The notes under the pieces were generated by a model. It had not been told where the DNA came from. It saw only the letters and a list, made by a program, of their open reading frames with translations, and made no database searches. This document shows positions 1-64,000 of a stretch of DNA of 64,000 bases, in pieces. This stretch comes from a bacterium (GTDB lineage Bacteria > Desulfobacterota > Binatia > DP-6), in the NCBI GenBank assembly GCA_026129405.1, contig JAHCID010000007.1, forward strand, positions 186,001 to 250,000, in the 5' to 3' direction. A program made the position numbers and the translations under genes. Positions within the stretch are counted from its first letter, which is position 1, and every line of letters starts with the position of its first letter.

Positions 1-694
1 ACATGTGGACGCGGGTGTCGTCGTCGAAGACGAGCGTGAACTCCCAGCCGCGCACCTCTTCGCCGCGACTGGCGGCGATCCGCAGCGGCCGCTCGTCGTC
101 CTGCACCTCGCGCCCCTCCTGGAGCACGCGGAAGCCGCCGCCCACGGGGCCGATGGGCGCGGTGTCGTCGGTGCGCCGGCGCAGCAGCGCCGCACCCGCC
201 GGATTGGTCTCGATCCGGCGGGCCTCGGCGTCGCGCGCGATGAACACCGCCGCCGGAACCGCGGCCAGCACCGCCTCCAGCTCGGTGATCCGCTGCACGA
301 GCTGCCGGCGCTGCCGGTGCAGCTCGAGGAAGACGTCGACCTTGCTGCGCAGCATGCGCGGGTCGATCGGCTTGAAGAGGAAGTCGACCGCGCCGGCCTC
401 GTAGCCGTTGAAGAGACGCGTCTGGTCGTGGAGCGCGGCGGTGACGAAGATGATCGGGATCGCCCGCGTGCGCTCCGTGCCGCGCATGAGCTCGGCGAGC
501 TCGACGCCGTCCATGCCGGGCATCTCGATGTCGATCAGCGCGAGCGCGACGTCCTCGGTGAGCAGCAGCTCGAGCGCGGCGCGGCCGGAGGTGGCCTGTA
601 GCAGCTCGCGATCCTCCTGGCGCAGGACGGCGACGAGGGCCGTCAGGTTCTCCGGCCGGTCGTCGACCAGGAGTATCTTCGCGGGGGCGTTCAC
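1..694 (-). CDS. Response regulator with PAS domain (REC-PAS), truncated by the window edge
   Basis: The visible 231 residues begin with a receiver domain (KILLVDD near residue 6, the phospho-acceptor Asp in ALIDIEMPGMDG near residue 55, conserved Lys in FLFKPID near residue 105). A helical linker and a PAS-like domain (AVLAAVPAAVFIARDAEARR) follow, and the reading frame stays open to base 1, so the C-terminus (probably another signalling or histidine kinase module) is missing. The GTG start overlaps the TGA of cheB (GTGA), which shows translational coupling. As the last visible gene of the kinase/cheR/cheB operon, it is likely a phosphorylation target or partner kinase of the upstream hybrid kinase. 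The receiver call is firm; the full architecture is unknown. Confidence 0.85.
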   Translation of the reverse strand, partial: MNAPAKILLVDDRPENLTALVAVLRQEDRELLQATSGRAALELLLTEDVALALIDIEMPGMDGVELAELMRGTERTRAIPIIFVTAALHDQTRLFNGYEAGAVDFLFKPIDPRMLRSKVDVFLELHRQRRQLVQRITELEAVLAAVPAAVFIARDAEARRIETNPAGAALLRRRTDDTAPIGPVGGGFRVLQEGREVQDDERPLRIAASRGEEVRGWEFTLVFDDDTRVHM

Positions 695-1305
695 GCCGGC
701 GTCTCCGTCGGCGGTGCCGCGAGCACCGCGAGGGCACTGGCGATGGCGCGCACGGGCGCGACCAGGGCCCCGGGACAGGCGGCGATCGCGGCCTCGGGCA
801 TCGTCGGGACGCCCGCCTCGGCCGGTGCCTGGACGAACGTCGGCGCGCCGGCCCGGCCGATGGCGGCGAGGCCGCGGGCGCCGTCGTCGTTCGCGCCCGA
901 GAGCACGACGCCCGCCACCCGCACCCCGTAGACGTCGACCGCCGACTCGAAGAGCACGTCGATCGACGGGATCGAGAAGTTCACCGCCGCGTCGACGGTG
1001 AGCGCCAGCGCGGGGCCGGCGTCGACGAGGAGGTGGTAGTCCGGCGGCGCCACGTGCACCGTGCCCGGGCGGATCGGCTGCTTGTCCTCGACCTCGACGA
1101 CGGGCCACCCGCAGCGGTACGCGAGCGCCTCGGCGAGGCTGCTCGGCCGCTGCCGCGGCAGGTGGACCACGACGACGATCGGCGGCGCGAAGTCGACCGG
1201 GAGGCCGGCGAGCAGCGCGCTCAGCGCATCGATCGCGCCGGCCGAGCCGCCGACGACGACGGCGGCGATGCCGCCCGGTCCGCCGATGTCGGTGAGCGTC
1301 GTCAT
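691..1305 (-). CDS. cheB: Chemotaxis-type protein-glutamate methylesterase domain (CheB, no receiver)
   Basis: 204 residues, only the CheB catalytic domain. The serine nucleophile sits in GGSAGAID near residue 18, the histidine in VVVHLP near residue 48, and the aspartate in SGANDDGARG near residue 140, matching the CheB Ser-His-Asp triad. Classical CheB is about 350 residues because an N-terminal receiver controls activity; that receiver is absent, so regulation may come from separate receivers (three in the hybrid kinase, one in the downstream REC-PAS protein). The ATG overlaps the stop of cheR and its own stop overlaps the next start, so translation should be coupled. No chemoreceptor or CheA is visible, so the methyl-ester substrate is unknown. 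Confidence 0.9.
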   Translation of the reverse strand: MTTLTDIGGPGGIAAVVVGGSAGAIDALSALLAGLPVDFAPPIVVVVHLPRQRPSSLAEALAYRCGWPVVEVEDKQPIRPGTVHVAPPDYHLLVDAGPALALTVDAAVNFSIPSIDVLFESAVDVYGVRVAGVVLSGANDDGARGLAAIGRAGAPTFVQAPAEAGVPTMPEAAIAACPGALVAPVRAIASALAVLAAPPTETPA

Positions 1306-2117
1306 CGCTTCTGGTAGACGCGCTCCACGCGCGCCACCTCGTCGAACGCTCCGCCGTGCCGCGAGAAGCGCAGCGTCTCCTTGGCGCCGAGGCCGAGAAA
1401 GCCCTTGTGGCCCAAGGCGTCGCGCAAGAGGCCCACCGCCTGCTCCTGGAGCTCGTGGTCGAAGTAGATGAGCACGTTGCGACAGGTGGCGAGCTGCACC
1501 TCGGCGAACACGCCGTCGGTCGTGAGGCTGTGGTCGGCGAAGACCACGGACGCGCGGAGCGTCTTGTCGAGCACCGCCGAGCCGTAGCCGGCGGTGTAGT
1601 AGTCGGACAGCGAGCCGGTGCCGCCGGCGGCGAGATACGCCTCGCTGAACTGCGCCATGCGATCGAGCCCGTAGACGCCTGCCTCGGCGGCGCGGAGCGC
1701 GTCGGGGTTGATGTCGGTGGCGTAGATGAGGCTGCGGTCGAGGAGCCCCTCTTCCCGCAGCAGGATCGCGAGCGAGTAGACCTCCTCGCCCGTGCTGCAC
1801 CCGGCCACCCAGATGCGGACCGACGGATAGGTGCGCAGATACGGCACGACCAGCCGGCGCAGCGCGACCCAGAACGGCGGGTCGCGGAACATGTCGCTCA
1901 CCTGCACCGTGAGGTACGAGAGCAGCGTGCGGAAGAGCTCCGCGTCGCGCAGCACGCGCTCCTGGAGCCCGGACAGGCTGCGGCATTCGAAGCGCCGCAT
2001 CGCTTCGCCCAGCCGGCGCTTCAGCGACGCCGTGGCGTAGCGGCGGAAATCGTAGTGGTAGCGGCGGTAGAGGCCTTCGAGGAGGAGCGCCAGCTCGATG
2101 TCGACCGTGTCCGTCAT
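1302..2117 (-). CDS. cheR: Chemotaxis-type protein-glutamate O-methyltransferase (CheR)
   Basis: 271 residues with full-length CheR layout: a helical N-terminal domain (about 1-75) and an SAM-dependent methyltransferase domain with the SAM-binding loop WVAGCSTGEEVYSLAI near residue 105, the acidic ATDIN motif near 138, and CRNVLIYFD near 215. The family transfers methyl groups from SAM to receptor glutamates. Here it pairs with a receiver-less CheB and a hybrid kinase rather than with flagellar chemotaxis genes, a context known from alternative cellular-function chemosensory systems. The ATG lies 15 bases after the kinase stop and the gene overlaps cheB by four bases. Confidence 0.93.
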   Translation of the reverse strand: MTDTVDIELALLLEGLYRRYHYDFRRYATASLKRRLGEAMRRFECRSLSGLQERVLRDAELFRTLLSYLTVQVSDMFRDPPFWVALRRLVVPYLRTYPSVRIWVAGCSTGEEVYSLAILLREEGLLDRSLIYATDINPDALRAAEAGVYGLDRMAQFSEAYLAAGGTGSLSDYYTAGYGSAVLDKTLRASVVFADHSLTTDGVFAEVQLATCRNVLIYFDHELQEQAVGLLRDALGHKGFLGLGAKETLRFSRHGGAFDEVARVERVYQKR

Positions 2118-2132
2118 GGCGCCCGCACCGCC

Positions 2133-5100
2133 CTACTTCGGAAGCCACACCTTGATGAGGGAGAGGAGCTTGTCGACGTCGAGCGGCTTCGTGACGTAGT
2201 CGTTCGCGCCCGCCTCGAGGCACCGGTCGCGGTCGTCGGCCATCGCCTTGGCGGTGAGCGCGATGACGGGCAGCTTCTGCCACGCCGGACGACGGCGGAT
2301 CTCGCGCGTCGCGGTGATGCCGTCCATCTCGGGCATCATGACGTCCATCAGCACGAGGTCGATCGCCGTGGCCGGGTCGCCCTGGGCGCGCTCGAGCGCG
2401 GCGAGCGCCTCACGGCCGTTGCGGGCGATCTCGAGCTGCGCGCCCTTGTGCTCCAGCACGCTCGTCAGCGCGAACACGTTGCGCACGTCGTCCTCGACGA
2501 GGAGCAGGCGGCGGCCTTCGAGGAACGCCTCGCGGCTGCGCACCTCGCGCAGGATGCGCTGCTGCTCCGGGGGCAGGCGCGCCTCGACCTGGTGGAGGAA
2601 GAGCGTCACCTCGTCGAGCAGGCGCTCCGGCGAGCGCGCGCCCTTGATGACGATCGAGCTGGCGAAGCGGCGCAGGCGCTGCTCCTCGTCGCGGCCGAGC
2701 GAGCGGCCGGTGTAGACGATGATGGGCGGGAACGCCGCGGGCCCGCCCGCCGCCATCGCCTCCAGCAGGTCGAAGCCCGACATGTCGGGGAGCTTCAGAT
2801 CGAGGACGACGCAGTCGAAGCTGCCGGCGGCGAGCGCCGCCAGTGCCTCGCGGCCGCTGCCGACCGACACCACCTCGACGTCGCCGCTCGCGAGCAGCGC
2901 CTCGATGTGGCGGCGCTGGCTCGCCACGTCCTCGACCACGAGCACCCGACGCGGCCCGTGCTCGAGCCGCCGCTCGAGCGCCCGCACCGCGGCCTCGAGG
3001 TCGGCCCGCGCGAGCGGCTTGCGTGCATGGCCGACGGCCCCCATCTCGAGCGCCTGCTGCGCATAGTCGGCGACCGAGAGCACGTGCACGGGGATGTGGC
3101 GGATCGACGGCGTGCGCTTCACCTCTTCCAGCACCGCGAGGCCCGAGTGGTCCGGCAGGTGGATGTCGAGCAGGATCGCGCTCGGCAGATGGCGCAGCGC
3201 GAGCGCGAGCCCCTCGGCCGCCGTCGGCGCGAGCAGGCAGCGGTAGCCGAGCTCGTGGGCGAGGTCGAAGAGGATGCGCGCGAAACGGCGGTCGTCCTCG
3301 ATGACGAGGAGCGTGCGCTCGCCCGGCTGAACCGCGTCGCGATCGTCGTCCGCAGGGTCCGACGGTGCGCCGGCCGCGGCCGCGAGGCTCGGCGCCGGCG
3401 CGACGGCGACCGGCTCCGGCGCGCGCGGCGCGGCGACGGCGCAGGCCGCGCGGGGGCGTCGTCAGCCGCTCGGGCACGACGAGGGTGAACGTGCTGCCCG
3501 CGCCGGGGACGCTCTCGAGAGCGATGTCGCCGCCGAGACGGCGCGCCAGCTCGCGCGAGATCGTGAGCCCGAGCCCGGTCCCGCCCGCCGGCCGATGGCT
3601 GCCCTGCACCTGCCGGAAGGCCTCGAAGATGCCGTCGTGCAGCTCCGGCGCGATGCCGACGCCGGTGTCGCGCACCGCGAAGGCGACGCGGCCGCCAGCC
3701 CGCGCCCCGACCGTCAGCGCCACCGTCCCGGCTTCGGTGAACTTGATGGCGTTGGCCAGCAGGTTGCGCAGGATCTGCTGGAGCCGCAGCGGATCGGTGA
3801 CGATGGTCGCCGGCGTCTCGGGCGCGACGCCGATCTCCAGCACGAGCCGCCGCTCGCGCGCCAGCGGCGTGAAGGTCCGGCGCAGCATTTCGGTCAGCGT
3901 CGCGAGCTCGAGGGTTTCGGGTGCCAGCTCCATGCGCCCGGCCTCGATGCGTGCGAGATCGAGGATGTCGTTGATCAGCATGAGCAGGTCGTTGCCGGCG
4001 GCGTAGATGGCCTCGGCGTACTGGACCTGCTCGGCGGTGAGGTTCCCGCCCTTGTTGTCGGCGAGCATCTTCGAGAGGATCAACGCCGAGTTGAGCGGCG
4101 TCCGCAGCTCGTGGCTCATGTTGGCCAGGAACTCGGACTTGTACTGGCTGGCGCGGCCGAGCTCGTCGGCCTTCTCGAGCAGGCGGCCCTGTGCCCGCGC
4201 CAGCTCGTCACGCTGCCGCTCGATCGCCTGGGCCTGCTCCTCGAGCTGCACGTTCGTCTGCTCCAGCTCGGCGTGCTGCGCCTCGAGTCGGGCCTGCGAA
4301 TCGCGCAGCGCGCGCCCCTGCTCCTCCAGCTCCTCGTTGACGACGCGCAGCTCCTCCTGCTGCACCTGGAGCCGCTCGGCCTGCTGCTGCGTCTCCTGGA
4401 GGAGCTCCTCGAGACGGCGGCGGTAGTGGATCGAACGGATGGCGACGCCGATCGGCTCGGCGACGGCGGCGAGGAGCTCCAGGTCTCCCGGCTCGACGTC
4501 GTGGAAGAAGCCGAGCTCGACGACGCCGGTGACGTCGCGGTCGGCGGTGAGGGGCGCGATCACGAGGTGGCGCGGCGCGACCGGGCCGAGCCCCGAGACC
4601 ACCGCCAGCTGGCCGAGCGGCACGTCGTCGACGCGCAGCACGCGGCGGTCGCGAACCGCCTGCCCGACCAGCCCTTCGCCGACGTCGACGCGGTCCGGCC
4701 CCGCGACGCCGTCGCCGAGGGCGTACCCGCCGACGCGACGATACCGCCCGTCGCCGTCGACGGCGTAGAGCGCCCCGACCGGCGCCTCGAGGGACGCGCA
4801 GAGAACCTGCGCCACGGCCTGCGCCAGCTCGTCGAGTCCGAGCTCGCCCCGCAGCGCCGCGTCGACGCGGGCCTGCGTCTCGCGCAGCCATTCGCGCGCC
4901 CGCAGCTCGAGGCGGCTGCGCACGAAGCGCATGGCGATGATCGCGAGGCCCCACAGCGCGACGATGCCGAAGGTCCGGTTGAGCCGCGCGATGGCGACGG
5001 GAAAGCCCTCGACGTGGCCCGTGACGATCGCGCCGACGACCATGAGCGTCGTGGCCACGCCGGCCACGACCAGCGGCACCCAGGGGCGTGACAGGAACAG

Positions 5101-5241
5101 CGCGAGCGCCACCGGTACGAGGTAGAACACCCACTCGGCCACCCCGAGCGGCGTCGCCAGCTCGATGCCGAACACCACCACCATCGAGAGGACGATCGCG
5201 GCCCAGAGGAGCGGCGGCTCCTGTCGTACGAATCGTCCCAT
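2133..5241 (-). CDS. Membrane GAF hybrid histidine kinase with three receiver domains, interrupted by an apparent one-base frameshift
   Basis: The first part (5241 to about 3460) encodes four predicted membrane helices in the first ~105 residues, a GAF-like domain (~130-270), a long Gln/Glu-rich coiled coil, a HisKA domain with the H-box NMSHELRTPLN (~377) and an HATPase (DTGVGIAPE, GTGLGLTIS). The frame then shifts: three receiver domains (LLVIEDD, RVLVVEDV and RLLLVEDD) continue in the -1 frame down to 2133. The total length is 3n+1, and removing one C from the C5 run (plus-strand G5 at 3452-3456) restores a 1035-residue protein with an Ala/Pro-rich linker. The receiver part has an in-frame TGA just upstream and no sensible start, so a separate gene is unlikely. 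It may be a sequencing error or a real mutation. The gene heads the cheR-cheB operon. Confidence 0.85.
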
Positions 5242-5262
5242 GAGACGCTGCCGCCACTCCTG

Positions 5263-6543
5263 TCATGGAACGTCCGGGTGGGGAATCTCGCTCGTGCCCC
5301 GGGTCTCACCTCGTGAGACCACCACGGCGGCGGCGAGATCGCCGGTCACGTTGATCGTGGTCCGGCACATGTCGAGGAAGCGGTCGACGCCGAGGATGAG
5401 GCCGATGCCCTCCCCCGGCACGCCGACCATGCCGAGGATCATCGCCACGACGGGAATCGAGCCCGCCGGCACGCCGGCGGTGCCGATGCCGCCGAGGATG
5501 CAGATGACGACGACCGTCAGCTGCTGCGAGAACGACAGGTCGACGCCATAGAGCTGCGCAAGGAAAAGCACCGTGACGCCCTCGAAGAGCGCGGTCCCGT
5601 TCTGATTGGCCGTCGAGCCGATGGTGAGCACGAAGCGGCTCACGTGCGGCGGCAGCCGCAGCTCGTCCTCCGCGACGCGCAGCGCCGTCGGCAGCGTCGC
5701 GTTGCTCGACGCGGTGGAGAACGCCGTCAGCATGGCCTCGCGGATGCCGCGGAAGAAGCGCACCGGCGACATGCCGCCGAGGAGCGAGACCGAGAGCGAG
5801 TAGACGACGAACTGGTGGATCGCCAGCGCCAGCAGCACCACGCCGACGTAGGACGCGAGCTGCCAGAGCACGTCGACGCCGAGCCGTGCCGTGAGCGTGA
5901 AGAGGAGACAGGCGATGCCGAGAGGCGCGGCGCCGATGACGACGTCGAGGAGCCGCATCACGACCTCGTAGAGCCCCTGGAGCGCCTCCTCGAAGCGGCG
6001 GGCCGCGTCGGTGCGCGTCGTCAGCAGGCCCACGCCGAGGAAGAGTGCGAAGACCATCACCGGCAGCATGTCGCCGTTGGCCATGGCTTCGACCACGTTG
6101 CGCGGCACCAGCTGCACGAAGAACCCGACGCCGCCGACCTCGGAGCCCGGCGCCGGCGCGGGCACCGCGGCGCGCTGCGCCAGGACCTGCGCGCGCAGCG
6201 TCTCGGGCAGGCCGCGCCCGGGCTCGAACAGGTCGACGAGCCCGACGCCGAGGAGCACCGCGACGCTCGAGACCAGCACGGTGTAGGCGAGGGTCTTGAG
6301 GCCGATGCGGCCGAGCTGGCCGACGTCGCCGATTCCGGCGACGCCGAGCGCGAGCGCCGAGACGACGAGCGGCAGCACGAGCATGAAGAGCAGCCGCAGG
6401 AAGATCTGTCCGAGCGGCTCGGTACCGTAGACGACGACGGCCTCGAGCCACGGCGCGCCGGCCGACGTCGCGTGCGCGAGGATGCCGAGCGACGTCCCCA
6501 CGACGAGGCCCAGCAGCATCCGCAACGAGCGGTCGTGGGACAT
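5263..6543 (-). CDS. Dicarboxylate/amino acid:cation symporter (DAACS family)
   Basis: 426 residues with about eight hydrophobic segments plus the hairpin motifs of the glutamate transporter fold: serine-rich STASSNATLPTAL (~275), NQNGTALFEGVTVLFLAQ (~312), AGVPAGSIP (~362) and the C-terminal DRFLDMCRTTINVTGDL (~395), where the Arg and Asn/Asp contribute to substrate and sodium binding in this family. It should sit in the inner membrane and import C4-dicarboxylate, aspartate or glutamate with Na+ or H+; the exact substrate cannot be read from sequence. It lies 21 bases downstream of the hybrid kinase start, on the same strand, and diverges from the MaoC operon across a 60-base gap. Confidence 0.92.
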   Translation of the reverse strand: MSHDRSLRMLLGLVVGTSLGILAHATSAGAPWLEAVVVYGTEPLGQIFLRLLFMLVLPLVVSALALGVAGIGDVGQLGRIGLKTLAYTVLVSSVAVLLGVGLVDLFEPGRGLPETLRAQVLAQRAAVPAPAPGSEVGGVGFFVQLVPRNVVEAMANGDMLPVMVFALFLGVGLLTTRTDAARRFEEALQGLYEVVMRLLDVVIGAAPLGIACLLFTLTARLGVDVLWQLASYVGVVLLALAIHQFVVYSLSVSLLGGMSPVRFFRGIREAMLTAFSTASSNATLPTALRVAEDELRLPPHVSRFVLTIGSTANQNGTALFEGVTVLFLAQLYGVDLSFSQQLTVVVICILGGIGTAGVPAGSIPVVAMILGMVGVPGEGIGLILGVDRFLDMCRTTINVTGDLAAAVVVSRGETRGTSEIPHPDVP

Positions 6544-6603
6544 CGGACGCGAAGTATGCGGGAGGGGTGCGTTCCCGCGCAAACGTGCTATAGCCCGGCG
6601 CGC

Positions 6604-7476
6604 GTGAGCCCGGAGGCCACTCTCTTCGCCGGGTCGTCCGTGCACGTCGGACGCGATCTCGGCGGCCGCCGCATCGTCGTGTCGCAGGACGACGTCGCAC
6701 GCTATCGCGCCGGCACCGGCGCCGACGATCTGCCCGACGACCCCGCGCCCGCCCTGCTCCACCACTCCGAGGTCTACCGCGACCTCTCCTGGTACCTGCC
6801 GAATCTGATCGGCAACCTGCACGCGCGCCAGGAGTGGCAGCTGTTCCGCCCCTGGCGCCTCGGCGACGCGGTGGCGTCGCATGCGGTCGTCGTCGAGCGC
6901 TACCGCAGGCGCAACCGCGAGCTCGTCGTGAACGAGGTCGTCTGGACCGACGCCGAGGGTCGCTGGCTCCAGCGCAGCCGCACCCACCAGAGCTTCCTCG
7001 CCGACGACCCCGGCGACGCGATGGTCGTCGACAAGGGCCGCGAGAAGCGCGGCGACCGTCGTTTCGTGCTGCCCGGCGGCGACGGCGAGCGCCTGACGCC
7101 GCGCACCCGCACCATCACGCACGCGATGTGCGAGGCGTTCTCCGGGCCGACGAAGAACTATCACACCGACGTCGAGATGGCGCGGGCGCTCGGCTTCCCC
7201 GACATCGTGGTGCAGGGGATGATGTCGGTCTGCTTCGTCGCCGACACGGTCGCGCGCCGCTTCGGCGACGGCTTCCACCGCGGCGGGACGCTCGACGTCC
7301 GCCTGGTCAACGTCGTGTGGCCCGGCGACGCGATCACGTCCAGCGGCCTGGTTCGCGAGCGCGTGCGCGAGGGCGACGCCGACCGCGTGCACCTCGACGT
7401 CTGGAGCGCGAAGGCCGACGGCACCGTCACCGTGGTCGGCACCGCCAGCGCCCTCGTCGCACGAGCCGCGCGATGA
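6604..7476 (+). CDS. MaoC-family (double hot-dog) acyl dehydratase
   Basis: 290 residues from a GTG start. It has two hot-dog halves, an N-terminal dehydratase-like domain and a C-terminal MaoC domain with the hydratase signature NYHTDVEMARALGFPDIVVQG (~180-200), where His and Asp are the catalytic-type residues. The family hydrates or dehydrates 2-enoyl-CoA / 3-hydroxyacyl-CoA thioesters. The gene opens a coupled operon (its TGA overlaps the amidase ATG). A GCTATAG element about 15 bases upstream of the GTG could be a -10 box, implying a very short leader. The acyl substrate is unknown. Confidence 0.82.
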   Translation: MSPEATLFAGSSVHVGRDLGGRRIVVSQDDVARYRAGTGADDLPDDPAPALLHHSEVYRDLSWYLPNLIGNLHARQEWQLFRPWRLGDAVASHAVVVERYRRRNRELVVNEVVWTDAEGRWLQRSRTHQSFLADDPGDAMVVDKGREKRGDRRFVLPGGDGERLTPRTRTITHAMCEAFSGPTKNYHTDVEMARALGFPDIVVQGMMSVCFVADTVARRFGDGFHRGGTLDVRLVNVVWPGDAITSSGLVRERVREGDADRVHLDVWSAKADGTVTVVGTASALVARAAR

Positions 7477-8930
7477 ACCCCACCTTCCAGTCGGCGCTCA
7501 CCCTCGCCCGCGCGCTGCGCGCGAGGACGCTCTCGAGCCGCGAGCTGCTCGAGCACTTCATCGCCCGCGTCGAGCGCTTCAACCCCGCGCTCAACGCCGT
7601 CGTCACGCTCGACCTCGACCGCGCCCGCAAGGCGGCGGATCGGGCCGACGTGGCGCTCGCCCGCGGCGAGGTCACGGGCCCGTTCCACGGCGTGCCGATG
7701 ACGATCAAGGACACCTTCGAGGTGGCCGGCGTCCGCACGACCGCCGGCTTCCCGCCGCTCGCCGAGCACGTGCCCGAGCGCGACGCGGAGGCGGTGCTGC
7801 GGCTGCGCCGGGGCGGCGTGATCCCGTTCGGCAAGACCAACGTGCCGGTGCTGGCGGGGGACTGGCAGACCTACAACCCGATCTTCGGCGCGACGAGCAA
7901 CCCGTGGGACACGGCGCGCTCGCCCGGCGGCTCGTCGGGCGGCGCCGCCGCGGCGGTGGCCGCCGGCCTCTCGCCGCTGGAGCTCGGCAGCGACATCGGC
8001 GGCTCGATCCGCGTGCCGGCGCACTGGAGCGGCATCGTCGGGCACAAGCCCACCTTCGGCCTCGTTCCCCAGCGCGGGCACATCCCGGGACCGCCGGGCA
8101 CGCTCGCCGAGCCCGACCTCAACGTCGTCGGCCCGCTCGCGCGGACCGTCGAGGACTGCGAGGCGATGCTCGACCTGCTCGCCGGCCCCACCGACGACCG
8201 CGCGATCGCCTGGACGTTGCGACCGCCGCCGGCGCGCCACGAGCGGCTCGCCGACTTCCGCGTCGCCGCCTGGCTCGACGACCCGGCCTACCCCGTCGAC
8301 TCGCGCGTGCGGACCCTCCTCGAGCGCGCGATGGAGGCGCTCCGTACCGCCGGCGTCATGGTCGACGCGCGAGCGCGCCCGCGGCTCGACTTCAGCGACG
8401 CCGTCCGCACGTATCTCGAGCTGCTCTACCCCCTCATCATGGCCGGCTATCCACCGGAGCAGTTCGAGGCGTTCGCGCAGATGGCCGACGCGCTCGCGCG
8501 CGACGACGAGTCGGCGCTCGCGCGCACGGCACGCTTCGGCACGGCCCGCCATCGCGAGTGGCTCGCCGCCAACGAGCGTCGCGAGGGATTCCGGGCGGCG
8601 TATGCCGACCTCTTCCGCCGCTTCGACGTCCTCGTGACGCCGGTGAACTTCGTCCCGCCCATCGCGCACGACCACACCGAGCCCTTCCCCGCCCGCACGC
8701 TCGGCGTCGACGGCGTCGAGCGCTCGTATCTCGACCTCATCGCCTGGGTCGGTCCGGTGACCATGTGCTGGCTGCCCGCGACGGTGATCCCGATCGGCGC
8801 GACGCCCGACGGGCTCCCGGTCGGCGTGCAGATCGTCGGCCCGTACCTCGAGGACCGCACCACGCTCGCCTTCGCACGGCTCGCGCAGGACGTGCTGGGG
8901 GGCGCGCAGCCGCCGCCCGGCTACGCATGA
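7473..8930 (+). CDS. Amidase signature family enzyme
   Basis: 485 residues. The amidase catalytic triad is complete: Lys in GVPMTIKD (~77), the cis-Ser in the glycine/serine-rich PGGSSGGAAAAVAAG (~153), and the nucleophile Ser in GSDIGGSIRVPA (~175). The length is normal for the family, which hydrolyses amide bonds of small amides, aryl amides, fatty amides or cyclic imides; GatA is unlikely because no gatB or gatC is present. Start and stop overlap both neighbours (ATGA at both ends), placing it in one translational unit with the MaoC hydratase and the DUF4336 protein. Substrate unknown. Confidence 0.92.
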   Translation: MNPTFQSALTLARALRARTLSSRELLEHFIARVERFNPALNAVVTLDLDRARKAADRADVALARGEVTGPFHGVPMTIKDTFEVAGVRTTAGFPPLAEHVPERDAEAVLRLRRGGVIPFGKTNVPVLAGDWQTYNPIFGATSNPWDTARSPGGSSGGAAAAVAAGLSPLELGSDIGGSIRVPAHWSGIVGHKPTFGLVPQRGHIPGPPGTLAEPDLNVVGPLARTVEDCEAMLDLLAGPTDDRAIAWTLRPPPARHERLADFRVAAWLDDPAYPVDSRVRTLLERAMEALRTAGVMVDARARPRLDFSDAVRTYLELLYPLIMAGYPPEQFEAFAQMADALARDDESALARTARFGTARHREWLAANERREGFRAAYADLFRRFDVLVTPVNFVPPIAHDHTEPFPARTLGVDGVERSYLDLIAWVGPVTMCWLPATVIPIGATPDGLPVGVQIVGPYLEDRTTLAFARLAQDVLGGAQPPPGYA

Positions 8931-9679
8931 CGAGCCTCCTCGACCGCGTCCTGCAGCTCGTGCAGCCGACGCCGGTCGACGGCTTCGCGCCGCCGCCGCG
9001 CGCGCTGGCGGACGGGCTCTGGGTGTTCGATCGCCGCCTCGCCATGCCGGGCGGCCCGCTGCTGCCGCTCACCGGCACGCTGATCCGGCTCCCGGGCGGG
9101 GGCCTTCTCGTGCACTCGCCCGTCCGGCTCGACGCGGCGACGGCCGAGGCGGTGCGCTCGCTCGGCCCGATCACCGACGTCCTGGCGCCGAACGGCTTCC
9201 ATCACCTCTTCGCGCCGGCGTGGCATGCGGCGTACCCGCAGGCGCGCCTCTTCGCCGCGCCCGGCCTCCCCGCCCGCGTCCCGGCGCTCGCCGGCGCCGC
9301 CCCGCTGCGCGACGGCGACCCGTCGCCGTGGCCGGACGTCGACATCCTCGTCTACGGCCCGGTCGGCAACCTCGGCGAGGTCGTCGTCTTCCACCGCCCC
9401 ACCGGGACGCTCGTGCTCACCGACCTCGCGTTCAACGTCGTCCGGGTCGATTCGCTCTTCGACCGCTTCGGCTGGCGGGTCGTCATGGGCGTGCCGCCGC
9501 ACCTCGCGCCGAGCCGCACCGCCCGCATGACCCTGCTGCGCGACCGCGCGCGCGTGCGCCCCTTCGTCGAGCGGCTGCTGGCGCTCGACGTGCGGCGCAT
9601 CGTCGTCTCGCACGGCGACGTCGTCGAGCACGACGCCGCCGCCGCGCTCCGCCGCGGCTTCGCGGACTACCTGACCTGA
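8927..9679 (+). CDS. DUF4336-like protein (metallo-beta-lactamase-related fold)
   Basis: 250 residues resembling DUF4336 proteins, a group with a beta-lactamase-like fold that has mostly lost the HxHxDH zinc motif. The visible signature parts are NGFHHLFAPAWHAAYPQA (~85-102), LVLTDLAFNVV (~160) and the C-terminal VSHGDVVEHDAAAALRRGF (~222-240). The conserved His/Asp positions could still bind one metal. Function is unknown in the family. It is the last gene of the MaoC-amidase operon, overlapping the amidase stop. A short GC-rich inverted repeat follows the stop but has no T-run. Confidence 0.7.
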   Translation: MTSLLDRVLQLVQPTPVDGFAPPPRALADGLWVFDRRLAMPGGPLLPLTGTLIRLPGGGLLVHSPVRLDAATAEAVRSLGPITDVLAPNGFHHLFAPAWHAAYPQARLFAAPGLPARVPALAGAAPLRDGDPSPWPDVDILVYGPVGNLGEVVVFHRPTGTLVLTDLAFNVVRVDSLFDRFGWRVVMGVPPHLAPSRTARMTLLRDRARVRPFVERLLALDVRRIVVSHGDVVEHDAAAALRRGFADYLT

Positions 9680-10031
9680 CCCGCCCGGCGGGCGCGGGCA
9701 CCGCTCGGAGGACGGGCGCCGCGTGCACACGACGATCGCCTCGCCACGTACGGCCCCGCAGCGGGGCGAGCCCGTTGCACGCTGCCATGGCACTGTCCCG
9801 GTCACGCCCCCGCGCGGGCGGTGACCTCGACGCAGACCCCGGTCGTCCGGCCGCCGCGCGCCCGGGTCGGGCGCGCTCCCTTCCCCGATCGGGGCGCGCG
9901 GCGGCGAGTACGATTTGGATATCCTCAAAGTCTTGTACCTCTATCGTCACCGCGGTAGCTGGAGGTGAGACCGGGGGCGGTCTTTGAAATCGGCGCGCCG
10001 CGCAGGCGCGACCGACGAGGAGACGTTCACG
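9680..10031. other. Intergenic region with an AT-rich patch upstream of the HTH gene
   Basis: No gene is supported here. The first half is GC-rich with imperfect repeats of CCGCCCGGCGGG type just after the preceding stop. Bases about 9908-9947 form an unusually A/T-rich island for this genome, including the 8-base palindrome GGATATCC (9917-9924) and two GTAC tetramers (9908 and 9936). This is the natural place for the promoter and a possible operator of the downstream XRE-type regulator. No convincing -35/-10 pair with standard spacing stands out. Confidence 0.35.
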
Positions 10032-10442
10032 ATGGGGACGCGAGGCGATGCCTCCCGCCACCTCCGCACTCTTGCGCGCGACGTGCGGCGCGCCCGAGAG
10101 CTCCTGGGCTGGTCGCAGGGCGACCTCGCCCGGGCCGCCCGGGTCGGCCAGGCGACGATCAGCCGGCTCGAGCGGGGCACCTGCTCCCGGATGCCCTACG
10201 TCACCGTGCTGCGCGTCCACGGTGCGCTCGCCGGCGCCTTTCGGACCCTCGGCGACCAGGCTCGCATCCGCGGCGTGCCGATGATCGCCCGCGGCCTGCC
10301 GGAGGCGGCGGTCGACGTCACCCTGCCGGCGCTCGACGACGGCCTCGCCGACCTCGCCCGTATGTACGGCCAGCTCGGAGAGGCCGAGCGGGTCAGCCTG
10401 ATCGCCGTCGTCCGTGCCCTGGCGGTGGCGCTGCACGCGTAG
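10032..10442 (+). CDS. XRE-family helix-turn-helix DNA-binding protein
   Basis: 136 residues. The N-terminal half is a Cro/CI-type helix-turn-helix: RRARELLGWSQGDLARAA (~18-35) followed by the recognition region RVGQATISRLERG (~36-48). The C-terminal half is short, with no recognisable ligand domain. The ATG at 10032 is chosen because AGGAG lies about nine bases upstream; an in-frame ATG at 9984 would add 16 residues without a good ribosome site. The gene is followed 12 bases later by the dehydrogenase, so it may regulate itself and that gene, probably through the AT-rich upstream patch. Confidence 0.75.
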   Translation: MGTRGDASRHLRTLARDVRRARELLGWSQGDLARAARVGQATISRLERGTCSRMPYVTVLRVHGALAGAFRTLGDQARIRGVPMIARGLPEAAVDVTLPALDDGLADLARMYGQLGEAERVSLIAVVRALAVALHA

Positions 10443-10454
10443 GTAGGAAGCGAC

Positions 10455-11330
10455 ATGCACATCGGCTTCGTCGGGCTCGGGCAGATGGGACGCGGCATGG
10501 CCGCGAGCCTGCTCGCCGCCGGCCACGACCTCACCGTCTACAACCGCTCGCCCGCGAAGGCCGCGCCGCTGGCCGCGCAGGGCGCCCGCGTCGCTCCCAC
10601 GGTGGCCGACGCCTGCCGCGGCGAGGCGGTCGTCACCATGCTCGCGGACGACGCGGCGGTCGCGGAGGTCGCGTTCGGCGACGCGGGCATCGTCGCGCAC
10701 CTGCCCGCCGGCGCGGTCCACGTCTCGGCCAGCACGATCGGCGTCGCCACGTGCGAGCGGCTCGCCGCCGCGCATGCCGCCGCGGGGCAGCGCTTCGTCG
10801 CCGCACCGGTCTTCGGACGGCCCGACGCCGCCGCGGCACGCAAGCTCGTCGTCGTCGCCGCCGGTCCCGCCGACGCGCTCGACGCCTGCACACCGCTCTT
10901 CGACGCCGTCGGGCAGCGGACGTTCCGCGTCGGCGACGCGCCGCCGGCCGCGAGCTTGATCAAGGTGAGCGGCAACTTCCTCATCGCGGCAGCCATCGAG
11001 GCCCTGGGCGAGGCCGTCGCGCTCGTCGCGAAGGCCGGCGTCGACCGGCAGCAGTACGTCGACATCCTCACCTCGACGCTGTTCGCGGCGCCGGTCTATC
11101 GCACCTACGGCGCCATCATCGCCGAGCAGCGTTGGGAGCCGGCGGGCTTCGCCGCGCCGCTCGGCCTGAAGGACGTACGCCTGGCGCTGGCCGCCGGCGA
11201 TGCGCTGCGCGTGCCCCTGCCGCTCGCGAGCCTCCTGCGCGACCGCCTCCTCGAGCTGCTCGCGCGCGGCGACGAGCACCTCGACTGGTCGGCCATCGCC
11301 CGTCTCGCCGCCGAGGCGGCCGGCGAGTAG
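10455..11330 (+). CDS. NAD(P)-dependent beta-hydroxyacid dehydrogenase (3-hydroxyisobutyrate dehydrogenase-like)
   Basis: 291 residues. The N-terminal Rossmann motif GFVGLGQMGRGMA (~4-16) and the catalytic region SLIKVSGNFLI (~168-178), with the conserved Lys and Asn of the beta-hydroxyacid dehydrogenase family, are both present, and the C-terminal helical domain is full length. The family oxidises short 3-hydroxy acids or reduces semialdehydes; imine-reductase and glyoxylate-reductase relatives share these motifs, so the substrate is open. AGGAAG sits seven bases before the ATG. It is co-directional with the HTH gene 12 bases upstream. Confidence 0.87.
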   Translation: MHIGFVGLGQMGRGMAASLLAAGHDLTVYNRSPAKAAPLAAQGARVAPTVADACRGEAVVTMLADDAAVAEVAFGDAGIVAHLPAGAVHVSASTIGVATCERLAAAHAAAGQRFVAAPVFGRPDAAAARKLVVVAAGPADALDACTPLFDAVGQRTFRVGDAPPAASLIKVSGNFLIAAAIEALGEAVALVAKAGVDRQQYVDILTSTLFAAPVYRTYGAIIAEQRWEPAGFAAPLGLKDVRLALAAGDALRVPLPLASLLRDRLLELLARGDEHLDWSAIARLAAEAAGE

Positions 11331-11374
11331 GTGACGCCGGGGCGGGCGTGCCACCGCCCCCGCCGTCCCGCGCC

Positions 11375-13066
11375 TCAGGCCGCGCGGCCGCCGCGCAGGA
11401 CGCGGCCCGGGAGCGCGGCGCCGGGGGCGACCGCGTCGCGACCGTCCTCGCGCACGACGGTGCCGTTCACGACCACCGCGCGCACGCCGAGCGCGTCGGC
11501 GACCAGCCGATCGGTGCCGCCGGGAAGGTCGTGCACCCGTCGCAACGCCGTGCATGCGACCGTCGCGGGATCGAAGACGGTCACGTCGGCGGCGAGCCCG
11601 GGCGCGAGGCGGCCGCGGTCGCCGATCCCCATCACCTCGGCCGGCCGCGCCGTGAGCATGCGCACCGCCTGCTCCAGCGAGAGCGTGCCGCGCTCGCGCA
11701 CCCAGTGGCCAAGGAGATGGGTCGAGAAGCCGGCGTCGCAGAGCTGGCTCGCGTGCGCCCCGGCGTCCGACAGCCCGAGCACCATGATCGGGTTCGCCAG
11801 CAGCTCCGCGACCTCGTCCTCGTCGAAGTTCAGCACCGACATGCGGAAGCGGGTCGCGAGGTCGGTGGACAGCCCGAGGTCGAACATCAGGTCGACCGGG
11901 TCGACGCCGCGCGCACGCGCCAGCGGCACCATTCCCTGCCCCTCCAGCGACGGATCGGCGGGATGGTACGAGACGACCATGCGTTCCCACGAGAAGGCGA
12001 AGACGCCGGCCATCGCCCCCGCGAGCGCGTCCTTCACCGCCCGGCGGAACGCCGCATCGGCATAGGCCCGCGCCTTGCCCGCGCGGCCCTCGCCGGCGAT
12101 CGCCGCGAAGGTGGGCATGCTCTCGAAGACGAACGGCGCGGCGAGGTCGAACTCGAAGTTGAGGGGCCGGCACGCCACCTGCGGCACGACCGGGATGCCC
12201 TCGCCCGCGATCGCTTCGGCCTGCTGCACGAACATGCGATGCGAGCCGGGTCCCATGAGACCGGCGAGGAGCGCGGTCCACGTGAGGGTGCGCCCGGTCT
12301 CGCGGGCGAGCGTGCGGAACTCCTGGAAGAAGAGGCCCGGGCCGGCCGTGGCCTGGATGACGCCGCGGCCCGCCTCGCCGAGCGCACCGGCGATGGCGAG
12401 CACCTCGTCGAGCTCCGCGAGGCGGCTCGGCACCGGCTTCCCGCCGTCGCCGAGATGGGTGGGCGACTTCGAGGTCGCGAAGCCGAGGGCTCCCGCGTCG
12501 ATCGCCGCCCGCACGATGGCGCGCATGGCCGCAGTCTCCTCGGCGGTGGCGGCCCGCTCGGTCGCCGCGTCGCCCATGACGTAGAGCCGCAAGGGCGTGT
12601 GACCGATCAACGCGGCCACGTTGATGGCGGTGCCGAGGCGCTCGATCGCGTCGAGGTACTCGGGAAAGGTCTCGAACGGCCAGTCCGCGCCGCAGCCCGC
12701 CTCGAGGGTGGCGAGGCTCATGCCTTCGACCTTCTCCAGCGTGCGCAGGATGCGGCTGCGATCCTGCGGCCGCGTCGGCGCGACGCCGAAGCCGCAGTTG
12801 CCCATGACGACGGTGGTGACGCCGTGCCACGGCGAGATCGACAGCATGCGGTCCCACAGGATCTGCGCGTCGTAGTGCGTGTGGACGTCGATGAAGCCGG
12901 GCGCCACGACGCAGCCGCCGGCGTCGAGCGTCCGCGCGGCGCGGGCCGTGCCGACGTCGCCGACACCGACGATGCGGCCGCCCGCGATCGCGAGGTCGCC
13001 GCGCACGCCCGGTGCGCCCGTGCCGTCGACGACGGTGCCGCCGCGGATGAGGAGGTCGCAATCCAT
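11375..13066 (-). CDS. N-acyl-D-amino-acid deacylase-like amidohydrolase
   Basis: 563 residues from the ATG at 13066 (a TTG 36 bases further upstream is possible but weaker). The N-terminal beta-sandwich (DLLIRGGTVVDGTG) leads into the metal site APGFIDVHTHYDAQ (HxH, ~60), IGHTPLR (~155) and the catalytic SDAGAHASQLCD (~435), and the C-terminal sandwich closes the protein. This is the amidohydrolase subgroup that includes D-aminoacylase and dihydroorotase-like enzymes acting on N-acyl-D-amino acids. It faces the dehydrogenase convergently across 44 bases. The substrate is unproven. Confidence 0.87.
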   Translation of the reverse strand: MDCDLLIRGGTVVDGTGAPGVRGDLAIAGGRIVGVGDVGTARAARTLDAGGCVVAPGFIDVHTHYDAQILWDRMLSISPWHGVTTVVMGNCGFGVAPTRPQDRSRILRTLEKVEGMSLATLEAGCGADWPFETFPEYLDAIERLGTAINVAALIGHTPLRLYVMGDAATERAATAEETAAMRAIVRAAIDAGALGFATSKSPTHLGDGGKPVPSRLAELDEVLAIAGALGEAGRGVIQATAGPGLFFQEFRTLARETGRTLTWTALLAGLMGPGSHRMFVQQAEAIAGEGIPVVPQVACRPLNFEFDLAAPFVFESMPTFAAIAGEGRAGKARAYADAAFRRAVKDALAGAMAGVFAFSWERMVVSYHPADPSLEGQGMVPLARARGVDPVDLMFDLGLSTDLATRFRMSVLNFDEDEVAELLANPIMVLGLSDAGAHASQLCDAGFSTHLLGHWVRERGTLSLEQAVRMLTARPAEVMGIGDRGRLAPGLAADVTVFDPATVACTALRRVHDLPGGTDRLVADALGVRAVVVNGTVVREDGRDAVAPGAALPGRVLRGGRAA

Positions 13067-13130
13067 GCGGCCGGCGTCGCACGGAGCGCCGGCGGAGCAC
13101 AAGGGGCACCGCGGTGACGGCGCGCTCGGC

Positions 13131-14914
<1,784 letters not shown>

Positions 14915-14918
<4 letters not shown>

Positions 14919-17749
14919 GCCGTCCCCTCCAGCAGCGCCACCGGCAGGTGCGCCAGGACGCCGGCGACCTTTAGCTCGCCGTCGCGGGCGAGCACGTCGT
15001 GCCCGGCGAGCGCGTCGCGCAGTGCGCTCGTGCCGCCGCCGGGCGGCAGCCGGACGACCGTGTCGCCCCATGCCGCGCCGAGGGGCGGATCCGGCAGGCC
15101 GGCGAAGAAGCGGCCGACGATCGCGACCGCCGCGCGGCCGCCGTGCCGGCGCGCGAACGCGATCACCCGCCGCGCCTGTGCGCCCTCGGCGACGAGCGGC
15201 ACGTAGTCGCCGTCGACGAACAGCGCCGCGTCACGCCCGCGCGCCGCGAGCGCCCGCTGCGTCAGCCAGAGCTTCAGCCGCCCGTCCGGCAGGGTCGCGA
15301 GCAGCGCGCGTGCGAGCGCGATCGGGTCGCCTGCCGCCGCCTGCAGCTCGCCGAGCGCACGCGCGTGCGCCCCGAGGTCGACCGGCGTGCGGTTGTCCGG
15401 ATCCACCAGGCGGAGGTCCCAGCGCTCGGTGCCCTGGTAGAAGTCGGGCACGCCGGGCGCCGCCACCTTGAGGACGAGCTGCGCGAGCCCGTTCAGCAGC
15501 CCCGGGCGCACGATGCCGGCGACGAACCCGGCGACGTCGGCGTGGAAGGCGTTCGCCGGATCGCGCCGCAGCGCCGCGCGCACGAACGCCTCGAGCGCCG
15601 CCTCGTAGTCGCGCTCGGGGCAGAGCCAGCTCGTGCGCAGCTTCGCCTCGCGCGCCGCCTTGCGTGCATAGGCGACGAGGCGCGCGACGAAGGCGTCCCA
15701 CCCCGCGTCGTCCGCGGGCGCGAGCGGCCAGGCGCCGACCAGCGTCTGATACAGCAGGTACTCGTCGATCCCCTCCGGCGCGTCCGCCCCGTCGACGGGG
15801 CGACGATGCGCGTGGTTCTGCTCGCGCCAGCGCGACACCGCCGCCGTCCACGCCTGCGGCACCTCGGAGAGGACGGCGAGCCGTGCGCGCACGTCCTCGC
15901 CGCGCTTGCAGTCGTGGCTCATGGTCGCCGAGAGGCCGCGCGGCCAGTCGCGGCGCCGCGCCGCGGCCTCCGCGTGGAAGCGGTCCACCGCGACGCCGAT
16001 GCGGTCGGGCTCGCCGCCCACCTCGTTCAGCGCCGCGAGCGGCAGATGCCGGTACATGGCGGTGTCCTCGACGCCCTTCGCCATCACCGGGCCGGTCAGC
16101 TGCTGGAGCCTCAGGACGAAGTCGCGACGCGCCCCGCGGCCGGCCGCGTCGAGCCCGGGCGGATCGTCGCAGGCGAGGACGCTGCCGATGAAGTCGAACA
16201 GCGACGGGCTGACGGCCGGGTTGCGCTGCTTGGCACGCCGCACCGCGGTCGCGACGTGGGCGCGGTCCGCACGGGAGGGCCGCTCGTCGCCGGGGCGGAG
16301 ATAGGTGCGGTAGACCGGGAAGCACGCCATGACCTCGCCGAGGCCGCGGCCGAGGCTCTGCAGCGTGAAGTCGCGCGAGAAGCGGTGCGCCTCGGAGATC
16401 GCGTCGAGCCGGCGCGCGAGCACCGTCAGCTCGCTCGCCATGAGGTCGCGCAGGACGAGCCGCTTGCACTGCGTGGCGACGCTGCGGAACGACGCCACGT
16501 CGCCGACCACGAGCGCGTGCAGCCCCTGCAGCGCGAACGCCGCGGCGGGATCGACGAGGACGCCGAGCACGAGGTTCAGGAACTCGTAGCCCGTCGTGCC
16601 TGCGACCGGCCACGACGGCGGCAGCGGCTCCCCGTCGGCGAGGATCTTCTCGACCACGACCCACGAGCCCGCCGGCAGACGCTCGAGGTAGCCCTGCGGG
16701 TCGAAGAGCCCGTCGACGTGGTCGATACGCAGGCCGTCGAGCCATCCCTTCGCGACGGCCGTACCCACCCACGCGTGCACCGCCGCGTGCACCTCGGGAT
16801 CCTCGACGCGGATCGCGGCCAGGTCGTTGACGTCGAAGAAGCGCCGGTAGTTGATCTCGTCGGTCGCGACCTGCCAGTGGCTGAGCCGCCACGCCTGGAC
16901 GGCAAGCAGCGCTTCGAGGGCGTCGAAGCTGTGCGGATCGCCCACCCGGCCGTTCAGCGCGGCGAGCACGGCGTCGAGCGCCTCGCGCACGACGGGCGCC
17001 TCGTCGACCAGCGCCCGCAGCCGTCGCTTCACGACCTCCTTCTCGCGCTGGCGCTCCCGCCGGCGCTCCGGGTCCGTCTCGTCGCGCGCGGGCAGGTGCT
17101 CGAGCGCGGTGGCGATGCTCTCGAGCTCGGCGACGCGGACGTCGTCGTCGCCGAGCGTCGCACGCAGCCGCGCCGCCACCGGCGCGACGATCGCCTGCCA
17201 GCTCTTCGGCGCCAGCGGGTAGCGCGCGCTGCCGTAGGCGACGGCGACGAACCCGCCGTCGTCCCAGGCCACGCGCAGCTCGCCCGCCTCGAGCACGCGC
17301 CCGTACTGGTCCCCCAGCACGGGCAGCAGGACGCGCCCCGCCAGCTCGGCCTTCGGCGGCGTCCAGTCGACGTCGAAGCAGCGCGCCGACGCGGCGCTCG
17401 GGCCGTTCTCGAGCACGTCCTGCCACCAGGCGTTCTCGCCGCCGCCGACCGACATGTGATTCGGCACCACGTCGAGCAGGATGCCCATGCCGCGCAGCCG
17501 CAGCGCCTCGGCGAGGCGCGTGAAGTCGTCGTCGGTACCGAGGACCGGATCGATGCCGGCGTGATCGACGACGTCGTAGCCGTGGGTGCTGCCGGTGCGC
17601 GCGCGCAGGACCGGGGCGAGATAGGCGTGGCTGATGCCGAGCGCGCGCAGGTAGTCGACCGCGGCGAGCACCCCGCGCAGATCGCGCGCGCCGTGCAGCT
17701 GGAGCCGGTAGGTGGCGACCGGCGGACGGGACGACGGAGAAGCCGGCAT
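14915..17749 (-). CDS. treY: Malto-oligosyltrehalose synthase
   Basis: 944 residues, normal for TreY. GH13 features are visible: TYRLQLHGARDL at the N-terminus, DVVPNHMS (~95), DGLRIDHVDGLFDPQGYL (~340), VVEKILADGEPLP (~365), TGYEFLN (~385) and SHDCKRGEDVRARL (~610), where most TreY proteins have THDTKRGEDVR. It converts the reducing end of a maltodextrin into a trehalosyl end. The ATG at 17749 has no clear ribosome site; a TTG at 17770 is an alternative. treZ overlaps its 3' end. Glycogen debranching and phosphorylase genes elsewhere in the window would feed the same glucan pool. Confidence 0.94.
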
Positions 17750-17808
17750 CGGAGGAGACGGACGACCCAATCCCCCCTATGGGCAGATGCCGGGGCTGAC
17801 AATACCGC

Positions 17809-20406
17809 CTACGCCGCCAGGTCCGCCGCGCGCCGCCGTGCGACCACGACCGGCATGCCCTCCGACGGCGCCAGCGTCACCGAGCGCCGCACCACGCGCA
17901 CCTGGTAGCCCGGTGCGGGCCGCAGCGCGACGCGTGTCAGCACCTCGGCCAGCACGATCTTCATCTCGTAGAGCGCGAAGGCCGCGCCCAGGCAGCGCCG
18001 TACGCCGCCGCCGAACGGCAGGAACTCGAACGCCGTCGGCTTCGCCTCGAGGAAGCGCTCCGGGCGGAAGCGCTCGGGCTCGGGCCAGCGCTCGGGACGC
18101 CGGTGCGCGAGGATGATGCACGGCGCGGCGACCACACCGGCCGGCAGGTCGACGCCGCCGATGCGCAGCGGGCGCGTCAGCCGGCGGCCGACGATCGGCA
18201 CGATGGGCGTCAGCCGCAGGGTCTCCTTGCAGACCGCGTCGAGGTACTCGAGGCGCACGATCTCCGCCGGCGTGTGCGCCGGCGCCAGCTCGGCTTCGAG
18301 CCGCGCGCGCACCTCCGGATGCGCGAGGACGTGGTGCACCGCCCAGGCGAGCGACGTGGCGGTGGTCTCGTGGCCGGCGACGAGCATGGTCACCAGCTCG
18401 TCGCGCAGCGCCTGGTCGGAAAGCGGCTCGCCCTGCTCGTCGCGGGCGGCCAGCAGCACCGACAGCACGTCGTGGCGGCCCTCCGCCGGCATCGTCCGGC
18501 GGCGCGCGATCTCGGCGAAAAGCTCCTCGTCGACCCGCGCGCGCACGCGCAGCGGGCGCGCGGCCGGGCCGTCGACGCGTCCGTTGGCGATCGCGATCAG
18601 GATCTGCGGATTCGACGATACCCCCAGCAGGTCGCGCAGCCCGCCGCGCAGGCTGTCCATCTTCGGGCCCTCGTCCATGCCGAAGACGGTGCGCAGGATG
18701 ACGTCGAGCGTGATGCGCTGCATGTGCGGATGGAGCGCGAACGGCTGGCCGACGGGCCAGGCGTCGACGTCGCGGCGGGCGATGTCGCGCATGCTGTCGC
18801 CGTACGACTGCATGCGCTCGCCCTGGAACGGCGGCTGCACGATGCGCCGCTCGTTGAGGTGCTCGCGGCCGTCGAGCAGGAGCAGCGAATGCCGGCCGAG
18901 CAGCGGCTCGAGCAGCGCGTTCGCTTCGCCGGCGCGGAGGTCCTCCTCGCTGCCGGTGAAGAGATCACGGATGGCCTCGGGGTGGCTCACCATCACCAGC
19001 GGCGGCCGGCCCGGCAGGCGGACGGTGAACACGTCGCCGAAGCGGCGCGCGCACTCGTCGAGGAACGGGAACGGCCACTGGATCCAGCGCATGGCCTGGA
19101 GCAGTGGCGGCTCGGCGGGCCCGGGCGGCAGGCCGGGGATCGCCGGCTCGGGCGGCACGTCGGCATGGCGGGCGAGCGCCTCGATGAGCGCGCGCTGCAC
19201 CAGCAGGCGGCCCGGGGCGAGCGTGTGCGACAGCCCGTTCAGGAGGATCATCACGCGGCCGATGAGCGTGAAGTGCGACGGGATCGTCGTGATCGGCGTC
19301 TCGGCCAGCATCGCCGGGATGCCGCCGTCGTCCTCGCGGTCGCCGAGCAGGGCGAGCACGAGACCGGGGAGCGCGGTGGCCTGGTCGTCGCCGACCTCGA
19401 AGCCCGCGCTGCGGGCGGCGGCGAGCGCGCCGGCGGCATCGCCGGTGATGCCCCGGACCACCATGGTCGCGACGGCGCGCCCGAAGCCCGGCGGCAGCTC
19501 CTTCGCGAGCCCGAAGTCGAGGATGCCGATCGTGCCGTCGGCGAGTACGAGGAGGTTCCCCGGGTGCGGGTCGCCCTGGAAGAAGCCCTGCTCGAAGATC
19601 ATGCGGGCGTAGGCGCGGCCGATGCGCTCGGCCACGACCTCCAAGTCGACGCCGCGCGCGCGCAGCGCGTCCAGGTCGGTCACCTTCGTGCCCTCGAGGA
19701 ACTCCAGCACGAGGAGCTTGTCGGTCGAGAGCTCGCGGTGGACGCGCGGGATGCGCACGGTGGGGTCGTCGGCCATCGCGGCGCGCACGCGCTCGGTGGA
19801 GTCGGCTTCGCGGCGGAAGTCGAGCTCCAGGGTGACGAAGTCGGCCAGCTCGTCGACCAGGCTGACGAGGTCGAGGTCGCGGGCGACGCGCCCGGCGACG
19901 CGGGCCAGCACGCGCAGGCTGGCGAGGTCGACGCGCGCGAGCGACGCGATCTCCGCGTACTGCACCTTCACCGCGACCTCGGTGCCGTCGCGCAGCGTCG
20001 CGCGGTGCACCTGCGCCAGCGACGCGGCGGCGAGCGGCGTCTCGTCGAAGCGCACGAACACCTCGCCGAGCGGCCGCCCCAGCTCGCGCTCGACGAGGCG
20101 GCGGATCTCGGCGAACGGATGCGGCGGTACGGCGTCGTGGAAGCGCCCGAGGTGGCGGATGAACGGCGCCGGGAAGACGTCGGCGCGGGCGCCGACCACC
20201 TGGCACAGCTTCACGAACATACCCTTCAGGTCGATGCCCGCGTCGTGCAGCGCGCGCGCCGCGCGGTCGTGCTGCGCGTCCCACTCCGCCTGCGTCGCGC
20301 CCCCGCCGCGCCGGTCGAGACGGCGATAGCGGGCGAGGTTCGGGAGCGCGACGGAGGCGATGCGACCGATGCGGAACGGGGCCAGCCGGCGCAGGCCGGC
20401 GTTCAC
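17809..20406 (-). CDS. Fusion of an ABC1/UbiB-family atypical kinase and a cytochrome P450
   Basis: 865 residues in one uninterrupted frame from a GTG that overlaps the preceding small gene (GTGA). Residues 1 to ~425 are an ABC1/UbiB kinase-like domain: KLCQ (the family's KxGQ element), the Ala-rich loop AAASLAQVHRA, VAVKVQ lysine, ELDFRREAD, the catalytic loop FFQGDPHPGN (~280) and ILDFG (~298). Residues ~426-865 are a full P450: proline-rich entry IPGLPPGP, I-helix LVAGHETTATS (~674), KETLR (ExxR, ~728), PERFRPERF and the haem loop FGGGVRRCLG (Cys ~803). Both halves keep their key residues. UbiB proteins support isoprenoid-quinone biosynthesis and lipid transport; P450s oxidise lipophilic compounds. 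A membrane-lipid or quinone substrate is therefore plausible, but this is inference. The promoter matches that of the divergent ECF sigma gene. Confidence 0.93.
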   Translation of the reverse strand: MNAGLRRLAPFRIGRIASVALPNLARYRRLDRRGGGATQAEWDAQHDRAARALHDAGIDLKGMFVKLCQVVGARADVFPAPFIRHLGRFHDAVPPHPFAEIRRLVERELGRPLGEVFVRFDETPLAAASLAQVHRATLRDGTEVAVKVQYAEIASLARVDLASLRVLARVAGRVARDLDLVSLVDELADFVTLELDFRREADSTERVRAAMADDPTVRIPRVHRELSTDKLLVLEFLEGTKVTDLDALRARGVDLEVVAERIGRAYARMIFEQGFFQGDPHPGNLLVLADGTIGILDFGLAKELPPGFGRAVATMVVRGITGDAAGALAAARSAGFEVGDDQATALPGLVLALLGDREDDGGIPAMLAETPITTIPSHFTLIGRVMILLNGLSHTLAPGRLLVQRALIEALARHADVPPEPAIPGLPPGPAEPPLLQAMRWIQWPFPFLDECARRFGDVFTVRLPGRPPLVMVSHPEAIRDLFTGSEEDLRAGEANALLEPLLGRHSLLLLDGREHLNERRIVQPPFQGERMQSYGDSMRDIARRDVDAWPVGQPFALHPHMQRITLDVILRTVFGMDEGPKMDSLRGGLRDLLGVSSNPQILIAIANGRVDGPAARPLRVRARVDEELFAEIARRRTMPAEGRHDVLSVLLAARDEQGEPLSDQALRDELVTMLVAGHETTATSLAWAVHHVLAHPEVRARLEAELAPAHTPAEIVRLEYLDAVCKETLRLTPIVPIVGRRLTRPLRIGGVDLPAGVVAAPCIILAHRRPERWPEPERFRPERFLEAKPTAFEFLPFGGGVRRCLGAAFALYEMKIVLAEVLTRVALRPAPGYQVRVVRRSVTLAPSEGMPVVVARRRAADLAA

Positions 20407-20624
20407 GCGGCCTCCGGCAGCACCGCGGCGGCCGTGCGCACGCGGGGGCCGCCGGTCACGATCACGGGCGGCTCGGCCTCGGGCCGCTGCGCACGCAGGA
20501 CGGCGATCACCACGACGACGCTGCCCAGCACGGCCAGAGCGGCGGCGAGGTAGAGGAAGACCGGCCACGCGACGAGCGGCAGGGTCATGGAGGCCACGAA
20601 CGGCGACGGCGGTGCGAGCAGCAT
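20403..20624 (-). CDS. Small single-pass membrane protein heading the kinase-P450 operon
   Basis: 73 residues. One strong hydrophobic segment (about residues 12-42, centred on LYLAAALAVLGSVVVVIAVL) is followed by a charged, proline-rich tail. AAGGAG lies six bases before the ATG, the best ribosome site in the neighbourhood, and its TGA overlaps the GTG of the ABC1-P450 gene, so the two should be made together. It has no recognisable family. A role as membrane anchor or partner of the fusion protein is possible but unproven. The upstream 140 bases hold the mirrored ECF-type promoters. Confidence 0.7.
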   Translation of the reverse strand: MLLAPPSPFVASMTLPLVAWPVFLYLAAALAVLGSVVVVIAVLRAQRPEAEPPVIVTGGPRVRTAAAVLPEAA

Positions 20625-20652
20625 GGCGTTCTCCTTTGCGGTTCTGCCCCTG

Positions 20653-20679
20653 GCACCCGCGAGCCCGGCCGGAGGTTCA
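20653..20679 (-). promoter_or_regulatory. Putative ECF-type promoter of the small membrane protein / kinase-P450 operon
   Basis: Read on the minus strand, the element begins TGAACCTCCGG and ends GCGGGTGC, 27 bases long, about 30 bases before the ATG of the small gene. It matches 23 of 27 positions of the plus-strand element at 20694-20720. A GAAC-containing -35 and a GT-containing -10 at this spacing fit ECF sigma promoters. The nearby ECF gene is the obvious candidate regulator. Confidence 0.6.
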
Positions 20680-20693
20680 TCCGCCCCGCGAAT

Positions 20694-20720
20694 TGAACCT
20701 CCGGTCGGGTTCGGGGGTAC
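20694..20720 (+). promoter_or_regulatory. Putative ECF-type promoter of the sigma factor operon
   Basis: It begins TGAACCTCCGG and ends GGGGGTAC, 45 bases before the sigma gene ATG. It differs from its mirror copy at 20653-20679 only at positions 12, 17, 21 and 26. The two TGAACCTCC boxes form a perfect nine-base inverted repeat around a 14-base centre. This suggests autoregulation of the sigma factor together with the divergent operon. Confidence 0.6.
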
Positions 20721-20764
20721 AGCGGGTACCGTGGTAGGGCAGCAACCAGCGAGTCGAGCGACGC

Positions 20765-21307
20765 ATGCCGGAGGCCAGCGACGAGACCCTCTTCGCAGCC
20801 TGGCGGGCCGGGGACGAAGCCGCGTTCGAGGCCCTGTTCCGCCGCTGGCAGGCGCCGCTGGCGCGCCATCTGACCCGCATGCTGGACGATGCCGCGACGG
20901 CCGAGGATCTCGTGGTCGAGACCTTCCTGCGCCTGCATCGGCACCGGGACCGGGTGCGGGCGGACCGCCCCGTGAAGCCGCTGGCGTGGACGATCGCGCG
21001 CAACCTGGCGCGCAACCGCCGCCGGACGCAGCGCCTGTGGGGCTGGCTGCCGCTGGCGACGGCGGAGCCGGAGCGCTCGCAGCCGCCGCCGGGCGACGCA
21101 GAGGCACTGGGGCGGGTGGCCGCGGCGTTCGCGGCTCTGCCGGCGGCGCAGCGCGAGACCTGCTCGCTGCGCCTCGTGGGCGAGCTGACGATCGAGGAGA
21201 TCGCGGAGGTGACCGGCGCCTCGGTGGGCACCGTCAAGTCGCGACTCTTCTACGGGCTGCGCCGCCTGCGCACGCTGCTCGCCGATCTCGATCCGGAAAA
21301 GGAGTGA
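20765..21307 (+). CDS. ECF-type RNA polymerase sigma factor (sigma-70 family)
   Basis: 180 residues. Region 2 covers ~10-85 (EAFEALFRRW, DDAATAEDLVVETFLRLHRHRDR, KPLAWTIARNLARNRRR) and region 4 ~115-170 (LPAAQRETCSLRLVGELTIEEIAEVTGASVGTVKSRLFYGLRRLR). There is no C-terminal extension. It should direct RNA polymerase to stress- or envelope-type promoters. The next gene, nine bases on, looks like a membrane anti-sigma factor. Mirrored promoter elements upstream suggest it transcribes its own operon and the divergent ABC1-P450 operon. The ribosome site is weak. Confidence 0.93.
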   Translation: MPEASDETLFAAWRAGDEAAFEALFRRWQAPLARHLTRMLDDAATAEDLVVETFLRLHRHRDRVRADRPVKPLAWTIARNLARNRRRTQRLWGWLPLATAEPERSQPPPGDAEALGRVAAAFAALPAAQRETCSLRLVGELTIEEIAEVTGASVGTVKSRLFYGLRRLRTLLADLDPEKE

Positions 21308-21311
21308 CCGC

Positions 21312-21524
21312 ATGGCCGTCCGCCGTCTGATCCACGCCGCCACGCCGCCGCCGCGCGACCTATGGCCGCGCCTGTGCGCGCGGCTCGCCGCCGACGACGA
21401 GCGCCTCACGCTCGAGCTGCCGGCCTTCGACTGGCGCTGGCGCCTGGCGGCGGCGGCCACCGCGGCCATGCCGTTCCTCGTCCCGCATCCGGTGCGCTTT
21501 CTCACCGCCACCGGCTTCTTCTGA
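21312..21524 (+). CDS. Small membrane protein, putative anti-sigma factor
   Basis: 70 residues. The N-terminal 40 residues are hydrophilic and contain PPPRDLWPRLCARL, a pattern often seen at the start of short ECF-linked membrane proteins; a hydrophobic segment (~45-62) follows and the tail is only a few residues. There is no zinc-binding HxxxCxxC motif. GGAG lies just ahead of the ATG and overlaps the stop of the sigma gene, so synthesis is coupled. Position and topology make it the likely anti-sigma factor of the upstream sigma, but nothing in the sequence proves binding. Confidence 0.6.
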   Translation: MAVRRLIHAATPPPRDLWPRLCARLAADDERLTLELPAFDWRWRLAAAATAAMPFLVPHPVRFLTATGFF

Positions 21525-21528
21525 GCCG

Positions 21529-21909
21529 ATGCGCCAGCGCGAGCTCCAGGCCTACCTGATCGGCGCGGGCATCGCGGGCACCGCGCTCGTCATCCCCTAC
21601 GCCGGCCGCTCGATCGCGAGCCTCGTCATTCCCGCCTGGGACGCGACCAACGTTCCCTTCTACCTGCTGCCGATCGTGTGGGGATTCTGGAACTGGCTCG
21701 GCGTCCGCCTCGCGAGCCCCCTGCCGCCGTGGGCCTGGGGAGCCGTGCTCGGCGTGAGCGTATCGATCGGCGTCAACCTCATCCACCTCTGGCGGGGGCA
21801 CTGGTTCGCGCCGCTGCTGCTCCTGGTCGCCTGGATCCCGATCATCTACGCGATCGCCTGGACGTTCGTCATCGTGCCGCTCAATCGCGCCTTCGACGTC
21901 GAGCCCTGA
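21529..21909 (+). CDS. Four-helix integral membrane protein of unknown function
   Basis: 126 residues, almost entirely hydrophobic, with four predicted membrane helices (about 8-30, 42-62, 70-90 and 94-120) rich in Trp and aromatic residues. No family is recognised. It starts four bases after the small anti-sigma-like gene and completes the plus-strand arm of the sigma island. It may be part of the sensor or a target of the sigma factor. The gene is bounded downstream by a perfect 20-base palindrome before the convergent debranching enzyme gene. Confidence 0.65.
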   Translation: MRQRELQAYLIGAGIAGTALVIPYAGRSIASLVIPAWDATNVPFYLLPIVWGFWNWLGVRLASPLPPWAWGAVLGVSVSIGVNLIHLWRGHWFAPLLLLVAWIPIIYAIAWTFVIVPLNRAFDVEP

Positions 21910-21922
21910 TTCGCCCTCGGGC

Positions 21923-21942
21923 GCCGGCGTCGCGACGCCGGC
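21923..21942. terminator. Perfect 20-base GC palindrome between convergent genes
   Basis: The sequence GCCGGCGTCG followed directly by its reverse complement lies 14 bases after the membrane protein stop and 14 bases before the end of the debranching enzyme gene. It can form a strong stem on either strand, fitting a bidirectional terminator, but it lacks a T-run. It could also be a protein-binding site. Confidence 0.45.
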
Positions 21943-21956
21943 CGCGGCCGCCGCCT

Positions 21957-24062
21957 TCACGGCCGGCCGTCCTCCGCTCCCGCGATCGTGCAGCGCACCA
22001 GCTCGGCGACGCTCCACGCCTGCGCGATGCAGCCGCGCGGGTAGTACGGCGCCTCGGCGTCGAAGATCTCGCTCACCTCGCCCGTGCACGCCTCGCTCAG
22101 CGCCGACGTGGTCGCGGCCTCGACGAGGTCCCGCACGGTCGCGGTGTCGCCGGGATGCACGCGCAGCCAGGCGTCGGCGAACGGCCCGAGGAGCCAGGCC
22201 CACACGGTGCCCTGGTGGTACGCGGCGTCGCGGTTGCGCAGGTCGCCGCAGTAGGTCGGGCGGTAGTCCGGATGGCCGGGCGCGAGCGTGCGCAGCCCCA
22301 CCGGCGTGAGGAGATGGTCGCGCGCCTGCTCGACGACGGGTCGCCAGCGCTCCGGCGCGAGCACGGGATAGGGCAGCGCGATCGCGAGCAGCTGGTTCGG
22401 ACGCAGGCTCGAGTCGACCGCGCCGACCACGCCGTCGACGTCGACCACGTCGTGGCAGTACCCACCTGCGCCCCACCAGAAGCGCGCGTTGAACGACTCG
22501 CGCGCTACCTCCGCGAGATGGAGCAGGCGGCGCGCGGTCGCGGCGTGGCCGTCCTCCGCGGCCCAGTCGGCGACCAGACGGAGCGCGTTGTACCAGAGGG
22601 CGTTGATCTCGACCGCCTTGCCCCGCCGCGGCGTCACCACCCAGCCCTCGACCTTCGCGTCCATCCAGGTGAGCTGGTAGCCCTCGGCGCCCTGGCGCAG
22701 GAGGCCGTCGGCCGGGTCGATGCCGATGCCGAAGCGCGTGCCGGCGACGTGGCGGTCGACGATCTCCTGGATCGCGGGCATGAGCTCGCGGCGCAGCGTC
22801 GGATCGCCGGTGAGCGCCGCCTGGCGGCCGAGCGCATGCACGAACCAGAGCGTCGCGTCGGCGGTGTGGTAGACGCCTTCGCTCTCGCCCTCGGGGAAGT
22901 AGTTCGGGATCAGCCCGTCGCGCAGGTGATGCGCGAACGTGCGCAGGATGGACGCCGCGTCGGCCGGGCTGCCGGCACGCAGCGTGAGACCTTCGAGCGC
23001 GATCATCGTGTCGCGGCCCCAGTCGGTGAACCAATGGTAGCCGGCGACCACCGAGCGCGCCTCGTGTCCCTCCGCGTGCTGGAGCGCCTCGTCGGCGAGG
23101 CGCGCGTGCGGCGTGACCACGAAGTGATCCGCGGCGAGCGCCAGCTCCGCGCCGACGCCGGTGCGCAGCGCCGGATGGGCGCGCCCGACCAGCTCCCGCC
23201 GCCGCGCCGCCTCGGCGGCGCGGGCCTCCTCCCAGCCGAGCGCCTCCATCTCGTCCCAGGGCTGCATCGAGGCGACGACGGTCACGACGTCGCCCGGCGC
23301 GAGCACCGCCTCCCAGTGCCCCGGGCTGACCACCGGGCCGCAGGATTCGTAGCCGCGCTCGCGCTCGACGGCGTAGAGCCGCTCGACGCACGCCTCGGCG
23401 GGCAGGAAGCGCACCGGACGCGGCCCGTACGCGCCCAGGCGCACCGGCGGCAGATCCACCGCGCGCACCTCGATCCCGGATCCGTGCTCCCCCACGCCGT
23501 ACGGGAAGTGCGGCGCCTCGAAGCGCGCGCCGGGATAGCGACCGGCGAGCCCGTCGACGGGACGGTCGTGCAGCCGCAGGTTGAGCTCGGGCCGCAGATC
23601 GAGCCGCACCGGCCCGGGGGCCGCGAGCAGCGTCCAGCCGCACAGCGCGGTGTTGCGCAGGTGCGGCATCACGATGCGGCGCTCGAGCACCGTGCCGGCG
23701 TGCGCGAAGCGCCACACCGGCAGGCCGTCCTCGAGCGCCACCTCCTCGAGCGCGTCGGTGGGAAGATGCATCGGCCCGACGAACGGCGCCTCGCCGCCGA
23801 GCCGTAGCGGCGCGTCCTCGCCGACGCACAGGGTCTCCGCGAGGCCCGCGACGGCGAGCATGCGGCCGATGGGGGCGGGCAGCGCGGCGACGAGCAGGCC
23901 GTGGTAGCGCCGCGTCGCGACGCCGCCGAGCGTGCCGCTGGCGTAGCCGCCGAGGCCGTTGGTGACGAGCCACTCCCGCGTCGCGAGCAGCTCCGGGGCG
24001 TCGCCGCGGGCCCAGGCCACGCGGCGCACGATGGCGTGCGGTCGGGGATCTATCGGAGTCAT
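21957..24062 (-). CDS. Glycogen debranching enzyme (amylo-alpha-1,6-glucosidase type)
   Basis: 701 residues. The N-terminal domain of bacterial/archaeal debranching enzymes (REWLVTNGLGGYASGTLGGVATRRYHGLLVA, split here as REWLVTNGLGGYASG then RRYHGLLVA, ~27-55) precedes an (alpha/alpha)6 glucosidase domain with WFTDWGRDTMIALEG (~345), IPNYFPEGES (~385), DATLWFVHA (~400) and NRDAAYHQGTVWAWLLGPF (~625). The Asp/Glu residues in these motifs match the catalytic region. It removes alpha-1,6 branches from glycogen or maltodextrin. The ATG overlaps the stop of the second treZ-like gene, so the two are coupled. Confidence 0.92.
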   Translation of the reverse strand: MTPIDPRPHAIVRRVAWARGDAPELLATREWLVTNGLGGYASGTLGGVATRRYHGLLVAALPAPIGRMLAVAGLAETLCVGEDAPLRLGGEAPFVGPMHLPTDALEEVALEDGLPVWRFAHAGTVLERRIVMPHLRNTALCGWTLLAAPGPVRLDLRPELNLRLHDRPVDGLAGRYPGARFEAPHFPYGVGEHGSGIEVRAVDLPPVRLGAYGPRPVRFLPAEACVERLYAVERERGYESCGPVVSPGHWEAVLAPGDVVTVVASMQPWDEMEALGWEEARAAEAARRRELVGRAHPALRTGVGAELALAADHFVVTPHARLADEALQHAEGHEARSVVAGYHWFTDWGRDTMIALEGLTLRAGSPADAASILRTFAHHLRDGLIPNYFPEGESEGVYHTADATLWFVHALGRQAALTGDPTLRRELMPAIQEIVDRHVAGTRFGIGIDPADGLLRQGAEGYQLTWMDAKVEGWVVTPRRGKAVEINALWYNALRLVADWAAEDGHAATARRLLHLAEVARESFNARFWWGAGGYCHDVVDVDGVVGAVDSSLRPNQLLAIALPYPVLAPERWRPVVEQARDHLLTPVGLRTLAPGHPDYRPTYCGDLRNRDAAYHQGTVWAWLLGPFADAWLRVHPGDTATVRDLVEAATTSALSEACTGEVSEIFDAEAPYYPRGCIAQAWSVAELVRCTIAGAEDGRP

Positions 24063-25996
24063 GTCTCCTCGTCGGCGGGACGGAGCAGGACGGCGGCCTG
24101 CCCCGGAAGATGCCAGCCGTCGTCCCCCTCCACGGCCGGGATGCCGGCGCCGCCGTACGCCGGGCCTTCGGAGCTCCAGAGCACGCACCAGCCGTGGCGC
24201 GTCGGCGACGCCAGCAACGGCTCGGGCGCCGGCGCCAGCAGCACGTCGGCGCCGAGATTCAGCAGCAGCAGTCGGTCGCCGCGCTCGTGCACGAAGCGCA
24301 GCGCGAGCGCCGCCGGCGCGAGCACCGCGCCGTGCATGCGGTCGGCGCGCTGCTGCGCGATCGCCGGCTCGGCGCGCCGCAGGCGCAGCAGATCGCGATG
24401 GAGCCGGGTCACGTGGGCGTGGCGCGTGCGCTCGGCGTCGTCGAGGCGGCAGCGCGCGAACGTCTCGGGGTCGTGCGGATCCGGCAGCGCGGCCTGCATG
24501 GCGTCCGTCGCGAGCGAGGGGAACTGACGCAGGAACGCGCGCCGGCCCTCGGCCACGGCGCGCGCCAGGTCGGGCCGGTGGTCCGCGAAGTAGTGGAACG
24601 GAGCGCTCGCCCAGTACTCCTGACCCTGGAACAGCATCGGCGTCGCCGGCCCGAGGAGGAGCAGCGCCGTCAGGGCGCGCAGCCGCGCGGGGGCGACCCG
24701 TGCCGCGAGCCGCCGGCCGCCGGGCCCGTTCGCCACCTGGTCATGGTTCTCGAGGAAGGTGACGAACGCGGTGGCGTCGAGATCGAGCGCCGGCGTGCCG
24801 CGGCGGGCGCGCTGCCAGAGATAGCGCTGGCCCTGATAGAGGAAGCCCCAGCGCAGCGCCGAGTAGAGCTCCTGCGGCGTGCCGCCGTAGTCGGTGTAGT
24901 AGGCCTCGCGCCGGCCCGTCGCCGCGACCACCGCGGCGTGGTGGAAGTCGTCGTTCCACAGCGCGTCGAGACCGTAGCCGCCGCGGGCCGGCGGGCGCAC
25001 CAGGCGCGCCTCCTGCGGCTCGTTCTCGGCGACGAGGACGATCGTGCGCGGCGCCGCCGCGGCGCGCGCCGCGGTCGCGATGTCCGCCAGCACGTGGCGC
25101 GCCGAGGCGTCGAAGATCTGCTGGGTGGCGTCGAGGCGCAGGCCGTCGAGGTGGAACTCGTCGATCCAGTACGCCGCGTTGGCGACGAAGAACTCGCGTA
25201 CCGGCCCGGCCTCGGGACCATCGAAGTCGAGCGCTTTGCCCCACTCGTTCTCGTAGCGGTCGGTGAAGTAGGCGGACGCGAAGCGCTCGAGGTGGCAACC
25301 GTCCGGGCCGAGGTGGTTGTAGACGACGTCGAGCAGGACGCCGAGGCCGTGCGCGTGGGCGGCGTCGACGAAGCGGCGGACGTCGTCGGGCGTGCCGTAG
25401 AGCCGGCTCGGCGCCCATAGCGCGACGCCGTCGTAGCCCCAGCCGAAGCGGCCGGGGAACTCGGCGATCGGCATCACCTCGACGGCGGTGACGCCGACGT
25501 CGCGCAGCCCCGCGAGCCGCGCCGCCGCCGCCGCGAAGGTCCCCTCGGGCGTGAACGTGCCGACGTGCAGCTCGTAGAGCACGAGCCCGTGCGTGCCGAG
25601 ACCGGGCCACTCGGCGTCGTGCCAGACGAACGCCGTCGGATCGACGACCTGCGACCAGCCGTGCGGGCCGTCGGGCTGCGCGCGCGACGCCGGGTCGGGC
25701 AACGGATCGCCCCCGTCGAGCAGGAAGGCATAGCGGTCGCCCGCGTAGAGCCCGTCGACCCGCGCCGCGAAGTAGCCGCCGGCCTCGGCGACGAGCGGCG
25801 CCGGCGCCGCGAGCGACGGCGAGGCGAGCGCGACCCGCGTCGCGCGCGGCGCCCAGACGCGCACCAGCGCACCGCCGTCGCCCGGCTCGACGCCGACGGG
25901 TCGACGGCGCACGCCACGTCCGCTCCGGCCGTGCGCGGCGAACGCCGCCGGCGGCGATGCGTCGCCGCGCGCGGGGGGTGCAACGATGGCGGTCAT
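24059..25996 (-). CDS. treZ: Second malto-oligosyltrehalose trehalohydrolase-like GH13 protein
   Basis: 645 residues from an ATG with GAGG seven bases upstream. It has an early-set N-domain (VRVWAPRATRVALAS, ~45-60), then the GH13 barrel: DVVYNHLGPDG (~230), FHLDGLRLDATQQI (~290), VAENEPQEARLVR (~325) and LENHDQVANGPGGRR (~420). It aligns throughout with the TreZ at 13131-14918 but reads AENEPQEARL where that copy has AESDLNDPRL, and it is about 50 residues longer. It is coupled to the debranching enzyme, not to treY. It may hydrolyse maltooligosyltrehalose or another 1,4-glucan end. The gene-level call is firm, the exact substrate is not. Confidence 0.88.
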   Translation of the reverse strand: MTAIVAPPARGDASPPAAFAAHGRSGRGVRRRPVGVEPGDGGALVRVWAPRATRVALASPSLAAPAPLVAEAGGYFAARVDGLYAGDRYAFLLDGGDPLPDPASRAQPDGPHGWSQVVDPTAFVWHDAEWPGLGTHGLVLYELHVGTFTPEGTFAAAAARLAGLRDVGVTAVEVMPIAEFPGRFGWGYDGVALWAPSRLYGTPDDVRRFVDAAHAHGLGVLLDVVYNHLGPDGCHLERFASAYFTDRYENEWGKALDFDGPEAGPVREFFVANAAYWIDEFHLDGLRLDATQQIFDASARHVLADIATAARAAAAPRTIVLVAENEPQEARLVRPPARGGYGLDALWNDDFHHAAVVAATGRREAYYTDYGGTPQELYSALRWGFLYQGQRYLWQRARRGTPALDLDATAFVTFLENHDQVANGPGGRRLAARVAPARLRALTALLLLGPATPMLFQGQEYWASAPFHYFADHRPDLARAVAEGRRAFLRQFPSLATDAMQAALPDPHDPETFARCRLDDAERTRHAHVTRLHRDLLRLRRAEPAIAQQRADRMHGAVLAPAALALRFVHERGDRLLLLNLGADVLLAPAPEPLLASPTRHGWCVLWSSEGPAYGGAGIPAVEGDDGWHLPGQAAVLLRPADEET

Positions 25997-26213
25997 CGGC
26001 GCCTCGGAAAGCAACGCAGGTGCCAGCGACGCGCGCCGACGAACGCTGGGCTTTCCGCCGCACGCGCCGCGCGCGATGAACAAACCTCCGCGGCGCGCAG
26101 GGCGATTCTTGCAGAACGTCACCCGGCGATCGCGCCGCGAGCGCGCGGCGACGCTGGCATGGAGCCTTGCAGCGCCGGAGCGTGCGCCGCGCCGGCGGCG
26201 GGGAGCTACGCAC

Positions 26214-26549
26214 ATGGGCAGACGCACACCGACGCTCGCGCTCGCCACGGTCCTCGCCGCCGGCACGCCGGGGCTGGTACCGGCGCAGCCGGACGACGGC
26301 TCGCCGATGCGACCGGGCGGCGGCGTCCCCACCGGCGCCGCCATGGGCGAGACGATGCTGACCGGCACCGTGACGTCGCTCGAGCGTGCGGCGGGACGTT
26401 TCACCCTCGACGCCGGCGGCCGGCGCATCGAGCTCCAGCTCACGCCCGAGGCCGTGGCGGACGTCGCCTCGGGCCAGCGGGTCACGGTGATGTTCGGCAT
26501 CCGCCCCGAGTCCGGCCCCACGGCCGTACCGGGCGGCCTCGGTCGCTGA
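26214..26549 (+). CDS. Small secreted protein, DUF5666-like
   Basis: 111 residues. A signal peptide (RRTPTLALATVLAAGTPGLVPAQ region, cleavage near Ala23) precedes a Pro/Gly-rich linker and a compact beta domain TGTVTSLERAAGRFTLDAGG ... VTVMFGIRP, the repeating pattern of small OB-fold-like periplasmic domains. GGGAG lies nine bases before the ATG. It diverges from the TreZ-like gene across about 217 bases that show no other gene, and its 3' end almost meets the alcohol dehydrogenase gene. Function unknown. Confidence 0.65.
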   Translation: MGRRTPTLALATVLAAGTPGLVPAQPDDGSPMRPGGGVPTGAAMGETMLTGTVTSLERAAGRFTLDAGGRRIELQLTPEAVADVASGQRVTVMFGIRPESGPTAVPGGLGR

Positions 26550-26554
26550 GCCGA

Positions 26555-27589
26555 TCAGGCGCGCCAGGGCTCGACGACGATCTTCGCGTGCGCGTCCGGC
26601 GTGGCGAGGGTCCGGAACGCGTCCGCGACGCCCGCGACGCCGACGGTGCCGGTGACGAGCGGCGCGACGTCGATGCGTCCCTCGGCGAGATGCCCGAGCG
26701 TGTCCATGAACTCGCCGGGCGTGTAGCCGAGCACGAACTGGAGGCTCAGCTCCTTGTTGATGCCCATGATCGGCTTGATGACGTCGTCCTCCATGCAGAC
26801 GCCGGCGACGACGATGCGCGCGCCCTGCGGCGCGCTGCGCATGAGCTCGCGCAGCACGCCGGGGACGCCGACGCACTCGAAGATCACGGCGGGACGAAGG
26901 TCCGCGGCCTGGCGATAGGCCTGCATGGTAGGCGTCGCGGCGGGGTCGACGACCGCGTGCGCGCCCATGGTCGTCGCCAGCTGGCGGCGCAGCGGCGAGT
27001 AGTCGGCGGCGACGATGGGCTCGACCCCCTTCAGCTTCAGCGCCGCGACGACGGCGAGCCCGACCGGCCCGCAGCCGACCACCAGCGCCGCGTCGACCCG
27101 CGCGTCGAGCCGCGCCTTCTCGACCGCGTGCAGCCCGACCGCCATGGGCTCGGTCATGGCCGCCTGGTGCGTCGGCAGGCCGTTCGGCACCGGCAGCGCC
27201 ATCGCGGCGGACAGCACCATCAGCTCGCCGTAGCCGCCGGGGACGTCGTTCGAGTAGCCGACGCCCTGGATGCCCGTGCCGCGGAAGAGGATGGGCATCG
27301 AGACGACGCGCTCGCCCGGCTTCGCCATGCCGCTCGCGTCGGGCCCGTACTCCAGCACCTCGGCGCAGAACTCGTGGCCCATGACGATGTCGCGCGTCGG
27401 GTCCATCACGAACGGCGCCCCGCTCTCGCGCGCCGCCTCGACCATCTTGTCGGCGTGGTGCATCGCGTGCAGGTCGGAGCCGCAGATGCCGCAGGCGAGC
27501 GTCCGAACCAGCATCTCGCCGGAGCCGGGCTGCGGATCGGGCACGGTGTCGACGACGATCTGCCGATCGCGGAGGACGGCGGCGCGCAT
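26555..27589 (-). CDS. Zinc-dependent medium-chain alcohol dehydrogenase-like protein
   Basis: 344 residues. Catalytic zinc ligands are in ACGICGSDLHAMHH (~33-46) and GHEFCAEV (~72); the NAD(P)-binding motif VVGCGPVGLAVVAAL is at ~170. The structural-zinc lobe with four cysteines is missing; in its place is FRGTGIQGVGYSNDVPGGY. The family oxidises alcohols or polyols with NAD(P)+. The C-terminal region (VPLVTGTVGVAGVADAF style) is normal. It diverges from the thioesterase gene across 77 bases. Substrate not determinable. Confidence 0.9.
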   Translation of the reverse strand: MRAAVLRDRQIVVDTVPDPQPGSGEMLVRTLACGICGSDLHAMHHADKMVEAARESGAPFVMDPTRDIVMGHEFCAEVLEYGPDASGMAKPGERVVSMPILFRGTGIQGVGYSNDVPGGYGELMVLSAAMALPVPNGLPTHQAAMTEPMAVGLHAVEKARLDARVDAALVVGCGPVGLAVVAALKLKGVEPIVAADYSPLRRQLATTMGAHAVVDPAATPTMQAYRQAADLRPAVIFECVGVPGVLRELMRSAPQGARIVVAGVCMEDDVIKPIMGINKELSLQFVLGYTPGEFMDTLGHLAEGRIDVAPLVTGTVGVAGVADAFRTLATPDAHAKIVVEPWRA

Positions 27590-27666
27590 GACCGGCAGTC
27601 AGACCACCGCTCGTCCCGACGCGCAAGCCGGTCGCATCGGACACCGGGGCGTGCGAGAAGCCCCGC

Positions 27667-28539
27667 ATGCAGGCCGCCGTCGATCAGCTGCTCGGGATCC
27701 TCGACCTCGAAGCGATCGAGGTGAACATGTTCCGCGGCCGCAGCCCGGACGAGAACCGCCAGCGCGTCTTCGGCGGCCAGGTCGCGGGCCAGGCGCTGGT
27801 CGCCGCCGGCCGTACCGTCGAGCGCGGCCAGGTGCACTCGCTGCACGCCTACTTCCTGCGCCCCGGCGACCCGACGGTGCCGATCCTCTACGACGTCGAC
27901 CGCATCCGTGACGGCAAGACGTTCGCCACCCGGCGCGTGGTCGCGATCCAGCACGGCAAGGCGATCTTCAACCTGGCGGCGTCGTTCCAGCCGCTCGAGG
28001 AGGGCCCCGAGCATCAGATGGCGATGCCCGAGGCCCCCGATCCCGACACGCTGCCGTCCGCGGCGGAGCGGCTCGAGAAGGTGCGCGACACGCTGCCGAA
28101 GGAGGCGCTCGAGTGGCTGTCGCGCGACCGGCCGATCGAGATCCGCCCGGTCGTCGCCGGCAACCCGTTCAAGCCGACGAAGCGCCCGCCGAAGCAGCTC
28201 GTCTGGATCCGCGCCAGCGGCCGGCTGCCCGACGATCCACTGATCCATCAGTGCGTCGTCTGCTACGCGTCGGACCTGACGCTGCTCGACACCGCCGCCC
28301 TGCCGCACGCGATCCCCTGGAACGACCCGGCCTACGTGATGGCCAGCCTCGACCACGCCATGTGGTTCCACCGCCCGTTCCGCGCCGACGAGTGGCTGCT
28401 GTACGCGCAGGAGTCGCCCTTCGCCGGCGGGGCGCGCGGCTTCACCATGGGGCACCTGTTCTCGCGCGACGGACGGCTCGTCGTCAGCGTCGCGCAGGAG
28501 GGGCTGATCCGCCCGGTGGGACGCCGGTCGGAGGGGTGA
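27667..28539 (+). CDS. tesB: Acyl-CoA thioesterase II (TesB family)
   Basis: 290 residues with the double hot-dog layout of TesB. Visible family segments are NRQRVFGGQVAGQALVAAG (~34-52), SLHAYFLRPG (~58), and the catalytic set Asp in ASLDHAMWFHRP (~220), the Ser/Gly turn ESPFAGGARGF (~245) and Gln in SVAQEGLIR (~278), matching the Asp-Thr/Ser-Gln triad. It hydrolyses medium to long acyl-CoA to free acid and CoA. The gene stands alone between the divergent alcohol dehydrogenase and the convergent large membrane protein; the following 136 bases show no gene. Confidence 0.93.
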   Translation: MQAAVDQLLGILDLEAIEVNMFRGRSPDENRQRVFGGQVAGQALVAAGRTVERGQVHSLHAYFLRPGDPTVPILYDVDRIRDGKTFATRRVVAIQHGKAIFNLAASFQPLEEGPEHQMAMPEAPDPDTLPSAAERLEKVRDTLPKEALEWLSRDRPIEIRPVVAGNPFKPTKRPPKQLVWIRASGRLPDDPLIHQCVVCYASDLTLLDTAALPHAIPWNDPAYVMASLDHAMWFHRPFRADEWLLYAQESPFAGGARGFTMGHLFSRDGRLVVSVAQEGLIRPVGRRSEG

Positions 28540-28675
28540 GCGGGAATCTGCCCGGCGCCCGACGAGAGCGACTTGGGGTGCCGCTTCCTGCGCTGCCGGC
28601 GCGCCATGCATCGTCGGGCGGCGGCCCGATCGGCATGTGAAGCGGGCGCCGCGTCCTTGGGCCCCGCCTCGATCG

Positions 28676-31600
28676 TCAGCGCGAGAACGTGCCCTCGAGC
28701 AACGCGAGCATCCCGAGGCTTCCCGAAGGCACGAGCACCGCCGCGACGATCGGATGCTGCGACAACGGGGCGAAGGCCCCGCCATCGAGAGCCTGAATGC
28801 GTTCGATCGCGACCTCGGCCTCCTTGCGCAGCGCCGCGTCCTCGGGATCCGCAGAGGCCGCGAGCCGCCACGACTGCTCCCGCATCCGGGCCAGGGCCGC
28901 GATTCTGGCTCGCTGGGCGGCACGACGAACGAAGATCGCGCACGCGACGACCGACGCCGCGAGAAGACCGAGGATGACGAGAAGGCTGGGCGGGAACGCC
29001 CAGGCGTCCAGAAGCGTGCTGCGGGCCGCCAGCATCAAAGCTATCGCCAGCCCCGGATAGAAGACGAACGGCGCTACGCAGTCACTGTGCCGCTCGATGA
29101 GACGAATGCGGGCGAGCTCCCGAGCCCCGAGGATTCCCGTTCCCCAAGCCGCGCTGCGCTCCGCGAGTTCCGCGTCCGTCCACGGCTGGCTCAGGGCGCC
29201 CAGCTCGTCGATGAAGCGTACCGCCAGGCGGCTGACGTCCACCACCATGAAGTTCAGATAGACGACGGCCGCCATGCAGACGATCCCGACGATCACGCTG
29301 CTCCCACGCGCGACCGCCCCGCGCGCCGGCACGCGCGGAAAGCCGAGCATCGCGAGCAAGCACCAGGCCGTCGCGAGGAACAGCAGCGCCCCGGCGAGAG
29401 CGCGCAGGTAGCGCACCCTCGGCGTCCCTCGCATGATGTAGCCCTTCCAGAGATCGTGGGCGGTGACCGCGGGCGCGGCGCTCCCACCCTTCACCCGAAG
29501 GCTCGGATGCATTCGTCCCCTCGCCGCGTCGTACAGTACCTCCCGCAGCCCCGTCGCCCCCCCTGCGAAGCCGGTCTGCCAGCCGTAGTCCGCCGCGATC
29601 TGCGAGTCGCTCGCCGCGAGCGCATGGTGGATACGCACGATGAGGCCGAGCGCGATGAGGGTGGTCCATCCGTCCAGCACGGTCGTCGGCCAGGTGCTGA
29701 CCCCGTCGGCCAGGGAGAGGGGCTCACCGTGTCCCATCGTCTCCCACACGAGGAGCAGTACGACCAGGATCGGCGCGGCGGCGACGGCGACGACGGCGAG
29801 CCCGCGGAGGCGCGTCTCGGCGGCGCTCGCGCGGTTCGGCAGCGCCGGCGCCGCCAGAAGCACCCCGACGATCACGAGCCCGAGGAGGAGCACGCCGTCC
29901 ACGCGCGCCAATCGCCAGAACGCATCGGTCTGCAATCCGAGCAGATCGGGAGGCTGCGGGTGGCGGATGCCGTTCGCCGGGGTGGCATCGTCGATGCTGA
30001 GATCGATGGCGCCGTAGCGACCGACCTCGAAGAGGCGCGGCGGCAACGCGTCGCGATGTAGGCCTGGGGTGCTCCCGTTCGGCGGCGCATCCCGACTCAA
30101 CGCGGCCAGCGTCGCCGCATAGAGAGCCGTCTGGTACGCGTCGCGAAACGGCGGCACGCCGCCCTGCTGCTGCCAATGCACCTGCAACCCGAACCCGGAG
30201 GCCACGACGAGGTTTCGCGTCCACGCGAGCTCGGCCGGGTGCAGCATGACCGCGTCCAGGTCCGTCGTGAAGAAGACGACATCGGGGAAGCGCGGACGCA
30301 GTGCCTGGAGGACGAGCAGCTTATCGTACGCATCCGTGCCCAGGACGCCGATGGCACCGATGCGACGACAGTGATCGAGGAGGCGTCGGCCCAATCCGCA
30401 CTCGTCCGCTGCTCGTAGGCGGCGATTCACGGCCTCGATGCGGTCGGCTACCCGCCGTAGATAGTCGAGCTGACCGTTGCCTTCGGGGCGCTCGAGGGCT
30501 TCGCGCCACCGCCGCAGCTCCTCCACGGTCGGCACGAGGCGCCCGCCCCCGTTCCCGCTCTTGTCAGAGGCCGCCTTGCGCTCGCGGGCGAGGCTCCCGT
30601 CCAGTCCACGAAGATACGCGAACCGATACAGCGGAGTGCACTCCCCCTCCCCCTCGATGCAAAGTGGCGGCTTGTTGGCGGCGTGGGCGCTGAGCTTCCG
30701 CTCGAACGTGCTCGGGAACGCTCGCCCGTAGAACGTATCCCACTCGGTGACCAGCGCCACCGCGTCGCGACGGCCCTTCCCCAGGTCCAGGCCGCGAAGC
30801 GCGAGCTCGTCGACGAGCGTGCGGGCGAGCCGACCGTCGTCGGCGATGTGACGAGTGATCGTGGCGCCGCGTCGCGACAGCTGCCTCGCGAGGCGCTCGT
30901 ACTTTTTGCGGCTGCCAAGCTCCGCGTCCAGCGTCCCCTGGTCGACCGTGGCCCACGGCGAGTGGAAGAGCATCCGGAACGGGAGACCGACCGGCACGCC
31001 CTCGACCCCGCGGAGCAGCGCGACGAGCCCCCGCGAGCCGCGCGGACCGATCACGTGCACCGGCCCCCGCTGCCCTGGCGCCAGGACCTGGACGATCTCG
31101 GCGAGATCGTCGATCGGCCGCGCACCGAGCAGGTTCACCGTGATCCAGAGCACCAGCACGTGGGTCGGCCGCCCGGGATCAGGGTCGGGCCGTAACGCGT
31201 TCCGCGTATACACCTCGAACGGGATCGCCGAGCCGGTCCCGTCGGCCGATACGACCCGGTAGCGCACGTGCTCCTCGTCGCTCGGGACGTAGCCGGTCTT
31301 CCCGAGCGCCGCCACGACGGCGTAGCGATCCCGCAGGCGACTTTCCGCGTCGTCCGGCGTCCCACCCGAGCGCAGCACGACGGGCAGAACGCGCGTTCCC
31401 TGAGGGAGTGGAAGCGTCGGGCCCGCATCACCGCAGCCCGCGTTCGGACTCCTGCGCTTACATGCGGCGACGTGGGCGTCCACGGCCTGGAGCGGGTCCT
31501 GCCAGAGGCGGGCGGGGGCGGCCGACACACGCGCTCCGTCGTCGAGGCTCGCCGCCTCGTGAGGCCGGGACGATACGAGCGGGACGTCACGCCAGAGCGT

Positions 31601-31678
31601 GCCGGCAACGAGGCCCGCCACCACGATCGCGACGCCCGCCAGCTGCGCCGTCGCCTCGCGCTTGGATTCCAGGGGCAC
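28676..31678 (-). CDS. Unidentified 1000-residue membrane protein with large N-terminal extracytoplasmic domain
   Basis: An N-terminal hydrophobic segment (~12-30) is followed by ~560 mostly hydrophilic residues and then about seven membrane helices (~594, 639, 672, 769, 803, 876 and 906), with a charged cytoplasmic-type tail. The N-terminal part contains Rossmann-like strands, e.g. GPVHVIGPRGSRGL (~205), AVALVTEWDTFYGRAFP (~305) and a segment DKLLVLQALRPRFPDVVFFTTD (~456-477, cut at 20: KLLVLQALRPRFPDVVFFTT), which look like a type I periplasmic-binding fold. No established family is recognised. Codon use is less G/C-biased than most of the window. It may be a receptor-like protein; PhoD-like and unknown membrane genes lie upstream on the same strand. 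Confidence 0.8.
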   Translation of the reverse strand: MPLESKREATAQLAGVAIVVAGLVAGTLWRDVPLVSSRPHEAASLDDGARVSAAPARLWQDPLQAVDAHVAACKRRSPNAGCGDAGPTLPLPQGTRVLPVVLRSGGTPDDAESRLRDRYAVVAALGKTGYVPSDEEHVRYRVVSADGTGSAIPFEVYTRNALRPDPDPGRPTHVLVLWITVNLLGARPIDDLAEIVQVLAPGQRGPVHVIGPRGSRGLVALLRGVEGVPVGLPFRMLFHSPWATVDQGTLDAELGSRKKYERLARQLSRRGATITRHIADDGRLARTLVDELALRGLDLGKGRRDAVALVTEWDTFYGRAFPSTFERKLSAHAANKPPLCIEGEGECTPLYRFAYLRGLDGSLARERKAASDKSGNGGGRLVPTVEELRRWREALERPEGNGQLDYLRRVADRIEAVNRRLRAADECGLGRRLLDHCRRIGAIGVLGTDAYDKLLVLQALRPRFPDVVFFTTDLDAVMLHPAELAWTRNLVVASGFGLQVHWQQQGGVPPFRDAYQTALYAATLAALSRDAPPNGSTPGLHRDALPPRLFEVGRYGAIDLSIDDATPANGIRHPQPPDLLGLQTDAFWRLARVDGVLLLGLVIVGVLLAAPALPNRASAAETRLRGLAVVAVAAAPILVVLLLVWETMGHGEPLSLADGVSTWPTTVLDGWTTLIALGLIVRIHHALAASDSQIAADYGWQTGFAGGATGLREVLYDAARGRMHPSLRVKGGSAAPAVTAHDLWKGYIMRGTPRVRYLRALAGALLFLATAWCLLAMLGFPRVPARGAVARGSSVIVGIVCMAAVVYLNFMVVDVSRLAVRFIDELGALSQPWTDAELAERSAAWGTGILGARELARIRLIERHSDCVAPFVFYPGLAIALMLAARSTLLDAWAFPPSLLVILGLLAASVVACAIFVRRAAQRARIAALARMREQSWRLAASADPEDAALRKEAEVAIERIQALDGGAFAPLSQHPIVAAVLVPSGSLGMLALLEGTFSR

Positions 31679-31844
31679 TGGAATCTCTGACTAGCAATCT
31701 CGATGCCTCGCTCTCCGCCAGCCCGGAGACACGCATCGCGTCGCCCCGGCAGGCGCTCGTGCGCCCCGACCGTCCGGCCCCCGAGACAACGCGTCCGCCG
31801 CCCTGGATCGGAACGCCGATCCGGCGGTCGGTGCCCGGCCCGCG

Positions 31845-32740
31845 TCAGTAGGGCCGGTCGCCGGCCACCGTCACGCGCTCCATCACGCGCACCTCGGGCC
31901 AGTAGTCCGAGCTGGCGTAGTGCTGCGTCGAGCGGTTGTCCCAGAAGGCGATCGAGTCCTTCCGCCAGTGGAAGCGCACCTGGTACTCGGGGCAGCTCGC
32001 CTGCTGGTAGAGGTAGCTCAGGAGACGGGCGCTCTCGTCGCGCTCCATGCCCTCGACGTGGCTGGTGAAGCCGCGGTTCACGTAGATCACCTTCTCGCCC
32101 GTCTGCGGATGCGTGCGCACGATCGGGTGCGAGACCGGCGGGTACTCGCGCTGCTTCTCGGCGAGCTTCTCCGGCGAGAGCATGCGTCCGAAGGTGATCG
32201 TGAAGTCGTGCACCGCCCGCAGGCCGTCGATCCGCTCCCTCACCGCTTCGGGCAATCCTTCGTAGGCGGCCGCCATGTCGGCGAAGAGCGTGTCGCCACC
32301 GACCGGCGGACATTCGCGGCAGCGCAGGATCGAGCCCAGCGACGGGGCCACGCGCCAGGTCACGTCGGAGTGCCAGCCGTTCTCGTAGCCGCCGATCGCC
32401 TCGTTCTTCGCCAGCAGCACGACCTCGGGGCAGCCCTCCGGCGCGGGCAGGAACGGGTGCACCTCGAGCTCGCCGAAGCGGCGGCCGAAGGCGGCGTGCT
32501 CGGCCGGCGAGAGGTCCTGGTCGCGGAAGAAGAGGACCTTGAACGCGAGCAGCGCGCGCCGGAGCTCCGCGAAGTCGCGTCGTCGAGCGGGCGGCGCAGG
32601 TCGAGGCCGGCGATCTCGGCGCCGAGCGTGGCGCCCACCTGCTCGACGCCGAAGCCCTCGAAGCGCAGGGCCGCGAGCGCTTCGCGGCGGCGGCGCAGAA
32701 ACTTGCGCGGTCCGACGGGCGGCAGGACGTCGATCTGCAT
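31845..32740 (-). pseudogene. TauD/TfdA-family Fe(II)/2-oxoglutarate dioxygenase with a frameshift
   Basis: The reading begins at the ATG (MQIDVLPPVGPRKFLRRR, then GAEIAGLDLRRPLDDA) and breaks at about 32576-32580; the rest (DFAELRRALLAFKVLFFRDQ to the end) lies in another frame. Length is 3n+2; one added base (for example a G before ACTTCGC) gives a 298-residue intact protein. The iron ligands are present after the break: NGWHSDVTW (HxD, His ~125) and the distal His/Arg region TQHYASSDYWPEVRVMERVTV near the C-terminus (distal pair shown as RSTQHY and RVMERV). Family members oxidise taurine, 2,4-D, alkyl sulfates and other acids. Either a sequencing error or a recent loss; nothing else looks decayed. 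Confidence 0.82.
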
Positions 32741-32959
32741 GGCGGCCAGCATCGCACGGCCGCGTCGGCGCGATCCACCCTCGTGGACTCGAGCCGCAAC
32801 GGGCCTGCCCATTCGTCGTGTCCTCTCGCTCCAGTTTCCAACCACACCGCGAGCGGGTGGCGGGCGTGTTCGAGCCGAGAGCCGAAAGGCCGCCGGCGTC
32901 CAGCTGCGCGGCGGCCCGCCCCCTGGACGTCGCGCCGAAACGATCGGGTGCGAAGGGCC

Positions 32960-34393
32960 TCACACCACGAGCGTCGCGCGACAGGGCCAGCGTCCCCCGC
33001 TCCAGCGATCGTCGGCCACACGTTGGGTGTCCAGGCTCTCGACCTCGAACTCGGCGAGCAGTTCATGGCCGGCGCGCCGGATGGTCAAGAACCCGATGGC
33101 GTGCTCGTTGGTGGCGAAGATAGTTCCTTCGTCGAAATGCGGTAGTCTGCGCAGCAGCGCACCGCGCGCGGCGCCGTCGAGCTTCGGATCCGCGCGTCTA
33201 CCGACGTCCGCACGGGTCGAAACGATGCTCGGCAGCCCGACCCGCGCGAGCGGTGAGGTCACGAACTCGATGAGCATGGCATCGGGTCGCGACGCCGTCC
33301 GGCACCGCCAGCGCACGAGTCGGCTCCAGTGGATGTCGCCGGACAGTACGATGAAGCTGACTCCGCGCGTCGCGATTGCCCATCGCAGCGAGGCGATGAG
33401 GTCGTCGTAATCGTCGTAGTCTGCCAACGTGGTGTCGAAGTCGCTCCACGACGTCGCCGCCGCCAGGATGGGCTGCCCGAGCACGAGGATGCCGAGCCGA
33501 GGCACGCTCGCGATCCATGCGTGGAGCGCATGGCGTTGCGCAGCGGTCATCAGGTGGGACCGTCGCAGCCTGTGCGGGCATTCGCCGTCCGGGACCGTGG
33601 GACACCGGGAATGATCGGGACTCGCGCGGTCGGTCCGCGTGTCCGCGACGAACAGATCGACGTCCGCCTGCCGCCATGCGCACCAGGCGCGCTTCTCCGC
33701 CGCTCCCCCGGTGATGCCGGGTGCGAAGTTCCATTGCCCCTGCTCTCCCCAGTTCGCTGCGCGAGCAGCGTCGGCCCACTGCGCCCAGCTCCACCAGCTG
33801 CGCGACAGCCAGATCGTCGTCTCCGGGTAGTTGTTCCAGTACTCGTGGTCGTCGCACGCGAAGACATTCGCGCCGCCCGCGAGGAGCGGGCCGAGACGCC
33901 CGGGGGCCCACGCTGCTTCGTAGCGCCGGGCGTAGACCAGCGTGGGATCGTCGCGCGTCCAGTCCGACGGCACGTCGGCGTAGATCTGATCGCCGCAGAG
34001 CACGTTCAGGTGCGGCGGGCTCGAGCGCGCCGCGAGGCGACCGAGCACCCGTCCCGCGCGGCCCACGAACTGGTCCGAGGGAAAGTAGCAGGAGAGGAGC
34101 GAGAGCCCGAAGGAGGTGTGGGCGTCGAGCCCTGCGGGCGCGGTCCGAAACCCGACGGTACTGCCACCGAACGGCCCGAGGTCGGCGACATAGTGCGTAT
34201 CCGGGACGAGGTTGGCGAAGTCCACGACCCAGGTCGTCACCGGCGCCGGCCGATCCGCCACGTCGAAGCGGCAGAGCGTGCCGTGCGGCGGCGTGAGGCG
34301 AACGGGGCACGGCGGCGACGGCCAGCCGTCGAGCCGCAAGCGCGCACTCCGCGCCGTCACGGTGCCCACGAGCAGGCGCCGGCGATCAGCCAC
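32960..34393 (-). CDS. PhoD-like metallophosphatase (alkaline phosphatase D family)
   Basis: 477 residues from a GTG overlapping the upstream gene by eight bases (an in-frame TTG at 34408 is an alternative). An N-terminal Fn3-like region leads into the phosphatase domain with metal-binding motifs LCGDQIYADVPSDW (~128), FACDDHEYWNNYPE (~170) and VLSGDIHWSRLV (~355). PhoD enzymes hydrolyse phosphate mono- and diesters outside the cytoplasm, but no Tat or Sec signal is visible here, so a cytoplasmic or co-secreted role is possible. Codon use is less GC-biased than the neighbours, like the membrane proteins on either side. Confidence 0.85.
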   Translation of the reverse strand: MADRRRLLVGTVTARSARLRLDGWPSPPCPVRLTPPHGTLCRFDVADRPAPVTTWVVDFANLVPDTHYVADLGPFGGSTVGFRTAPAGLDAHTSFGLSLLSCYFPSDQFVGRAGRVLGRLAARSSPPHLNVLCGDQIYADVPSDWTRDDPTLVYARRYEAAWAPGRLGPLLAGGANVFACDDHEYWNNYPETTIWLSRSWWSWAQWADAARAANWGEQGQWNFAPGITGGAAEKRAWCAWRQADVDLFVADTRTDRASPDHSRCPTVPDGECPHRLRRSHLMTAAQRHALHAWIASVPRLGILVLGQPILAAATSWSDFDTTLADYDDYDDLIASLRWAIATRGVSFIVLSGDIHWSRLVRWRCRTASRPDAMLIEFVTSPLARVGLPSIVSTRADVGRRADPKLDGAARGALLRRLPHFDEGTIFATNEHAIGFLTIRRAGHELLAEFEVESLDTQRVADDRWSGGRWPCRATLVV

Positions 34394-35327
34394 GAAGGCG
34401 TGCGCCAAGCCCGACCAGCGAGTCGGTCAGGCTCTTCGAGACTCGCGGAGCGACCAACAGCAGCCCGAACGCGGCGAGGAATACGACGGGCATCGCGGAC
34501 ACCGACCACGTGTCGGGCATTGCAGCCGGGGGCCCGTCGAGGGGAGCGTTGCGCAGCATGGCGGTGACGAGCCCAGCCTCGACGGCTGCGAAAGCGATGG
34601 AGGCCCAGTGCAGCTGGCGGTGGTAGCGGTACTCGGCCGCCTTGATCGCGTTCGCCAGCTCGCGCTCCGCGCGCATGACGCCCGGAACGAACGCTTCCAC
34701 GAACGCGTCCCGCCAGGTCTGGAGCAGCCCCGGGTTCACGCGCTCGACCTGACCGAGCATCTCCAGCCAGCGGGCGACGGTCTCGCGGATCCGAGCGTCC
34801 TCCGGCGTGAACGCCTCGAGGCCGATGCTGATCTCTCCGCGTTCGCGAGCGCCGCTGCGGATCAGCTGGTCCAGACCCTCGACTACCTCCCGGCAGTCGG
34901 GCCCGGCAGCCATGAGGGCGATGCGTGTCACGTTCTGGACGTCGGCGTCCGAGACGTCCGAGACGGGGTCGTCACCCACAGCGCGGAGCACGAAGCTCTC
35001 GATCAGACGTCGCTGTGGCCCGTCCCACCAGTCCCGCCGCAGCTCCGGGGAGAGGCCGGCCGGAATCGTGCCGATGGGCTTGTTCGCCAGCAACGCCCAG
35101 CGCGGACCTTCGCCTGCCCCGTAGACGCTGCCGTACACGATGTACAGCAGGGCCTCCCAGTAGCGACGAACCTTCACACCGGTGAGCTTGAAGAGCTCGA
35201 CGAGCGCCTGGTGCACCGGAGCGAATAGGCCGATCAGTGCAAGGAAGTCCGGGGAAAGCATCCGATTGAACGACTGCAGGAACGCCGCCGGGAGATCCAT
35301 GCCGGCATCTTGCAAGGCGGATACCAT
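34386..35327 (-). CDS. Unidentified protein with two C-terminal membrane helices
   Basis: 313 residues from the ATG at 35327; an upstream GTG at 35507 would add 60 residues of less protein-like sequence. The N-terminal 230 residues are mainly helical and charged, with LLYIVYGSVYGAGEGPRW (~55) and a long helix AFVEAFVPGVMRAERELAN. Two hydrophobic helices near ~245-262 and ~283-302 end the protein. No family is recognised. A perfect 14-base palindrome (GCTCGATATCGAGC, 35332-35345) lies just before the chosen ATG. The stop overlaps the start of the PhoD-like gene, so the two are coupled. Confidence 0.65.
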   Translation of the reverse strand: MVSALQDAGMDLPAAFLQSFNRMLSPDFLALIGLFAPVHQALVELFKLTGVKVRRYWEALLYIVYGSVYGAGEGPRWALLANKPIGTIPAGLSPELRRDWWDGPQRRLIESFVLRAVGDDPVSDVSDADVQNVTRIALMAAGPDCREVVEGLDQLIRSGARERGEISIGLEAFTPEDARIRETVARWLEMLGQVERVNPGLLQTWRDAFVEAFVPGVMRAERELANAIKAAEYRYHRQLHWASIAFAAVEAGLVTAMLRNAPLDGPPAAMPDTWSVSAMPVVFLAAFGLLLVAPRVSKSLTDSLVGLGARLRG

Positions 35328-35522
35328 CCGCGCTCGATATCGAGCCCAATGCGGACGCACACACACCCAGCGGCGCTGCCCGCCATCCGTCCAGCAGAGC
35401 GGACGGACGTGGAATATCCTGGACACCCGAGGCTGCTCCTGCGTGCCGGCGGCCCGTAGAAAGGGGGCCGTCACCCCGATGGTGCCGTGCTCCGCGGGAC
35501 CACGCACTAGCGGTCGCGCCCG

Positions 35523-36905
35523 TCAGGACGCCGCCGCGAGTCGCTCCACCGCCGTGGCGAGGCGCTTGCCGTAGAAGCGCAGGCAGTTCCCCGCCAGCAG
35601 CTTGGCGAGATGCTCGCGGCCGTACTCGCGCGTCGTGGCCACGTTCTTCACGCAGTCGGTGAGAACGCCGTCCCAGTGTCCGTAGTCGGCGCTGAAGCAC
35701 GCGACGTCCTCGCCCAGCGGACCGAGGGCCTCGCGCAGGTACGCGGGCGCCGGATCGTCGGACTCGAAGCTCACGTAGATCTGCCCGCGGCGGAAGAAGT
35801 CGACGGGATCGTGGTCGAGGTGCCGGTGCTCGTGCAGGAACTCGGCGGCGCCGGCGGCGGTCCGCTCCTCGTGCGTGGTCGCGCGCCAGAGGTCCCACGC
35901 CTGCTTCGCCTTGCGCAGCGGCTGGCGCTTCTGCGCGCGGCCGACCTTCTCGCGCAGCAGCTCGCGTGCGAACTGCGCACCGGGGACCTTCGTATGCGGC
36001 TGGAAGTCGCGGATGCGCTTCTCCCAGTGCTCGTGGAAGGCGTGGATCAGGTCGGGGAGCCAACCGCAGCCGGCCTCGAGGAAGCCCAGGCGCAGCGCCG
36101 GGAAGCGGTCGAAGACGCCGTCGAAGACGCAGGTCGCGAGCGCCATCTGCATCTGGTTCCGGTGTCCGAAGATGTGCGACAGGACGAACGTGTCGACCTG
36201 CTCGGCGATGCCCGCCGGCATGTAGACGCCGGGCGACCCGTGCACGCCGACGGCGACGTCGAGCGCTTCCGCGGCGGCGAGGATCGGCGCGAAGTCGGGA
36301 TGCGAGAGGTGCTTCGGCAGGCGCACGTGCGGGAAGGCGTCGCGCGCCGCGGGGTGCGGCACCGGCAGGCTCGGGGGCACGTGCACGCCGACCATGCCGA
36401 GCTCCTCGACACAGCGGCGCAGCTCCTTCGTCGCTTCGCCGACGTCGACCAGCGACACGAACCCGACCGGGAAGAGCCGCCCCGCCCACGGCCGACAGTC
36501 GTCGGCGATGTAGTCGTTGTAGGCGCGCATGCAGGCGACCGCGAGCTCGGGGTCGATGATCGCCTCGAAGCTGAGCGTCATCGAGCCGTAGAGCACCTGC
36601 GCGTCGACGCCCTCGCGGTCCATGTGCTGCACGCGGATGCGGTTGAAGACGCCGCCGATGGCGGTCTCGGGATGGATGGCGGCGAACGCGCCCTTGCCCG
36701 GGCCCTCGGGCTGCGGGAAGAGGCGCTCCAGCTCCGGGCGGCCGGTCTGCGGGTCGACGTCGCGGATCACGAGCCGCTGCTGCCCGAAGCGGTCGCGCCG
36801 GGCGCGCAGGCGCGCGCGGTACGGGGCGTCCAGGTAGTCGAAGAAGACGACCGGGTTCTCCATCTTGTGCGCGTCGGCGTCGACGACCGGCAGTCCGTCC
36901 CACAT
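35523..36905 (-). CDS. Amidohydrolase 2-family metal-dependent hydrolase/decarboxylase
   Basis: 460 residues. The metal site begins with VVDADAHKMEN (~7-17, D-x-H form), and continues with VGVHGSPGVYMP (~222), LSHIFGHRNQM (~243) and the catalytic-type Asp in FSADYGHWDG (~405). The amidohydrolase 2 family includes ACMS decarboxylase, 5-carboxyvanillate decarboxylase and related enzymes acting on aromatic or cyclic substrates. An insertion between ~290 and 380 is highly charged. It starts at an ATG 92 bases from the divergent M20 gene. Substrate unknown. Confidence 0.86.
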   Translation of the reverse strand: MWDGLPVVDADAHKMENPVVFFDYLDAPYRARLRARRDRFGQQRLVIRDVDPQTGRPELERLFPQPEGPGKGAFAAIHPETAIGGVFNRIRVQHMDREGVDAQVLYGSMTLSFEAIIDPELAVACMRAYNDYIADDCRPWAGRLFPVGFVSLVDVGEATKELRRCVEELGMVGVHVPPSLPVPHPAARDAFPHVRLPKHLSHPDFAPILAAAEALDVAVGVHGSPGVYMPAGIAEQVDTFVLSHIFGHRNQMQMALATCVFDGVFDRFPALRLGFLEAGCGWLPDLIHAFHEHWEKRIRDFQPHTKVPGAQFARELLREKVGRAQKRQPLRKAKQAWDLWRATTHEERTAAGAAEFLHEHRHLDHDPVDFFRRGQIYVSFESDDPAPAYLREALGPLGEDVACFSADYGHWDGVLTDCVKNVATTREYGREHLAKLLAGNCLRFYGKRLATAVERLAAAS

Positions 36906-36997
36906 GCGGTCGATATAGGGAGGGGCTCATCGAGCGGTCAACGGGGTCGTGACGAGGCGGCTTGACGGTGCGCAAGAGGCTCTGCGAGGCTCGCCCG

Positions 36998-38155
36998 ATG
37001 ACGCCCAAGGACGCGGCACGCGAGCGCATCCGGCACGCCGAACCCGATCTCCTGGCGCTGCACCGCCGCATCCACACCTACCCGGAGCTGGCGTTCGAGG
37101 AGGAGCGCGCCGCCGGCTGGTGCGCCGACGCCCTCGACGCCGCGGGCTTCCGCGTCGAGCGCGGCGTCGCGGGCCTGCCGACGGCGTTCGAGGCGACCGC
37201 CGGCTCGGGCCCGCTCCACGTCGCGATCTGCGCCGAGTACGACTGTCTGCCCGACATCGGCCACGCCTGCGGCCACAACCTCATCGCCGCCGCGGCGATC
37301 GGCGCGGGCATCGCCGCGGCGCGCGTCGCGGACGACGTCGGGCTCACGGTGCACGTCCTCGGCACGCCGGCCGAGGAGGCGGGCGGCGGCAAGATCCTCA
37401 TGCTCGAGCGCGGCGTCTTCTCGGGCGTGCACTGCGCCATGATGGTGCATCCCGCGCCGGTCGACGTGGTCGAGCCGCCGGTGCTCGCCTTCTCCGAGTT
37501 CGACGTCAACTACTTCGGCAAGGAGGCGCACTCCGCCGCCTTCCCCGAGCGCGGCGTCAACGCCGCCGACGCCCTCACCATCGCGCAGACCGCCATCGGC
37601 CTCCTGCGCCAGCACATCCGCCGCACCGACCGCGTCCACGGCATCGTCACGCGCGGCGGCTCGGCGCCCAACGTCGTCCCCGCCCACACCTGCGCGCGCT
37701 ACATCGTGCGCGCGCAGACGCTCGCCGACCTCGGCGAGATCCGTGAGAAGGTCCTGCGCTGCTTCGAGGCCGGAGCGCTCGCCACCGGCAGCCGCATGGA
37801 CGTCGCCGACGTCGGGGCGCCATACGCCGAGATGCACCACGAGCCGCACCTGGCGGAGCTCTACCGCCGCAACGCCGAGGCGCTCGGCCGCAGCTTCCCG
37901 GACGTCCGCGCCATCCTGGAGCGCGCCGCCGGCTCGACCGACATGGGCAACGTCTCGCTCGCCCTGCCGTCGATCCATCCGATGATCGGCGTCGAGTCGT
38001 TTCCGGCGGTGAATCACCAGCCGGAGTTCACGGCCGCGTGCGCGACGCCGTCGGCCGATCGCGCCGTGCTCGACGGCGCCACGGCGCTCGCCTGGACGGC
38101 CATCGACGTGGCGAGCGACCCGGGGCTCGTCGCCCGGCTACGCCGCCGCGGCTGA
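36998..38155 (+). CDS. M20-family amidohydrolase (AbgB/IAA-amino-acid-hydrolase type)
   Basis: 385 residues from the ATG at 36998, which has GAGG nine bases upstream (a TTG at 36962 is possible). Metal-binding and catalytic motifs are YDCLPDIGHACGHNL (~80-94), GTPAEEAGGGK (~122) and MMVHPAPVDV (~150), and the dimerisation domain and C-terminal metal region NHQPEFT are present. M20D enzymes cleave N-acyl or p-aminobenzoyl-glutamate-type amides in the cytoplasm. It diverges from the amidohydrolase 2 gene; both act on amide-like substrates and may share a pathway. A hairpin overlaps its stop codon. Confidence 0.9.
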   Translation: MTPKDAARERIRHAEPDLLALHRRIHTYPELAFEEERAAGWCADALDAAGFRVERGVAGLPTAFEATAGSGPLHVAICAEYDCLPDIGHACGHNLIAAAAIGAGIAAARVADDVGLTVHVLGTPAEEAGGGKILMLERGVFSGVHCAMMVHPAPVDVVEPPVLAFSEFDVNYFGKEAHSAAFPERGVNAADALTIAQTAIGLLRQHIRRTDRVHGIVTRGGSAPNVVPAHTCARYIVRAQTLADLGEIREKVLRCFEAGALATGSRMDVADVGAPYAEMHHEPHLAELYRRNAEALGRSFPDVRAILERAAGSTDMGNVSLALPSIHPMIGVESFPAVNHQPEFTAACATPSADRAVLDGATALAWTAIDVASDPGLVARLRRRG

Positions 38156-38165
38156 GCAGCCGCGG
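38146..38165. terminator. Hairpin between convergent M20 and secreted-protein genes
   Basis: CCGCGGCT, a four-base loop GAGC and AGCCGCGG form an eight-base perfect stem that spans the M20 stop codon and ends one base before the convergent gene. It would fold on both strands, so it may serve both genes. No T-run is present, as is common in high-GC genomes. Confidence 0.5.
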
Positions 38166-38166
38166 C

Positions 38167-38715
38167 TCAGCGGGGATGCGGCTCGAGACTGCCGAGCAGG
38201 TCGCCGAAGTCGCTCTGCGCATCGCGGATCGTCGTGTCGGGGCCGGTCGCGCGGAAGAACCACGGGCCGCCCTCGCCCTCCACGATCGCCGCCAGCATGC
38301 GGTAGTGCGGCTTCTCGGCGCCGCCGCCGCCGCCCATCACGCCCGGCTTGTAGGTGCCGCTCAGGTCGACGTCGGTGATCTCGAGGCCCCCGACCTTGCG
38401 CTTCGCGATCACCGCGACCTCCTTCGTCGGACGGCCGTCGGGCTGCGTGAACTGGCTGAACCAGCGCTCGAGATTCTGCTCCACGCCGCCCCCCTGGCTC
38501 TTGCCGAAGAAGAAGAGGACGAGCTCGCCGTCCTCGGTGTCGGTGCCGGCGCGGGGGATGCGGTACTGGGCCGCGCGCATGTCCGACGGCGCCGGCACCC
38601 GCTGCCAGGTGGTGGGCAGGGAGTAACGCAGGCCGGCGTCCTCCTTGCGCGTCGTCTCGCCGGCGACGGCGAGCGCGGCGGTCACGGCGATGACGGCGAC
38701 GACGAGGTGGCGCAT
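38167..38715 (-). CDS. Secreted protein of unknown function
   Basis: 182 residues. A clear signal peptide (LVVAVIAVTAALAVAG) ends near Ala18. The mature part has an alternating strand pattern with LRYSLPTTWQRVPAPSD, ELVLFFFGKSQGGGVEQN and a C-terminal GPWFFRATGPDTTIRDAQSDFGDLL, reminiscent of the PsbP/Mog1-like fold of small lipoprotein-type periplasmic proteins that bind no obvious cofactor. Glycine run GGGGG at ~132 looks like a loop. It is convergent with the M20 gene. Function not inferable. Confidence 0.72.
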   Translation of the reverse strand: MRHLVVAVIAVTAALAVAGETTRKEDAGLRYSLPTTWQRVPAPSDMRAAQYRIPRAGTDTEDGELVLFFFGKSQGGGVEQNLERWFSQFTQPDGRPTKEVAVIAKRKVGGLEITDVDLSGTYKPGVMGGGGGAEKPHYRMLAAIVEGEGGPWFFRATGPDTTIRDAQSDFGDLLGSLEPHPR

Positions 38716-38825
38716 GAGGCGCCCCCCTATCCGTCGGAGCCGATGCCGGTCAACCTCGGCGGGAGGACGTCGTCCCCGCTCGGGCCCCGCTGGTAGATGG
38801 TCCGGGCCGTGGGTAGAACGCGCGC

Positions 38826-39743
38826 GTGGCCTCCGATCCGACGGACGAGACGCCCGCGCTCGACGACGCGACGTCGGCGTTCGTACGCGCCCGGCCGCGC
38901 CTGTTCGGCATCGCGTACCGCATGCTCGGCAGCGTGCCGGAGGCCGAGGACGTCGTGCAGGAGACCTGGCTCCGCTGGCAGGCGACCGACCGCGACGTGG
39001 TCGTCCATCCGGCGGCCTTCCTCGCCACCACGACGACGCGGCTCGCCATCACCGCCGCCCAGTCCGCCCGGGTACGGCGCGAGGCCTACCTCGGGCCGTG
39101 GCTGCCCGAGCCGATCGACACGAGCGCCGATCCGGGCCTCGGGGCCGAGCGCGGCGAAGCGCTCGAGCTCGCGGTGCTCCTCCTCCTCGAGCGGCTGCCG
39201 CCGCTCGAGCGCGCCGCCTACGTGCTGCGCGAGGCGTTCGACCACTCCTACGCCCAGATCGCCGAAACCCTCCAGGTGAGCGAGGCCAACGCGCGCCAGC
39301 TCGCGAGCCGGGCGCGCAAGCACCTCGCCGCCGAACGGCGCACGCACGTGGACGTGGACGAGCAGCGCCGCCTGCTCGATGCGTTCCTCGTCGCGGCACG
39401 GGCAGGCGACATGGCGTCGCTGGTCGGGCTGTTCACGCCCGAGGTGGTCAGCATGTCGGACGGCGGCGGCGTGGTGCGGGCGGCGCGACGGCCGGTCGCG
39501 GGGCGCGATCGGGTCGCGCACTTCCTCGTGGCGATCTCGCGCTGGCTCTGGGTCGATGCGACGATCACCCCGGTCGAGGCCAACGGTCGCGCCGCGCTGC
39601 TCATCCGACGCGAGGGCCGGCCCTACGCCCTGCTGGCGATCCACACGACGGGCCCGACGATCGATCGCATCTTCTGGGTCATGCATCCCGACAAGCTCGC
39701 CGGCATCGCCCGCGCGGCGGACCTCGGCGCCGCGGCGCCCTGA
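38826..39743 (+). CDS. sigJ: ECF41-type (SigJ-like) RNA polymerase sigma factor
   Basis: 305 residues from a GTG. Sigma region 2 (RPRLFGIAYRMLGSVPEAEDVVQE, shown as RLFGIAYRMLGS and EDVVQETWLRW) and region 4 (LPPLERAAYVLREAF ... ISYAQIAETL type; here HSYAQIAETLQVSEANARQL) are followed by a ~130-residue SnoaL-like C-terminal domain containing SMSDGGGVVRAARRPV (~200). The DGGG motif and this C-terminal domain define ECF41 sigmas, whose activity is controlled by the fused domain rather than by an anti-sigma. ECF41 promoters read TGTCACA with a CGTC box; two such elements occur at 41020-41105. The sigma gene itself has no TGTCAC upstream. Confidence 0.92.
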   Translation: MASDPTDETPALDDATSAFVRARPRLFGIAYRMLGSVPEAEDVVQETWLRWQATDRDVVVHPAAFLATTTTRLAITAAQSARVRREAYLGPWLPEPIDTSADPGLGAERGEALELAVLLLLERLPPLERAAYVLREAFDHSYAQIAETLQVSEANARQLASRARKHLAAERRTHVDVDEQRRLLDAFLVAARAGDMASLVGLFTPEVVSMSDGGGVVRAARRPVAGRDRVAHFLVAISRWLWVDATITPVEANGRAALLIRREGRPYALLAIHTTGPTIDRIFWVMHPDKLAGIARAADLGAAAP

Positions 39744-39802
39744 CGCGGACGCGCGGCGATCACGTCGTCCGAGCCCCCCGTCGACGGCGGCCATCTGTCC
39801 CG

Positions 39803-40195
39803 TCACCCCTCGGCGTCCGGACCGGCGAGCCGCACGATCCAGCGCGCCGCCTCGTGCGGCTCCCCGCGCCACCCGAGCGGGATGCCGGCGCGCTTCCGCT
39901 CCTTCACGGCCTCCGCCTGCTCCGCCACAGCCCCATCGTCCCGGTCAGCGCGCCGGATTCCGTCGACGCGGTCCCCGGTCGAGGGCGGCGCGATCGTGCG
40001 GGTCACGTCCTGCGGCACGGCCGGGCGGCGGTGAGGGCCATGCGGTTCGGCGGCTGGGCGGCCGTCGCCGCGAGCGCCGCCGGGCCGCGTCCGGTGACGA
40101 GCACCTTCGCGCCCTGCTCGGAGCTGGAGCGCCGTCGCGCGCCCGATGCCGGAGCTGCCGCCCGTGACGACGGCCACCCGATCGCGCACGACCAC
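39803..40195 (-). pseudogene. Decayed short-chain dehydrogenase/reductase (SDR) remnant
   Basis: The minus strand reads VVVRDRVAVVTGGSSGIGRA, an SDR N-terminus with the TGxxxGIG cofactor motif. Soon after, the frame breaks: SEQGAKVLVTGRGPAALAAT continues in a second frame. The middle of the enzyme, including the Ser-Tyr-Lys active site, is missing, and the end (KERKRAGIPLGWRGEPHEAA ... VRLAGPDAE) is back in frame and matches the usual SDR C-terminus with the IPLGR-x-GEP motif. About half of the expected ~750 bases is left. It lies between the ECF41 gene and the NmrA-like gene, suggesting a lost member of that regulon. Confidence 0.72.
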
Positions 40196-40205
40196 CCGCC
40201 CCCCG

Positions 40206-40958
40206 TCAGTGCACCGCCGCTTGGCGCATCCAGTCGTCGAGCCGCGTTCGTCCGGTGCGTGGCGCCTGCGCGGGCACCAGCGAGCCGTCGTCGAGATGCG
40301 CGCCGAAGTAGCCGGCGGCGGCATCGGTCACGACCTCGCGCGGATCGTTCTTCTCCTTGAGGTAGCGCGCGACGAAGTCGCTGAGCGGCATCCGCTCGGG
40401 GCCCGCCACCTCGACCGTACCGTTCAGCGGCGCCGCGAGCGCAGCGTCGACGACGGCGTCGGCGACGTCGCCTGCGGCGATCGGCTGGAAGCTGGCGCCC
40501 GGGAGGCGCACGCGATCGCCGCTCGTCCCGGAGTCGGCGATCGCATCGAGGAACTCGAAGAACTGCGTGGCCCGCACGACCGTGTACGGGATGCCGGCCT
40601 GCGCGACGATCCGCTCCTGGACGATCTTCGCCCGGAAGTAGGCGCTGTCCTGCAGCCGGTCGGTGCCGACGACCGAGAGGAGCACGTGATGCGCGACGCC
40701 GGCCCGCCGCTCGGCCTCCGCCAGGTTGCGGCCCGCGCTCTCGAAGAAGGCGCGGGCCGCGGCCTCCTCGAAGGACGGCGCGTTCGAGACGTCAACGACC
40801 ACCTGCGCGCCCGCGAGCGCCGCGTCAAGGCCACGACCGGTCGTGGCGTCGACACCGGTATTCGGCGAGGCGGCCAGCGCCTCGTGTCCCTTCTCTCCGA
40901 GCATGCGCACGACCCGGCTGCCGATGCGGCCGGTGCCTCCGATGACGACGATCTTCAT
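40206..40958 (-). CDS. NmrA-like NAD(P)-binding oxidoreductase/regulator
   Basis: 250 residues starting at the ATG at 40958, with AAAGGAGG six bases upstream. The N-terminal VVIGGTGRIGSRVVRML (~4-20) is the dinucleotide-binding GxxGxxG motif of atypical SDR proteins; LLSVVGTDRLQDSAYFRAK (~95-113) and PYTVVRATQFFEF (~125) follow the NmrA/QOR-like pattern. These proteins bind NAD(P)H as reductases or redox sensors. The leader carries an ECF41-type promoter (41020-41046). The gene is followed on the same strand by the SDR remnant. A redox or electrophile role under the nearby SigJ is likely but not shown. Confidence 0.86.
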   Translation of the reverse strand: MKIVVIGGTGRIGSRVVRMLGEKGHEALAASPNTGVDATTGRGLDAALAGAQVVVDVSNAPSFEEAAARAFFESAGRNLAEAERRAGVAHHVLLSVVGTDRLQDSAYFRAKIVQERIVAQAGIPYTVVRATQFFEFLDAIADSGTSGDRVRLPGASFQPIAAGDVADAVVDAALAAPLNGTVEVAGPERMPLSDFVARYLKEKNDPREVVTDAAAGYFGAHLDDGSLVPAQAPRTGRTRLDDWMRQAAVH

Positions 40959-41019
40959 TGCGTGCCTCCTTTCGAACGGCGCCGCGCGCACACCGCGTGC
41001 GCCCTGCTTCCGTGCGCTA

Positions 41020-41046
41020 GACCGGGCACGCCGCGGTTTCGTGACA
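41020..41046 (-). promoter_or_regulatory. ECF41-type promoter driving the NmrA-like gene
   Basis: On the minus strand TGTCACGAAAC (from 41046) is followed, 23 bases from its first base, by GGTC (41023-41020), giving the TGTCAC-N17-GGTC layout expected for ECF41 promoters. The leader to the ATG is about 55 bases. The same core and spacing occurs on the plus strand at 41079. Confidence 0.65.
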
Positions 41047-41078
41047 GCGCGCGGCGGGGACCTGCCGGCGGGGGGACC

Positions 41079-41105
41079 TGTCACGAAACGCCGCGCTCCG
41101 CGGTC
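41079..41105 (+). promoter_or_regulatory. ECF41-type promoter driving the cupin-cyclase gene
   Basis: TGTCACGAAAC begins at 41079 and GGTC lies at 41102-41105, the same 23-base offset as in the divergent copy. The first eleven bases are identical in both. The ATG at 41122 is only about 16 bases beyond the -10 box, so the leader is very short. Confidence 0.65.
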
Positions 41106-41121
41106 ATGACCCGCGGACCCG

Positions 41122-41988
41122 ATGCCGCGACCACAGCGAAAGAGCTTCGCCGCGCCGGACGAGGTGCGCGCGTTCCCGAGCGGCCGCGTCGAGGTCGCCC
41201 GCCTCGACGACGTCGCCGTCGGCCGTTTCGTCCTGTCGCCCGGGTGGCGCTGGTCGAAGGACGTCGCACCGGTGGTCCGGACGCCGTCCTGCCGGAACCG
41301 CCACGTCGGCTACGCGATCTCGGGCTCGATCCGGGTCACGATGGACGACGGCACCGAGATCGTCATCCAGAAGGGCGACGCCTACGCGATCCCCCCGGGC
41401 CACGACGTGCTCGTCTTCGGCGACGAGCCGTGGGAGTCGATCGAGTTCACGAGCGCCCACACCTTCGGCGTGGGGCCCGAAGGGCTCGGGGAGCGCGTGC
41501 TCGCGACCGTGCTCTTCAGCGACGTCGTCGGGTCGACCGCCATGCTCCAGCGCCTCGGCGATTCCGCCTGGACCAACGTCCTCGACGAGCACAACGCGCG
41601 CATCCGCGCCGCGATCGATCGCTTCGGCGGACGCGAGATCGTCTCCACGGGCGACGGATTCCTGGCCCTGTTCGACGGCGCATCGCGCGCCGTCCGCGCC
41701 GGGGCGCTCATGGACCCGGCGGTCGCGGACCTCGGCATGCGGGTCCGCGTCGGCATCCACACGACCGAGGTCGAGCTCGTCGGCGGACAGCCGCGCGGCG
41801 TCGGCGTGCACACCGCCGCGCGATGCGCGGCGCTGGCCGGTCCGGGCGACGTCTTCGTCTCCGCCACCACGCGCGAGCTGCTCGACGGCTCGGGGCTCGC
41901 CCTCGAATGCCGCGGCGAGTACGAGCTGAAAGGTCTCCCCGGCGCACGGACGATCTTCGCGCTCCAGCGAGCGGGGGCGAGCCCGTAG
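41122..41988 (+). CDS. Cupin-class III adenylate/guanylate cyclase fusion protein
   Basis: 288 residues. The N-terminal half (~1-115) is a cupin: GWRWSKDVAPVVRTPSC, HVGYAISGSIRVTMDDGTE and GDAYAIPPGHDVLVFGDE. The C-terminal half (~125-285) is a class III cyclase domain with metal-binding Asp in LFSDVVGSTAMLQRLGD and STGDGFLALFDG, and VGVHTAARCAALAGPGDVF in the usual N-x3-R region, where Thr replaces the common Asn and Arg is kept. Cupins bind small ligands or metals; cyclases make cAMP or cGMP, so this looks like a ligand-responsive second-messenger enzyme. Its ECF41-type promoter puts it in the SigJ regulon. Confidence 0.87.
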   Translation: MPRPQRKSFAAPDEVRAFPSGRVEVARLDDVAVGRFVLSPGWRWSKDVAPVVRTPSCRNRHVGYAISGSIRVTMDDGTEIVIQKGDAYAIPPGHDVLVFGDEPWESIEFTSAHTFGVGPEGLGERVLATVLFSDVVGSTAMLQRLGDSAWTNVLDEHNARIRAAIDRFGGREIVSTGDGFLALFDGASRAVRAGALMDPAVADLGMRVRVGIHTTEVELVGGQPRGVGVHTAARCAALAGPGDVFVSATTRELLDGSGLALECRGEYELKGLPGARTIFALQRAGASP

Positions 41989-42039
41989 GCACACGCCCCC
42001 GCTGGCGCACCGTATCGCGATGCGGCATCCTTCGCGGCG

Positions 42040-42879
42040 ATGGCGACCGTGCGCGTCGGCGAGATCGATATCTACTACGCGGAGCAGGGGAGCGGGGATC
42101 CGCTGCTGCTCGTCATGGGCCTGGCCGCGGACTCGCAGGCGTGGCTGTTCCAGGTTCCCGAGTTCGCGCAGCGCTACCGCACGATCACGTTCGACAACCG
42201 CGGCGTCGGGCGCAGCGGCAAGCCGGCGGGGCCCTACACGATCCACCAGATGGCCGACGACGCGCTCGCCGTCCTCGACCACCTCGGCATCACGACGGCA
42301 CACGTCGTCGGCGTCTCGATGGGCGGCATGATCGCGCAGGAGCTCGTGCTGCGGCATCCCGAGCGCGTGCGCAGCCTCGTGCTCGCGTGCACCTATCCCG
42401 AGCCGTCGGCCGACATCGAGCAGCAGCGCTCGTTCACGGTCTCGCAGCTGGGCGGTACCGTGACCGCATCGGGCGAGGTCGAGATCGACATCAAAGCGAT
42501 CGATCCGATGCAATTCTTCCAACAGCTGCTGCCCCAGGTCTTCAACCAGGACTTCATCATGAAGGACCTGGGCAAGCTGATGCAGGTATTCTCCGGCGCG
42601 CTCCAGTACGGCTTCAGCCTCGAGGCGATCCTCGGGCAGGTCTCCGCGGTGATGGGGCATCGCGCCACCGACCGTCTGCACACGATCGCCTGCCCCACGC
42701 TGGTCATCACCGGCGATGCCGATCGGCTGATCCCGCCGTCGAACTCCGACCTGCTGGCGCAGCACATTCCCGGCGCGAAGCTCGTGAAGATCCCCGGCGG
42801 CAGCCACGGCTTCAACTTCGAGACGCCCGACCTCTTCAATCGCGAGGTGTTGGGCTTCCTGCGCAGCGTGGCGGCCTGA
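42040..42879 (+). CDS. Alpha/beta hydrolase
   Basis: 279 residues. The oxyanion region LLLVMGLAADSQAW (~22), nucleophile GVSMGGMIAQE (Ser ~93), acid GDADRLIPPS (~225) and His in PGGSHGFNFE (~255) form a complete catalytic triad, typical of the epoxide hydrolase/esterase/lactonase group. It is co-directional with the cyclase gene 52 bases upstream and may be read from the same transcript. The physiological substrate is unknown. Confidence 0.9.
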   Translation: MATVRVGEIDIYYAEQGSGDPLLLVMGLAADSQAWLFQVPEFAQRYRTITFDNRGVGRSGKPAGPYTIHQMADDALAVLDHLGITTAHVVGVSMGGMIAQELVLRHPERVRSLVLACTYPEPSADIEQQRSFTVSQLGGTVTASGEVEIDIKAIDPMQFFQQLLPQVFNQDFIMKDLGKLMQVFSGALQYGFSLEAILGQVSAVMGHRATDRLHTIACPTLVITGDADRLIPPSNSDLLAQHIPGAKLVKIPGGSHGFNFETPDLFNREVLGFLRSVAA

Positions 42880-42925
42880 CCCTCGCGCGCCGTGCGCGGC
42901 GCGCTGGCACAACGGATGGGCCGCG

Positions 42926-42944
42926 GTGGCACAACGGGTGCCAC
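42926..42944. promoter_or_regulatory. Sigma-54-like element or hairpin upstream of a small gene
   Basis: GTGGCAC, AACGG and GTGCCAC form a perfect seven-base inverted repeat. Within it, TGGCAC (42927) and GTGC (42938) have the exact -24/-12 spacing of sigma-54 promoters (TGGCAC-N5-TTGC). A second copy of TGGCACAACGG starts 22 bases earlier at 42905. It may be a promoter for the gene at 43051, a terminator of the hydrolase gene, or an operator. Confidence 0.35.
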
Positions 42945-43050
42945 GCGACGCCCGTCCTCGCGCGGCCCGCAGGCCGGCGAGGAACTTGCTCTGAACTCCG
43001 GTGTGCAGACAGCAGCGGTACTTTCGTAGCCCAACCAGAGCGAGGTGATC

Positions 43051-43335
43051 GTGGAGCAGGATGTCGTCGAGCAGCGTCCGAGGGACGTGACCAGCCGTTT
43101 CGAGCTTGCAGCCTCCCGCATGGCGGACGCCTGGCTGGAGGCGGGACGCATGGAGGTGTCGGCCGCCGACCTCCGCATCGCCCGCGAGTTCCTCGAGCAG
43201 GCGGGCTGGAAGGTCGAAGAGCGCACCGGGGGCACCGTGCGTCTCTCGCAGCAGGGCCGCAGCCAGGAGCTCACTCGCGAAGAGGCCGTCATGCTGGCGC
43301 TGCGCCGGCTGGCCGGCCGCACCACCAACGTCTGA
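43051..43335 (+). CDS. Small hypothetical protein (94 residues)
   Basis: Mostly helical and charged: AASRMADAWLEAGRMEVSAADLRIAREFLEQAG (in parts, AASRMADAWLEAGRMEVSAA then RIAREFLEQAGWKVEERT), then a short beta element TVRLSQQGRSQELT and a final helix EEAVMLALRRLAGR. No family is recognised. GAGG lies five bases before the GTG at 43051; a GTG two codons earlier is also possible. It stands alone, 22 bases from the end of the convergent phosphotransferase gene. Real gene status is likely but not certain. Confidence 0.55.
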   Translation: MEQDVVEQRPRDVTSRFELAASRMADAWLEAGRMEVSAADLRIAREFLEQAGWKVEERTGGTVRLSQQGRSQELTREEAVMLALRRLAGRTTNV

Positions 43336-43357
43336 GGGGCCCGGAACGCCGGAGGGC

Positions 43358-44428
43358 TCAGCCGATCCGGGCGATGTTGTCGCGCGCCAGGTCGATGAGC
43401 CCTTCGGCGACCATCTCGCCGCCCGCCATGCGGGCGTCCTTGGTCTGCCCCTTGTGCCAGCGGAAGTAGAGCTGCTGGACCACGACCGCGATCTTGAAGA
43501 GGCCGAAGACGTAGTAGTACGGCATCTGCGACACGTCGCGCCCGCTGCGCTCGGCGTAGCGCGCGATGGCCTCGGCCCGCGTCATGAAGCCCTCGGCCTG
43601 TGAGGGCATCGCCGCGAGGAAGGCGTAGGTCTCGCCGGGCTCGTACCAGGCGGAGAGCAGCGTCCCGAGATCGGTGAGCGGATCGCCGAGCGTGCACATG
43701 TCCCAGTCGTAGACGGCAACCGCGCGCCCGGGGTCGTCGGCGGCGACGGCCATGTTGTCGAGACGCCAGTCGTTGTGGACCAGCGTCGGCGGCGGCGAGG
43801 CGGGCATCGCGCCCTGGAGCCAGCGCACCACCTCGTCGGCGACGGGCAGGTCCTTCGTCTTCGCGCGCTCGTAGCGAGCGTGCCAGCCGCTCACCTGGCG
43901 GGCGAGGAAGCCGTCGGGCTTGCCGAGCGTGCCCAGGCCGACGGCCGCGGGATCGACGGCGTGGAAGTCGGCGAGCGTGTCGATCATCACCGTCGACAGC
44001 TTGCGGTTCGCGACCGGATCGTCGCCGGCGCCGAACTGCGGCGGCACCTCGCGACGCACGACGACGCCGTGGCGGCGCTCCATGACGAAGAACGGCGCGC
44101 CGAGGATGCGCGGGTCCTCGCCGTAGGCGTAGGCGCGCGGCGCCGCGGGAAAGCCCTGCCAGAGCACGGAGAGGACGCGGAACTCGCGGCCCATGTCGTG
44201 CGCGCCGGCGGGGATGTCGCCGTGGGGCGGGCGGCGCAGCACGTACTGCACGTCCGGATACTCGACGAGGTACGTGAGGTTCGCGTGCCCGCCGGGGAAC
44301 TGCCAGATGGCCGGGGTCCCCACCGCGCCGGGGACCTTGCCGGCGAGGAAGGTCCCGACCGCGTCGGCGGGGATCTCCTCGCCGGGACGCGGAGCGATGA
44401 CGTCGGGATCGGGCGGGGTCGCGCGCAC
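43358..44428 (-). CDS. Aminoglycoside-phosphotransferase-like kinase, acyl-CoA-dehydrogenase-associated type
   Basis: 356 residues from a GTG. The APH/choline-kinase fold shows NLTYLVEYPDVQYVLRRPP (~52-70), FFVMERRHGVVV (~118), the catalytic Brenner motif VHNDWRLDNMAV (~222) and the DxD-type metal site AVYDWDMCTLGDPLTDLG (~245). This is the subgroup that in other bacteria and in human ACAD10/11 phosphorylates 4-hydroxyacyl-CoA before dehydrogenation, rather than antibiotics. An acyl-CoA dehydrogenase and other beta-oxidation genes are elsewhere in the window, but not adjacent. It diverges from the P450 gene. Confidence 0.9.
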   Translation of the reverse strand: MRATPPDPDVIAPRPGEEIPADAVGTFLAGKVPGAVGTPAIWQFPGGHANLTYLVEYPDVQYVLRRPPHGDIPAGAHDMGREFRVLSVLWQGFPAAPRAYAYGEDPRILGAPFFVMERRHGVVVRREVPPQFGAGDDPVANRKLSTVMIDTLADFHAVDPAAVGLGTLGKPDGFLARQVSGWHARYERAKTKDLPVADEVVRWLQGAMPASPPPTLVHNDWRLDNMAVAADDPGRAVAVYDWDMCTLGDPLTDLGTLLSAWYEPGETYAFLAAMPSQAEGFMTRAEAIARYAERSGRDVSQMPYYYVFGLFKIAVVVQQLYFRWHKGQTKDARMAGGEMVAEGLIDLARDNIARIG

Positions 44429-44514
44429 CGGGCGTCGCTAACAGGCCCCCGACGCCAGCGTCAACGGCCGAGTCGCGGCTTGTATTCGAACGGTCGCTCG
44501 ATTATGCCCGCCCC

Positions 44515-45678
44515 ATGGAGCCGAGCAGCAGCGAGTTCGATCCACAGCTCCTCTTCGACCATCCCGACCCGTACCCGATGTTCGCCATGCTGCGGGAGGC
44601 GAACCCCGTCTTCCGCAGCGAGTTCATGACCCGCGTCGCGTACGTCGTCACGCGCTACGACGACTGCCTCGCGATCCTGAAGGACGGCGAGACGTTCTCG
44701 TCGAAGTCGAACGCCGAGGTCGGCAAGGTGATGGGCCGCACCGTCATCGAGATGGACGGCAAGGAGCACACCCGCCATCGCGCCATCGTGCAGCCGCTGT
44801 TCGTTCCGCGGGGGATGGAGGCGCTGCAGGACGTCCTCCAGACGACCGTCCACCAGGTGATCGACGAGTTCGCCGCCGAGCCGCGCGCCGACCTCGTCGC
44901 CGCCTTCACCGAGCGCTTCCCGGTGCAGATCGCGGCGCACATGCTCGGCATGCCGCGCGAGCACTACCCGCAATTCCAGAAGTGGGCGCTCGACATCATC
45001 GGCTTCGTGAAGGACTGGGACCGCGGCCACGCCGCCTCGGCGGCGGTGCGCGAGTACCTCATGCCCATCATCGCGGCGCGCCGCGACGAGGCGCGCGAGG
45101 ACGTCATCTCGTCGCTCGTGCGCGGCCGCGTCGACGGCACCGGGCTCGACGACGAGGAGGTCGTCAGCTTCCTGCGCCTGCTGATCCCCGCCGGCGCGGA
45201 GACCACCTTCCGCCTCCTCGGCAACATGCTCTTCGCGCTGCTCACCGAGCGCGATCGCTGGGAGCGCGTGCGCGCCGACCGCAGCCTCGTCCCCTGGGTC
45301 ACCGAGGAGACGCTGCGCTGGGAGACGTCGGTGCTCATGGTCTCGCGGCAGGCGATGAAGCCCGTCGTCCTCCACGACGTCGAGATTCCCGAGGGCGGGC
45401 TCGTGTCGGTCGTCGTCGCCTCCGCCAACCGCGATCCGCGCAAGTATTCGAACGGCGACCAGTGGGACCTCGACCGGCGCGCCGACGACCATCTCGCCTT
45501 CGGCTTCGGGCGCCACCACTGCCTCGGCTATCACCTCGCCCGGCTCGAGGCGCGGGTGGCGCTGAACGCCCTGCTCGACCGCCTGCCCGACCTGCGGCTC
45601 GATCTCGACGCCCCGCCGCCGACCATCACCGGCCTCGCCTTCCGCTCGCCGAAGACGCTGCCGGCGCTCGTGCGCTGA
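44515..45678 (+). CDS. Cytochrome P450
   Basis: 387 residues, a normal soluble bacterial P450. Visible: I-helix LIPAGAETTFRLLGN (~223-237), ExxR in VTEETLRWETS (~263), and the haem-binding loop FGFGRHHCLGYHLARLE (Cys ~339). The ExxR and Cys are intact, but the usual RxxR Arg-His run (MRHRAIVQPLFVPRGM) is recognisable only as TRHRAIVQPLFVP. It needs ferredoxin and reductase partners that are not visible here. It overlaps nothing and diverges from the phosphotransferase gene. Substrate unknown; it is unrelated in sequence style to the P450 fused to the kinase at 17809. Confidence 0.93.
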   Translation: MEPSSSEFDPQLLFDHPDPYPMFAMLREANPVFRSEFMTRVAYVVTRYDDCLAILKDGETFSSKSNAEVGKVMGRTVIEMDGKEHTRHRAIVQPLFVPRGMEALQDVLQTTVHQVIDEFAAEPRADLVAAFTERFPVQIAAHMLGMPREHYPQFQKWALDIIGFVKDWDRGHAASAAVREYLMPIIAARRDEAREDVISSLVRGRVDGTGLDDEEVVSFLRLLIPAGAETTFRLLGNMLFALLTERDRWERVRADRSLVPWVTEETLRWETSVLMVSRQAMKPVVLHDVEIPEGGLVSVVVASANRDPRKYSNGDQWDLDRRADDHLAFGFGRHHCLGYHLARLEARVALNALLDRLPDLRLDLDAPPPTITGLAFRSPKTLPALVR

Positions 45679-45687
45679 GCGCGCGCG

Positions 45688-46485
45688 TCAGCTGCGCAGG
45701 TCGGGGAGCTTCGGGAAGCGCAGCTTCGCCGTCTGCCGGCGCAGCATCGCCGGCCACACGACGCGCATCAGGTAGGCGATGCCGACCCAGCGCGGCACCG
45801 TCACCTCGTGCGCGCCCCGCGCCAGCGCGCGCCACACGACGCGGGTGAACTCGGCCGGCTCGAGGAACGAGCGGTCGGGCATGCGCGCCAGCGTCTCGGG
45901 CGGGAACATCTCGGTGCGCACGAGCGCGGGATAGACGACGAGCACGTGGATGCCGAGGACCCCCAGCTCGAGCGTCAGCGCCTCCGACAGCCCCGTCACC
46001 GCGAACTTCGTCGCCGAGTACGCGCCCTCGTCGGGCTGGCCGAGCCGCCCCGCCACCGACGACAGGTTCATGATCCAGCCGGCGCCCTGCGCGCGCATGA
46101 TCGGCAGCGCCGCGCGGATCGCCCAGACGACGCCGAGGTAGTTGGTCGTCATCATGCGCGCGAACTCGTCGACGTCCTCGTCCTTGAACAGCCGGTGACG
46201 CACGTAGCCGGCGGCGTTGACGAGGAGATCGAGGCGACCGAAGTGCGCGTGCGTCGCGGCGACCGCGCCCTCGACGGCGGCGCGGTCCGAGACGTCGGCG
46301 GGGACGACCAGCGTGCGCGCCGCGCCGAGCGCCTGCGCCAGGGCCTCGAGACGATCCGCCCGCCGCGCCACCAGCGCGACCTTCGCGCCGCCGGCGACGA
46401 GATCGCGCGCCAGCTGCTCGCCGATGCCGCTCGACGCCCCGGTGACGAGCGCGACGCGGTCGCGGAGGTCGGAGAGGCCGGGCAC
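45688..46485 (-). CDS. Short-chain dehydrogenase/reductase
   Basis: 265 residues from a GTG. It carries the cofactor motif VTGASSGIGEQLAR (~14-27), NAAG (~90), the catalytic Ser in NLSSVAGRL (~143) and Tyr/Lys in YSATKFAVTGLSE (~157-169). The preference for NADP(H) is suggested by VARRADR after strand 2. The C-terminal part VTVPRWVGIAYLMRVVWP suggests peripheral membrane contact, as in lipid-active SDRs. It is convergent with the P450 (9-base gap) and follows the ferritin-like gene on the same strand. Confidence 0.92.
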   Translation of the reverse strand: MPGLSDLRDRVALVTGASSGIGEQLARDLVAGGAKVALVARRADRLEALAQALGAARTLVVPADVSDRAAVEGAVAATHAHFGRLDLLVNAAGYVRHRLFKDEDVDEFARMMTTNYLGVVWAIRAALPIMRAQGAGWIMNLSSVAGRLGQPDEGAYSATKFAVTGLSEALTLELGVLGIHVLVVYPALVRTEMFPPETLARMPDRSFLEPAEFTRVVWRALARGAHEVTVPRWVGIAYLMRVVWPAMLRRQTAKLRFPKLPDLRS

Positions 46486-46500
46486 GCCGTCGCGCGGATG

Positions 46501-47331
46501 CTAGCCGCGGCCGCCCGGGACGAAGCGCAGTGCCAACCCGACCATGCCCGGCACCATCTTCGGGCGCAGCAGGCCGTCGGCATAGGGCTCGAGCCGGCGG
46601 TCGTTCTCGCGCATGCACGTCTGCGCGAGGGTGAGCAGGTTGACGTCGCCGATCTCGCTCGGGACCTGCATCGTGAAGTCGTCGCCGGCGTCGGTGTCGC
46701 GCAGCTGGAGCGCGGTCTTCACGCGGCCGAAGGCCTGGAGCGCGACGCCGGCCATGCGGCGGACCATGAACCACGGCTTCTGCACGACGGGGAGCCGATT
46801 GCCGCGATACGCCGCCCAGTTCGTGAAGAAGAGGATGTGGCGCGCCTCCTCCTGCATGACGCCGTCGAAGATCTCGACCAGCGGCTTCGCGAAGAAGCCG
46901 GTGTCGGCGGCGACCCGGAAGAGGCCGAAGGCGAAGAACGAGTCAAAGCACTCGCCGTAGCCCATCCGCATGAAGCCCCATTCGGCGTCGCGTGGTCGCT
47001 GCGGCGGGTCGCCGGGGATGTCGATGCGGTAGTGCGCGAGCAGGTGCTCGAGGAGCTTCGAGTGCCGCTCCTCCTCGTACGCCTGCATCGCGATCGCCTC
47101 GCGCAGCACGGGATCGGGCTCGACGTCGGCCATCGCACGCACGCGTGCCGCAGCCGTGCGCTCGCTCGACACGGCTTCGCCCCAGAACGGCAACGCGCGC
47201 AGGCGCTGCAGCTCGGCGTCGCTCAGGGTCGGCCATGCGATCTCGTGCGGCTCGAACGCGTGGAAGCTGTCGACGAACACGCGGCAGAAGTGCTGCTTGT
47301 GCTCGTCGCTGCCGATCCGCGGCTTTCGCAT
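46501..47331 (-). CDS. Ferritin-like di-iron protein of unknown function
   Basis: 276 residues from the ATG at 47331. Two helix pairs contain the iron-binding pattern YEEERHSKLLEHLL (~70-83) and VMQEEARHILFFTNW (~148-162), each with Glu and ExxH residues, as expected of a carboxylate-bridged di-iron site. Related ferritin-like proteins include membrane-linked oxygenases and desaturase-type enzymes. It precedes the SDR by 16 bases on the same strand, so they could form an oxidase/reductase pair. Substrate and activity are not inferable. Confidence 0.75.
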   Translation of the reverse strand: MRKPRIGSDEHKQHFCRVFVDSFHAFEPHEIAWPTLSDAELQRLRALPFWGEAVSSERTAAARVRAMADVEPDPVLREAIAMQAYEEERHSKLLEHLLAHYRIDIPGDPPQRPRDAEWGFMRMGYGECFDSFFAFGLFRVAADTGFFAKPLVEIFDGVMQEEARHILFFTNWAAYRGNRLPVVQKPWFMVRRMAGVALQAFGRVKTALQLRDTDAGDDFTMQVPSEIGDVNLLTLAQTCMRENDRRLEPYADGLLRPKMVPGMVGLALRFVPGGRG

Positions 47332-47388
47332 GGATGGGAGCCCCTTAGCGCTTCGCCGACATCGGGGCAAGGCAGGGTTCGCGCAAGT

Positions 47389-47417
47389 TTGACCGGCCGG
47401 TGCTCGCACCGTAACAG
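47389..47417 (+). promoter_or_regulatory. Sigma-70-like promoter for the copper-site lipoprotein gene
   Basis: TTGACC (47389-47394), a 17-base spacer and TAACAG (47412-47417) fit a housekeeping promoter. The predicted start of transcription falls on or next to the ATG at 47424, implying a leaderless message. Confidence 0.4.
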
Positions 47418-47423
47418 ACGCAC

Positions 47424-48176
47424 ATGCGGACCTTCATGCTCGCCGCGCTGACGGCGTCGATGCTCCTCGGATGCGGCGGTGGCGGCGGCGACGCCCGGAG
47501 CGCCGCGCCCGCGACGCCGCTCGATCCCGCCACCACCGGCACGATCGTCGCGACCGTCGCCTTCGACGGGACGCCGCCGGCGATGCAGGAGCTGACCATG
47601 GGCAGCTTCGCCGACTGCAAGCAGATGCACCCAGGCGCGATCCTCGCCGGCGACATGCTGGTGCAGGACGGCAAGGTGCGGAACGCGTTCGTGTGGATCG
47701 AGGACGGGCTCGGCGACCGCGTGTTCGCGACGCCGGCCGAGAAGGTCGTGATGGATCAGCAGGGCTGCCTCTACGTGCCGCGCGTCGCCGGCGCGCAGAT
47801 CGGCCAGCCGGTCGAGTTCCTGAACGGCGACGCCATGCTGCACAACGTCCACGGCACGCCGAAGGAGAACTCCGGCTGGAACGTCGCGCTCTCGCGCAAG
47901 GGCGCCGAGCGCACGCTGACGTTCGACAAGCCCGAGATCATGATCAGCATCCGCTGCGACCTGCACCCGTGGATGCAGGGCTGGCTCGGCGTCGTCGGCC
48001 ATCCCTACTTCGGCGTCAGCGGCGCCGACGGCGCCGTCACGTTGCAGGACGTGCCCGCCGGCGACTACACCGTCGGCGTGTGGCACGAGCGCTTCGGCCG
48101 CCGGACGGCGAAGGTGACGGTCGCACCGCAGCAGACCGCGAGCACCACCTTCACCTTGACGCCGCCCTCCAATTGA
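47424..48176 (+). CDS. Lipoprotein with putative type 1 copper site and carboxypeptidase-regulatory-like domain
   Basis: 250 residues. A signal peptide with lipobox (LLGCGG, Cys17 or so) indicates anchoring to a membrane on the periplasmic face. The middle domain has an early-cupredoxin layout: His140 (MLHNVHG), Cys178, His181 and Met184 in CDLHPWMQG, i.e. the Cys-x2-His-x2-Met ligand set of type 1 copper. A C-terminal beta domain (GVSGADGAVTLQDVPAGDYT) resembles carboxypeptidase regulatory repeats. The next gene encodes a PuuD-like membrane protein, suggesting a shared electron-transfer role. Copper binding is inferred, not shown. Confidence 0.8.
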   Translation: MRTFMLAALTASMLLGCGGGGGDARSAAPATPLDPATTGTIVATVAFDGTPPAMQELTMGSFADCKQMHPGAILAGDMLVQDGKVRNAFVWIEDGLGDRVFATPAEKVVMDQQGCLYVPRVAGAQIGQPVEFLNGDAMLHNVHGTPKENSGWNVALSRKGAERTLTFDKPEIMISIRCDLHPWMQGWLGVVGHPYFGVSGADGAVTLQDVPAGDYTVGVWHERFGRRTAKVTVAPQQTASTTFTLTPPSN

Positions 48177-48239
48177 CCTGCCGCCATCTGGCTTGGTAGT
48201 CGCACCCGTCCGTCAACCAGAAGGGGGAGGAGTACCGGA

Positions 48240-49010
48240 ATGGAGATCACGGAGTTTCTCCAGGCGATCTTTCGCTGGGTCCACGTCGTCGCGGGCATCG
48301 TCTGGATCGGGCATCTGTACTTCTTCAACTTCGTGAACGGTCCCTTCGAGACGACGCTCGACGGCGACAGCAAGAAGAAGGTCGTGCCGCAGCTCCGCCC
48401 GCGCGCCCTCTTCTGGTTCCGCTGGGGCGCCGCCTGGACGTGGATCACGGGCGTGCTGCTCCTGATGCTCGTGTTCTACCACGGCCGCATCATGTTCGAC
48501 GGCGACGCCGGCTGGCACGCCGGTGCGTTCGTCATGCTCGCGGTCACGTTCCTCGCCTTCGCGCTCTACGATCCGCTCGCCAAGGCCATCAAGGACAATC
48601 AGCAGATGGCCTACCTGGGCCTCGCGCTCTCCGCGGTCGTCGTCCTCTGCTACGTCTTCGTCGGCGGCTACGGCTACCGCGCCACCACGATCCACCTGGG
48701 CGCCCTCTTCGGCACGCTCATGGCCGCCAACGTCTGGATGCGCATCTGGCCGGCGCAGCAGAAGATCATCACCGCGATCCGCGACGGCCAGGCACCCGAC
48801 GCGGCGCTCGTCGGCCTCGCCGGCACGCGCTCGCGGCACAACACCTACATGTCCGTGCCGCTCGTCTGGCTGATGCTCGACCAGCACACGACGGTGGCGT
48901 CGACCTTCCTCGGCCTGCCGAGCTACGCCTGGACCGTCATCATGATCGGCGTCGCCTGGTACGTGGTGATGCAGATCTACACCAAGGCCGGAGGGGTGAA
49001 GGGCTTCTGA
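48240..49010 (+). CDS. PuuD-like membrane protein (urate hydroxylase N-terminal domain family)
   Basis: 256 residues with about seven membrane helices, beginning QAIFRWVHVVAGIVWIGHLYFFN (in part, RWVHVVAGIVWIGHLYFFNF), which resembles the N-terminal domain of PuuD. Full PuuD carries a C-terminal cytochrome c domain; that domain is absent, so the periplasmic electron carrier would have to be another protein, and the copper-site lipoprotein 63 bases upstream is the evident candidate. GGAGGAG precedes the ATG. Conserved His residues in helix 1 could bind haem. Urate as substrate is doubtful. Confidence 0.8.
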   Translation: MEITEFLQAIFRWVHVVAGIVWIGHLYFFNFVNGPFETTLDGDSKKKVVPQLRPRALFWFRWGAAWTWITGVLLLMLVFYHGRIMFDGDAGWHAGAFVMLAVTFLAFALYDPLAKAIKDNQQMAYLGLALSAVVVLCYVFVGGYGYRATTIHLGALFGTLMAANVWMRIWPAQQKIITAIRDGQAPDAALVGLAGTRSRHNTYMSVPLVWLMLDQHTTVASTFLGLPSYAWTVIMIGVAWYVVMQIYTKAGGVKGF

Positions 49011-49088
49011 GCGAACCCCGGGGGCGCCCGCGCGCCCCCCGGGGCCTCCGGGTTGTGACCCGGGCGACTCGCTGGCAGCCTCGACGGC

Positions 49089-49790
49089 ATGCGGATGGGA
49101 CGCGCGCTGGCGGTGCTGGCGCTGGGAGTGGCGGGGATCGGGGGCCTGGCGGTGGCCCGCACCACGGTCGGTACCGTGCGCGCCAGCGGTGCCGTGGAAG
49201 CGAACGTGGCCGGCGCCTGGGAGCCGTTCCACGGCGGCGCCCTCGGCGAAGGCGCGCAGCTGCGCGTCGGGCCGGGCGGCAACGCCATCCTCGAGACCCC
49301 CGACGGCGATGTCGTCGGCATCGCCCCGGGCGCGCTCGTCGTGGTCGAGAGCGCGGTCCCGGCGCGGCTGCGCCTCGACGAGGGCACGGCGCAGGTGAAG
49401 CTGCGCCCCACCTCGGCGCTGGCGCTCGACACCGCCTACGGCGCGCTGCGCGCGCCGCTCACGCCGGCCGGCGACGACGACGGCCGCGCCACCGTCACCG
49501 TCAACTATGCCGACGCACAGGTGGCGGTCCATCGCGGCAACGTGGCGCTGGTCCGCCCCGGCGGCGTCGTGATCGACCTCTATCCCGGACAGACCGCGCA
49601 GCTCGACACGCGCGACGAGGGCGTCGAGATCACGAGCCTCGCCGGCCGCCCCGGCGACCCGAACGCGCCGCGCCTGCCGGGCAATCCCGCGTCGGATCCG
49701 AAGATCATGGTGAGCCCGATCGTCGCGCAGACCGTGGTCGGCGCCGCGATCACGACGATGGGCTTCCTACTCGGATTCGTCGGCATCTAG
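49089..49790 (+). CDS. FecR-like periplasmic protein
   Basis: 233 residues. An N-terminal membrane/signal segment (ALAVLALGVAGIGGLAVA) is followed by a FecR-type beta domain: VGTVRASGAVEANV, GGALGEGAQLRVGPGGNAIL, GRATVTVNYADAQVAV and LYPGQTAQLD. The C-terminus has a second hydrophobic segment (VVGAAITTMGFLLGFVGI), so it may be membrane-anchored at both ends. No sigma factor is adjacent, unlike the classical FecR-FecI pair. It may be a stand-alone beta-domain protein. It shares its stop codon with the convergent thioesterase. Confidence 0.7.
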   Translation: MRMGRALAVLALGVAGIGGLAVARTTVGTVRASGAVEANVAGAWEPFHGGALGEGAQLRVGPGGNAILETPDGDVVGIAPGALVVVESAVPARLRLDEGTAQVKLRPTSALALDTAYGALRAPLTPAGDDDGRATVTVNYADAQVAVHRGNVALVRPGGVVIDLYPGQTAQLDTRDEGVEITSLAGRPGDPNAPRLPGNPASDPKIMVSPIVAQTVVGAAITTMGFLLGFVGI

Positions 49791-50194
49791 TCGACGGCCG
49801 GCGGCGTGCGCCGCACGCCGAACGTGCCGAGCGCCTTCGCGACCAGCGTACCCTCGTCGGTGGTGACCTCGCCCTCGACGACGGCGACCGTGGTGCGCAG
49901 GCTGACGACGCACGCCCGGCAGCGCAGCCGCCGCTCGCGCGTGAAGGAGACGTAGGTCACGTTCAGGTTGTGCGTCGCGATGCGGTCGCTGGCGCCGAGC
50001 CGCCGCGCGATCGCCACCGCGAGCGCGGTGTCGAAGAAGGTCGCGACGAGCCCGCCGTGGACCGTGCCGAACGGGCTCAGGAAGTCGTCCGGCGCGGTCA
50101 TGGTGACGACCACCGCGTCGTCGTCGGCCGACTCGACCGCCATGCCGAGGAGCGACCAGAAGCCCGGCGCCGCAGGACGCGCGCCCGCCGTCAC
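49787..50194 (-). CDS. PaaI-like hot-dog thioesterase
   Basis: 135 residues. The catalytic-type motif PFGTVHGGLVATFFDTALAVA (in part VHGGLVATFFDTALA, ~43-57) and the following NLNVTYVSF match the PaaI/4HBT group, which hydrolyses aryl- or acyl-CoA. It is coupled to dcd through GTGA overlap. The stop forms a CTAG shared with the convergent FecR-like gene. Confidence 0.88.
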   Translation of the reverse strand: MTAGARPAAPGFWSLLGMAVESADDDAVVVTMTAPDDFLSPFGTVHGGLVATFFDTALAVAIARRLGASDRIATHNLNVTYVSFTRERRLRCRACVVSLRTTVAVVEGEVTTDEGTLVAKALGTFGVRRTPPAVD

Positions 50195-50700
50195 GGGCGA
50201 TCCTGCCCGGCGAAGCGCCCGGCGTAGATCGCGCTGCCCTCGCAGCGCTGGAGCACGATCTGGCAGAGGCGCACGCCGGCGTGGATCACGAGCGGCCGAT
50301 GGGCGACGTTCGACATCTCGAGCACCTGCCGGCTGTCGACGCCCGGCGCGATGAAGCCCGCCGTCACGTGGATCATGAGCCCCAGGCGCGCGAAGCGGCT
50401 GCGCCCCTCGAGCCAGCCGGCGACGTCGCCGGGCAGCCGGATGCGCTCGCGCGTGATGCCGAGGATCGTCTCTCCCGGCTGCAGCACGTAGGGCGGCGTC
50501 AGGGTCCGCACGGTGCCGCTCGTGCGATAGTCGGCGTCGTCGGTGACCGCGACCGGCTCCCGGCCGTCGGCCATGACGCGGATCTCGTCGCCGAGGTGGA
50601 GGTCGATCGACGCCGGACCGATCTGATCGGGCGTGAACGGATCGAGCGTGAGGCGGCCCGCGGCCAGCTCACCCTGGATCGCGTCGCGAGTGAGGATCAT
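50191..50700 (-). CDS. dcd: dCTP deaminase
   Basis: 169 residues, close to normal. Motifs: DPFTPDQIGPASIDLHLG (~20), EGRSRFARLGLMIH (~98) and AGFIAPGVDSRQVLEMSN (~113-130), where the Glu of VLE is the catalytic residue and the Ser/Arg of RSRFARLG are conserved. It deaminates dCTP to dUTP for thymidylate synthesis. The following gene overlaps it; the enoyl-CoA hydratase gene diverges 43 bases away. Confidence 0.92.
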   Translation of the reverse strand: MILTRDAIQGELAAGRLTLDPFTPDQIGPASIDLHLGDEIRVMADGREPVAVTDDADYRTSGTVRTLTPPYVLQPGETILGITRERIRLPGDVAGWLEGRSRFARLGLMIHVTAGFIAPGVDSRQVLEMSNVAHRPLVIHAGVRLCQIVLQRCEGSAIYAGRFAGQDRP

Positions 50701-50743
50701 GCGGCGAGTGTAGCAGACGGGGGGCCGGTGCTATACGACGCGC

Positions 50744-51526
50744 ATGCCGTACGAGTACGTCTCGCTCGCTGCCGACGCACGCATCGGCACCGTCACGATG
50801 TGCCGTCCCGAGCGGCGCAACGCCCTCTCCGAGGCGCACCTGCGCGAGCTGCTCGAGGCCTTCGAGCGGCTCGGCGACGATCCCGACGTCGACGCCATCG
50901 TGCTCGCCGCCGACGGCCCCGTCTTCTGCGCCGGACACGACTTCGCCGACATGGCGCCGCGCGATCTCGACGGCATGCGCCGCCTCCTCGAGCTCTGCAC
51001 CCGGGTCATGCGGATCATGCAGCAGGTGCCGCAACCGGTGGTCGCCAGCGTGCAGGGGCTCGCCACCGCCGCGGGCTGTCAGCTCGTCGCCAGCGCCGAC
51101 CTCGCCGTCTGTGCCGACGAGGCCGCGTTCGCGGCGCCCGGCGGGCGCGGTGGCTGGTTCTGCCACACGCCGATGGTGGCGATCGCCCGCACGGTGGGAC
51201 GCAAGCGCGCGCTCGAGCTGGCGTTCACCGGCGATCCGATCGACGCCGCCACGGCGCTCGCGTGGGGGCTCGTGAACCGCGTCGTGCCGCGCGCGGAGCT
51301 GCGCGCCGCGACCGAGACCCTGGCGCGCGCGGCGAGCCGCGGCAGCCGCGCGTCGAAGGCGCTCGGCAAGCGCATCCTCTACCGGACGCTCGAGCTCGAC
51401 GTGGACGCCGCGTACGCCTGCGCCGTCGACGCGATGGCGGCGAGCGCGCTGACGCCGGACGGTCGCGAGGCCATGGCCGCCTTCCTCGAGAGGCGCCCCG
51501 GCCGGTGGCCGGCGCCGCGCTCGTGA
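50744..51526 (+). CDS. Enoyl-CoA hydratase/isomerase family protein
   Basis: 260 residues. Crotonase-fold motifs: VTMCRPERRNALSEAHLREL (~16-35), VFCAGHDFADMAP (~60; oxyanion strand) and VASVQGLATAAGCQLVASAD (~100-119; second oxyanion hole). The catalytic Glu residues of classical hydratase appear as AAGCQ instead of the usual GGGxE, so hydratase activity is doubtful; this resembles the ECHDC3-type subgroup. ATACG just upstream could be part of a -10 box. Confidence 0.88.
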   Translation: MPYEYVSLAADARIGTVTMCRPERRNALSEAHLRELLEAFERLGDDPDVDAIVLAADGPVFCAGHDFADMAPRDLDGMRRLLELCTRVMRIMQQVPQPVVASVQGLATAAGCQLVASADLAVCADEAAFAAPGGRGGWFCHTPMVAIARTVGRKRALELAFTGDPIDAATALAWGLVNRVVPRAELRAATETLARAASRGSRASKALGKRILYRTLELDVDAAYACAVDAMAASALTPDGREAMAAFLERRPGRWPAPRS

Positions 51527-51574
51527 GCCCAGCCCCCGGGGTTTGCCTAGGGGCGCACGATTCCGGTTCAATGG

Positions 51575-53170
51575 GTGGCCGTGACGTCCGCCACCGTTGC
51601 CTATTTCTGCATGGAGTTCGGCCTCTCCGAGACCTTCCCGATCTACGCGGGCGGTCTCGGCATCCTCGCCGGCGATTTCATGAAGTCCGCCCACGACCTG
51701 AAGCTCCCGGTGGTCGGCGTCGGCCTGCGCTGGGCGCGCGGGTACTCGCGCCAGCGCATCGGCGACGACGGCCTGCCCGTCTCGGAGTTTCCGAGCTACA
51801 AGGCCGACTTCCTCGAGGACACCGGCGTGCGCGTCCGGGTCCGCGTCGCCCGCCGCGAGGTCGAGGCGCGGGTGTGGCGCACGGAGCACTTCGGCAACGC
51901 CCCGCTGCTGCTCCTCGAGCCCGTGCACGCGCGCGACGCCTGGATCACCCACCGCCTGTACGATCCGAAGCTCGACTCGCGCATCGCCCAGGAGATCCTG
52001 CTCGGCATCGGCGGCGTGCGCGCGCTGCGCAAGCTCGGCATCGACGTCGACACGCATCACTTCAACGAGGGCCACGCGGTCTTCGCCGGCGTCGAGCTGA
52101 TCGCCGAGCGCATGCGCAACGGCGCCTCGTTCCGCGACGCCTGGACCGCCGTGCGCGAGCAGATCGTGTTCACCACCCACACGCCGGTGCCCGCAGGCAA
52201 CGAGGTGCACGGGCTCGGCGAGCTGCGCCGCCTCGGCGCGTGCTGCGAGCTGGTCGATTGGGAGATGCGCTCGATCGGCGGCGACCCGTTCAACATGACG
52301 GTCGCCGGCCTGCGCCTCTCGCGCCGCGCGAACGCCGTGTCGAAGCTGCACGCCGAAGTCTCGCGCGAGATGTGGCGCGAGGTCGAGGACGCGAGCGGCA
52401 TCATCCCGATCACCAACGGCGTCCACTGCGGCACCTGGCAGGAGGCGACGATCCGCGCCGCCGCCGCCGATCCCGCGGCGCTGTGGAAGGCACACACGGC
52501 GCTCAAGCAGGAGCTGCTCGACACGGTCGCCGGCCGCACCGGCGTGCGCTTCGACCCGAACGTCCTGACGATCGGCTTCGCGCGACGGGCCGCCTCGTAC
52601 AAGCGCAGCGACCTCCTCTTCCGCGACCCCGCCCGCATCGAGCCGCTCCTGCACGGCGGCAAGCTCCAGCTCGTGTACGCCGGCAAGGGCCATCCCGACG
52701 ACGACGCCGGCCGGCGCATCATCGGCACGCTCGTGCGCATGTCGCAGCGCTTCCCCGAGAGCGTGGTCTTCGTCCCCGACTACGAGATGGCGCTCGGGCG
52801 CGCGCTCACGCGCGGCGCCGACGTCTGGCTCAACAACCCGGTGCGGCCGCTCGAGGCCTGCGGCACGTCCGGCATGAAGGCGGCCATGAACGGCGTCCCG
52901 AACCTCTCGGTGCTCGACGGGTGGTGGCCGGAGGCCTGCGAGCACGGGGTCAACGGCTGGGCCATCGGCGACGAGACGTCGGGCCATCCCGACCAGGATC
53001 AGCGCGACGCCGAGGCGCTCTACACGGTCCTCGAGCGAGACGTCCTGCCTGCCTATGCGGATCGCGACCGCTGGACCCGCATCATGCAGGCGAGCATCGC
53101 ATCGACCGAGGAGGCCTTCTCGTCGGACCGGATGCTGCGCGACTACTTCGCGCAGCTCTACGCGCGCTGA
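51575..53170 (+). CDS. glgP: Alpha-glucan phosphorylase (GT35)
   Basis: 531 residues from a GTG, the short form of the family. It starts YFCMEFGLSETFPIYAGGLG, a hallmark, and includes NEGHAVFAGVEL (~165), TTHTPVPAGNEVH (~205), ITNGVHCGTW (~285) and the pyridoxal-phosphate/active-site region FARRAASYKRSDLLF (~335) and NPVRPLEACGTSGMKAAMNG (~425-444, the conserved SGMK near the phosphate). It cleaves alpha-1,4-glucan with phosphate to glucose-1-phosphate, linking to the debranching and TreY/TreZ genes elsewhere. The last 13 bases overlap the convergent histidine kinase. Confidence 0.92.
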   Translation: MAVTSATVAYFCMEFGLSETFPIYAGGLGILAGDFMKSAHDLKLPVVGVGLRWARGYSRQRIGDDGLPVSEFPSYKADFLEDTGVRVRVRVARREVEARVWRTEHFGNAPLLLLEPVHARDAWITHRLYDPKLDSRIAQEILLGIGGVRALRKLGIDVDTHHFNEGHAVFAGVELIAERMRNGASFRDAWTAVREQIVFTTHTPVPAGNEVHGLGELRRLGACCELVDWEMRSIGGDPFNMTVAGLRLSRRANAVSKLHAEVSREMWREVEDASGIIPITNGVHCGTWQEATIRAAAADPAALWKAHTALKQELLDTVAGRTGVRFDPNVLTIGFARRAASYKRSDLLFRDPARIEPLLHGGKLQLVYAGKGHPDDDAGRRIIGTLVRMSQRFPESVVFVPDYEMALGRALTRGADVWLNNPVRPLEACGTSGMKAAMNGVPNLSVLDGWWPEACEHGVNGWAIGDETSGHPDQDQRDAEALYTVLERDVLPAYADRDRWTRIMQASIASTEEAFSSDRMLRDYFAQLYAR

Positions 53171-54333
53171 AGCCCCTCGCGCAGGGCCGGCACGCGCACC
53201 ACCACGCGGCTCCCCGCCCCCGGCACGCTGTCGACGGCGATCGTGCCGCCCATGGCGGCGACGAGGCGCCGCGTGATCGCGAGTCCGAGCCCCGTACCGC
53301 GCACGCCGTGCGCCGGCACCCCGGGCGGCGCGGCGAACGGCTCGAACAGTCGCGCCCGCTGCGCTTCGCCGAAGCCGGGACCCGTGTCGACCACCGCGAG
53401 CTCCAGCACCGTCGGGGCCGACGGCGGCTCGCACGCGAGCGCGGCATGGACCGTCACGCCGCCCTGCACGGTGAAGCGCAGCGCGTTCTGGACCAGGTTC
53501 ACCAGCACCTGGCGCAGGCGATTCGGATCACCCAGCAGACCGACGCACGCGGCCGGATCGCACGTGGTGCGCAGGGTGAGGCCCGCACGGTCCGCCGCCT
53601 GACCGCAGAGGAGCGCGACGTCGCGCAGGAGGGCGGCGACGTCGAGCCGCCGCGTCTCGATGCGCAGCCGGCCCGCGTCGAGCATCGCCGTATCGAGCGT
53701 GTCACTCGCGACCCCGAGCGCGGCATCGAGCCCGCGCGCGAGCACCGCCACCCAGGGGCGCGCCGCCTCCGGCAGCTCGACGCCCGTGAGCGCGTCGAGC
53801 GCGCCCGCCATCGCGTGCAGCGGATTGCGGATCTCGTGCGCGATCATCGCGAGCTGCGCGGCGTGCGGCGCCGCCTCACCGTCGCTGCCGGGCACGACGT
53901 GCGGCTCGCGGCCGAGGTAGTACGCGACGCCGACGAACTCCTGCGCGCGCCCGTCGGGCGCGCGCAGCAGGCGCATGATCCCCTGCACCCAGCGCCAGCC
54001 CTGGGTCGCGTGGGCGAGCCGGTAGACGAGGTCGACCGTGCCGCCGGCCTCGAGACGCGCCGACAGGGCCCCGAGCGCCCCGCCGTCGTCGGGATGCACG
54101 CGATCCCACCAGAAGCGCGGATCGCCGACGTACTGGGCGGGCGTCCAGCCGGTGAGCGGGAAGACGCTCGGGCTGATGTATCGCACCGCGAACGGCGGCT
54201 CCGGGGCGGCGACGAAGATCGCGGCCGGCAATGCCTCGAGGATGGCGTCAAACCGCTGCCAGTCCGTCTGCATGCCCTCGAGCCGGTCCTGCGCCCGATC
54301 GAGGAGGTCACGCAGCAGCTCGAGCCGATCCAT
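53158..54333 (-). CDS. PAS-domain sensor histidine kinase
   Basis: 391 residues, soluble. PAS (~25-140; ISPSVFPLTGWTPAQYVGD), HisKA with H-box AMIAHEIRNPLHAM (~160) and HATPase with NLVQNALRFTV, DTGPGFGE and GTGLGLAITRR. No membrane helix, so it probably senses an internal signal through PAS. No adjacent response regulator is seen. It ends inside the convergent phosphorylase gene. Confidence 0.92.
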   Translation of the reverse strand: MDRLELLRDLLDRAQDRLEGMQTDWQRFDAILEALPAAIFVAAPEPPFAVRYISPSVFPLTGWTPAQYVGDPRFWWDRVHPDDGGALGALSARLEAGGTVDLVYRLAHATQGWRWVQGIMRLLRAPDGRAQEFVGVAYYLGREPHVVPGSDGEAAPHAAQLAMIAHEIRNPLHAMAGALDALTGVELPEAARPWVAVLARGLDAALGVASDTLDTAMLDAGRLRIETRRLDVAALLRDVALLCGQAADRAGLTLRTTCDPAACVGLLGDPNRLRQVLVNLVQNALRFTVQGGVTVHAALACEPPSAPTVLELAVVDTGPGFGEAQRARLFEPFAAPPGVPAHGVRGTGLGLAITRRLVAAMGGTIAVDSVPGAGSRVVVRVPALREGLQRA

Positions 54334-54379
54334 GACGCTCGGGTCCTAGCGCCGGCCGCGGCGGCGGACAAGCCGAAAC

Positions 54380-55261
54380 TCAGGACGGCGCAAGCTCGGC
54401 GGCCACCGCCTCGAGCTGCTCCAGGTAATGGGCGAGGCTGCGGTGACGGAAGCGGCAGTTCAGCACCGTCGTCCCGAGCGCGCGGTGGCGCTCCGCGAGG
54501 TCGCACAGCTGGCGGCGCTCGGCGGGATCGACGGGATCCAGCACCGCTTCCAGCGGCAGCACCAGCTCGAGCGGGCGCACCCGCCGCTGCCACGCCGCGG
54601 TGTCGCGGGCACGGGCGAGGAGCGTCGCCAGGGCGTCGAGCCCGAGCCCGAACGGGTCCCAGCCGTCGGCCAGCTCGACCGCACGCCGCAGCGAACGCGC
54701 ACTGCGTCCGCCCACCCAGATGGGCACCTCGGACTGCACGCCGCACGGCTCGACCACCACCTCGCCGAAGCGATGATGAGGCCCGACGTATGCCGGCTCG
54801 CGGCGTCCGAACGCCGCCCGCAGCGCCCGCAGCCCATCGACGAAGCGCGGACCGCGGTCGTCGAACGGCGCACCGAGGAGCGCGAACTCCTCCGCCAGCG
54901 TGCCGACGCCGACCCCGAGCACGAGCCGCCCGCCGCACAGCCGGTCGAGCGTGCCGTAGCGCTTCGCGATCGCGAGCGGGTGGTGGTAGCCGAGCACCAG
55001 CACGTGGGTGACGAAGCGGACGCGTGTCGTCACCGCGGCGAGGAACCCGAACGTCGCCAGCGGGTCCCAGTAGCACGCGCCGCGCGTGGCGACGGCGCTC
55101 CGCGGCACCGCGACGTGCTCGCTGCACGTCAGGTGGTGGTAGCCGAGGTGGTCGGCGGCGACGGCGATCGCGCGCAGGTCCTCCGGCCCGGCGTCGGCGG
55201 TCCACGCGGCGTCGCGCGTGGGATGCCGGGTCACGATCGGCGTCACGAGCCCGAGCCGCAT
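54380..55261 (-). CDS. LLM-class flavin/F420-dependent oxidoreductase
   Basis: 293 residues from the ATG at 55261. The luciferase-like TIM barrel is visible: LGYHHLTCSEHVAVP (~40), TFGFLAAVTTRVRFVTHVLVL (in part, FLAAVTTRVRFVTHVL), RLVLGVGVGTLAEEFALLG (~105-123) and VPIWVGGRSARSLRRAVELADGW (in part WVGGRSARSLRRAVELADG). It uses reduced FMN or F420 to oxidise or reduce an unknown substrate; several such genes of this type act on alkanesulfonates or F420-linked pathways. It diverges from the acyl-CoA dehydrogenase gene 48 bases away. Confidence 0.9.
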   Translation of the reverse strand: MRLGLVTPIVTRHPTRDAAWTADAGPEDLRAIAVAADHLGYHHLTCSEHVAVPRSAVATRGACYWDPLATFGFLAAVTTRVRFVTHVLVLGYHHPLAIAKRYGTLDRLCGGRLVLGVGVGTLAEEFALLGAPFDDRGPRFVDGLRALRAAFGRREPAYVGPHHRFGEVVVEPCGVQSEVPIWVGGRSARSLRRAVELADGWDPFGLGLDALATLLARARDTAAWQRRVRPLELVLPLEAVLDPVDPAERRQLCDLAERHRALGTTVLNCRFRHRSLAHYLEQLEAVAAELAPS

Positions 55262-55309
55262 GCCGCGCCAAGTAGCATCCCGGCGGCGACGGGTGGTAGA
55301 CCGCGCGGC

Positions 55310-56482
55310 GTGGATTTCGCCTGGTCGGCCGCGGACGACGCCTTCCGCGCGACGTTGCGCACCTGGCTCGCGGCCAACGCGCCGGCGCGCGCCGAGCGAG
55401 TGCCACACGACGACGCGTCCATGGCCGAGGAGGTCCTGTTCCTGCGCGATTGGCAGCGCCGGCTGCACGCCGCCGGCTACGTCGGCCTGCTGTGGCCGCG
55501 CGCGTACGGCGGCCAGGACGCCCCGCCGGCACGCCAGGCGATCCTCAACGAGGAGCTCGCCGCCGTCCGCGCTCCGCAGCTCCTGAACCGCGTCGGCATC
55601 AACAACGCCGGGCCGACGCTCATCGCCTACGGCACCGAGGCGCAGAAGGCGCGCTGGCTGCCGCCGATCCTCTCCGCCGACGAGGTGTGGTGCCAGCTCT
55701 TCAGCGAGCCCGGCGCCGGCAGCGACCTCGCCGCGCTGCGCACGCGCGCCGAGCGCGAGGGCGACGGCTGGCGCCTCACCGGCCAGAAGGTGTGGACGAG
55801 CTGGGCGCAATACTCGCGCTGGGGCATCCTCCTCGCGCGCACGGATGCGAGCGCCGCCAAGCATCGCGGCATCGGCTACTTCGTCCTCGACATGACCGCG
55901 CCCGGGATCACCATCCGGCCGCTGCGCCAGATCACCGGCTCGACCGAGTTCAGCGAGGTCTTCCTCGACGGCGTGCTCGTCCCCCACGCACACCTCGTCG
56001 GCGCGCCGGCGCAGGGCTGGGAGATCGCGATGACGACGCTCGCCCACGAGCGCGGCACCGGCTTCGCGTTCAAGGAGCAGGTGCTCCAGCGCATCGCGCT
56101 CGACGACCTCCGCACCCTCGCCCGCGCCCGCGGCCGCGCCGGCGATCCCGACGTCCGCCAGGACATCGCGGCGCGCTGGATCGACGTCGAGGTCATGCGC
56201 CTCCTCAACTGCCGCACGCTCACGCGACTCGAGCGGCACGAAGAGCCGGGGCCGGAGTCGTCGCTGGTGAAGCTCTTCTGGGCAACGCTCACGCAGCGCG
56301 TACACGAGCTGGCACTGCGCCTCGAGGGCCCGCACGCGCAGCTCGCGGGCGGCGTCCACGCGCTCGACGACGGACGCTGGCAGCAGGCGTTCCTGTGGTC
56401 GCGCGTCGGCGCGATCGCGGGCGGCTCCTCCGAGGTGCAGGCGAACATCATCGCGCAACGCATCCTCGGCCTGCCGCGCTGA
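55310..56482 (+). CDS. Acyl-CoA dehydrogenase
   Basis: 390 residues from a GTG. FAD-binding and substrate motifs are visible: GINNAGPTLIAYGTEAQKARW, WCQLFSEPGAGSDLAALRTR, and the C-terminal GGSSEVQANIIAQRILGLPR typical of the last helices. The catalytic Glu cannot be fixed by eye. It performs the alpha,beta-dehydrogenation step of fatty acid or branched acyl-CoA oxidation using FAD and electron-transferring flavoprotein. The start lies 48 bases from the divergent LLM gene. Confidence 0.93.
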   Translation: MDFAWSAADDAFRATLRTWLAANAPARAERVPHDDASMAEEVLFLRDWQRRLHAAGYVGLLWPRAYGGQDAPPARQAILNEELAAVRAPQLLNRVGINNAGPTLIAYGTEAQKARWLPPILSADEVWCQLFSEPGAGSDLAALRTRAEREGDGWRLTGQKVWTSWAQYSRWGILLARTDASAAKHRGIGYFVLDMTAPGITIRPLRQITGSTEFSEVFLDGVLVPHAHLVGAPAQGWEIAMTTLAHERGTGFAFKEQVLQRIALDDLRTLARARGRAGDPDVRQDIAARWIDVEVMRLLNCRTLTRLERHEEPGPESSLVKLFWATLTQRVHELALRLEGPHAQLAGGVHALDDGRWQQAFLWSRVGAIAGGSSEVQANIIAQRILGLPR

Positions 56483-56576
56483 TCAGCGCCGATTTGCCTT
56501 GACACCTCCGACGCCCGTGTGGTGCATCCCGCGCGGGGAAACGGGACCACCGGGCGCGCCGCCGTCGGGAGACTCC

Positions 56577-56906
56577 ATGGGCAAAGTCGTTGCGCTGCAC
56601 GAGGTGGACGCCCTCGTGATGCCGCTGGCCGGCGGGGCTTCGCTGCGGGTCACACGGTTCGTCGGATCACCGCGTGTCGCGCTCATGATCCACGGTCCCG
56701 GCGGAGGCGACGCCGGGGGATTCATCGTCACGCCGCGGCGCGCGCGCGTGCTCGCATCGTGGCTCGCGGCCGCCGCGGACGGCCGCGGGCCGATCGACCT
56801 CGACGCGCCGCCGCTCGCCGGCCGGCGGCGGCGCCGCCGCGGTACGCTCGCGGCTATGCCCGCGGCGGGGCGGAAGGGTCGCCGGGCGCCTGGACCAGCT
56901 CGATGA
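56577..56906 (+). CDS. Small hypothetical protein (109 residues)
   Basis: A compact domain (SLRVTRFVGSPRVALMIHGP, then FIVTPRRARVLASWLAAAADG) of the type that pairs a beta-strand region with a helix and recurs in short uncharacterised proteins. The arginine-rich tail (GRRRRRRGTLAA) looks basic and flexible. GGGAG lies six bases before the ATG. Its 3' end overlaps the convergent glyoxalase-type gene by 53 bases, so the tail may not be real. Moderate support only. Confidence 0.45.
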   Translation: MGKVVALHEVDALVMPLAGGASLRVTRFVGSPRVALMIHGPGGGDAGGFIVTPRRARVLASWLAAAADGRGPIDLDAPPLAGRRRRRRGTLAAMPAAGRKGRRAPGPAR

Positions 56907-57330
56907 GCTGACCGTCCGGATCGAGCACGAACGCCGCACCCGACTGCCACTCGGGGAAGTGGATCACCGTCTCCTCGAGCACCCGCTCGCCCGCGGCGCG
57001 CAGCGCGGCCAGCGTCGCCGGCAGGTCGGCGACGCGAAACGACAGATGCGTCAGCCCCGGCTCGTGCATGGTGCGCTCGCGCGGCGGCGGCGGCGGCGGG
57101 CTCGCGAACTGGAGCAGCTCGAGCCGCACCCCGTCACGCACGAGGTAGACGGCGCGGAGATCGGTGTCGCGCAGGCGCAGCAGGGTGTCGGTCGGCTGGC
57201 CCATGACGTGCAGCTCGTGCTCGGGCTCGAAGCCGAGCAGATCGCGATAGTAGCGCAGCGCGCGCTGGAGATCGCGCACGCAGAGGCCGACGTGGCTGAG
57301 ACGCTGGAGCGGGACCGACCCGTGGCTCAC
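56854..57330 (-). CDS. VOC-superfamily (glyoxalase/dioxygenase fold) protein
   Basis: 158 residues from a GTG that overlaps the stop of the upstream small gene. Two beta-alpha-beta repeats include RLSHVGLCVRDLQRALRYYRD (in part HVGLCVRDLQRALRYYRD), LRLELLQFASPP, GLTHLSFRVADLPATLAALR and DPDGQLIELVQAP. The metal ligands of glyoxalase I type (His, Glu, His, Glu) are plausibly at HVGL, LELLQF, HLSF and LIELVQ. It could be a lyase, dioxygenase or epimerase; methylmalonyl-CoA epimerase has a similar size. Exact role unknown. Confidence 0.88.
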   Translation of the reverse strand: MSHGSVPLQRLSHVGLCVRDLQRALRYYRDLLGFEPEHELHVMGQPTDTLLRLRDTDLRAVYLVRDGVRLELLQFASPPPPPPRERTMHEPGLTHLSFRVADLPATLAALRAAGERVLEETVIHFPEWQSGAAFVLDPDGQLIELVQAPGDPSAPPRA

Positions 57331-57686
57331 GACGCAACTCCTTCCGCAAAGCCGCCCGGCAGCGCCGCCGGGACGTGACGCGGGAACGCCACCCGCAGCA
57401 CGCGGGCGTCGCACCCCACCGGCACCGCCGCCGTCACCTCGACGTCGGGCTTGCCGACCAGGTCGACCACCGCGAGCTTCACCGGGCCATGCTCCGCCCG
57501 CAGGCGCGCCGTCCGCAGGAGGCGCCGGATCGCGCGGTAGAGCCGCTGGCCCGACGCGGGCAGCCACACCGGCTCGGAGCGACCGAGCCGGATCGCGAGC
57601 CCGGCGGCGGCGAGCGCGTCGGCCTCGGCGCGCAGCGCGCGGGCGAGCGCACAGTGGAGGCAGGTCCGCGGCGGGTCGACTACCAT
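57327..57686 (-). CDS. Small hypothetical protein between plsC-like and VOC genes
   Basis: 119 residues from the ATG at 57686, which overlaps the PlsC-like stop by seven bases. The N-terminus contains TCLHCALARALRAEADALAA with a CxxC pair; the rest is helix followed by strands (KLAVVDLVGKPDVEVTAAVP). It slightly resembles a degenerate HATPase core (GQRLYRAIRRLLRTAR then strand) but lacks all ATP-binding motifs. No function is assigned. It is coupled to both neighbours. Confidence 0.55.
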   Translation of the reverse strand: MVVDPPRTCLHCALARALRAEADALAAAGLAIRLGRSEPVWLPASGQRLYRAIRRLLRTARLRAEHGPVKLAVVDLVGKPDVEVTAAVPVGCDARVLRVAFPRHVPAALPGGFAEGVAS

Positions 57687-58435
57687 CCCGTGTGGTGTCG
57701 CTCGATCGCGGCGCGCACCTGCGCCGCGATCCGATCGCGGTCGTCGAAGCCGAGCCCCACGGTCGGAATCGGCTGCTCGATGACGAGCTCGACGTCGCCC
57801 GGCAGCACGGTGAGCCGGCTCCCCTTCGGCATCAGCCGGCGCGTCCCACGGCAGCACACCGGCACGACCGGCAGGCCGAGGCGGATTGCGGTGACGAACG
57901 CGCCCTTCTTGAACGGCTGGAGACGCCCGTCACGGCTGCGCGTGCCCTCCGGGAACACGACGAACGAGTCGTGCGCGGAGCGGACGCGGTTCAGCGCCGC
58001 GATCGCGTCGGCGGTGTTGTCGCGGTCGATCGGGATCATGCCGAGCGAGTCGAGCACGGCACCGACGACGGGATGGCGCCAGAGGCTGCGCTTGGCGGCG
58101 AAGCGCGTGGCGCCCGGCAGGTGCCCGAGCAGCGCGAGGATGTCGAGGTGGCTCTGGTGGTTCGGCGCGAAGACGTACGAGACGCCCGGCTCGAGCCGCT
58201 CGAGACCCGTCACCCCGACGCGGACGCCGAGCATCGCCTCGAGCGTGCGGGCGCGGGCCTTCGCGAAGCGCCAGGCCATGCCCCGGCTGCGGCTCACGCG
58301 GTGCAGGCCCACCGCCACCGCCGCCATCCCCACCAGCATGCCGCGGAATACGAAGGGAGAGAGCGCGACACGCAGGGAGCGTACGTCCGGCGCCGGTCCC
58401 ACCGTCGCGGCGGCACTCTGCACGCGCTCGGTCAT
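57680..58435 (-). CDS. plsC: 1-acylglycerol-3-phosphate O-acyltransferase family protein (PlsC-like)
   Basis: 251 residues. Acyltransferase motifs: NHQSHLDILALLG (HX4D, ~92), FPEGTRSRDGRLQPFKKGAF (~157-176) and VPVCCRGTRRLMPKGS (~190). A hydrophobic N-terminal segment (~25-45) gives membrane attachment. The enzyme transfers an acyl group to lysophosphatidic acid or a related acceptor in phospholipid synthesis. It heads a three-gene overlapping unit with a small hypothetical and a VOC protein. Confidence 0.92.
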   Translation of the reverse strand: MTERVQSAAATVGPAPDVRSLRVALSPFVFRGMLVGMAAVAVGLHRVSRSRGMAWRFAKARARTLEAMLGVRVGVTGLERLEPGVSYVFAPNHQSHLDILALLGHLPGATRFAAKRSLWRHPVVGAVLDSLGMIPIDRDNTADAIAALNRVRSAHDSFVVFPEGTRSRDGRLQPFKKGAFVTAIRLGLPVVPVCCRGTRRLMPKGSRLTVLPGDVELVIEQPIPTVGLGFDDRDRIAAQVRAAIERHHTGW

Positions 58436-58519
58436 GACCGAGCCCTGCCTACCAGCTTCCGCCGGACGTAGCGACTCCCGAACGCGGCCGGCGACGCGCT
58501 CGGGAGCCGCGGGACGGCC

Positions 58520-60991
58520 TCACTGCGGGTCGCAGGGCCCGGTGCAGAAGTTCTGGATGGTGCCGTCCGTGCGCAGGAAGGCGTCGATCTGCGCCTGGAT
58601 CGCCGGGAGCGCCCGCATCGCGCCGTGGGCGTCGTTGTCCGCCGGCGGGATGTTGGTGAGCGGGACGGGACCGTAGTGGCCGTCGGACTCGACGAATGCC
58701 GAGCCGTCGAACGGCGCCGTCAGCTCGGGGATGTCGAAGTAGCTGGTCACCACCGGCGCCACCTGCGGGATGCCCATCGAGCGCACCATGATCTCGGTGC
58801 CGAGGTTCGCGACCTCGTCGTCGCTGGTCGCCATGTGGATGAGGAGCTTGTGCGGCGGCGTGTTCGGGACGCTGCCGGCGAGCGTCGTGTGGTACCAGCC
58901 GTTCGGCTCCGAGCGATCCCAGATCTGCTGGATCAGCGGCAGCGTCGCGTGCCGCGTGATCGCGTCGGGATAGGCGCCGCGCAGCACGGCGAAGTACGGA
59001 TCGAAGTCGCGGCTGCGGTGGAGGAGCGTCGAGTAGTTCGCCGCCGGCACGCCGAGGACGCCGCGCGTGGCCTCCTGCGAGAGCGCCATCACGATGCCGC
59101 CCTCGATGCCGCCCTGGCTGATGCCGTAGTAGAAGACGTCCGAGGTGTCGATGATCGGCGTGCCCGAGTAGACGAACGCCGGGTGCGTCACGAAGCCGTT
59201 CGGCGACTTCAGCAGGCGGGCCAGGATCAGCTGGTTCAGCACGCCCTGATGCAGGCGTTCGGAGAGCTTCCCGAACCCGGAGAGGTCGCTGATGAAGCCG
59301 AAGACCACCGGCAGGTCGGCGCTCGAGAAGCCCTGCCAGTCGGTGGCCGCCATGACGAAGCCGTAGGTGTTGGCGAGGGTGCGGAGGTTGCCGGCCGTTA
59401 CCTCGCTGCCCGAGCCGAGGAGGCCGTGGCCGTAGAAGATCGCGCGGCCCGGCGTCGGCCCAGCCGTCAGGCTGCACGGGATCGAGACCGTGAACGGCAC
59501 GTCGGTGGCGAAGCCGTTCTGCACCGGGAGGTTCGTCGTGGCGTTCAGGTTCAGCACCGAGCCCGGGCCGTTGAAGGTGGTATAGAGCGGCACCGTGTAG
59601 CGGCCGGTGACGCGCCGGCAGATGCGCTGCGGAACGTCGCCCGGGAACGGGTTGTCGGTGACGCTGTCGACGACGAACGCCGGCGCCGCCGAGCCCGCGA
59701 GGTAGCCTGCGAAGGTCTCGTCGCGCATGTGCAGCAGGTAGCGCTGCACGGACGCGTCGCTGGTGGTGGTGAAGTCCCACGCCAGCTGGAGGTTCGACCG
59801 CGAGACGCCGCAGTCGTTCTCGAGCTTGGCGAAGATCGCGTCGAAGGTCGGGCGCCGCGCCTCGACGGCCGCGTTGCCCGACGGCGTACCGCCGCGCAGC
59901 GCCGCGAACGCCGTCGACGGCGCGATCGGATCGCCGTTCTGGCCGACGAGACCGCGCAGCGCGACGATGTAGCGCGTCCCGCTCTTCAGACGCACGCCCG
60001 GACGGATGAGGAACAGCTGATCCGGCGGCGCGACCGGGGTGACGCCGTCGGTACCGATGCTGACGTCGTTCTCGCCGAAGTGCGAGACGCGCTGGCAGCC
60101 GGCAGCGTCGGCCTCGATGAGCACCGTCGGGCTCGACGGCGCGAGCGAGGCGGCGAAGTTCGTGAGCGGCGGCACGTTCGACGCCGCGAGGTTCACGCCC
60201 TGCGGCCAGTAGACCTGGATCGTCGGCCCGGCGCTGAAGCCGTCGAGCACGTTGTACGGCGTGGGATCGATGTGAACGCCGCTGGCGTTGGCGGGCAGGA
60301 CCTCGCGCGGATAGGCGACGCGCTTGCCGGTCGCGGTCGACGCGTCGTTACGCAGGAAGTGGCTCGACGGATACGGGAACATGCAGTCGCGCCCGGAGTA
60401 CGCGCCGTCGCTGACGTTCAGCAGCTCGCAGCCCGACTTGACGCCGCACAGCGTGCTGTCGCTCGACTTGGCGCACTTCAGCTTCGCGCCCTTCACCGTG
60501 CAGCCGACGCTGCACGTACGCGCGCAGCCGCCGTTCGCGCCGACGACGAGACGCAGGGCGCCGGCGCGGTTGGCGCCGGCGATCGCCGCGCCCTTGCGCT
60601 TCACGAGCAGCTTGCGCGTCCCCGCCGGCCCGTTCTTGACGAGGACGAAGGTGACGCCGCCGTGGGCGCCGGTGTTGTCCTTGAAGCGCACGCCGTTCGC
60701 GACCGGCGCGAACGACGCCGCCGGGATCGTCGCGGTCCACAGCTGGTTCGCCGGATCGGCCTCGGGCTCGTACGCCAGCGTCAGCGTGAGGCTCGTCGAC
60801 AACCCGCCGCTCACGTCGGGCAGGCCGGGACCCGCGAAGACGTCGCCGCGGAACCGCAGGCGCGTGCGGTCGGTCGAGAGGCTCAGCTTGCGCGCGCGCA
60901 CGCCGCCGCAGCTGGACGGCGTCTCGGCCAGCGCCGGCAGCGACGTGGCGAGCACGGCGAGCGCGAGGATCGACGAGAGGAGCATCCGCAT
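58520..60991 (-). CDS. Large secreted alpha/beta-hydrolase-like protein
   Basis: 823 residues. A signal peptide (LLSSILALAVLATSLPALA) precedes an N-terminal beta domain (~25-150) with paired Cys and a Cys-rich linker (GGCARTCSVGCTVKGAKLKC). The C-terminal half is a hydrolase-like fold with AIFYGHGLLGSGSEV (~515), nucleophile region DVFYYGISQGGIEGG (Ser ~610) and IHMATSDDEVANLGTE (acid ~725). It is presumably exported and may be a lipase or esterase of an uncharacterised type. The N-terminal domain is familiar from secreted proteins of uncultured high-GC bacteria, but has no assigned role. Confidence 0.75.
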   Translation of the reverse strand: MRMLLSSILALAVLATSLPALAETPSSCGGVRARKLSLSTDRTRLRFRGDVFAGPGLPDVSGGLSTSLTLTLAYEPEADPANQLWTATIPAASFAPVANGVRFKDNTGAHGGVTFVLVKNGPAGTRKLLVKRKGAAIAGANRAGALRLVVGANGGCARTCSVGCTVKGAKLKCAKSSDSTLCGVKSGCELLNVSDGAYSGRDCMFPYPSSHFLRNDASTATGKRVAYPREVLPANASGVHIDPTPYNVLDGFSAGPTIQVYWPQGVNLAASNVPPLTNFAASLAPSSPTVLIEADAAGCQRVSHFGENDVSIGTDGVTPVAPPDQLFLIRPGVRLKSGTRYIVALRGLVGQNGDPIAPSTAFAALRGGTPSGNAAVEARRPTFDAIFAKLENDCGVSRSNLQLAWDFTTTSDASVQRYLLHMRDETFAGYLAGSAAPAFVVDSVTDNPFPGDVPQRICRRVTGRYTVPLYTTFNGPGSVLNLNATTNLPVQNGFATDVPFTVSIPCSLTAGPTPGRAIFYGHGLLGSGSEVTAGNLRTLANTYGFVMAATDWQGFSSADLPVVFGFISDLSGFGKLSERLHQGVLNQLILARLLKSPNGFVTHPAFVYSGTPIIDTSDVFYYGISQGGIEGGIVMALSQEATRGVLGVPAANYSTLLHRSRDFDPYFAVLRGAYPDAITRHATLPLIQQIWDRSEPNGWYHTTLAGSVPNTPPHKLLIHMATSDDEVANLGTEIMVRSMGIPQVAPVVTSYFDIPELTAPFDGSAFVESDGHYGPVPLTNIPPADNDAHGAMRALPAIQAQIDAFLRTDGTIQNFCTGPCDPQ

Positions 60992-61024
60992 GCGCGGGTG
61001 CTACCACGCCCGGACGCCGACGCG

Positions 61025-62272
61025 TCAATCGAAATCGCGGGCGAGTCGGCCGCCCGCCGCGGCGCGCGAAAGCCCGTCCGGCGCGGTCACGAGGACGCCG
61101 TAACGCCGGCCGCCGACGAGCCGGTCCTCGGCCGCCGGCCCGACCAGCAGGCCGGCGCCGGCGGCCATGCCGCTCAGCACGCCCGAGCTCTGCGACGCCA
61201 TCGGCGCCGCCTCGAAGCCCTCGCCGCTCTGCGTCAGCCGCACGCGCACGAACTCGGTGAGGGCCTTCGCCTTCCTCTGGTCGGCGACCAGCGTCGCCTC
61301 GACGCACGGGAGGTGCAGCAGCCGATGGCCGGCGAGCCGGCGCAGCGCCGGCCGCACGTAGACCGCGAAGCAGACCAGCGCCGACACCGGATTGCCCGGC
61401 AGCCCGAACCACAGGCACGCGCCGCGCGTCCCGAACGTCAGCGGCTTGCCCGGCTTCTGCGCGACCTTCCAGAAGCGGCGCTCGACGCCGAGCGCGTCGA
61501 GCGCCTCCTTCACGAAGTCGTACTCGCCGACCGACACGCCGCCGGTCGAGAGCACGACGTCGGCACGGGCGGCCTCGTCGAGGCGGTCGCGGATGTCGTC
61601 GAAGCGGTCGCGCACGATCGGTAGGACGACCGCCTCGCCGCCGGCTTCCCGCACCGCGCCGACGAGCGCGTAGGCGTTGCTGTTCACGACCTGGCCGAGC
61701 CCCGGCTCCTCGTCGACCTCGACCAGCTCCGCGCCGGTGGCGACGATCGCGACCCGCGGGCGGCGGTGCACGGTGACGGTCGCGCGTCCCACCGAGGCCA
61801 GCACGCCGAGGTCGGCCGGCCCGATGCGCGTGCCGGCCGCCAGCACGACGGCACCGACGGCCACGTCCTCGCCCGCGAGGCGCACGTTCTGCCCCGGCGT
61901 GGCGGCGACCGCGATCGTGACCACGCCGTCCGCCGAGCTGGTGTCCTCGACCTTCACGACCGTGTCGGTGCCGTCGGGAATCACCGAGCCGGTGAAGATC
62001 TTCGCGGCGGCTCCCGGCGGGACCGCGCCGCCGAGGAGGCTCCCCGCGGGCGCGCTGCCGACGACGCGCAGGCGGGCGCCGGCAGCCGCGACGTCGGCCG
62101 CACGCACCGCGAAGCCGTCCATCGCCGAGTTCGCGGCGGCGGGTACCGCGCGCGTCGAGACCACGTCGTCCGCCGCCACCCGCCCGAGCGCATCGCCGAG
62201 GAGGACGCGCTCGGTGCCGAGCACCGGCGTCGCCGCGAGCACGTGTCGGAGGGCGTCGCCGACGGAGATCAC
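61025..62272 (-). CDS. moeA: Molybdopterin molybdenumtransferase (MoeA)
   Basis: 415 residues from a GTG. Domains in order: N-terminal (~1-160, with SAMDGFAVRAADV), the central MPT-binding domain (VAIVATGAELVEV, VVLSTGGVSVGEYDFVKEAL ~245 split as VVLSTGGVSVGEYDF) and FGLPGNPVSALVCF (~300), plus the C-terminal beta barrel. It inserts molybdate into adenylylated molybdopterin. Molybdoenzymes are implied in the host but none is seen here. It diverges from the alpha/beta hydrolase gene. Confidence 0.93.
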   Translation of the reverse strand: MISVGDALRHVLAATPVLGTERVLLGDALGRVAADDVVSTRAVPAAANSAMDGFAVRAADVAAAGARLRVVGSAPAGSLLGGAVPPGAAAKIFTGSVIPDGTDTVVKVEDTSSADGVVTIAVAATPGQNVRLAGEDVAVGAVVLAAGTRIGPADLGVLASVGRATVTVHRRPRVAIVATGAELVEVDEEPGLGQVVNSNAYALVGAVREAGGEAVVLPIVRDRFDDIRDRLDEAARADVVLSTGGVSVGEYDFVKEALDALGVERRFWKVAQKPGKPLTFGTRGACLWFGLPGNPVSALVCFAVYVRPALRRLAGHRLLHLPCVEATLVADQRKAKALTEFVRVRLTQSGEGFEAAPMASQSSGVLSGMAAGAGLLVGPAAEDRLVGGRRYGVLVTAPDGLSRAAAGGRLARDFD

Positions 62273-62334
62273 GCGCCCGCGATAGCCGGCGTCGCCGGGT
62301 GGCGCAATCGACGCGCGTCGGCTACGCGGGCCGC

Positions 62335-63150
62335 ATGCCCGTCGCCCGCGACGTCCACGCCACCCTGCGCTCCCGGCGCTTTCACTGGCTCGACTGGGGC
62401 CGGCCCGGCGCCCGCCCGCTCCTCCTCCTGCACGGCGCGGCGCAGACCGCGCACAGCTTCGACGAGGTGGCGCCCGACCTCGCCCGCGACCATCACGTGG
62501 TCGCGCTCGACCAGCGCGGCCACGGCGACAGCGACTGGGCGCCGCGCTACGAGCGCGCCGACTTCGCGGGCGACATCGAGGCCGTCCTCGGCCGTCTCGG
62601 CTGGGCGCAGGCGACGCTCGTCGCCATGAGCCTCGGCGGTCTCAACGCGATCGCCTACGCCGCCGCGCGGCCGGCGCGCGTACGCGGCCTCGTCGTCGTC
62701 GACGTCGTGCCCACCGTCGCCGAAACGGGCAAGCAGCAGATCGCCGCGCAGCTCGCGGTGCGCGACTTCCCATCGTTCGACGACGCGGTCGAGCAGATGC
62801 ACGCCTTCAACCCGCGCCGCACGAAGGAGAACCTGCGCGACCGCCTGTGCCACGCACTGCGCCCCCGCCCCGACGGCACGTGGACCTACAAGTTCGACCC
62901 CGAGATCGCCGCCGGCACGCGCGACCTCGAGGGCCTGTGGCGCGCGGTCGCACGCCTGCGCTGTCCCGTGCTGCTGGTGCGCGGCGCCGAGAGCCCGATC
63001 CTCGCCCGCGAGGGCGCCGAGCAGCTGCTGCGCACGGTGCCGGGCAGCGCGGCCGTCGAGGTCGCGGGCGCCGGCCACTCGGTGATGGGCGACAACCCGC
63101 CGGGCTTCCTCGCCGCGGTGCGCCCGTTCCTGCACCGCTTCCGGCTCTAG
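62335..63150 (+). CDS. Alpha/beta hydrolase
   Basis: 271 residues from the ATG at 62335 (a GTG at 62299 is possible). Motifs: LLLLHGAAQTAHSFDEVAPD (~32-51), DQRGHGDSDWAP (~65), nucleophile VAMSLGGLNAI (Ser ~92), acid VRGAESPIL (~218) and His in AGAGHSVMGD (~245). The usual nucleophile elbow GxSxG reads MSLGG here. Substrate unknown; it resembles the esterase/haloalkane dehalogenase/C-C bond hydrolase group. It faces the final histidine kinase convergently. Confidence 0.9.
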   Translation: MPVARDVHATLRSRRFHWLDWGRPGARPLLLLHGAAQTAHSFDEVAPDLARDHHVVALDQRGHGDSDWAPRYERADFAGDIEAVLGRLGWAQATLVAMSLGGLNAIAYAAARPARVRGLVVVDVVPTVAETGKQQIAAQLAVRDFPSFDDAVEQMHAFNPRRTKENLRDRLCHALRPRPDGTWTYKFDPEIAAGTRDLEGLWRAVARLRCPVLLVRGAESPILAREGAEQLLRTVPGSAAVEVAGAGHSVMGDNPPGFLAAVRPFLHRFRL

Positions 63151-63163
63151 TCGGCGTCCCGCG

Positions 63164-64000
63164 TCACGCGCCCGGCAGCCGGATGTGCACGCGCGTGCCG
63201 CGGCCCGGCGCCGAGTCGATCGCCAGCGAGCCGCCGAGGACGCCGAGCAGGCGCGACACGATGGCGAGGCCGAGACCCGTGCCGGCGGCCGGTCCGCTGC
63301 CGTGAACGAAGGGCTCCGTCACCTGGCGGGCGAGCACGGTGTCCATGCCCGGGCCGGTGTCGGCGACGGTGACGTCGACGGCCTCGCCGACGCGCGCCGC
63401 GACCAGACGCACGCAGCCCGCCTGCGTGAACTTCGCGGCGTTCACCAGTACGTTGACGAGCACCTGGCGCAGTCGCTCGCGGTCGGTGCGCGCCACCGCG
63501 TCGCTGGCGATGGTCATGTCGAACGCGACGGGGCGATCGCGCAGGAGCGCCTCCATCATCTCGCGCAGGCCGTCGGTGAGCTCGCCGAGGTGGACGGGGA
63601 GCAGCGTGCAGCTGAGCTTGCCCTGCTCGATGCGCGCGAGGTCGAGAAGGTCGTTGACGAGCGTCAGCTGGCTCGCGGCGGTGCGCTCCATGCGGCGCAG
63701 CGTGTCGCGCTGCTCGGTGGTGACGGCGCCGAACGTCTCCTCGCCGAGGAGCTGCGTGTAGCCGAGCAGCACGTTGAGCGGCGTGCGCAGGTCGTGCGAC
63801 ACGCTCGCGAGGAACTCGCTCTTCGCCGCGCTCGCCTGGCGCAGCTCCTCGACGACGAGCCCCTTGCGCAGCGCGACCGTGGTGATGGCGCCGAGGAGGC
63901 GCGCGTCCTCCTCGTCCGTCGGCTTGAAGCGGAACGGCTCCTCGACGTCCGTCACCGTGAGCACGCCGAGCCAGCCGGCGGCGTCGACCAGCGGGATGAT
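63164..64000 (-). CDS. Sensor histidine kinase (GAF-HisKA-HATPase), truncated by the window edge
   Basis: 278 residues are visible; the frame stays open to base 64000. The N-terminal end looks like the tail of a GAF domain (GWLGVLTVTDVEEPFRF), then HisKA with SVSHDLRTPLNVLLGYTQLLG (in part SHDLRTPLNVLLGYTQ) and HATPase with NVLVNAAKFTQ, DTGPGMD and GTGLGLAIVSRL. It ends VHIRLPGA. A response regulator gene may lie beyond the window. The kinase core is intact. Confidence 0.92.
   Translation of the reverse strand: MIPLVDAAGWLGVLTVTDVEEPFRFKPTDEEDARLLGAITTVALRKGLVVEELRQASAAKSEFLASVSHDLRTPLNVLLGYTQLLGEETFGAVTTEQRDTLRRMERTAASQLTLVNDLLDLARIEQGKLSCTLLPVHLGELTDGLREMMEALLRDRPVAFDMTIASDAVARTDRERLRQVLVNVLVNAAKFTQAGCVRLVAARVGEAVDVTVADTGPGMDTVLARQVTEPFVHGSGPAAGTGLGLAIVSRLLGVLGGSLAIDSAPGRGTRVHIRLPGA

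Follow-up and report, generated by a model that had tools for sequence, protein, structure and literature searches.

Is an ABC1/UbiB-type protein joined in one chain to a cytochrome P450 a genuine protein and, if so, what might one half do for the other? What UbiB/COQ8-type proteins use ATP for is a long-standing question, and the known partners of cytochromes P450 supply electrons. To our knowledge, no ATP-driven substrate-loading partner has been described for the P450 superfamily. The gene described here, which lies in a 64-kb stretch of bacterial DNA (the window), brings these two subjects together.

The fusion gene and its domains

The gene is a minus-strand frame that runs from a GTG at 20406 to a TAG ending at 17809 without internal stops (Table 1). 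An earlier note on this DNA had described one open frame of 865 codons, with its strand unstated, carrying an ABC1 domain and a complete P450, and frame reading together with Pfam confirmed this. Long antisense frames are present opposite the gene, as is usual in such GC-rich DNA, and the minus-strand frame was chosen on the basis of codon usage and the domain matches; its third-position GC is 0.97. The domain search proposed in the earlier note matched both families above cut-off, with ABC1 (PF03109) at E 3.1e-75 and 252.9 bits (cut-off 22.9, profile 2-240 of 244) and p450 (PF00067) at E 1.3e-66 and 225.8 bits (cut-off 22.8, profile 1-445 of 462). The halves belong to the known ABC1/UbiB-ADCK superfamily and to cytochrome P450. 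As the profiles are nearly complete and every quoted motif was found, the description of each half as full length with its hallmark residues holds, as does that of the linker as short and proline-rich.

In the ABC1 half, an Ala-rich loop replaces the glycine-rich loop, and the catalytic K147, QGDPHPGN and LDFG are all kept. The KxGQ-type extension retains an invariant K66 and Q69 among 26 aligned members, and its glycine is Cys or Ala throughout the subfamily. The haem Cys loop, ExxR and the acid-alcohol pair of the I-helix are kept in all four fusions of the window type (see below). Over the 865 residues only ABC1 and p450 were matched, with no third Pfam domain such as a reductase or ferredoxin; electrons must therefore come from separate proteins, and the chain is not a self-sufficient P450 of the CYP102 or CYP116 type. 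No transmembrane helix was found in the fusion by hydropathy. Elsewhere in the window there is a stand-alone P450 of a different type (44515-45678, plus strand).

Table 1. Coordinates of the fusion gene, its domains and motifs, and the adjacent sigma-factor cassette (positions in the window).
Feature	Position	Strand	Basis or remark
ABC1(UbiB-like)-cytochrome P450 fusion gene, 865 aa, GTG start	17809..20406	-	ORF, Pfam; same architecture in L067, L068, L069
PF03109 ABC1 domain, residues 89-327	19426..20142	-	Pfam
KLCQ, at the KxGQ place of UbiB	20200..20211	-	K66, Q69 invariant; Gly to Cys
Ala-rich loop AAASLAQVH, residues 126-134	20005..20031	-	Motif alignment
Catalytic loop QGDPHPGN, residues 277-284	19555..19578	-	Motif alignment
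LDFG metal-binding motif (DFG residues 297-299)	19510..19521	-	Motif alignment
Proline-rich linker, residues 411-426 (~16 residues)	19129..19176	-	Four-fusion comparison
PF00067 cytochrome P450 domain, residues 427-839	17890..19128	-	Pfam
I-helix oxygen-activation motif AGHETT, residues 677-682	18361..18378	-	Motif alignment
K-helix ExxR (KETLR), residues 727-731	18214..18228	-	Motif alignment
Haem-binding loop FGGGVRRCLG, Cys805	17986..18015	-	Motif alignment
73-aa one-helix membrane protein	20403..20624	-	Upstream of fusion
ECF-type promoter-like site TGAACC-N15-GGGTG(C), towards 73-aa gene and fusion	20654..20679	-	Pattern scan
ECF-type promoter-like site TGAACC-N15-GGGTA(C), towards sigma factor genes	20694..20719	+	Pattern scan
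ECF sigma factor (Sigma70_r2, Sigma70_r4_2)	20765..21307	+	Pfam; conserved in L067, L070
70-aa protein, no named family, conserved in cassette	21312..21524	+	Cassette comparison
126-aa membrane protein, no Pfam family	21529..21909	+	Cassette comparison

The same fusion in other genomes

A search for the same architecture among 148 genomes of the same class, as the earlier note had suggested, recovered further full-length fusions in G474 (76% identity), G486 (72%) and G447 (71%; locus L069, where the contig begins at residue 86). These three additional proteins have both Pfam domains, the same junction, no stops and all the motifs that lie on the available sequence. Across the four fusions the linker varies in sequence and is near-constant in length. 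Furthermore, differences among the fusions rank third > first > second by codon position in both halves, as expected of a protein under selection.

In trees, the P450 halves of the fusions form one clade (support 100/100), and so do the ABC1 halves (support 100/97) when L070 is included. L070 comes from another gene of the fusion type in G447, of which a contig end leaves only the 5' half, and was left out of the count of demonstrated fusions since its P450 half lies off its contig. A one-clade test of the ABC1 halves limited to the four two-half fusions was rejected (p 0.006) solely because L070 falls inside. Positions 1-389 of L069 and 1-390 of L070, both at contig ends, differ by ~8% (about 92% identical) over 389 bases; G447 carries either two fusion-type copies or two strains within one MAG.

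The earlier note had held that this is not two genes joined by a sequencing slip, and the four genomes, the monophyletic halves and the conserved promoter and neighbours agree with it. The same architecture in three more genomes excludes chance joining and, together with the monophyly of both halves, rules out a slip or mis-joined contigs. Nor do all relatives encode the halves separately, the finding that the earlier note had named as one that would undo its claim, as three further genomes hold the fusion. The simplest reading of the trees is a single fusion event followed by inheritance. An origin from a tandem ABC1-P450 operon was considered and rejected, since no locus with that arrangement was seen. 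At E 1e-125, a search of 377 genomes from the phylum to which a Myxococcales genome (G528) belongs gave no window-type fusion, and neither did one, run without a positive control, of 396 genomes from the phylum that includes a Mycobacterium. Similarly, no plasmid record covered 80% of the fusion query.

A divergent sigma-factor cassette

Upstream of the fusion lies a gene for a small membrane protein that ends in a TGA shared in part with the fusion's GTG start codon (GTGA), so that the two are probably translationally coupled. Counterparts of this 73-aa protein precede the fusion-type gene in L070 and also occur in a cassette without a fusion in G445 (L092). A 140-base gap (20625-20764) separates the 73-aa gene from an oppositely directed set of genes headed by an ECF sigma factor. 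This divergent cassette is retained beside the G474 fusion and, in G447, next to the copy at the contig edge; G486 retains only its membrane-protein gene; the 126-aa membrane protein is found in 6 of the 148 genomes of the class, including all four fusion genomes.

The gap holds two promoter-like sites facing outwards. Back-to-back TGAACC-N15-GGGTAC sites with the same 15-base spacing are found in G000, G474, G447 and G445, with single-base variation (for example, AGAACC in the G474 forward copy), and G486 has one site of this type, facing the fusion. A scan of the 64-kb window for the pattern with at most one mismatch gave these two sites and no others (0.16 expected), and across 132 loci every occurrence is in this cassette. 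As the conserved sites are confined to the cassette, the neighbouring ECF sigma factor very probably has the fusion in its regulon. The cassette and both sites are also present in G445, where the fusion is absent. A scan of the region for sigma-70 promoters and terminators gave no matches.

Around the fusion and cassette, alpha-amylase-family genes and a glycogen debranching enzyme gene lie on the fusion's strand (window 13131-17749 and 21957-25912). We take the alpha-amylase-family genes to be TreY/TreZ-like, and the cassette looks as if it had been inserted into a trehalose/glycogen cluster. The window (11375-13066) and G445 (L092, 6602-8287) also have similar amidohydrolase genes in the vicinity of the sigma cassette.

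Stand-alone relatives, gene pairs and a second fusion

Most relatives have separate halves. Genomes of the class commonly encode stand-alone proteins related to either half, with P450s at 45-62% identity to the P450 half and ABC1 proteins at 45-53% identity to the ABC1 half, and fusion-type P450s also occur in Myxococcota, cyanobacteria and others. None of the window-type stand-alone P450s was found adjoining an ABC1 gene, and several lie beside TetR-type genes. With a wider P450 profile, the nearest stand-alone ABC1 genes were seen to adjoin another, divergently transcribed P450, with 0.4-1.2 kb between the matched domains. This pair is present at all eight Mycobacterium loci (L013, L014, L016 and L018-L022), with a ninth genome (L128) in agreement, and in the window's class at L076, L077 and L099-L102. 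The paired P450s of the two phyla share 64-67% mutual identity.

A P450 lies within 2 kb in 14 of the 16 loci with the stand-alone ABC1 genes nearest the fusion, spanning two phyla, compared with 0 of 17 loci of the sister ABC1 clade (Fisher p 1.5e-7, a value overstated because the loci are related, representing a single lineage of Mycobacterium and a single one of the window's class and so being phylogenetically non-independent; some sister-set flanks are also short). The close stand-alone ABC1 genes at L078 and L126 have no P450 within 2 kb, and four more distant plasmid ABC1 genes have no P450 neighbour. In addition to the P450, a TetR-type gene adjoins the ABC1 gene in several paired loci of the window's class, and thiolase and acyl-CoA dehydrogenase genes lie near several pairs, none of them common to the four fusion loci; the neighbours of the pairs point weakly to lipids.

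A second kind of fusion was found in a Myxococcales MAG (L125; G528:C131, 4290-6767, minus strand), as an 825-aa protein with both domains. It resembles the window fusion in domain order, ABC1 subfamily and a similar junction, and differs in that its P450 comes from another family, with 27% identity to the window's P450. The closest relative of its ABC1 half is encoded separately elsewhere in G528 itself (62%, support 100), as a stand-alone gene, and its P450 half is 45-50% identical to P450s adjoining stand-alone ABC1 genes and ~35% identical to two control P450s. The usual acid is missing from its I-helix motif (AGFVTT), and its haem Cys is kept. On the identities of the P450 half and the kinship of the ABC1 half, L125 is read as a fused form of the conserved ABC1/P450 pair, with an origin apart from that of the window's fusion.

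As such, a functional link between this ABC1 subfamily and P450s is well supported by gene arrangement, and the subfamily looks like a dedicated P450 partner, given both the pairing counts and the L125 fusion.

Relation to known proteins

The full-length AF2 model has a mean pLDDT of 85.8 and a pTM of 0.82. Residues 1-414 of the model match COQ8A best (Z 29.5 to 7udp, rmsd 3.8, 341 aligned; also 28.5 and 28.3), followed by MSMEG_1954/Rv3197 (Z 26 to 23), and the first kinases outside the family, the RIO kinases, reach Z 14.3. COQ8A/ADCK3 and UbiB share with the fusion the kinase-like fold, Ala-rich loop, KxxQ extension and DFG. Unlike them, the window protein is fused to a P450, has Cys for the Gly of KxGQ and shows no transmembrane helix predicted by hydropathy. 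It is not UbiB proper, the ubiquinone synthesis protein (TIGR01982, 244 bits against an equivalog cut-off of 487.55), nor MABP-1 (NF050082, 140.6 bits against an exception-model cut-off of 800). MABP-1 (Rv3197/MSMEG_1954) has the PF03109 fold in common with the fusion, at about 24-26% identity, but stands alone.

The P450 part of the model gives Z 41.0 to 7jj1 and 40.7 to CYP120A1 (2ve3). CYP120A1 is also its best PDB sequence match (E 7.8e-41), yet as the identity is only 28% the fusion P450 probably belongs to another CYP family; identity to P450s of Mastigocoleus and Nostoc is 42%. CYP120A1 and these cyanobacterial P450s are stand-alone, unlike the fusion. CYP102 (BM3) and CYP51-ferredoxin likewise combine a P450 and a second domain in one chain, but their partners are redox domains, whereas the partner here has an ATPase/kinase fold.

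Proposed mechanism and alternatives

COQ8 is thought to present substrate to coenzyme Q enzymes. By analogy, the ABC1/UbiB half, an atypical kinase fold, would most likely bind and hydrolyse ATP rather than phosphorylate proteins, and could take a membrane-bound or otherwise insoluble substrate or present it to the P450 channel. The P450 half appears to be a complete and probably active monooxygenase of a type accepting lipophilic substrates, and would then oxidise the delivered substrate with electrons from separate proteins. Whether a COQ8-like ATPase half uses ATP in this way to provide the P450 half with a lipophilic substrate is, in our estimate, evenly balanced.

Published work on relatives is consistent with several of these steps. 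MSMEG_1954 and Rv3197 hydrolyse ATP, and Rv3197 binds erythromycin; ATP hydrolysis by MSMEG_1954 is slow, and its pocket, which takes a bulky hydrophobic ligand, is open when ADP is bound (PMC8696161). COQ8B with ATP raised coenzyme Q output about five-fold, and the enzymes that it helped include hydroxylases; with COQ3 present, COQ8B and ATP increased the activity of the hydroxylase COQ6 two-fold (PMC7615680). The earlier note had suggested ATP-dependent substrate extraction plus oxidation. This would be the most likely mechanism and is partly supported, the conserved ABC1/P450 gene pair and the second fusion adding to its support. From the sequences we infer ATPase activity, substrate delivery, a lipid substrate and induction by the adjacent ECF sigma factor.

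The Ala-rich loop and KxxQ extension are tied to ATPase, not kinase, activity in COQ8A. Both are kept in UbiB-type form in the aligned members, which makes it improbable that the ABC1 half acts as a genuine kinase, of proteins or of small molecules, regulating the P450 or a partner, with the P450 in cis as target or scaffold, even though all kinase motifs are present. The report that COQ8B phosphorylated COQ3 would favour such a kinase (PMC7615680), but no kinase activity was identified for MABP-1/MSMEG_1954 (PMC8696161). These same mycobacterial proteins have been linked to macrolide resistance (PMC8696161) and, with the ECF-type promoter-like site preceding the fusion, would fit a detoxification or resistance enzyme under stress-responsive ECF control, in which a bulky antibiotic-like compound captured by the ABC1 half, much as MABP-1 binds erythromycin, is passed to the P450 to be oxidised. 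This is very unlikely, as the fusion scores far under the MABP-1 model cut-off and the neighbours of the paired form include lipid-type genes, not known resistance genes.

The fusion might also merely ensure co-expression or co-localisation of two halves that share a pathway, such as lipid or xenobiotic breakdown, and do not act on each other. The variable linker sequence would fit this, as would the occurrence of the ABC1 subfamily as a separate gene elsewhere and its pairing with two unrelated P450 families. That fusion took place twice, and that the gene pair is conserved across two phyla, nevertheless suggests more than loose co-regulation and, since the pair is divergent, a simple deletion between tandem genes does not account for the fusion; on balance we consider co-localisation alone rather unlikely. 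Substrate supply from the ABC1 half to the P450 half is thus retained as the working proposal.

Implications for P450 partners

The earlier note knew of no described ABC1-P450 fusion, and no description of an ABC1/AarF/UbiB-P450 fusion was found in the open-access literature searched either; the passages located in the Binatota paper have no mention of such a protein (PMC8262859). In a study of an enediyne cluster, the genes named as regulatory include two for AarF/ABC1/UbiB proteins, and a P450 is part of that pathway too (PMC9464397). What is new here is the conserved adjacency of an ABC1 subfamily to divergent P450s, together with the second fusion, L125.

Genes of the subfamily adjoin P450 genes both in mycobacteria and in the window's class, and fusion has joined it to two unrelated P450 families. 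It is conceivable, though on present evidence somewhat doubtful, that a subfamily of UbiB/COQ8-like ATPases assists bacterial P450s generally, as an accessory partner that loads substrate at the expense of ATP. If true, an energy-using P450 partner would be new. A natural single-chain link between an ATPase and an oxygenase, with no predicted membrane helix, would offer a direct system for the effect of ATP at the UbiB fold on hydroxylase access or turnover, and the mycobacterial ABC1/P450 pair poses the same question with separate proteins in cultivable bacteria.
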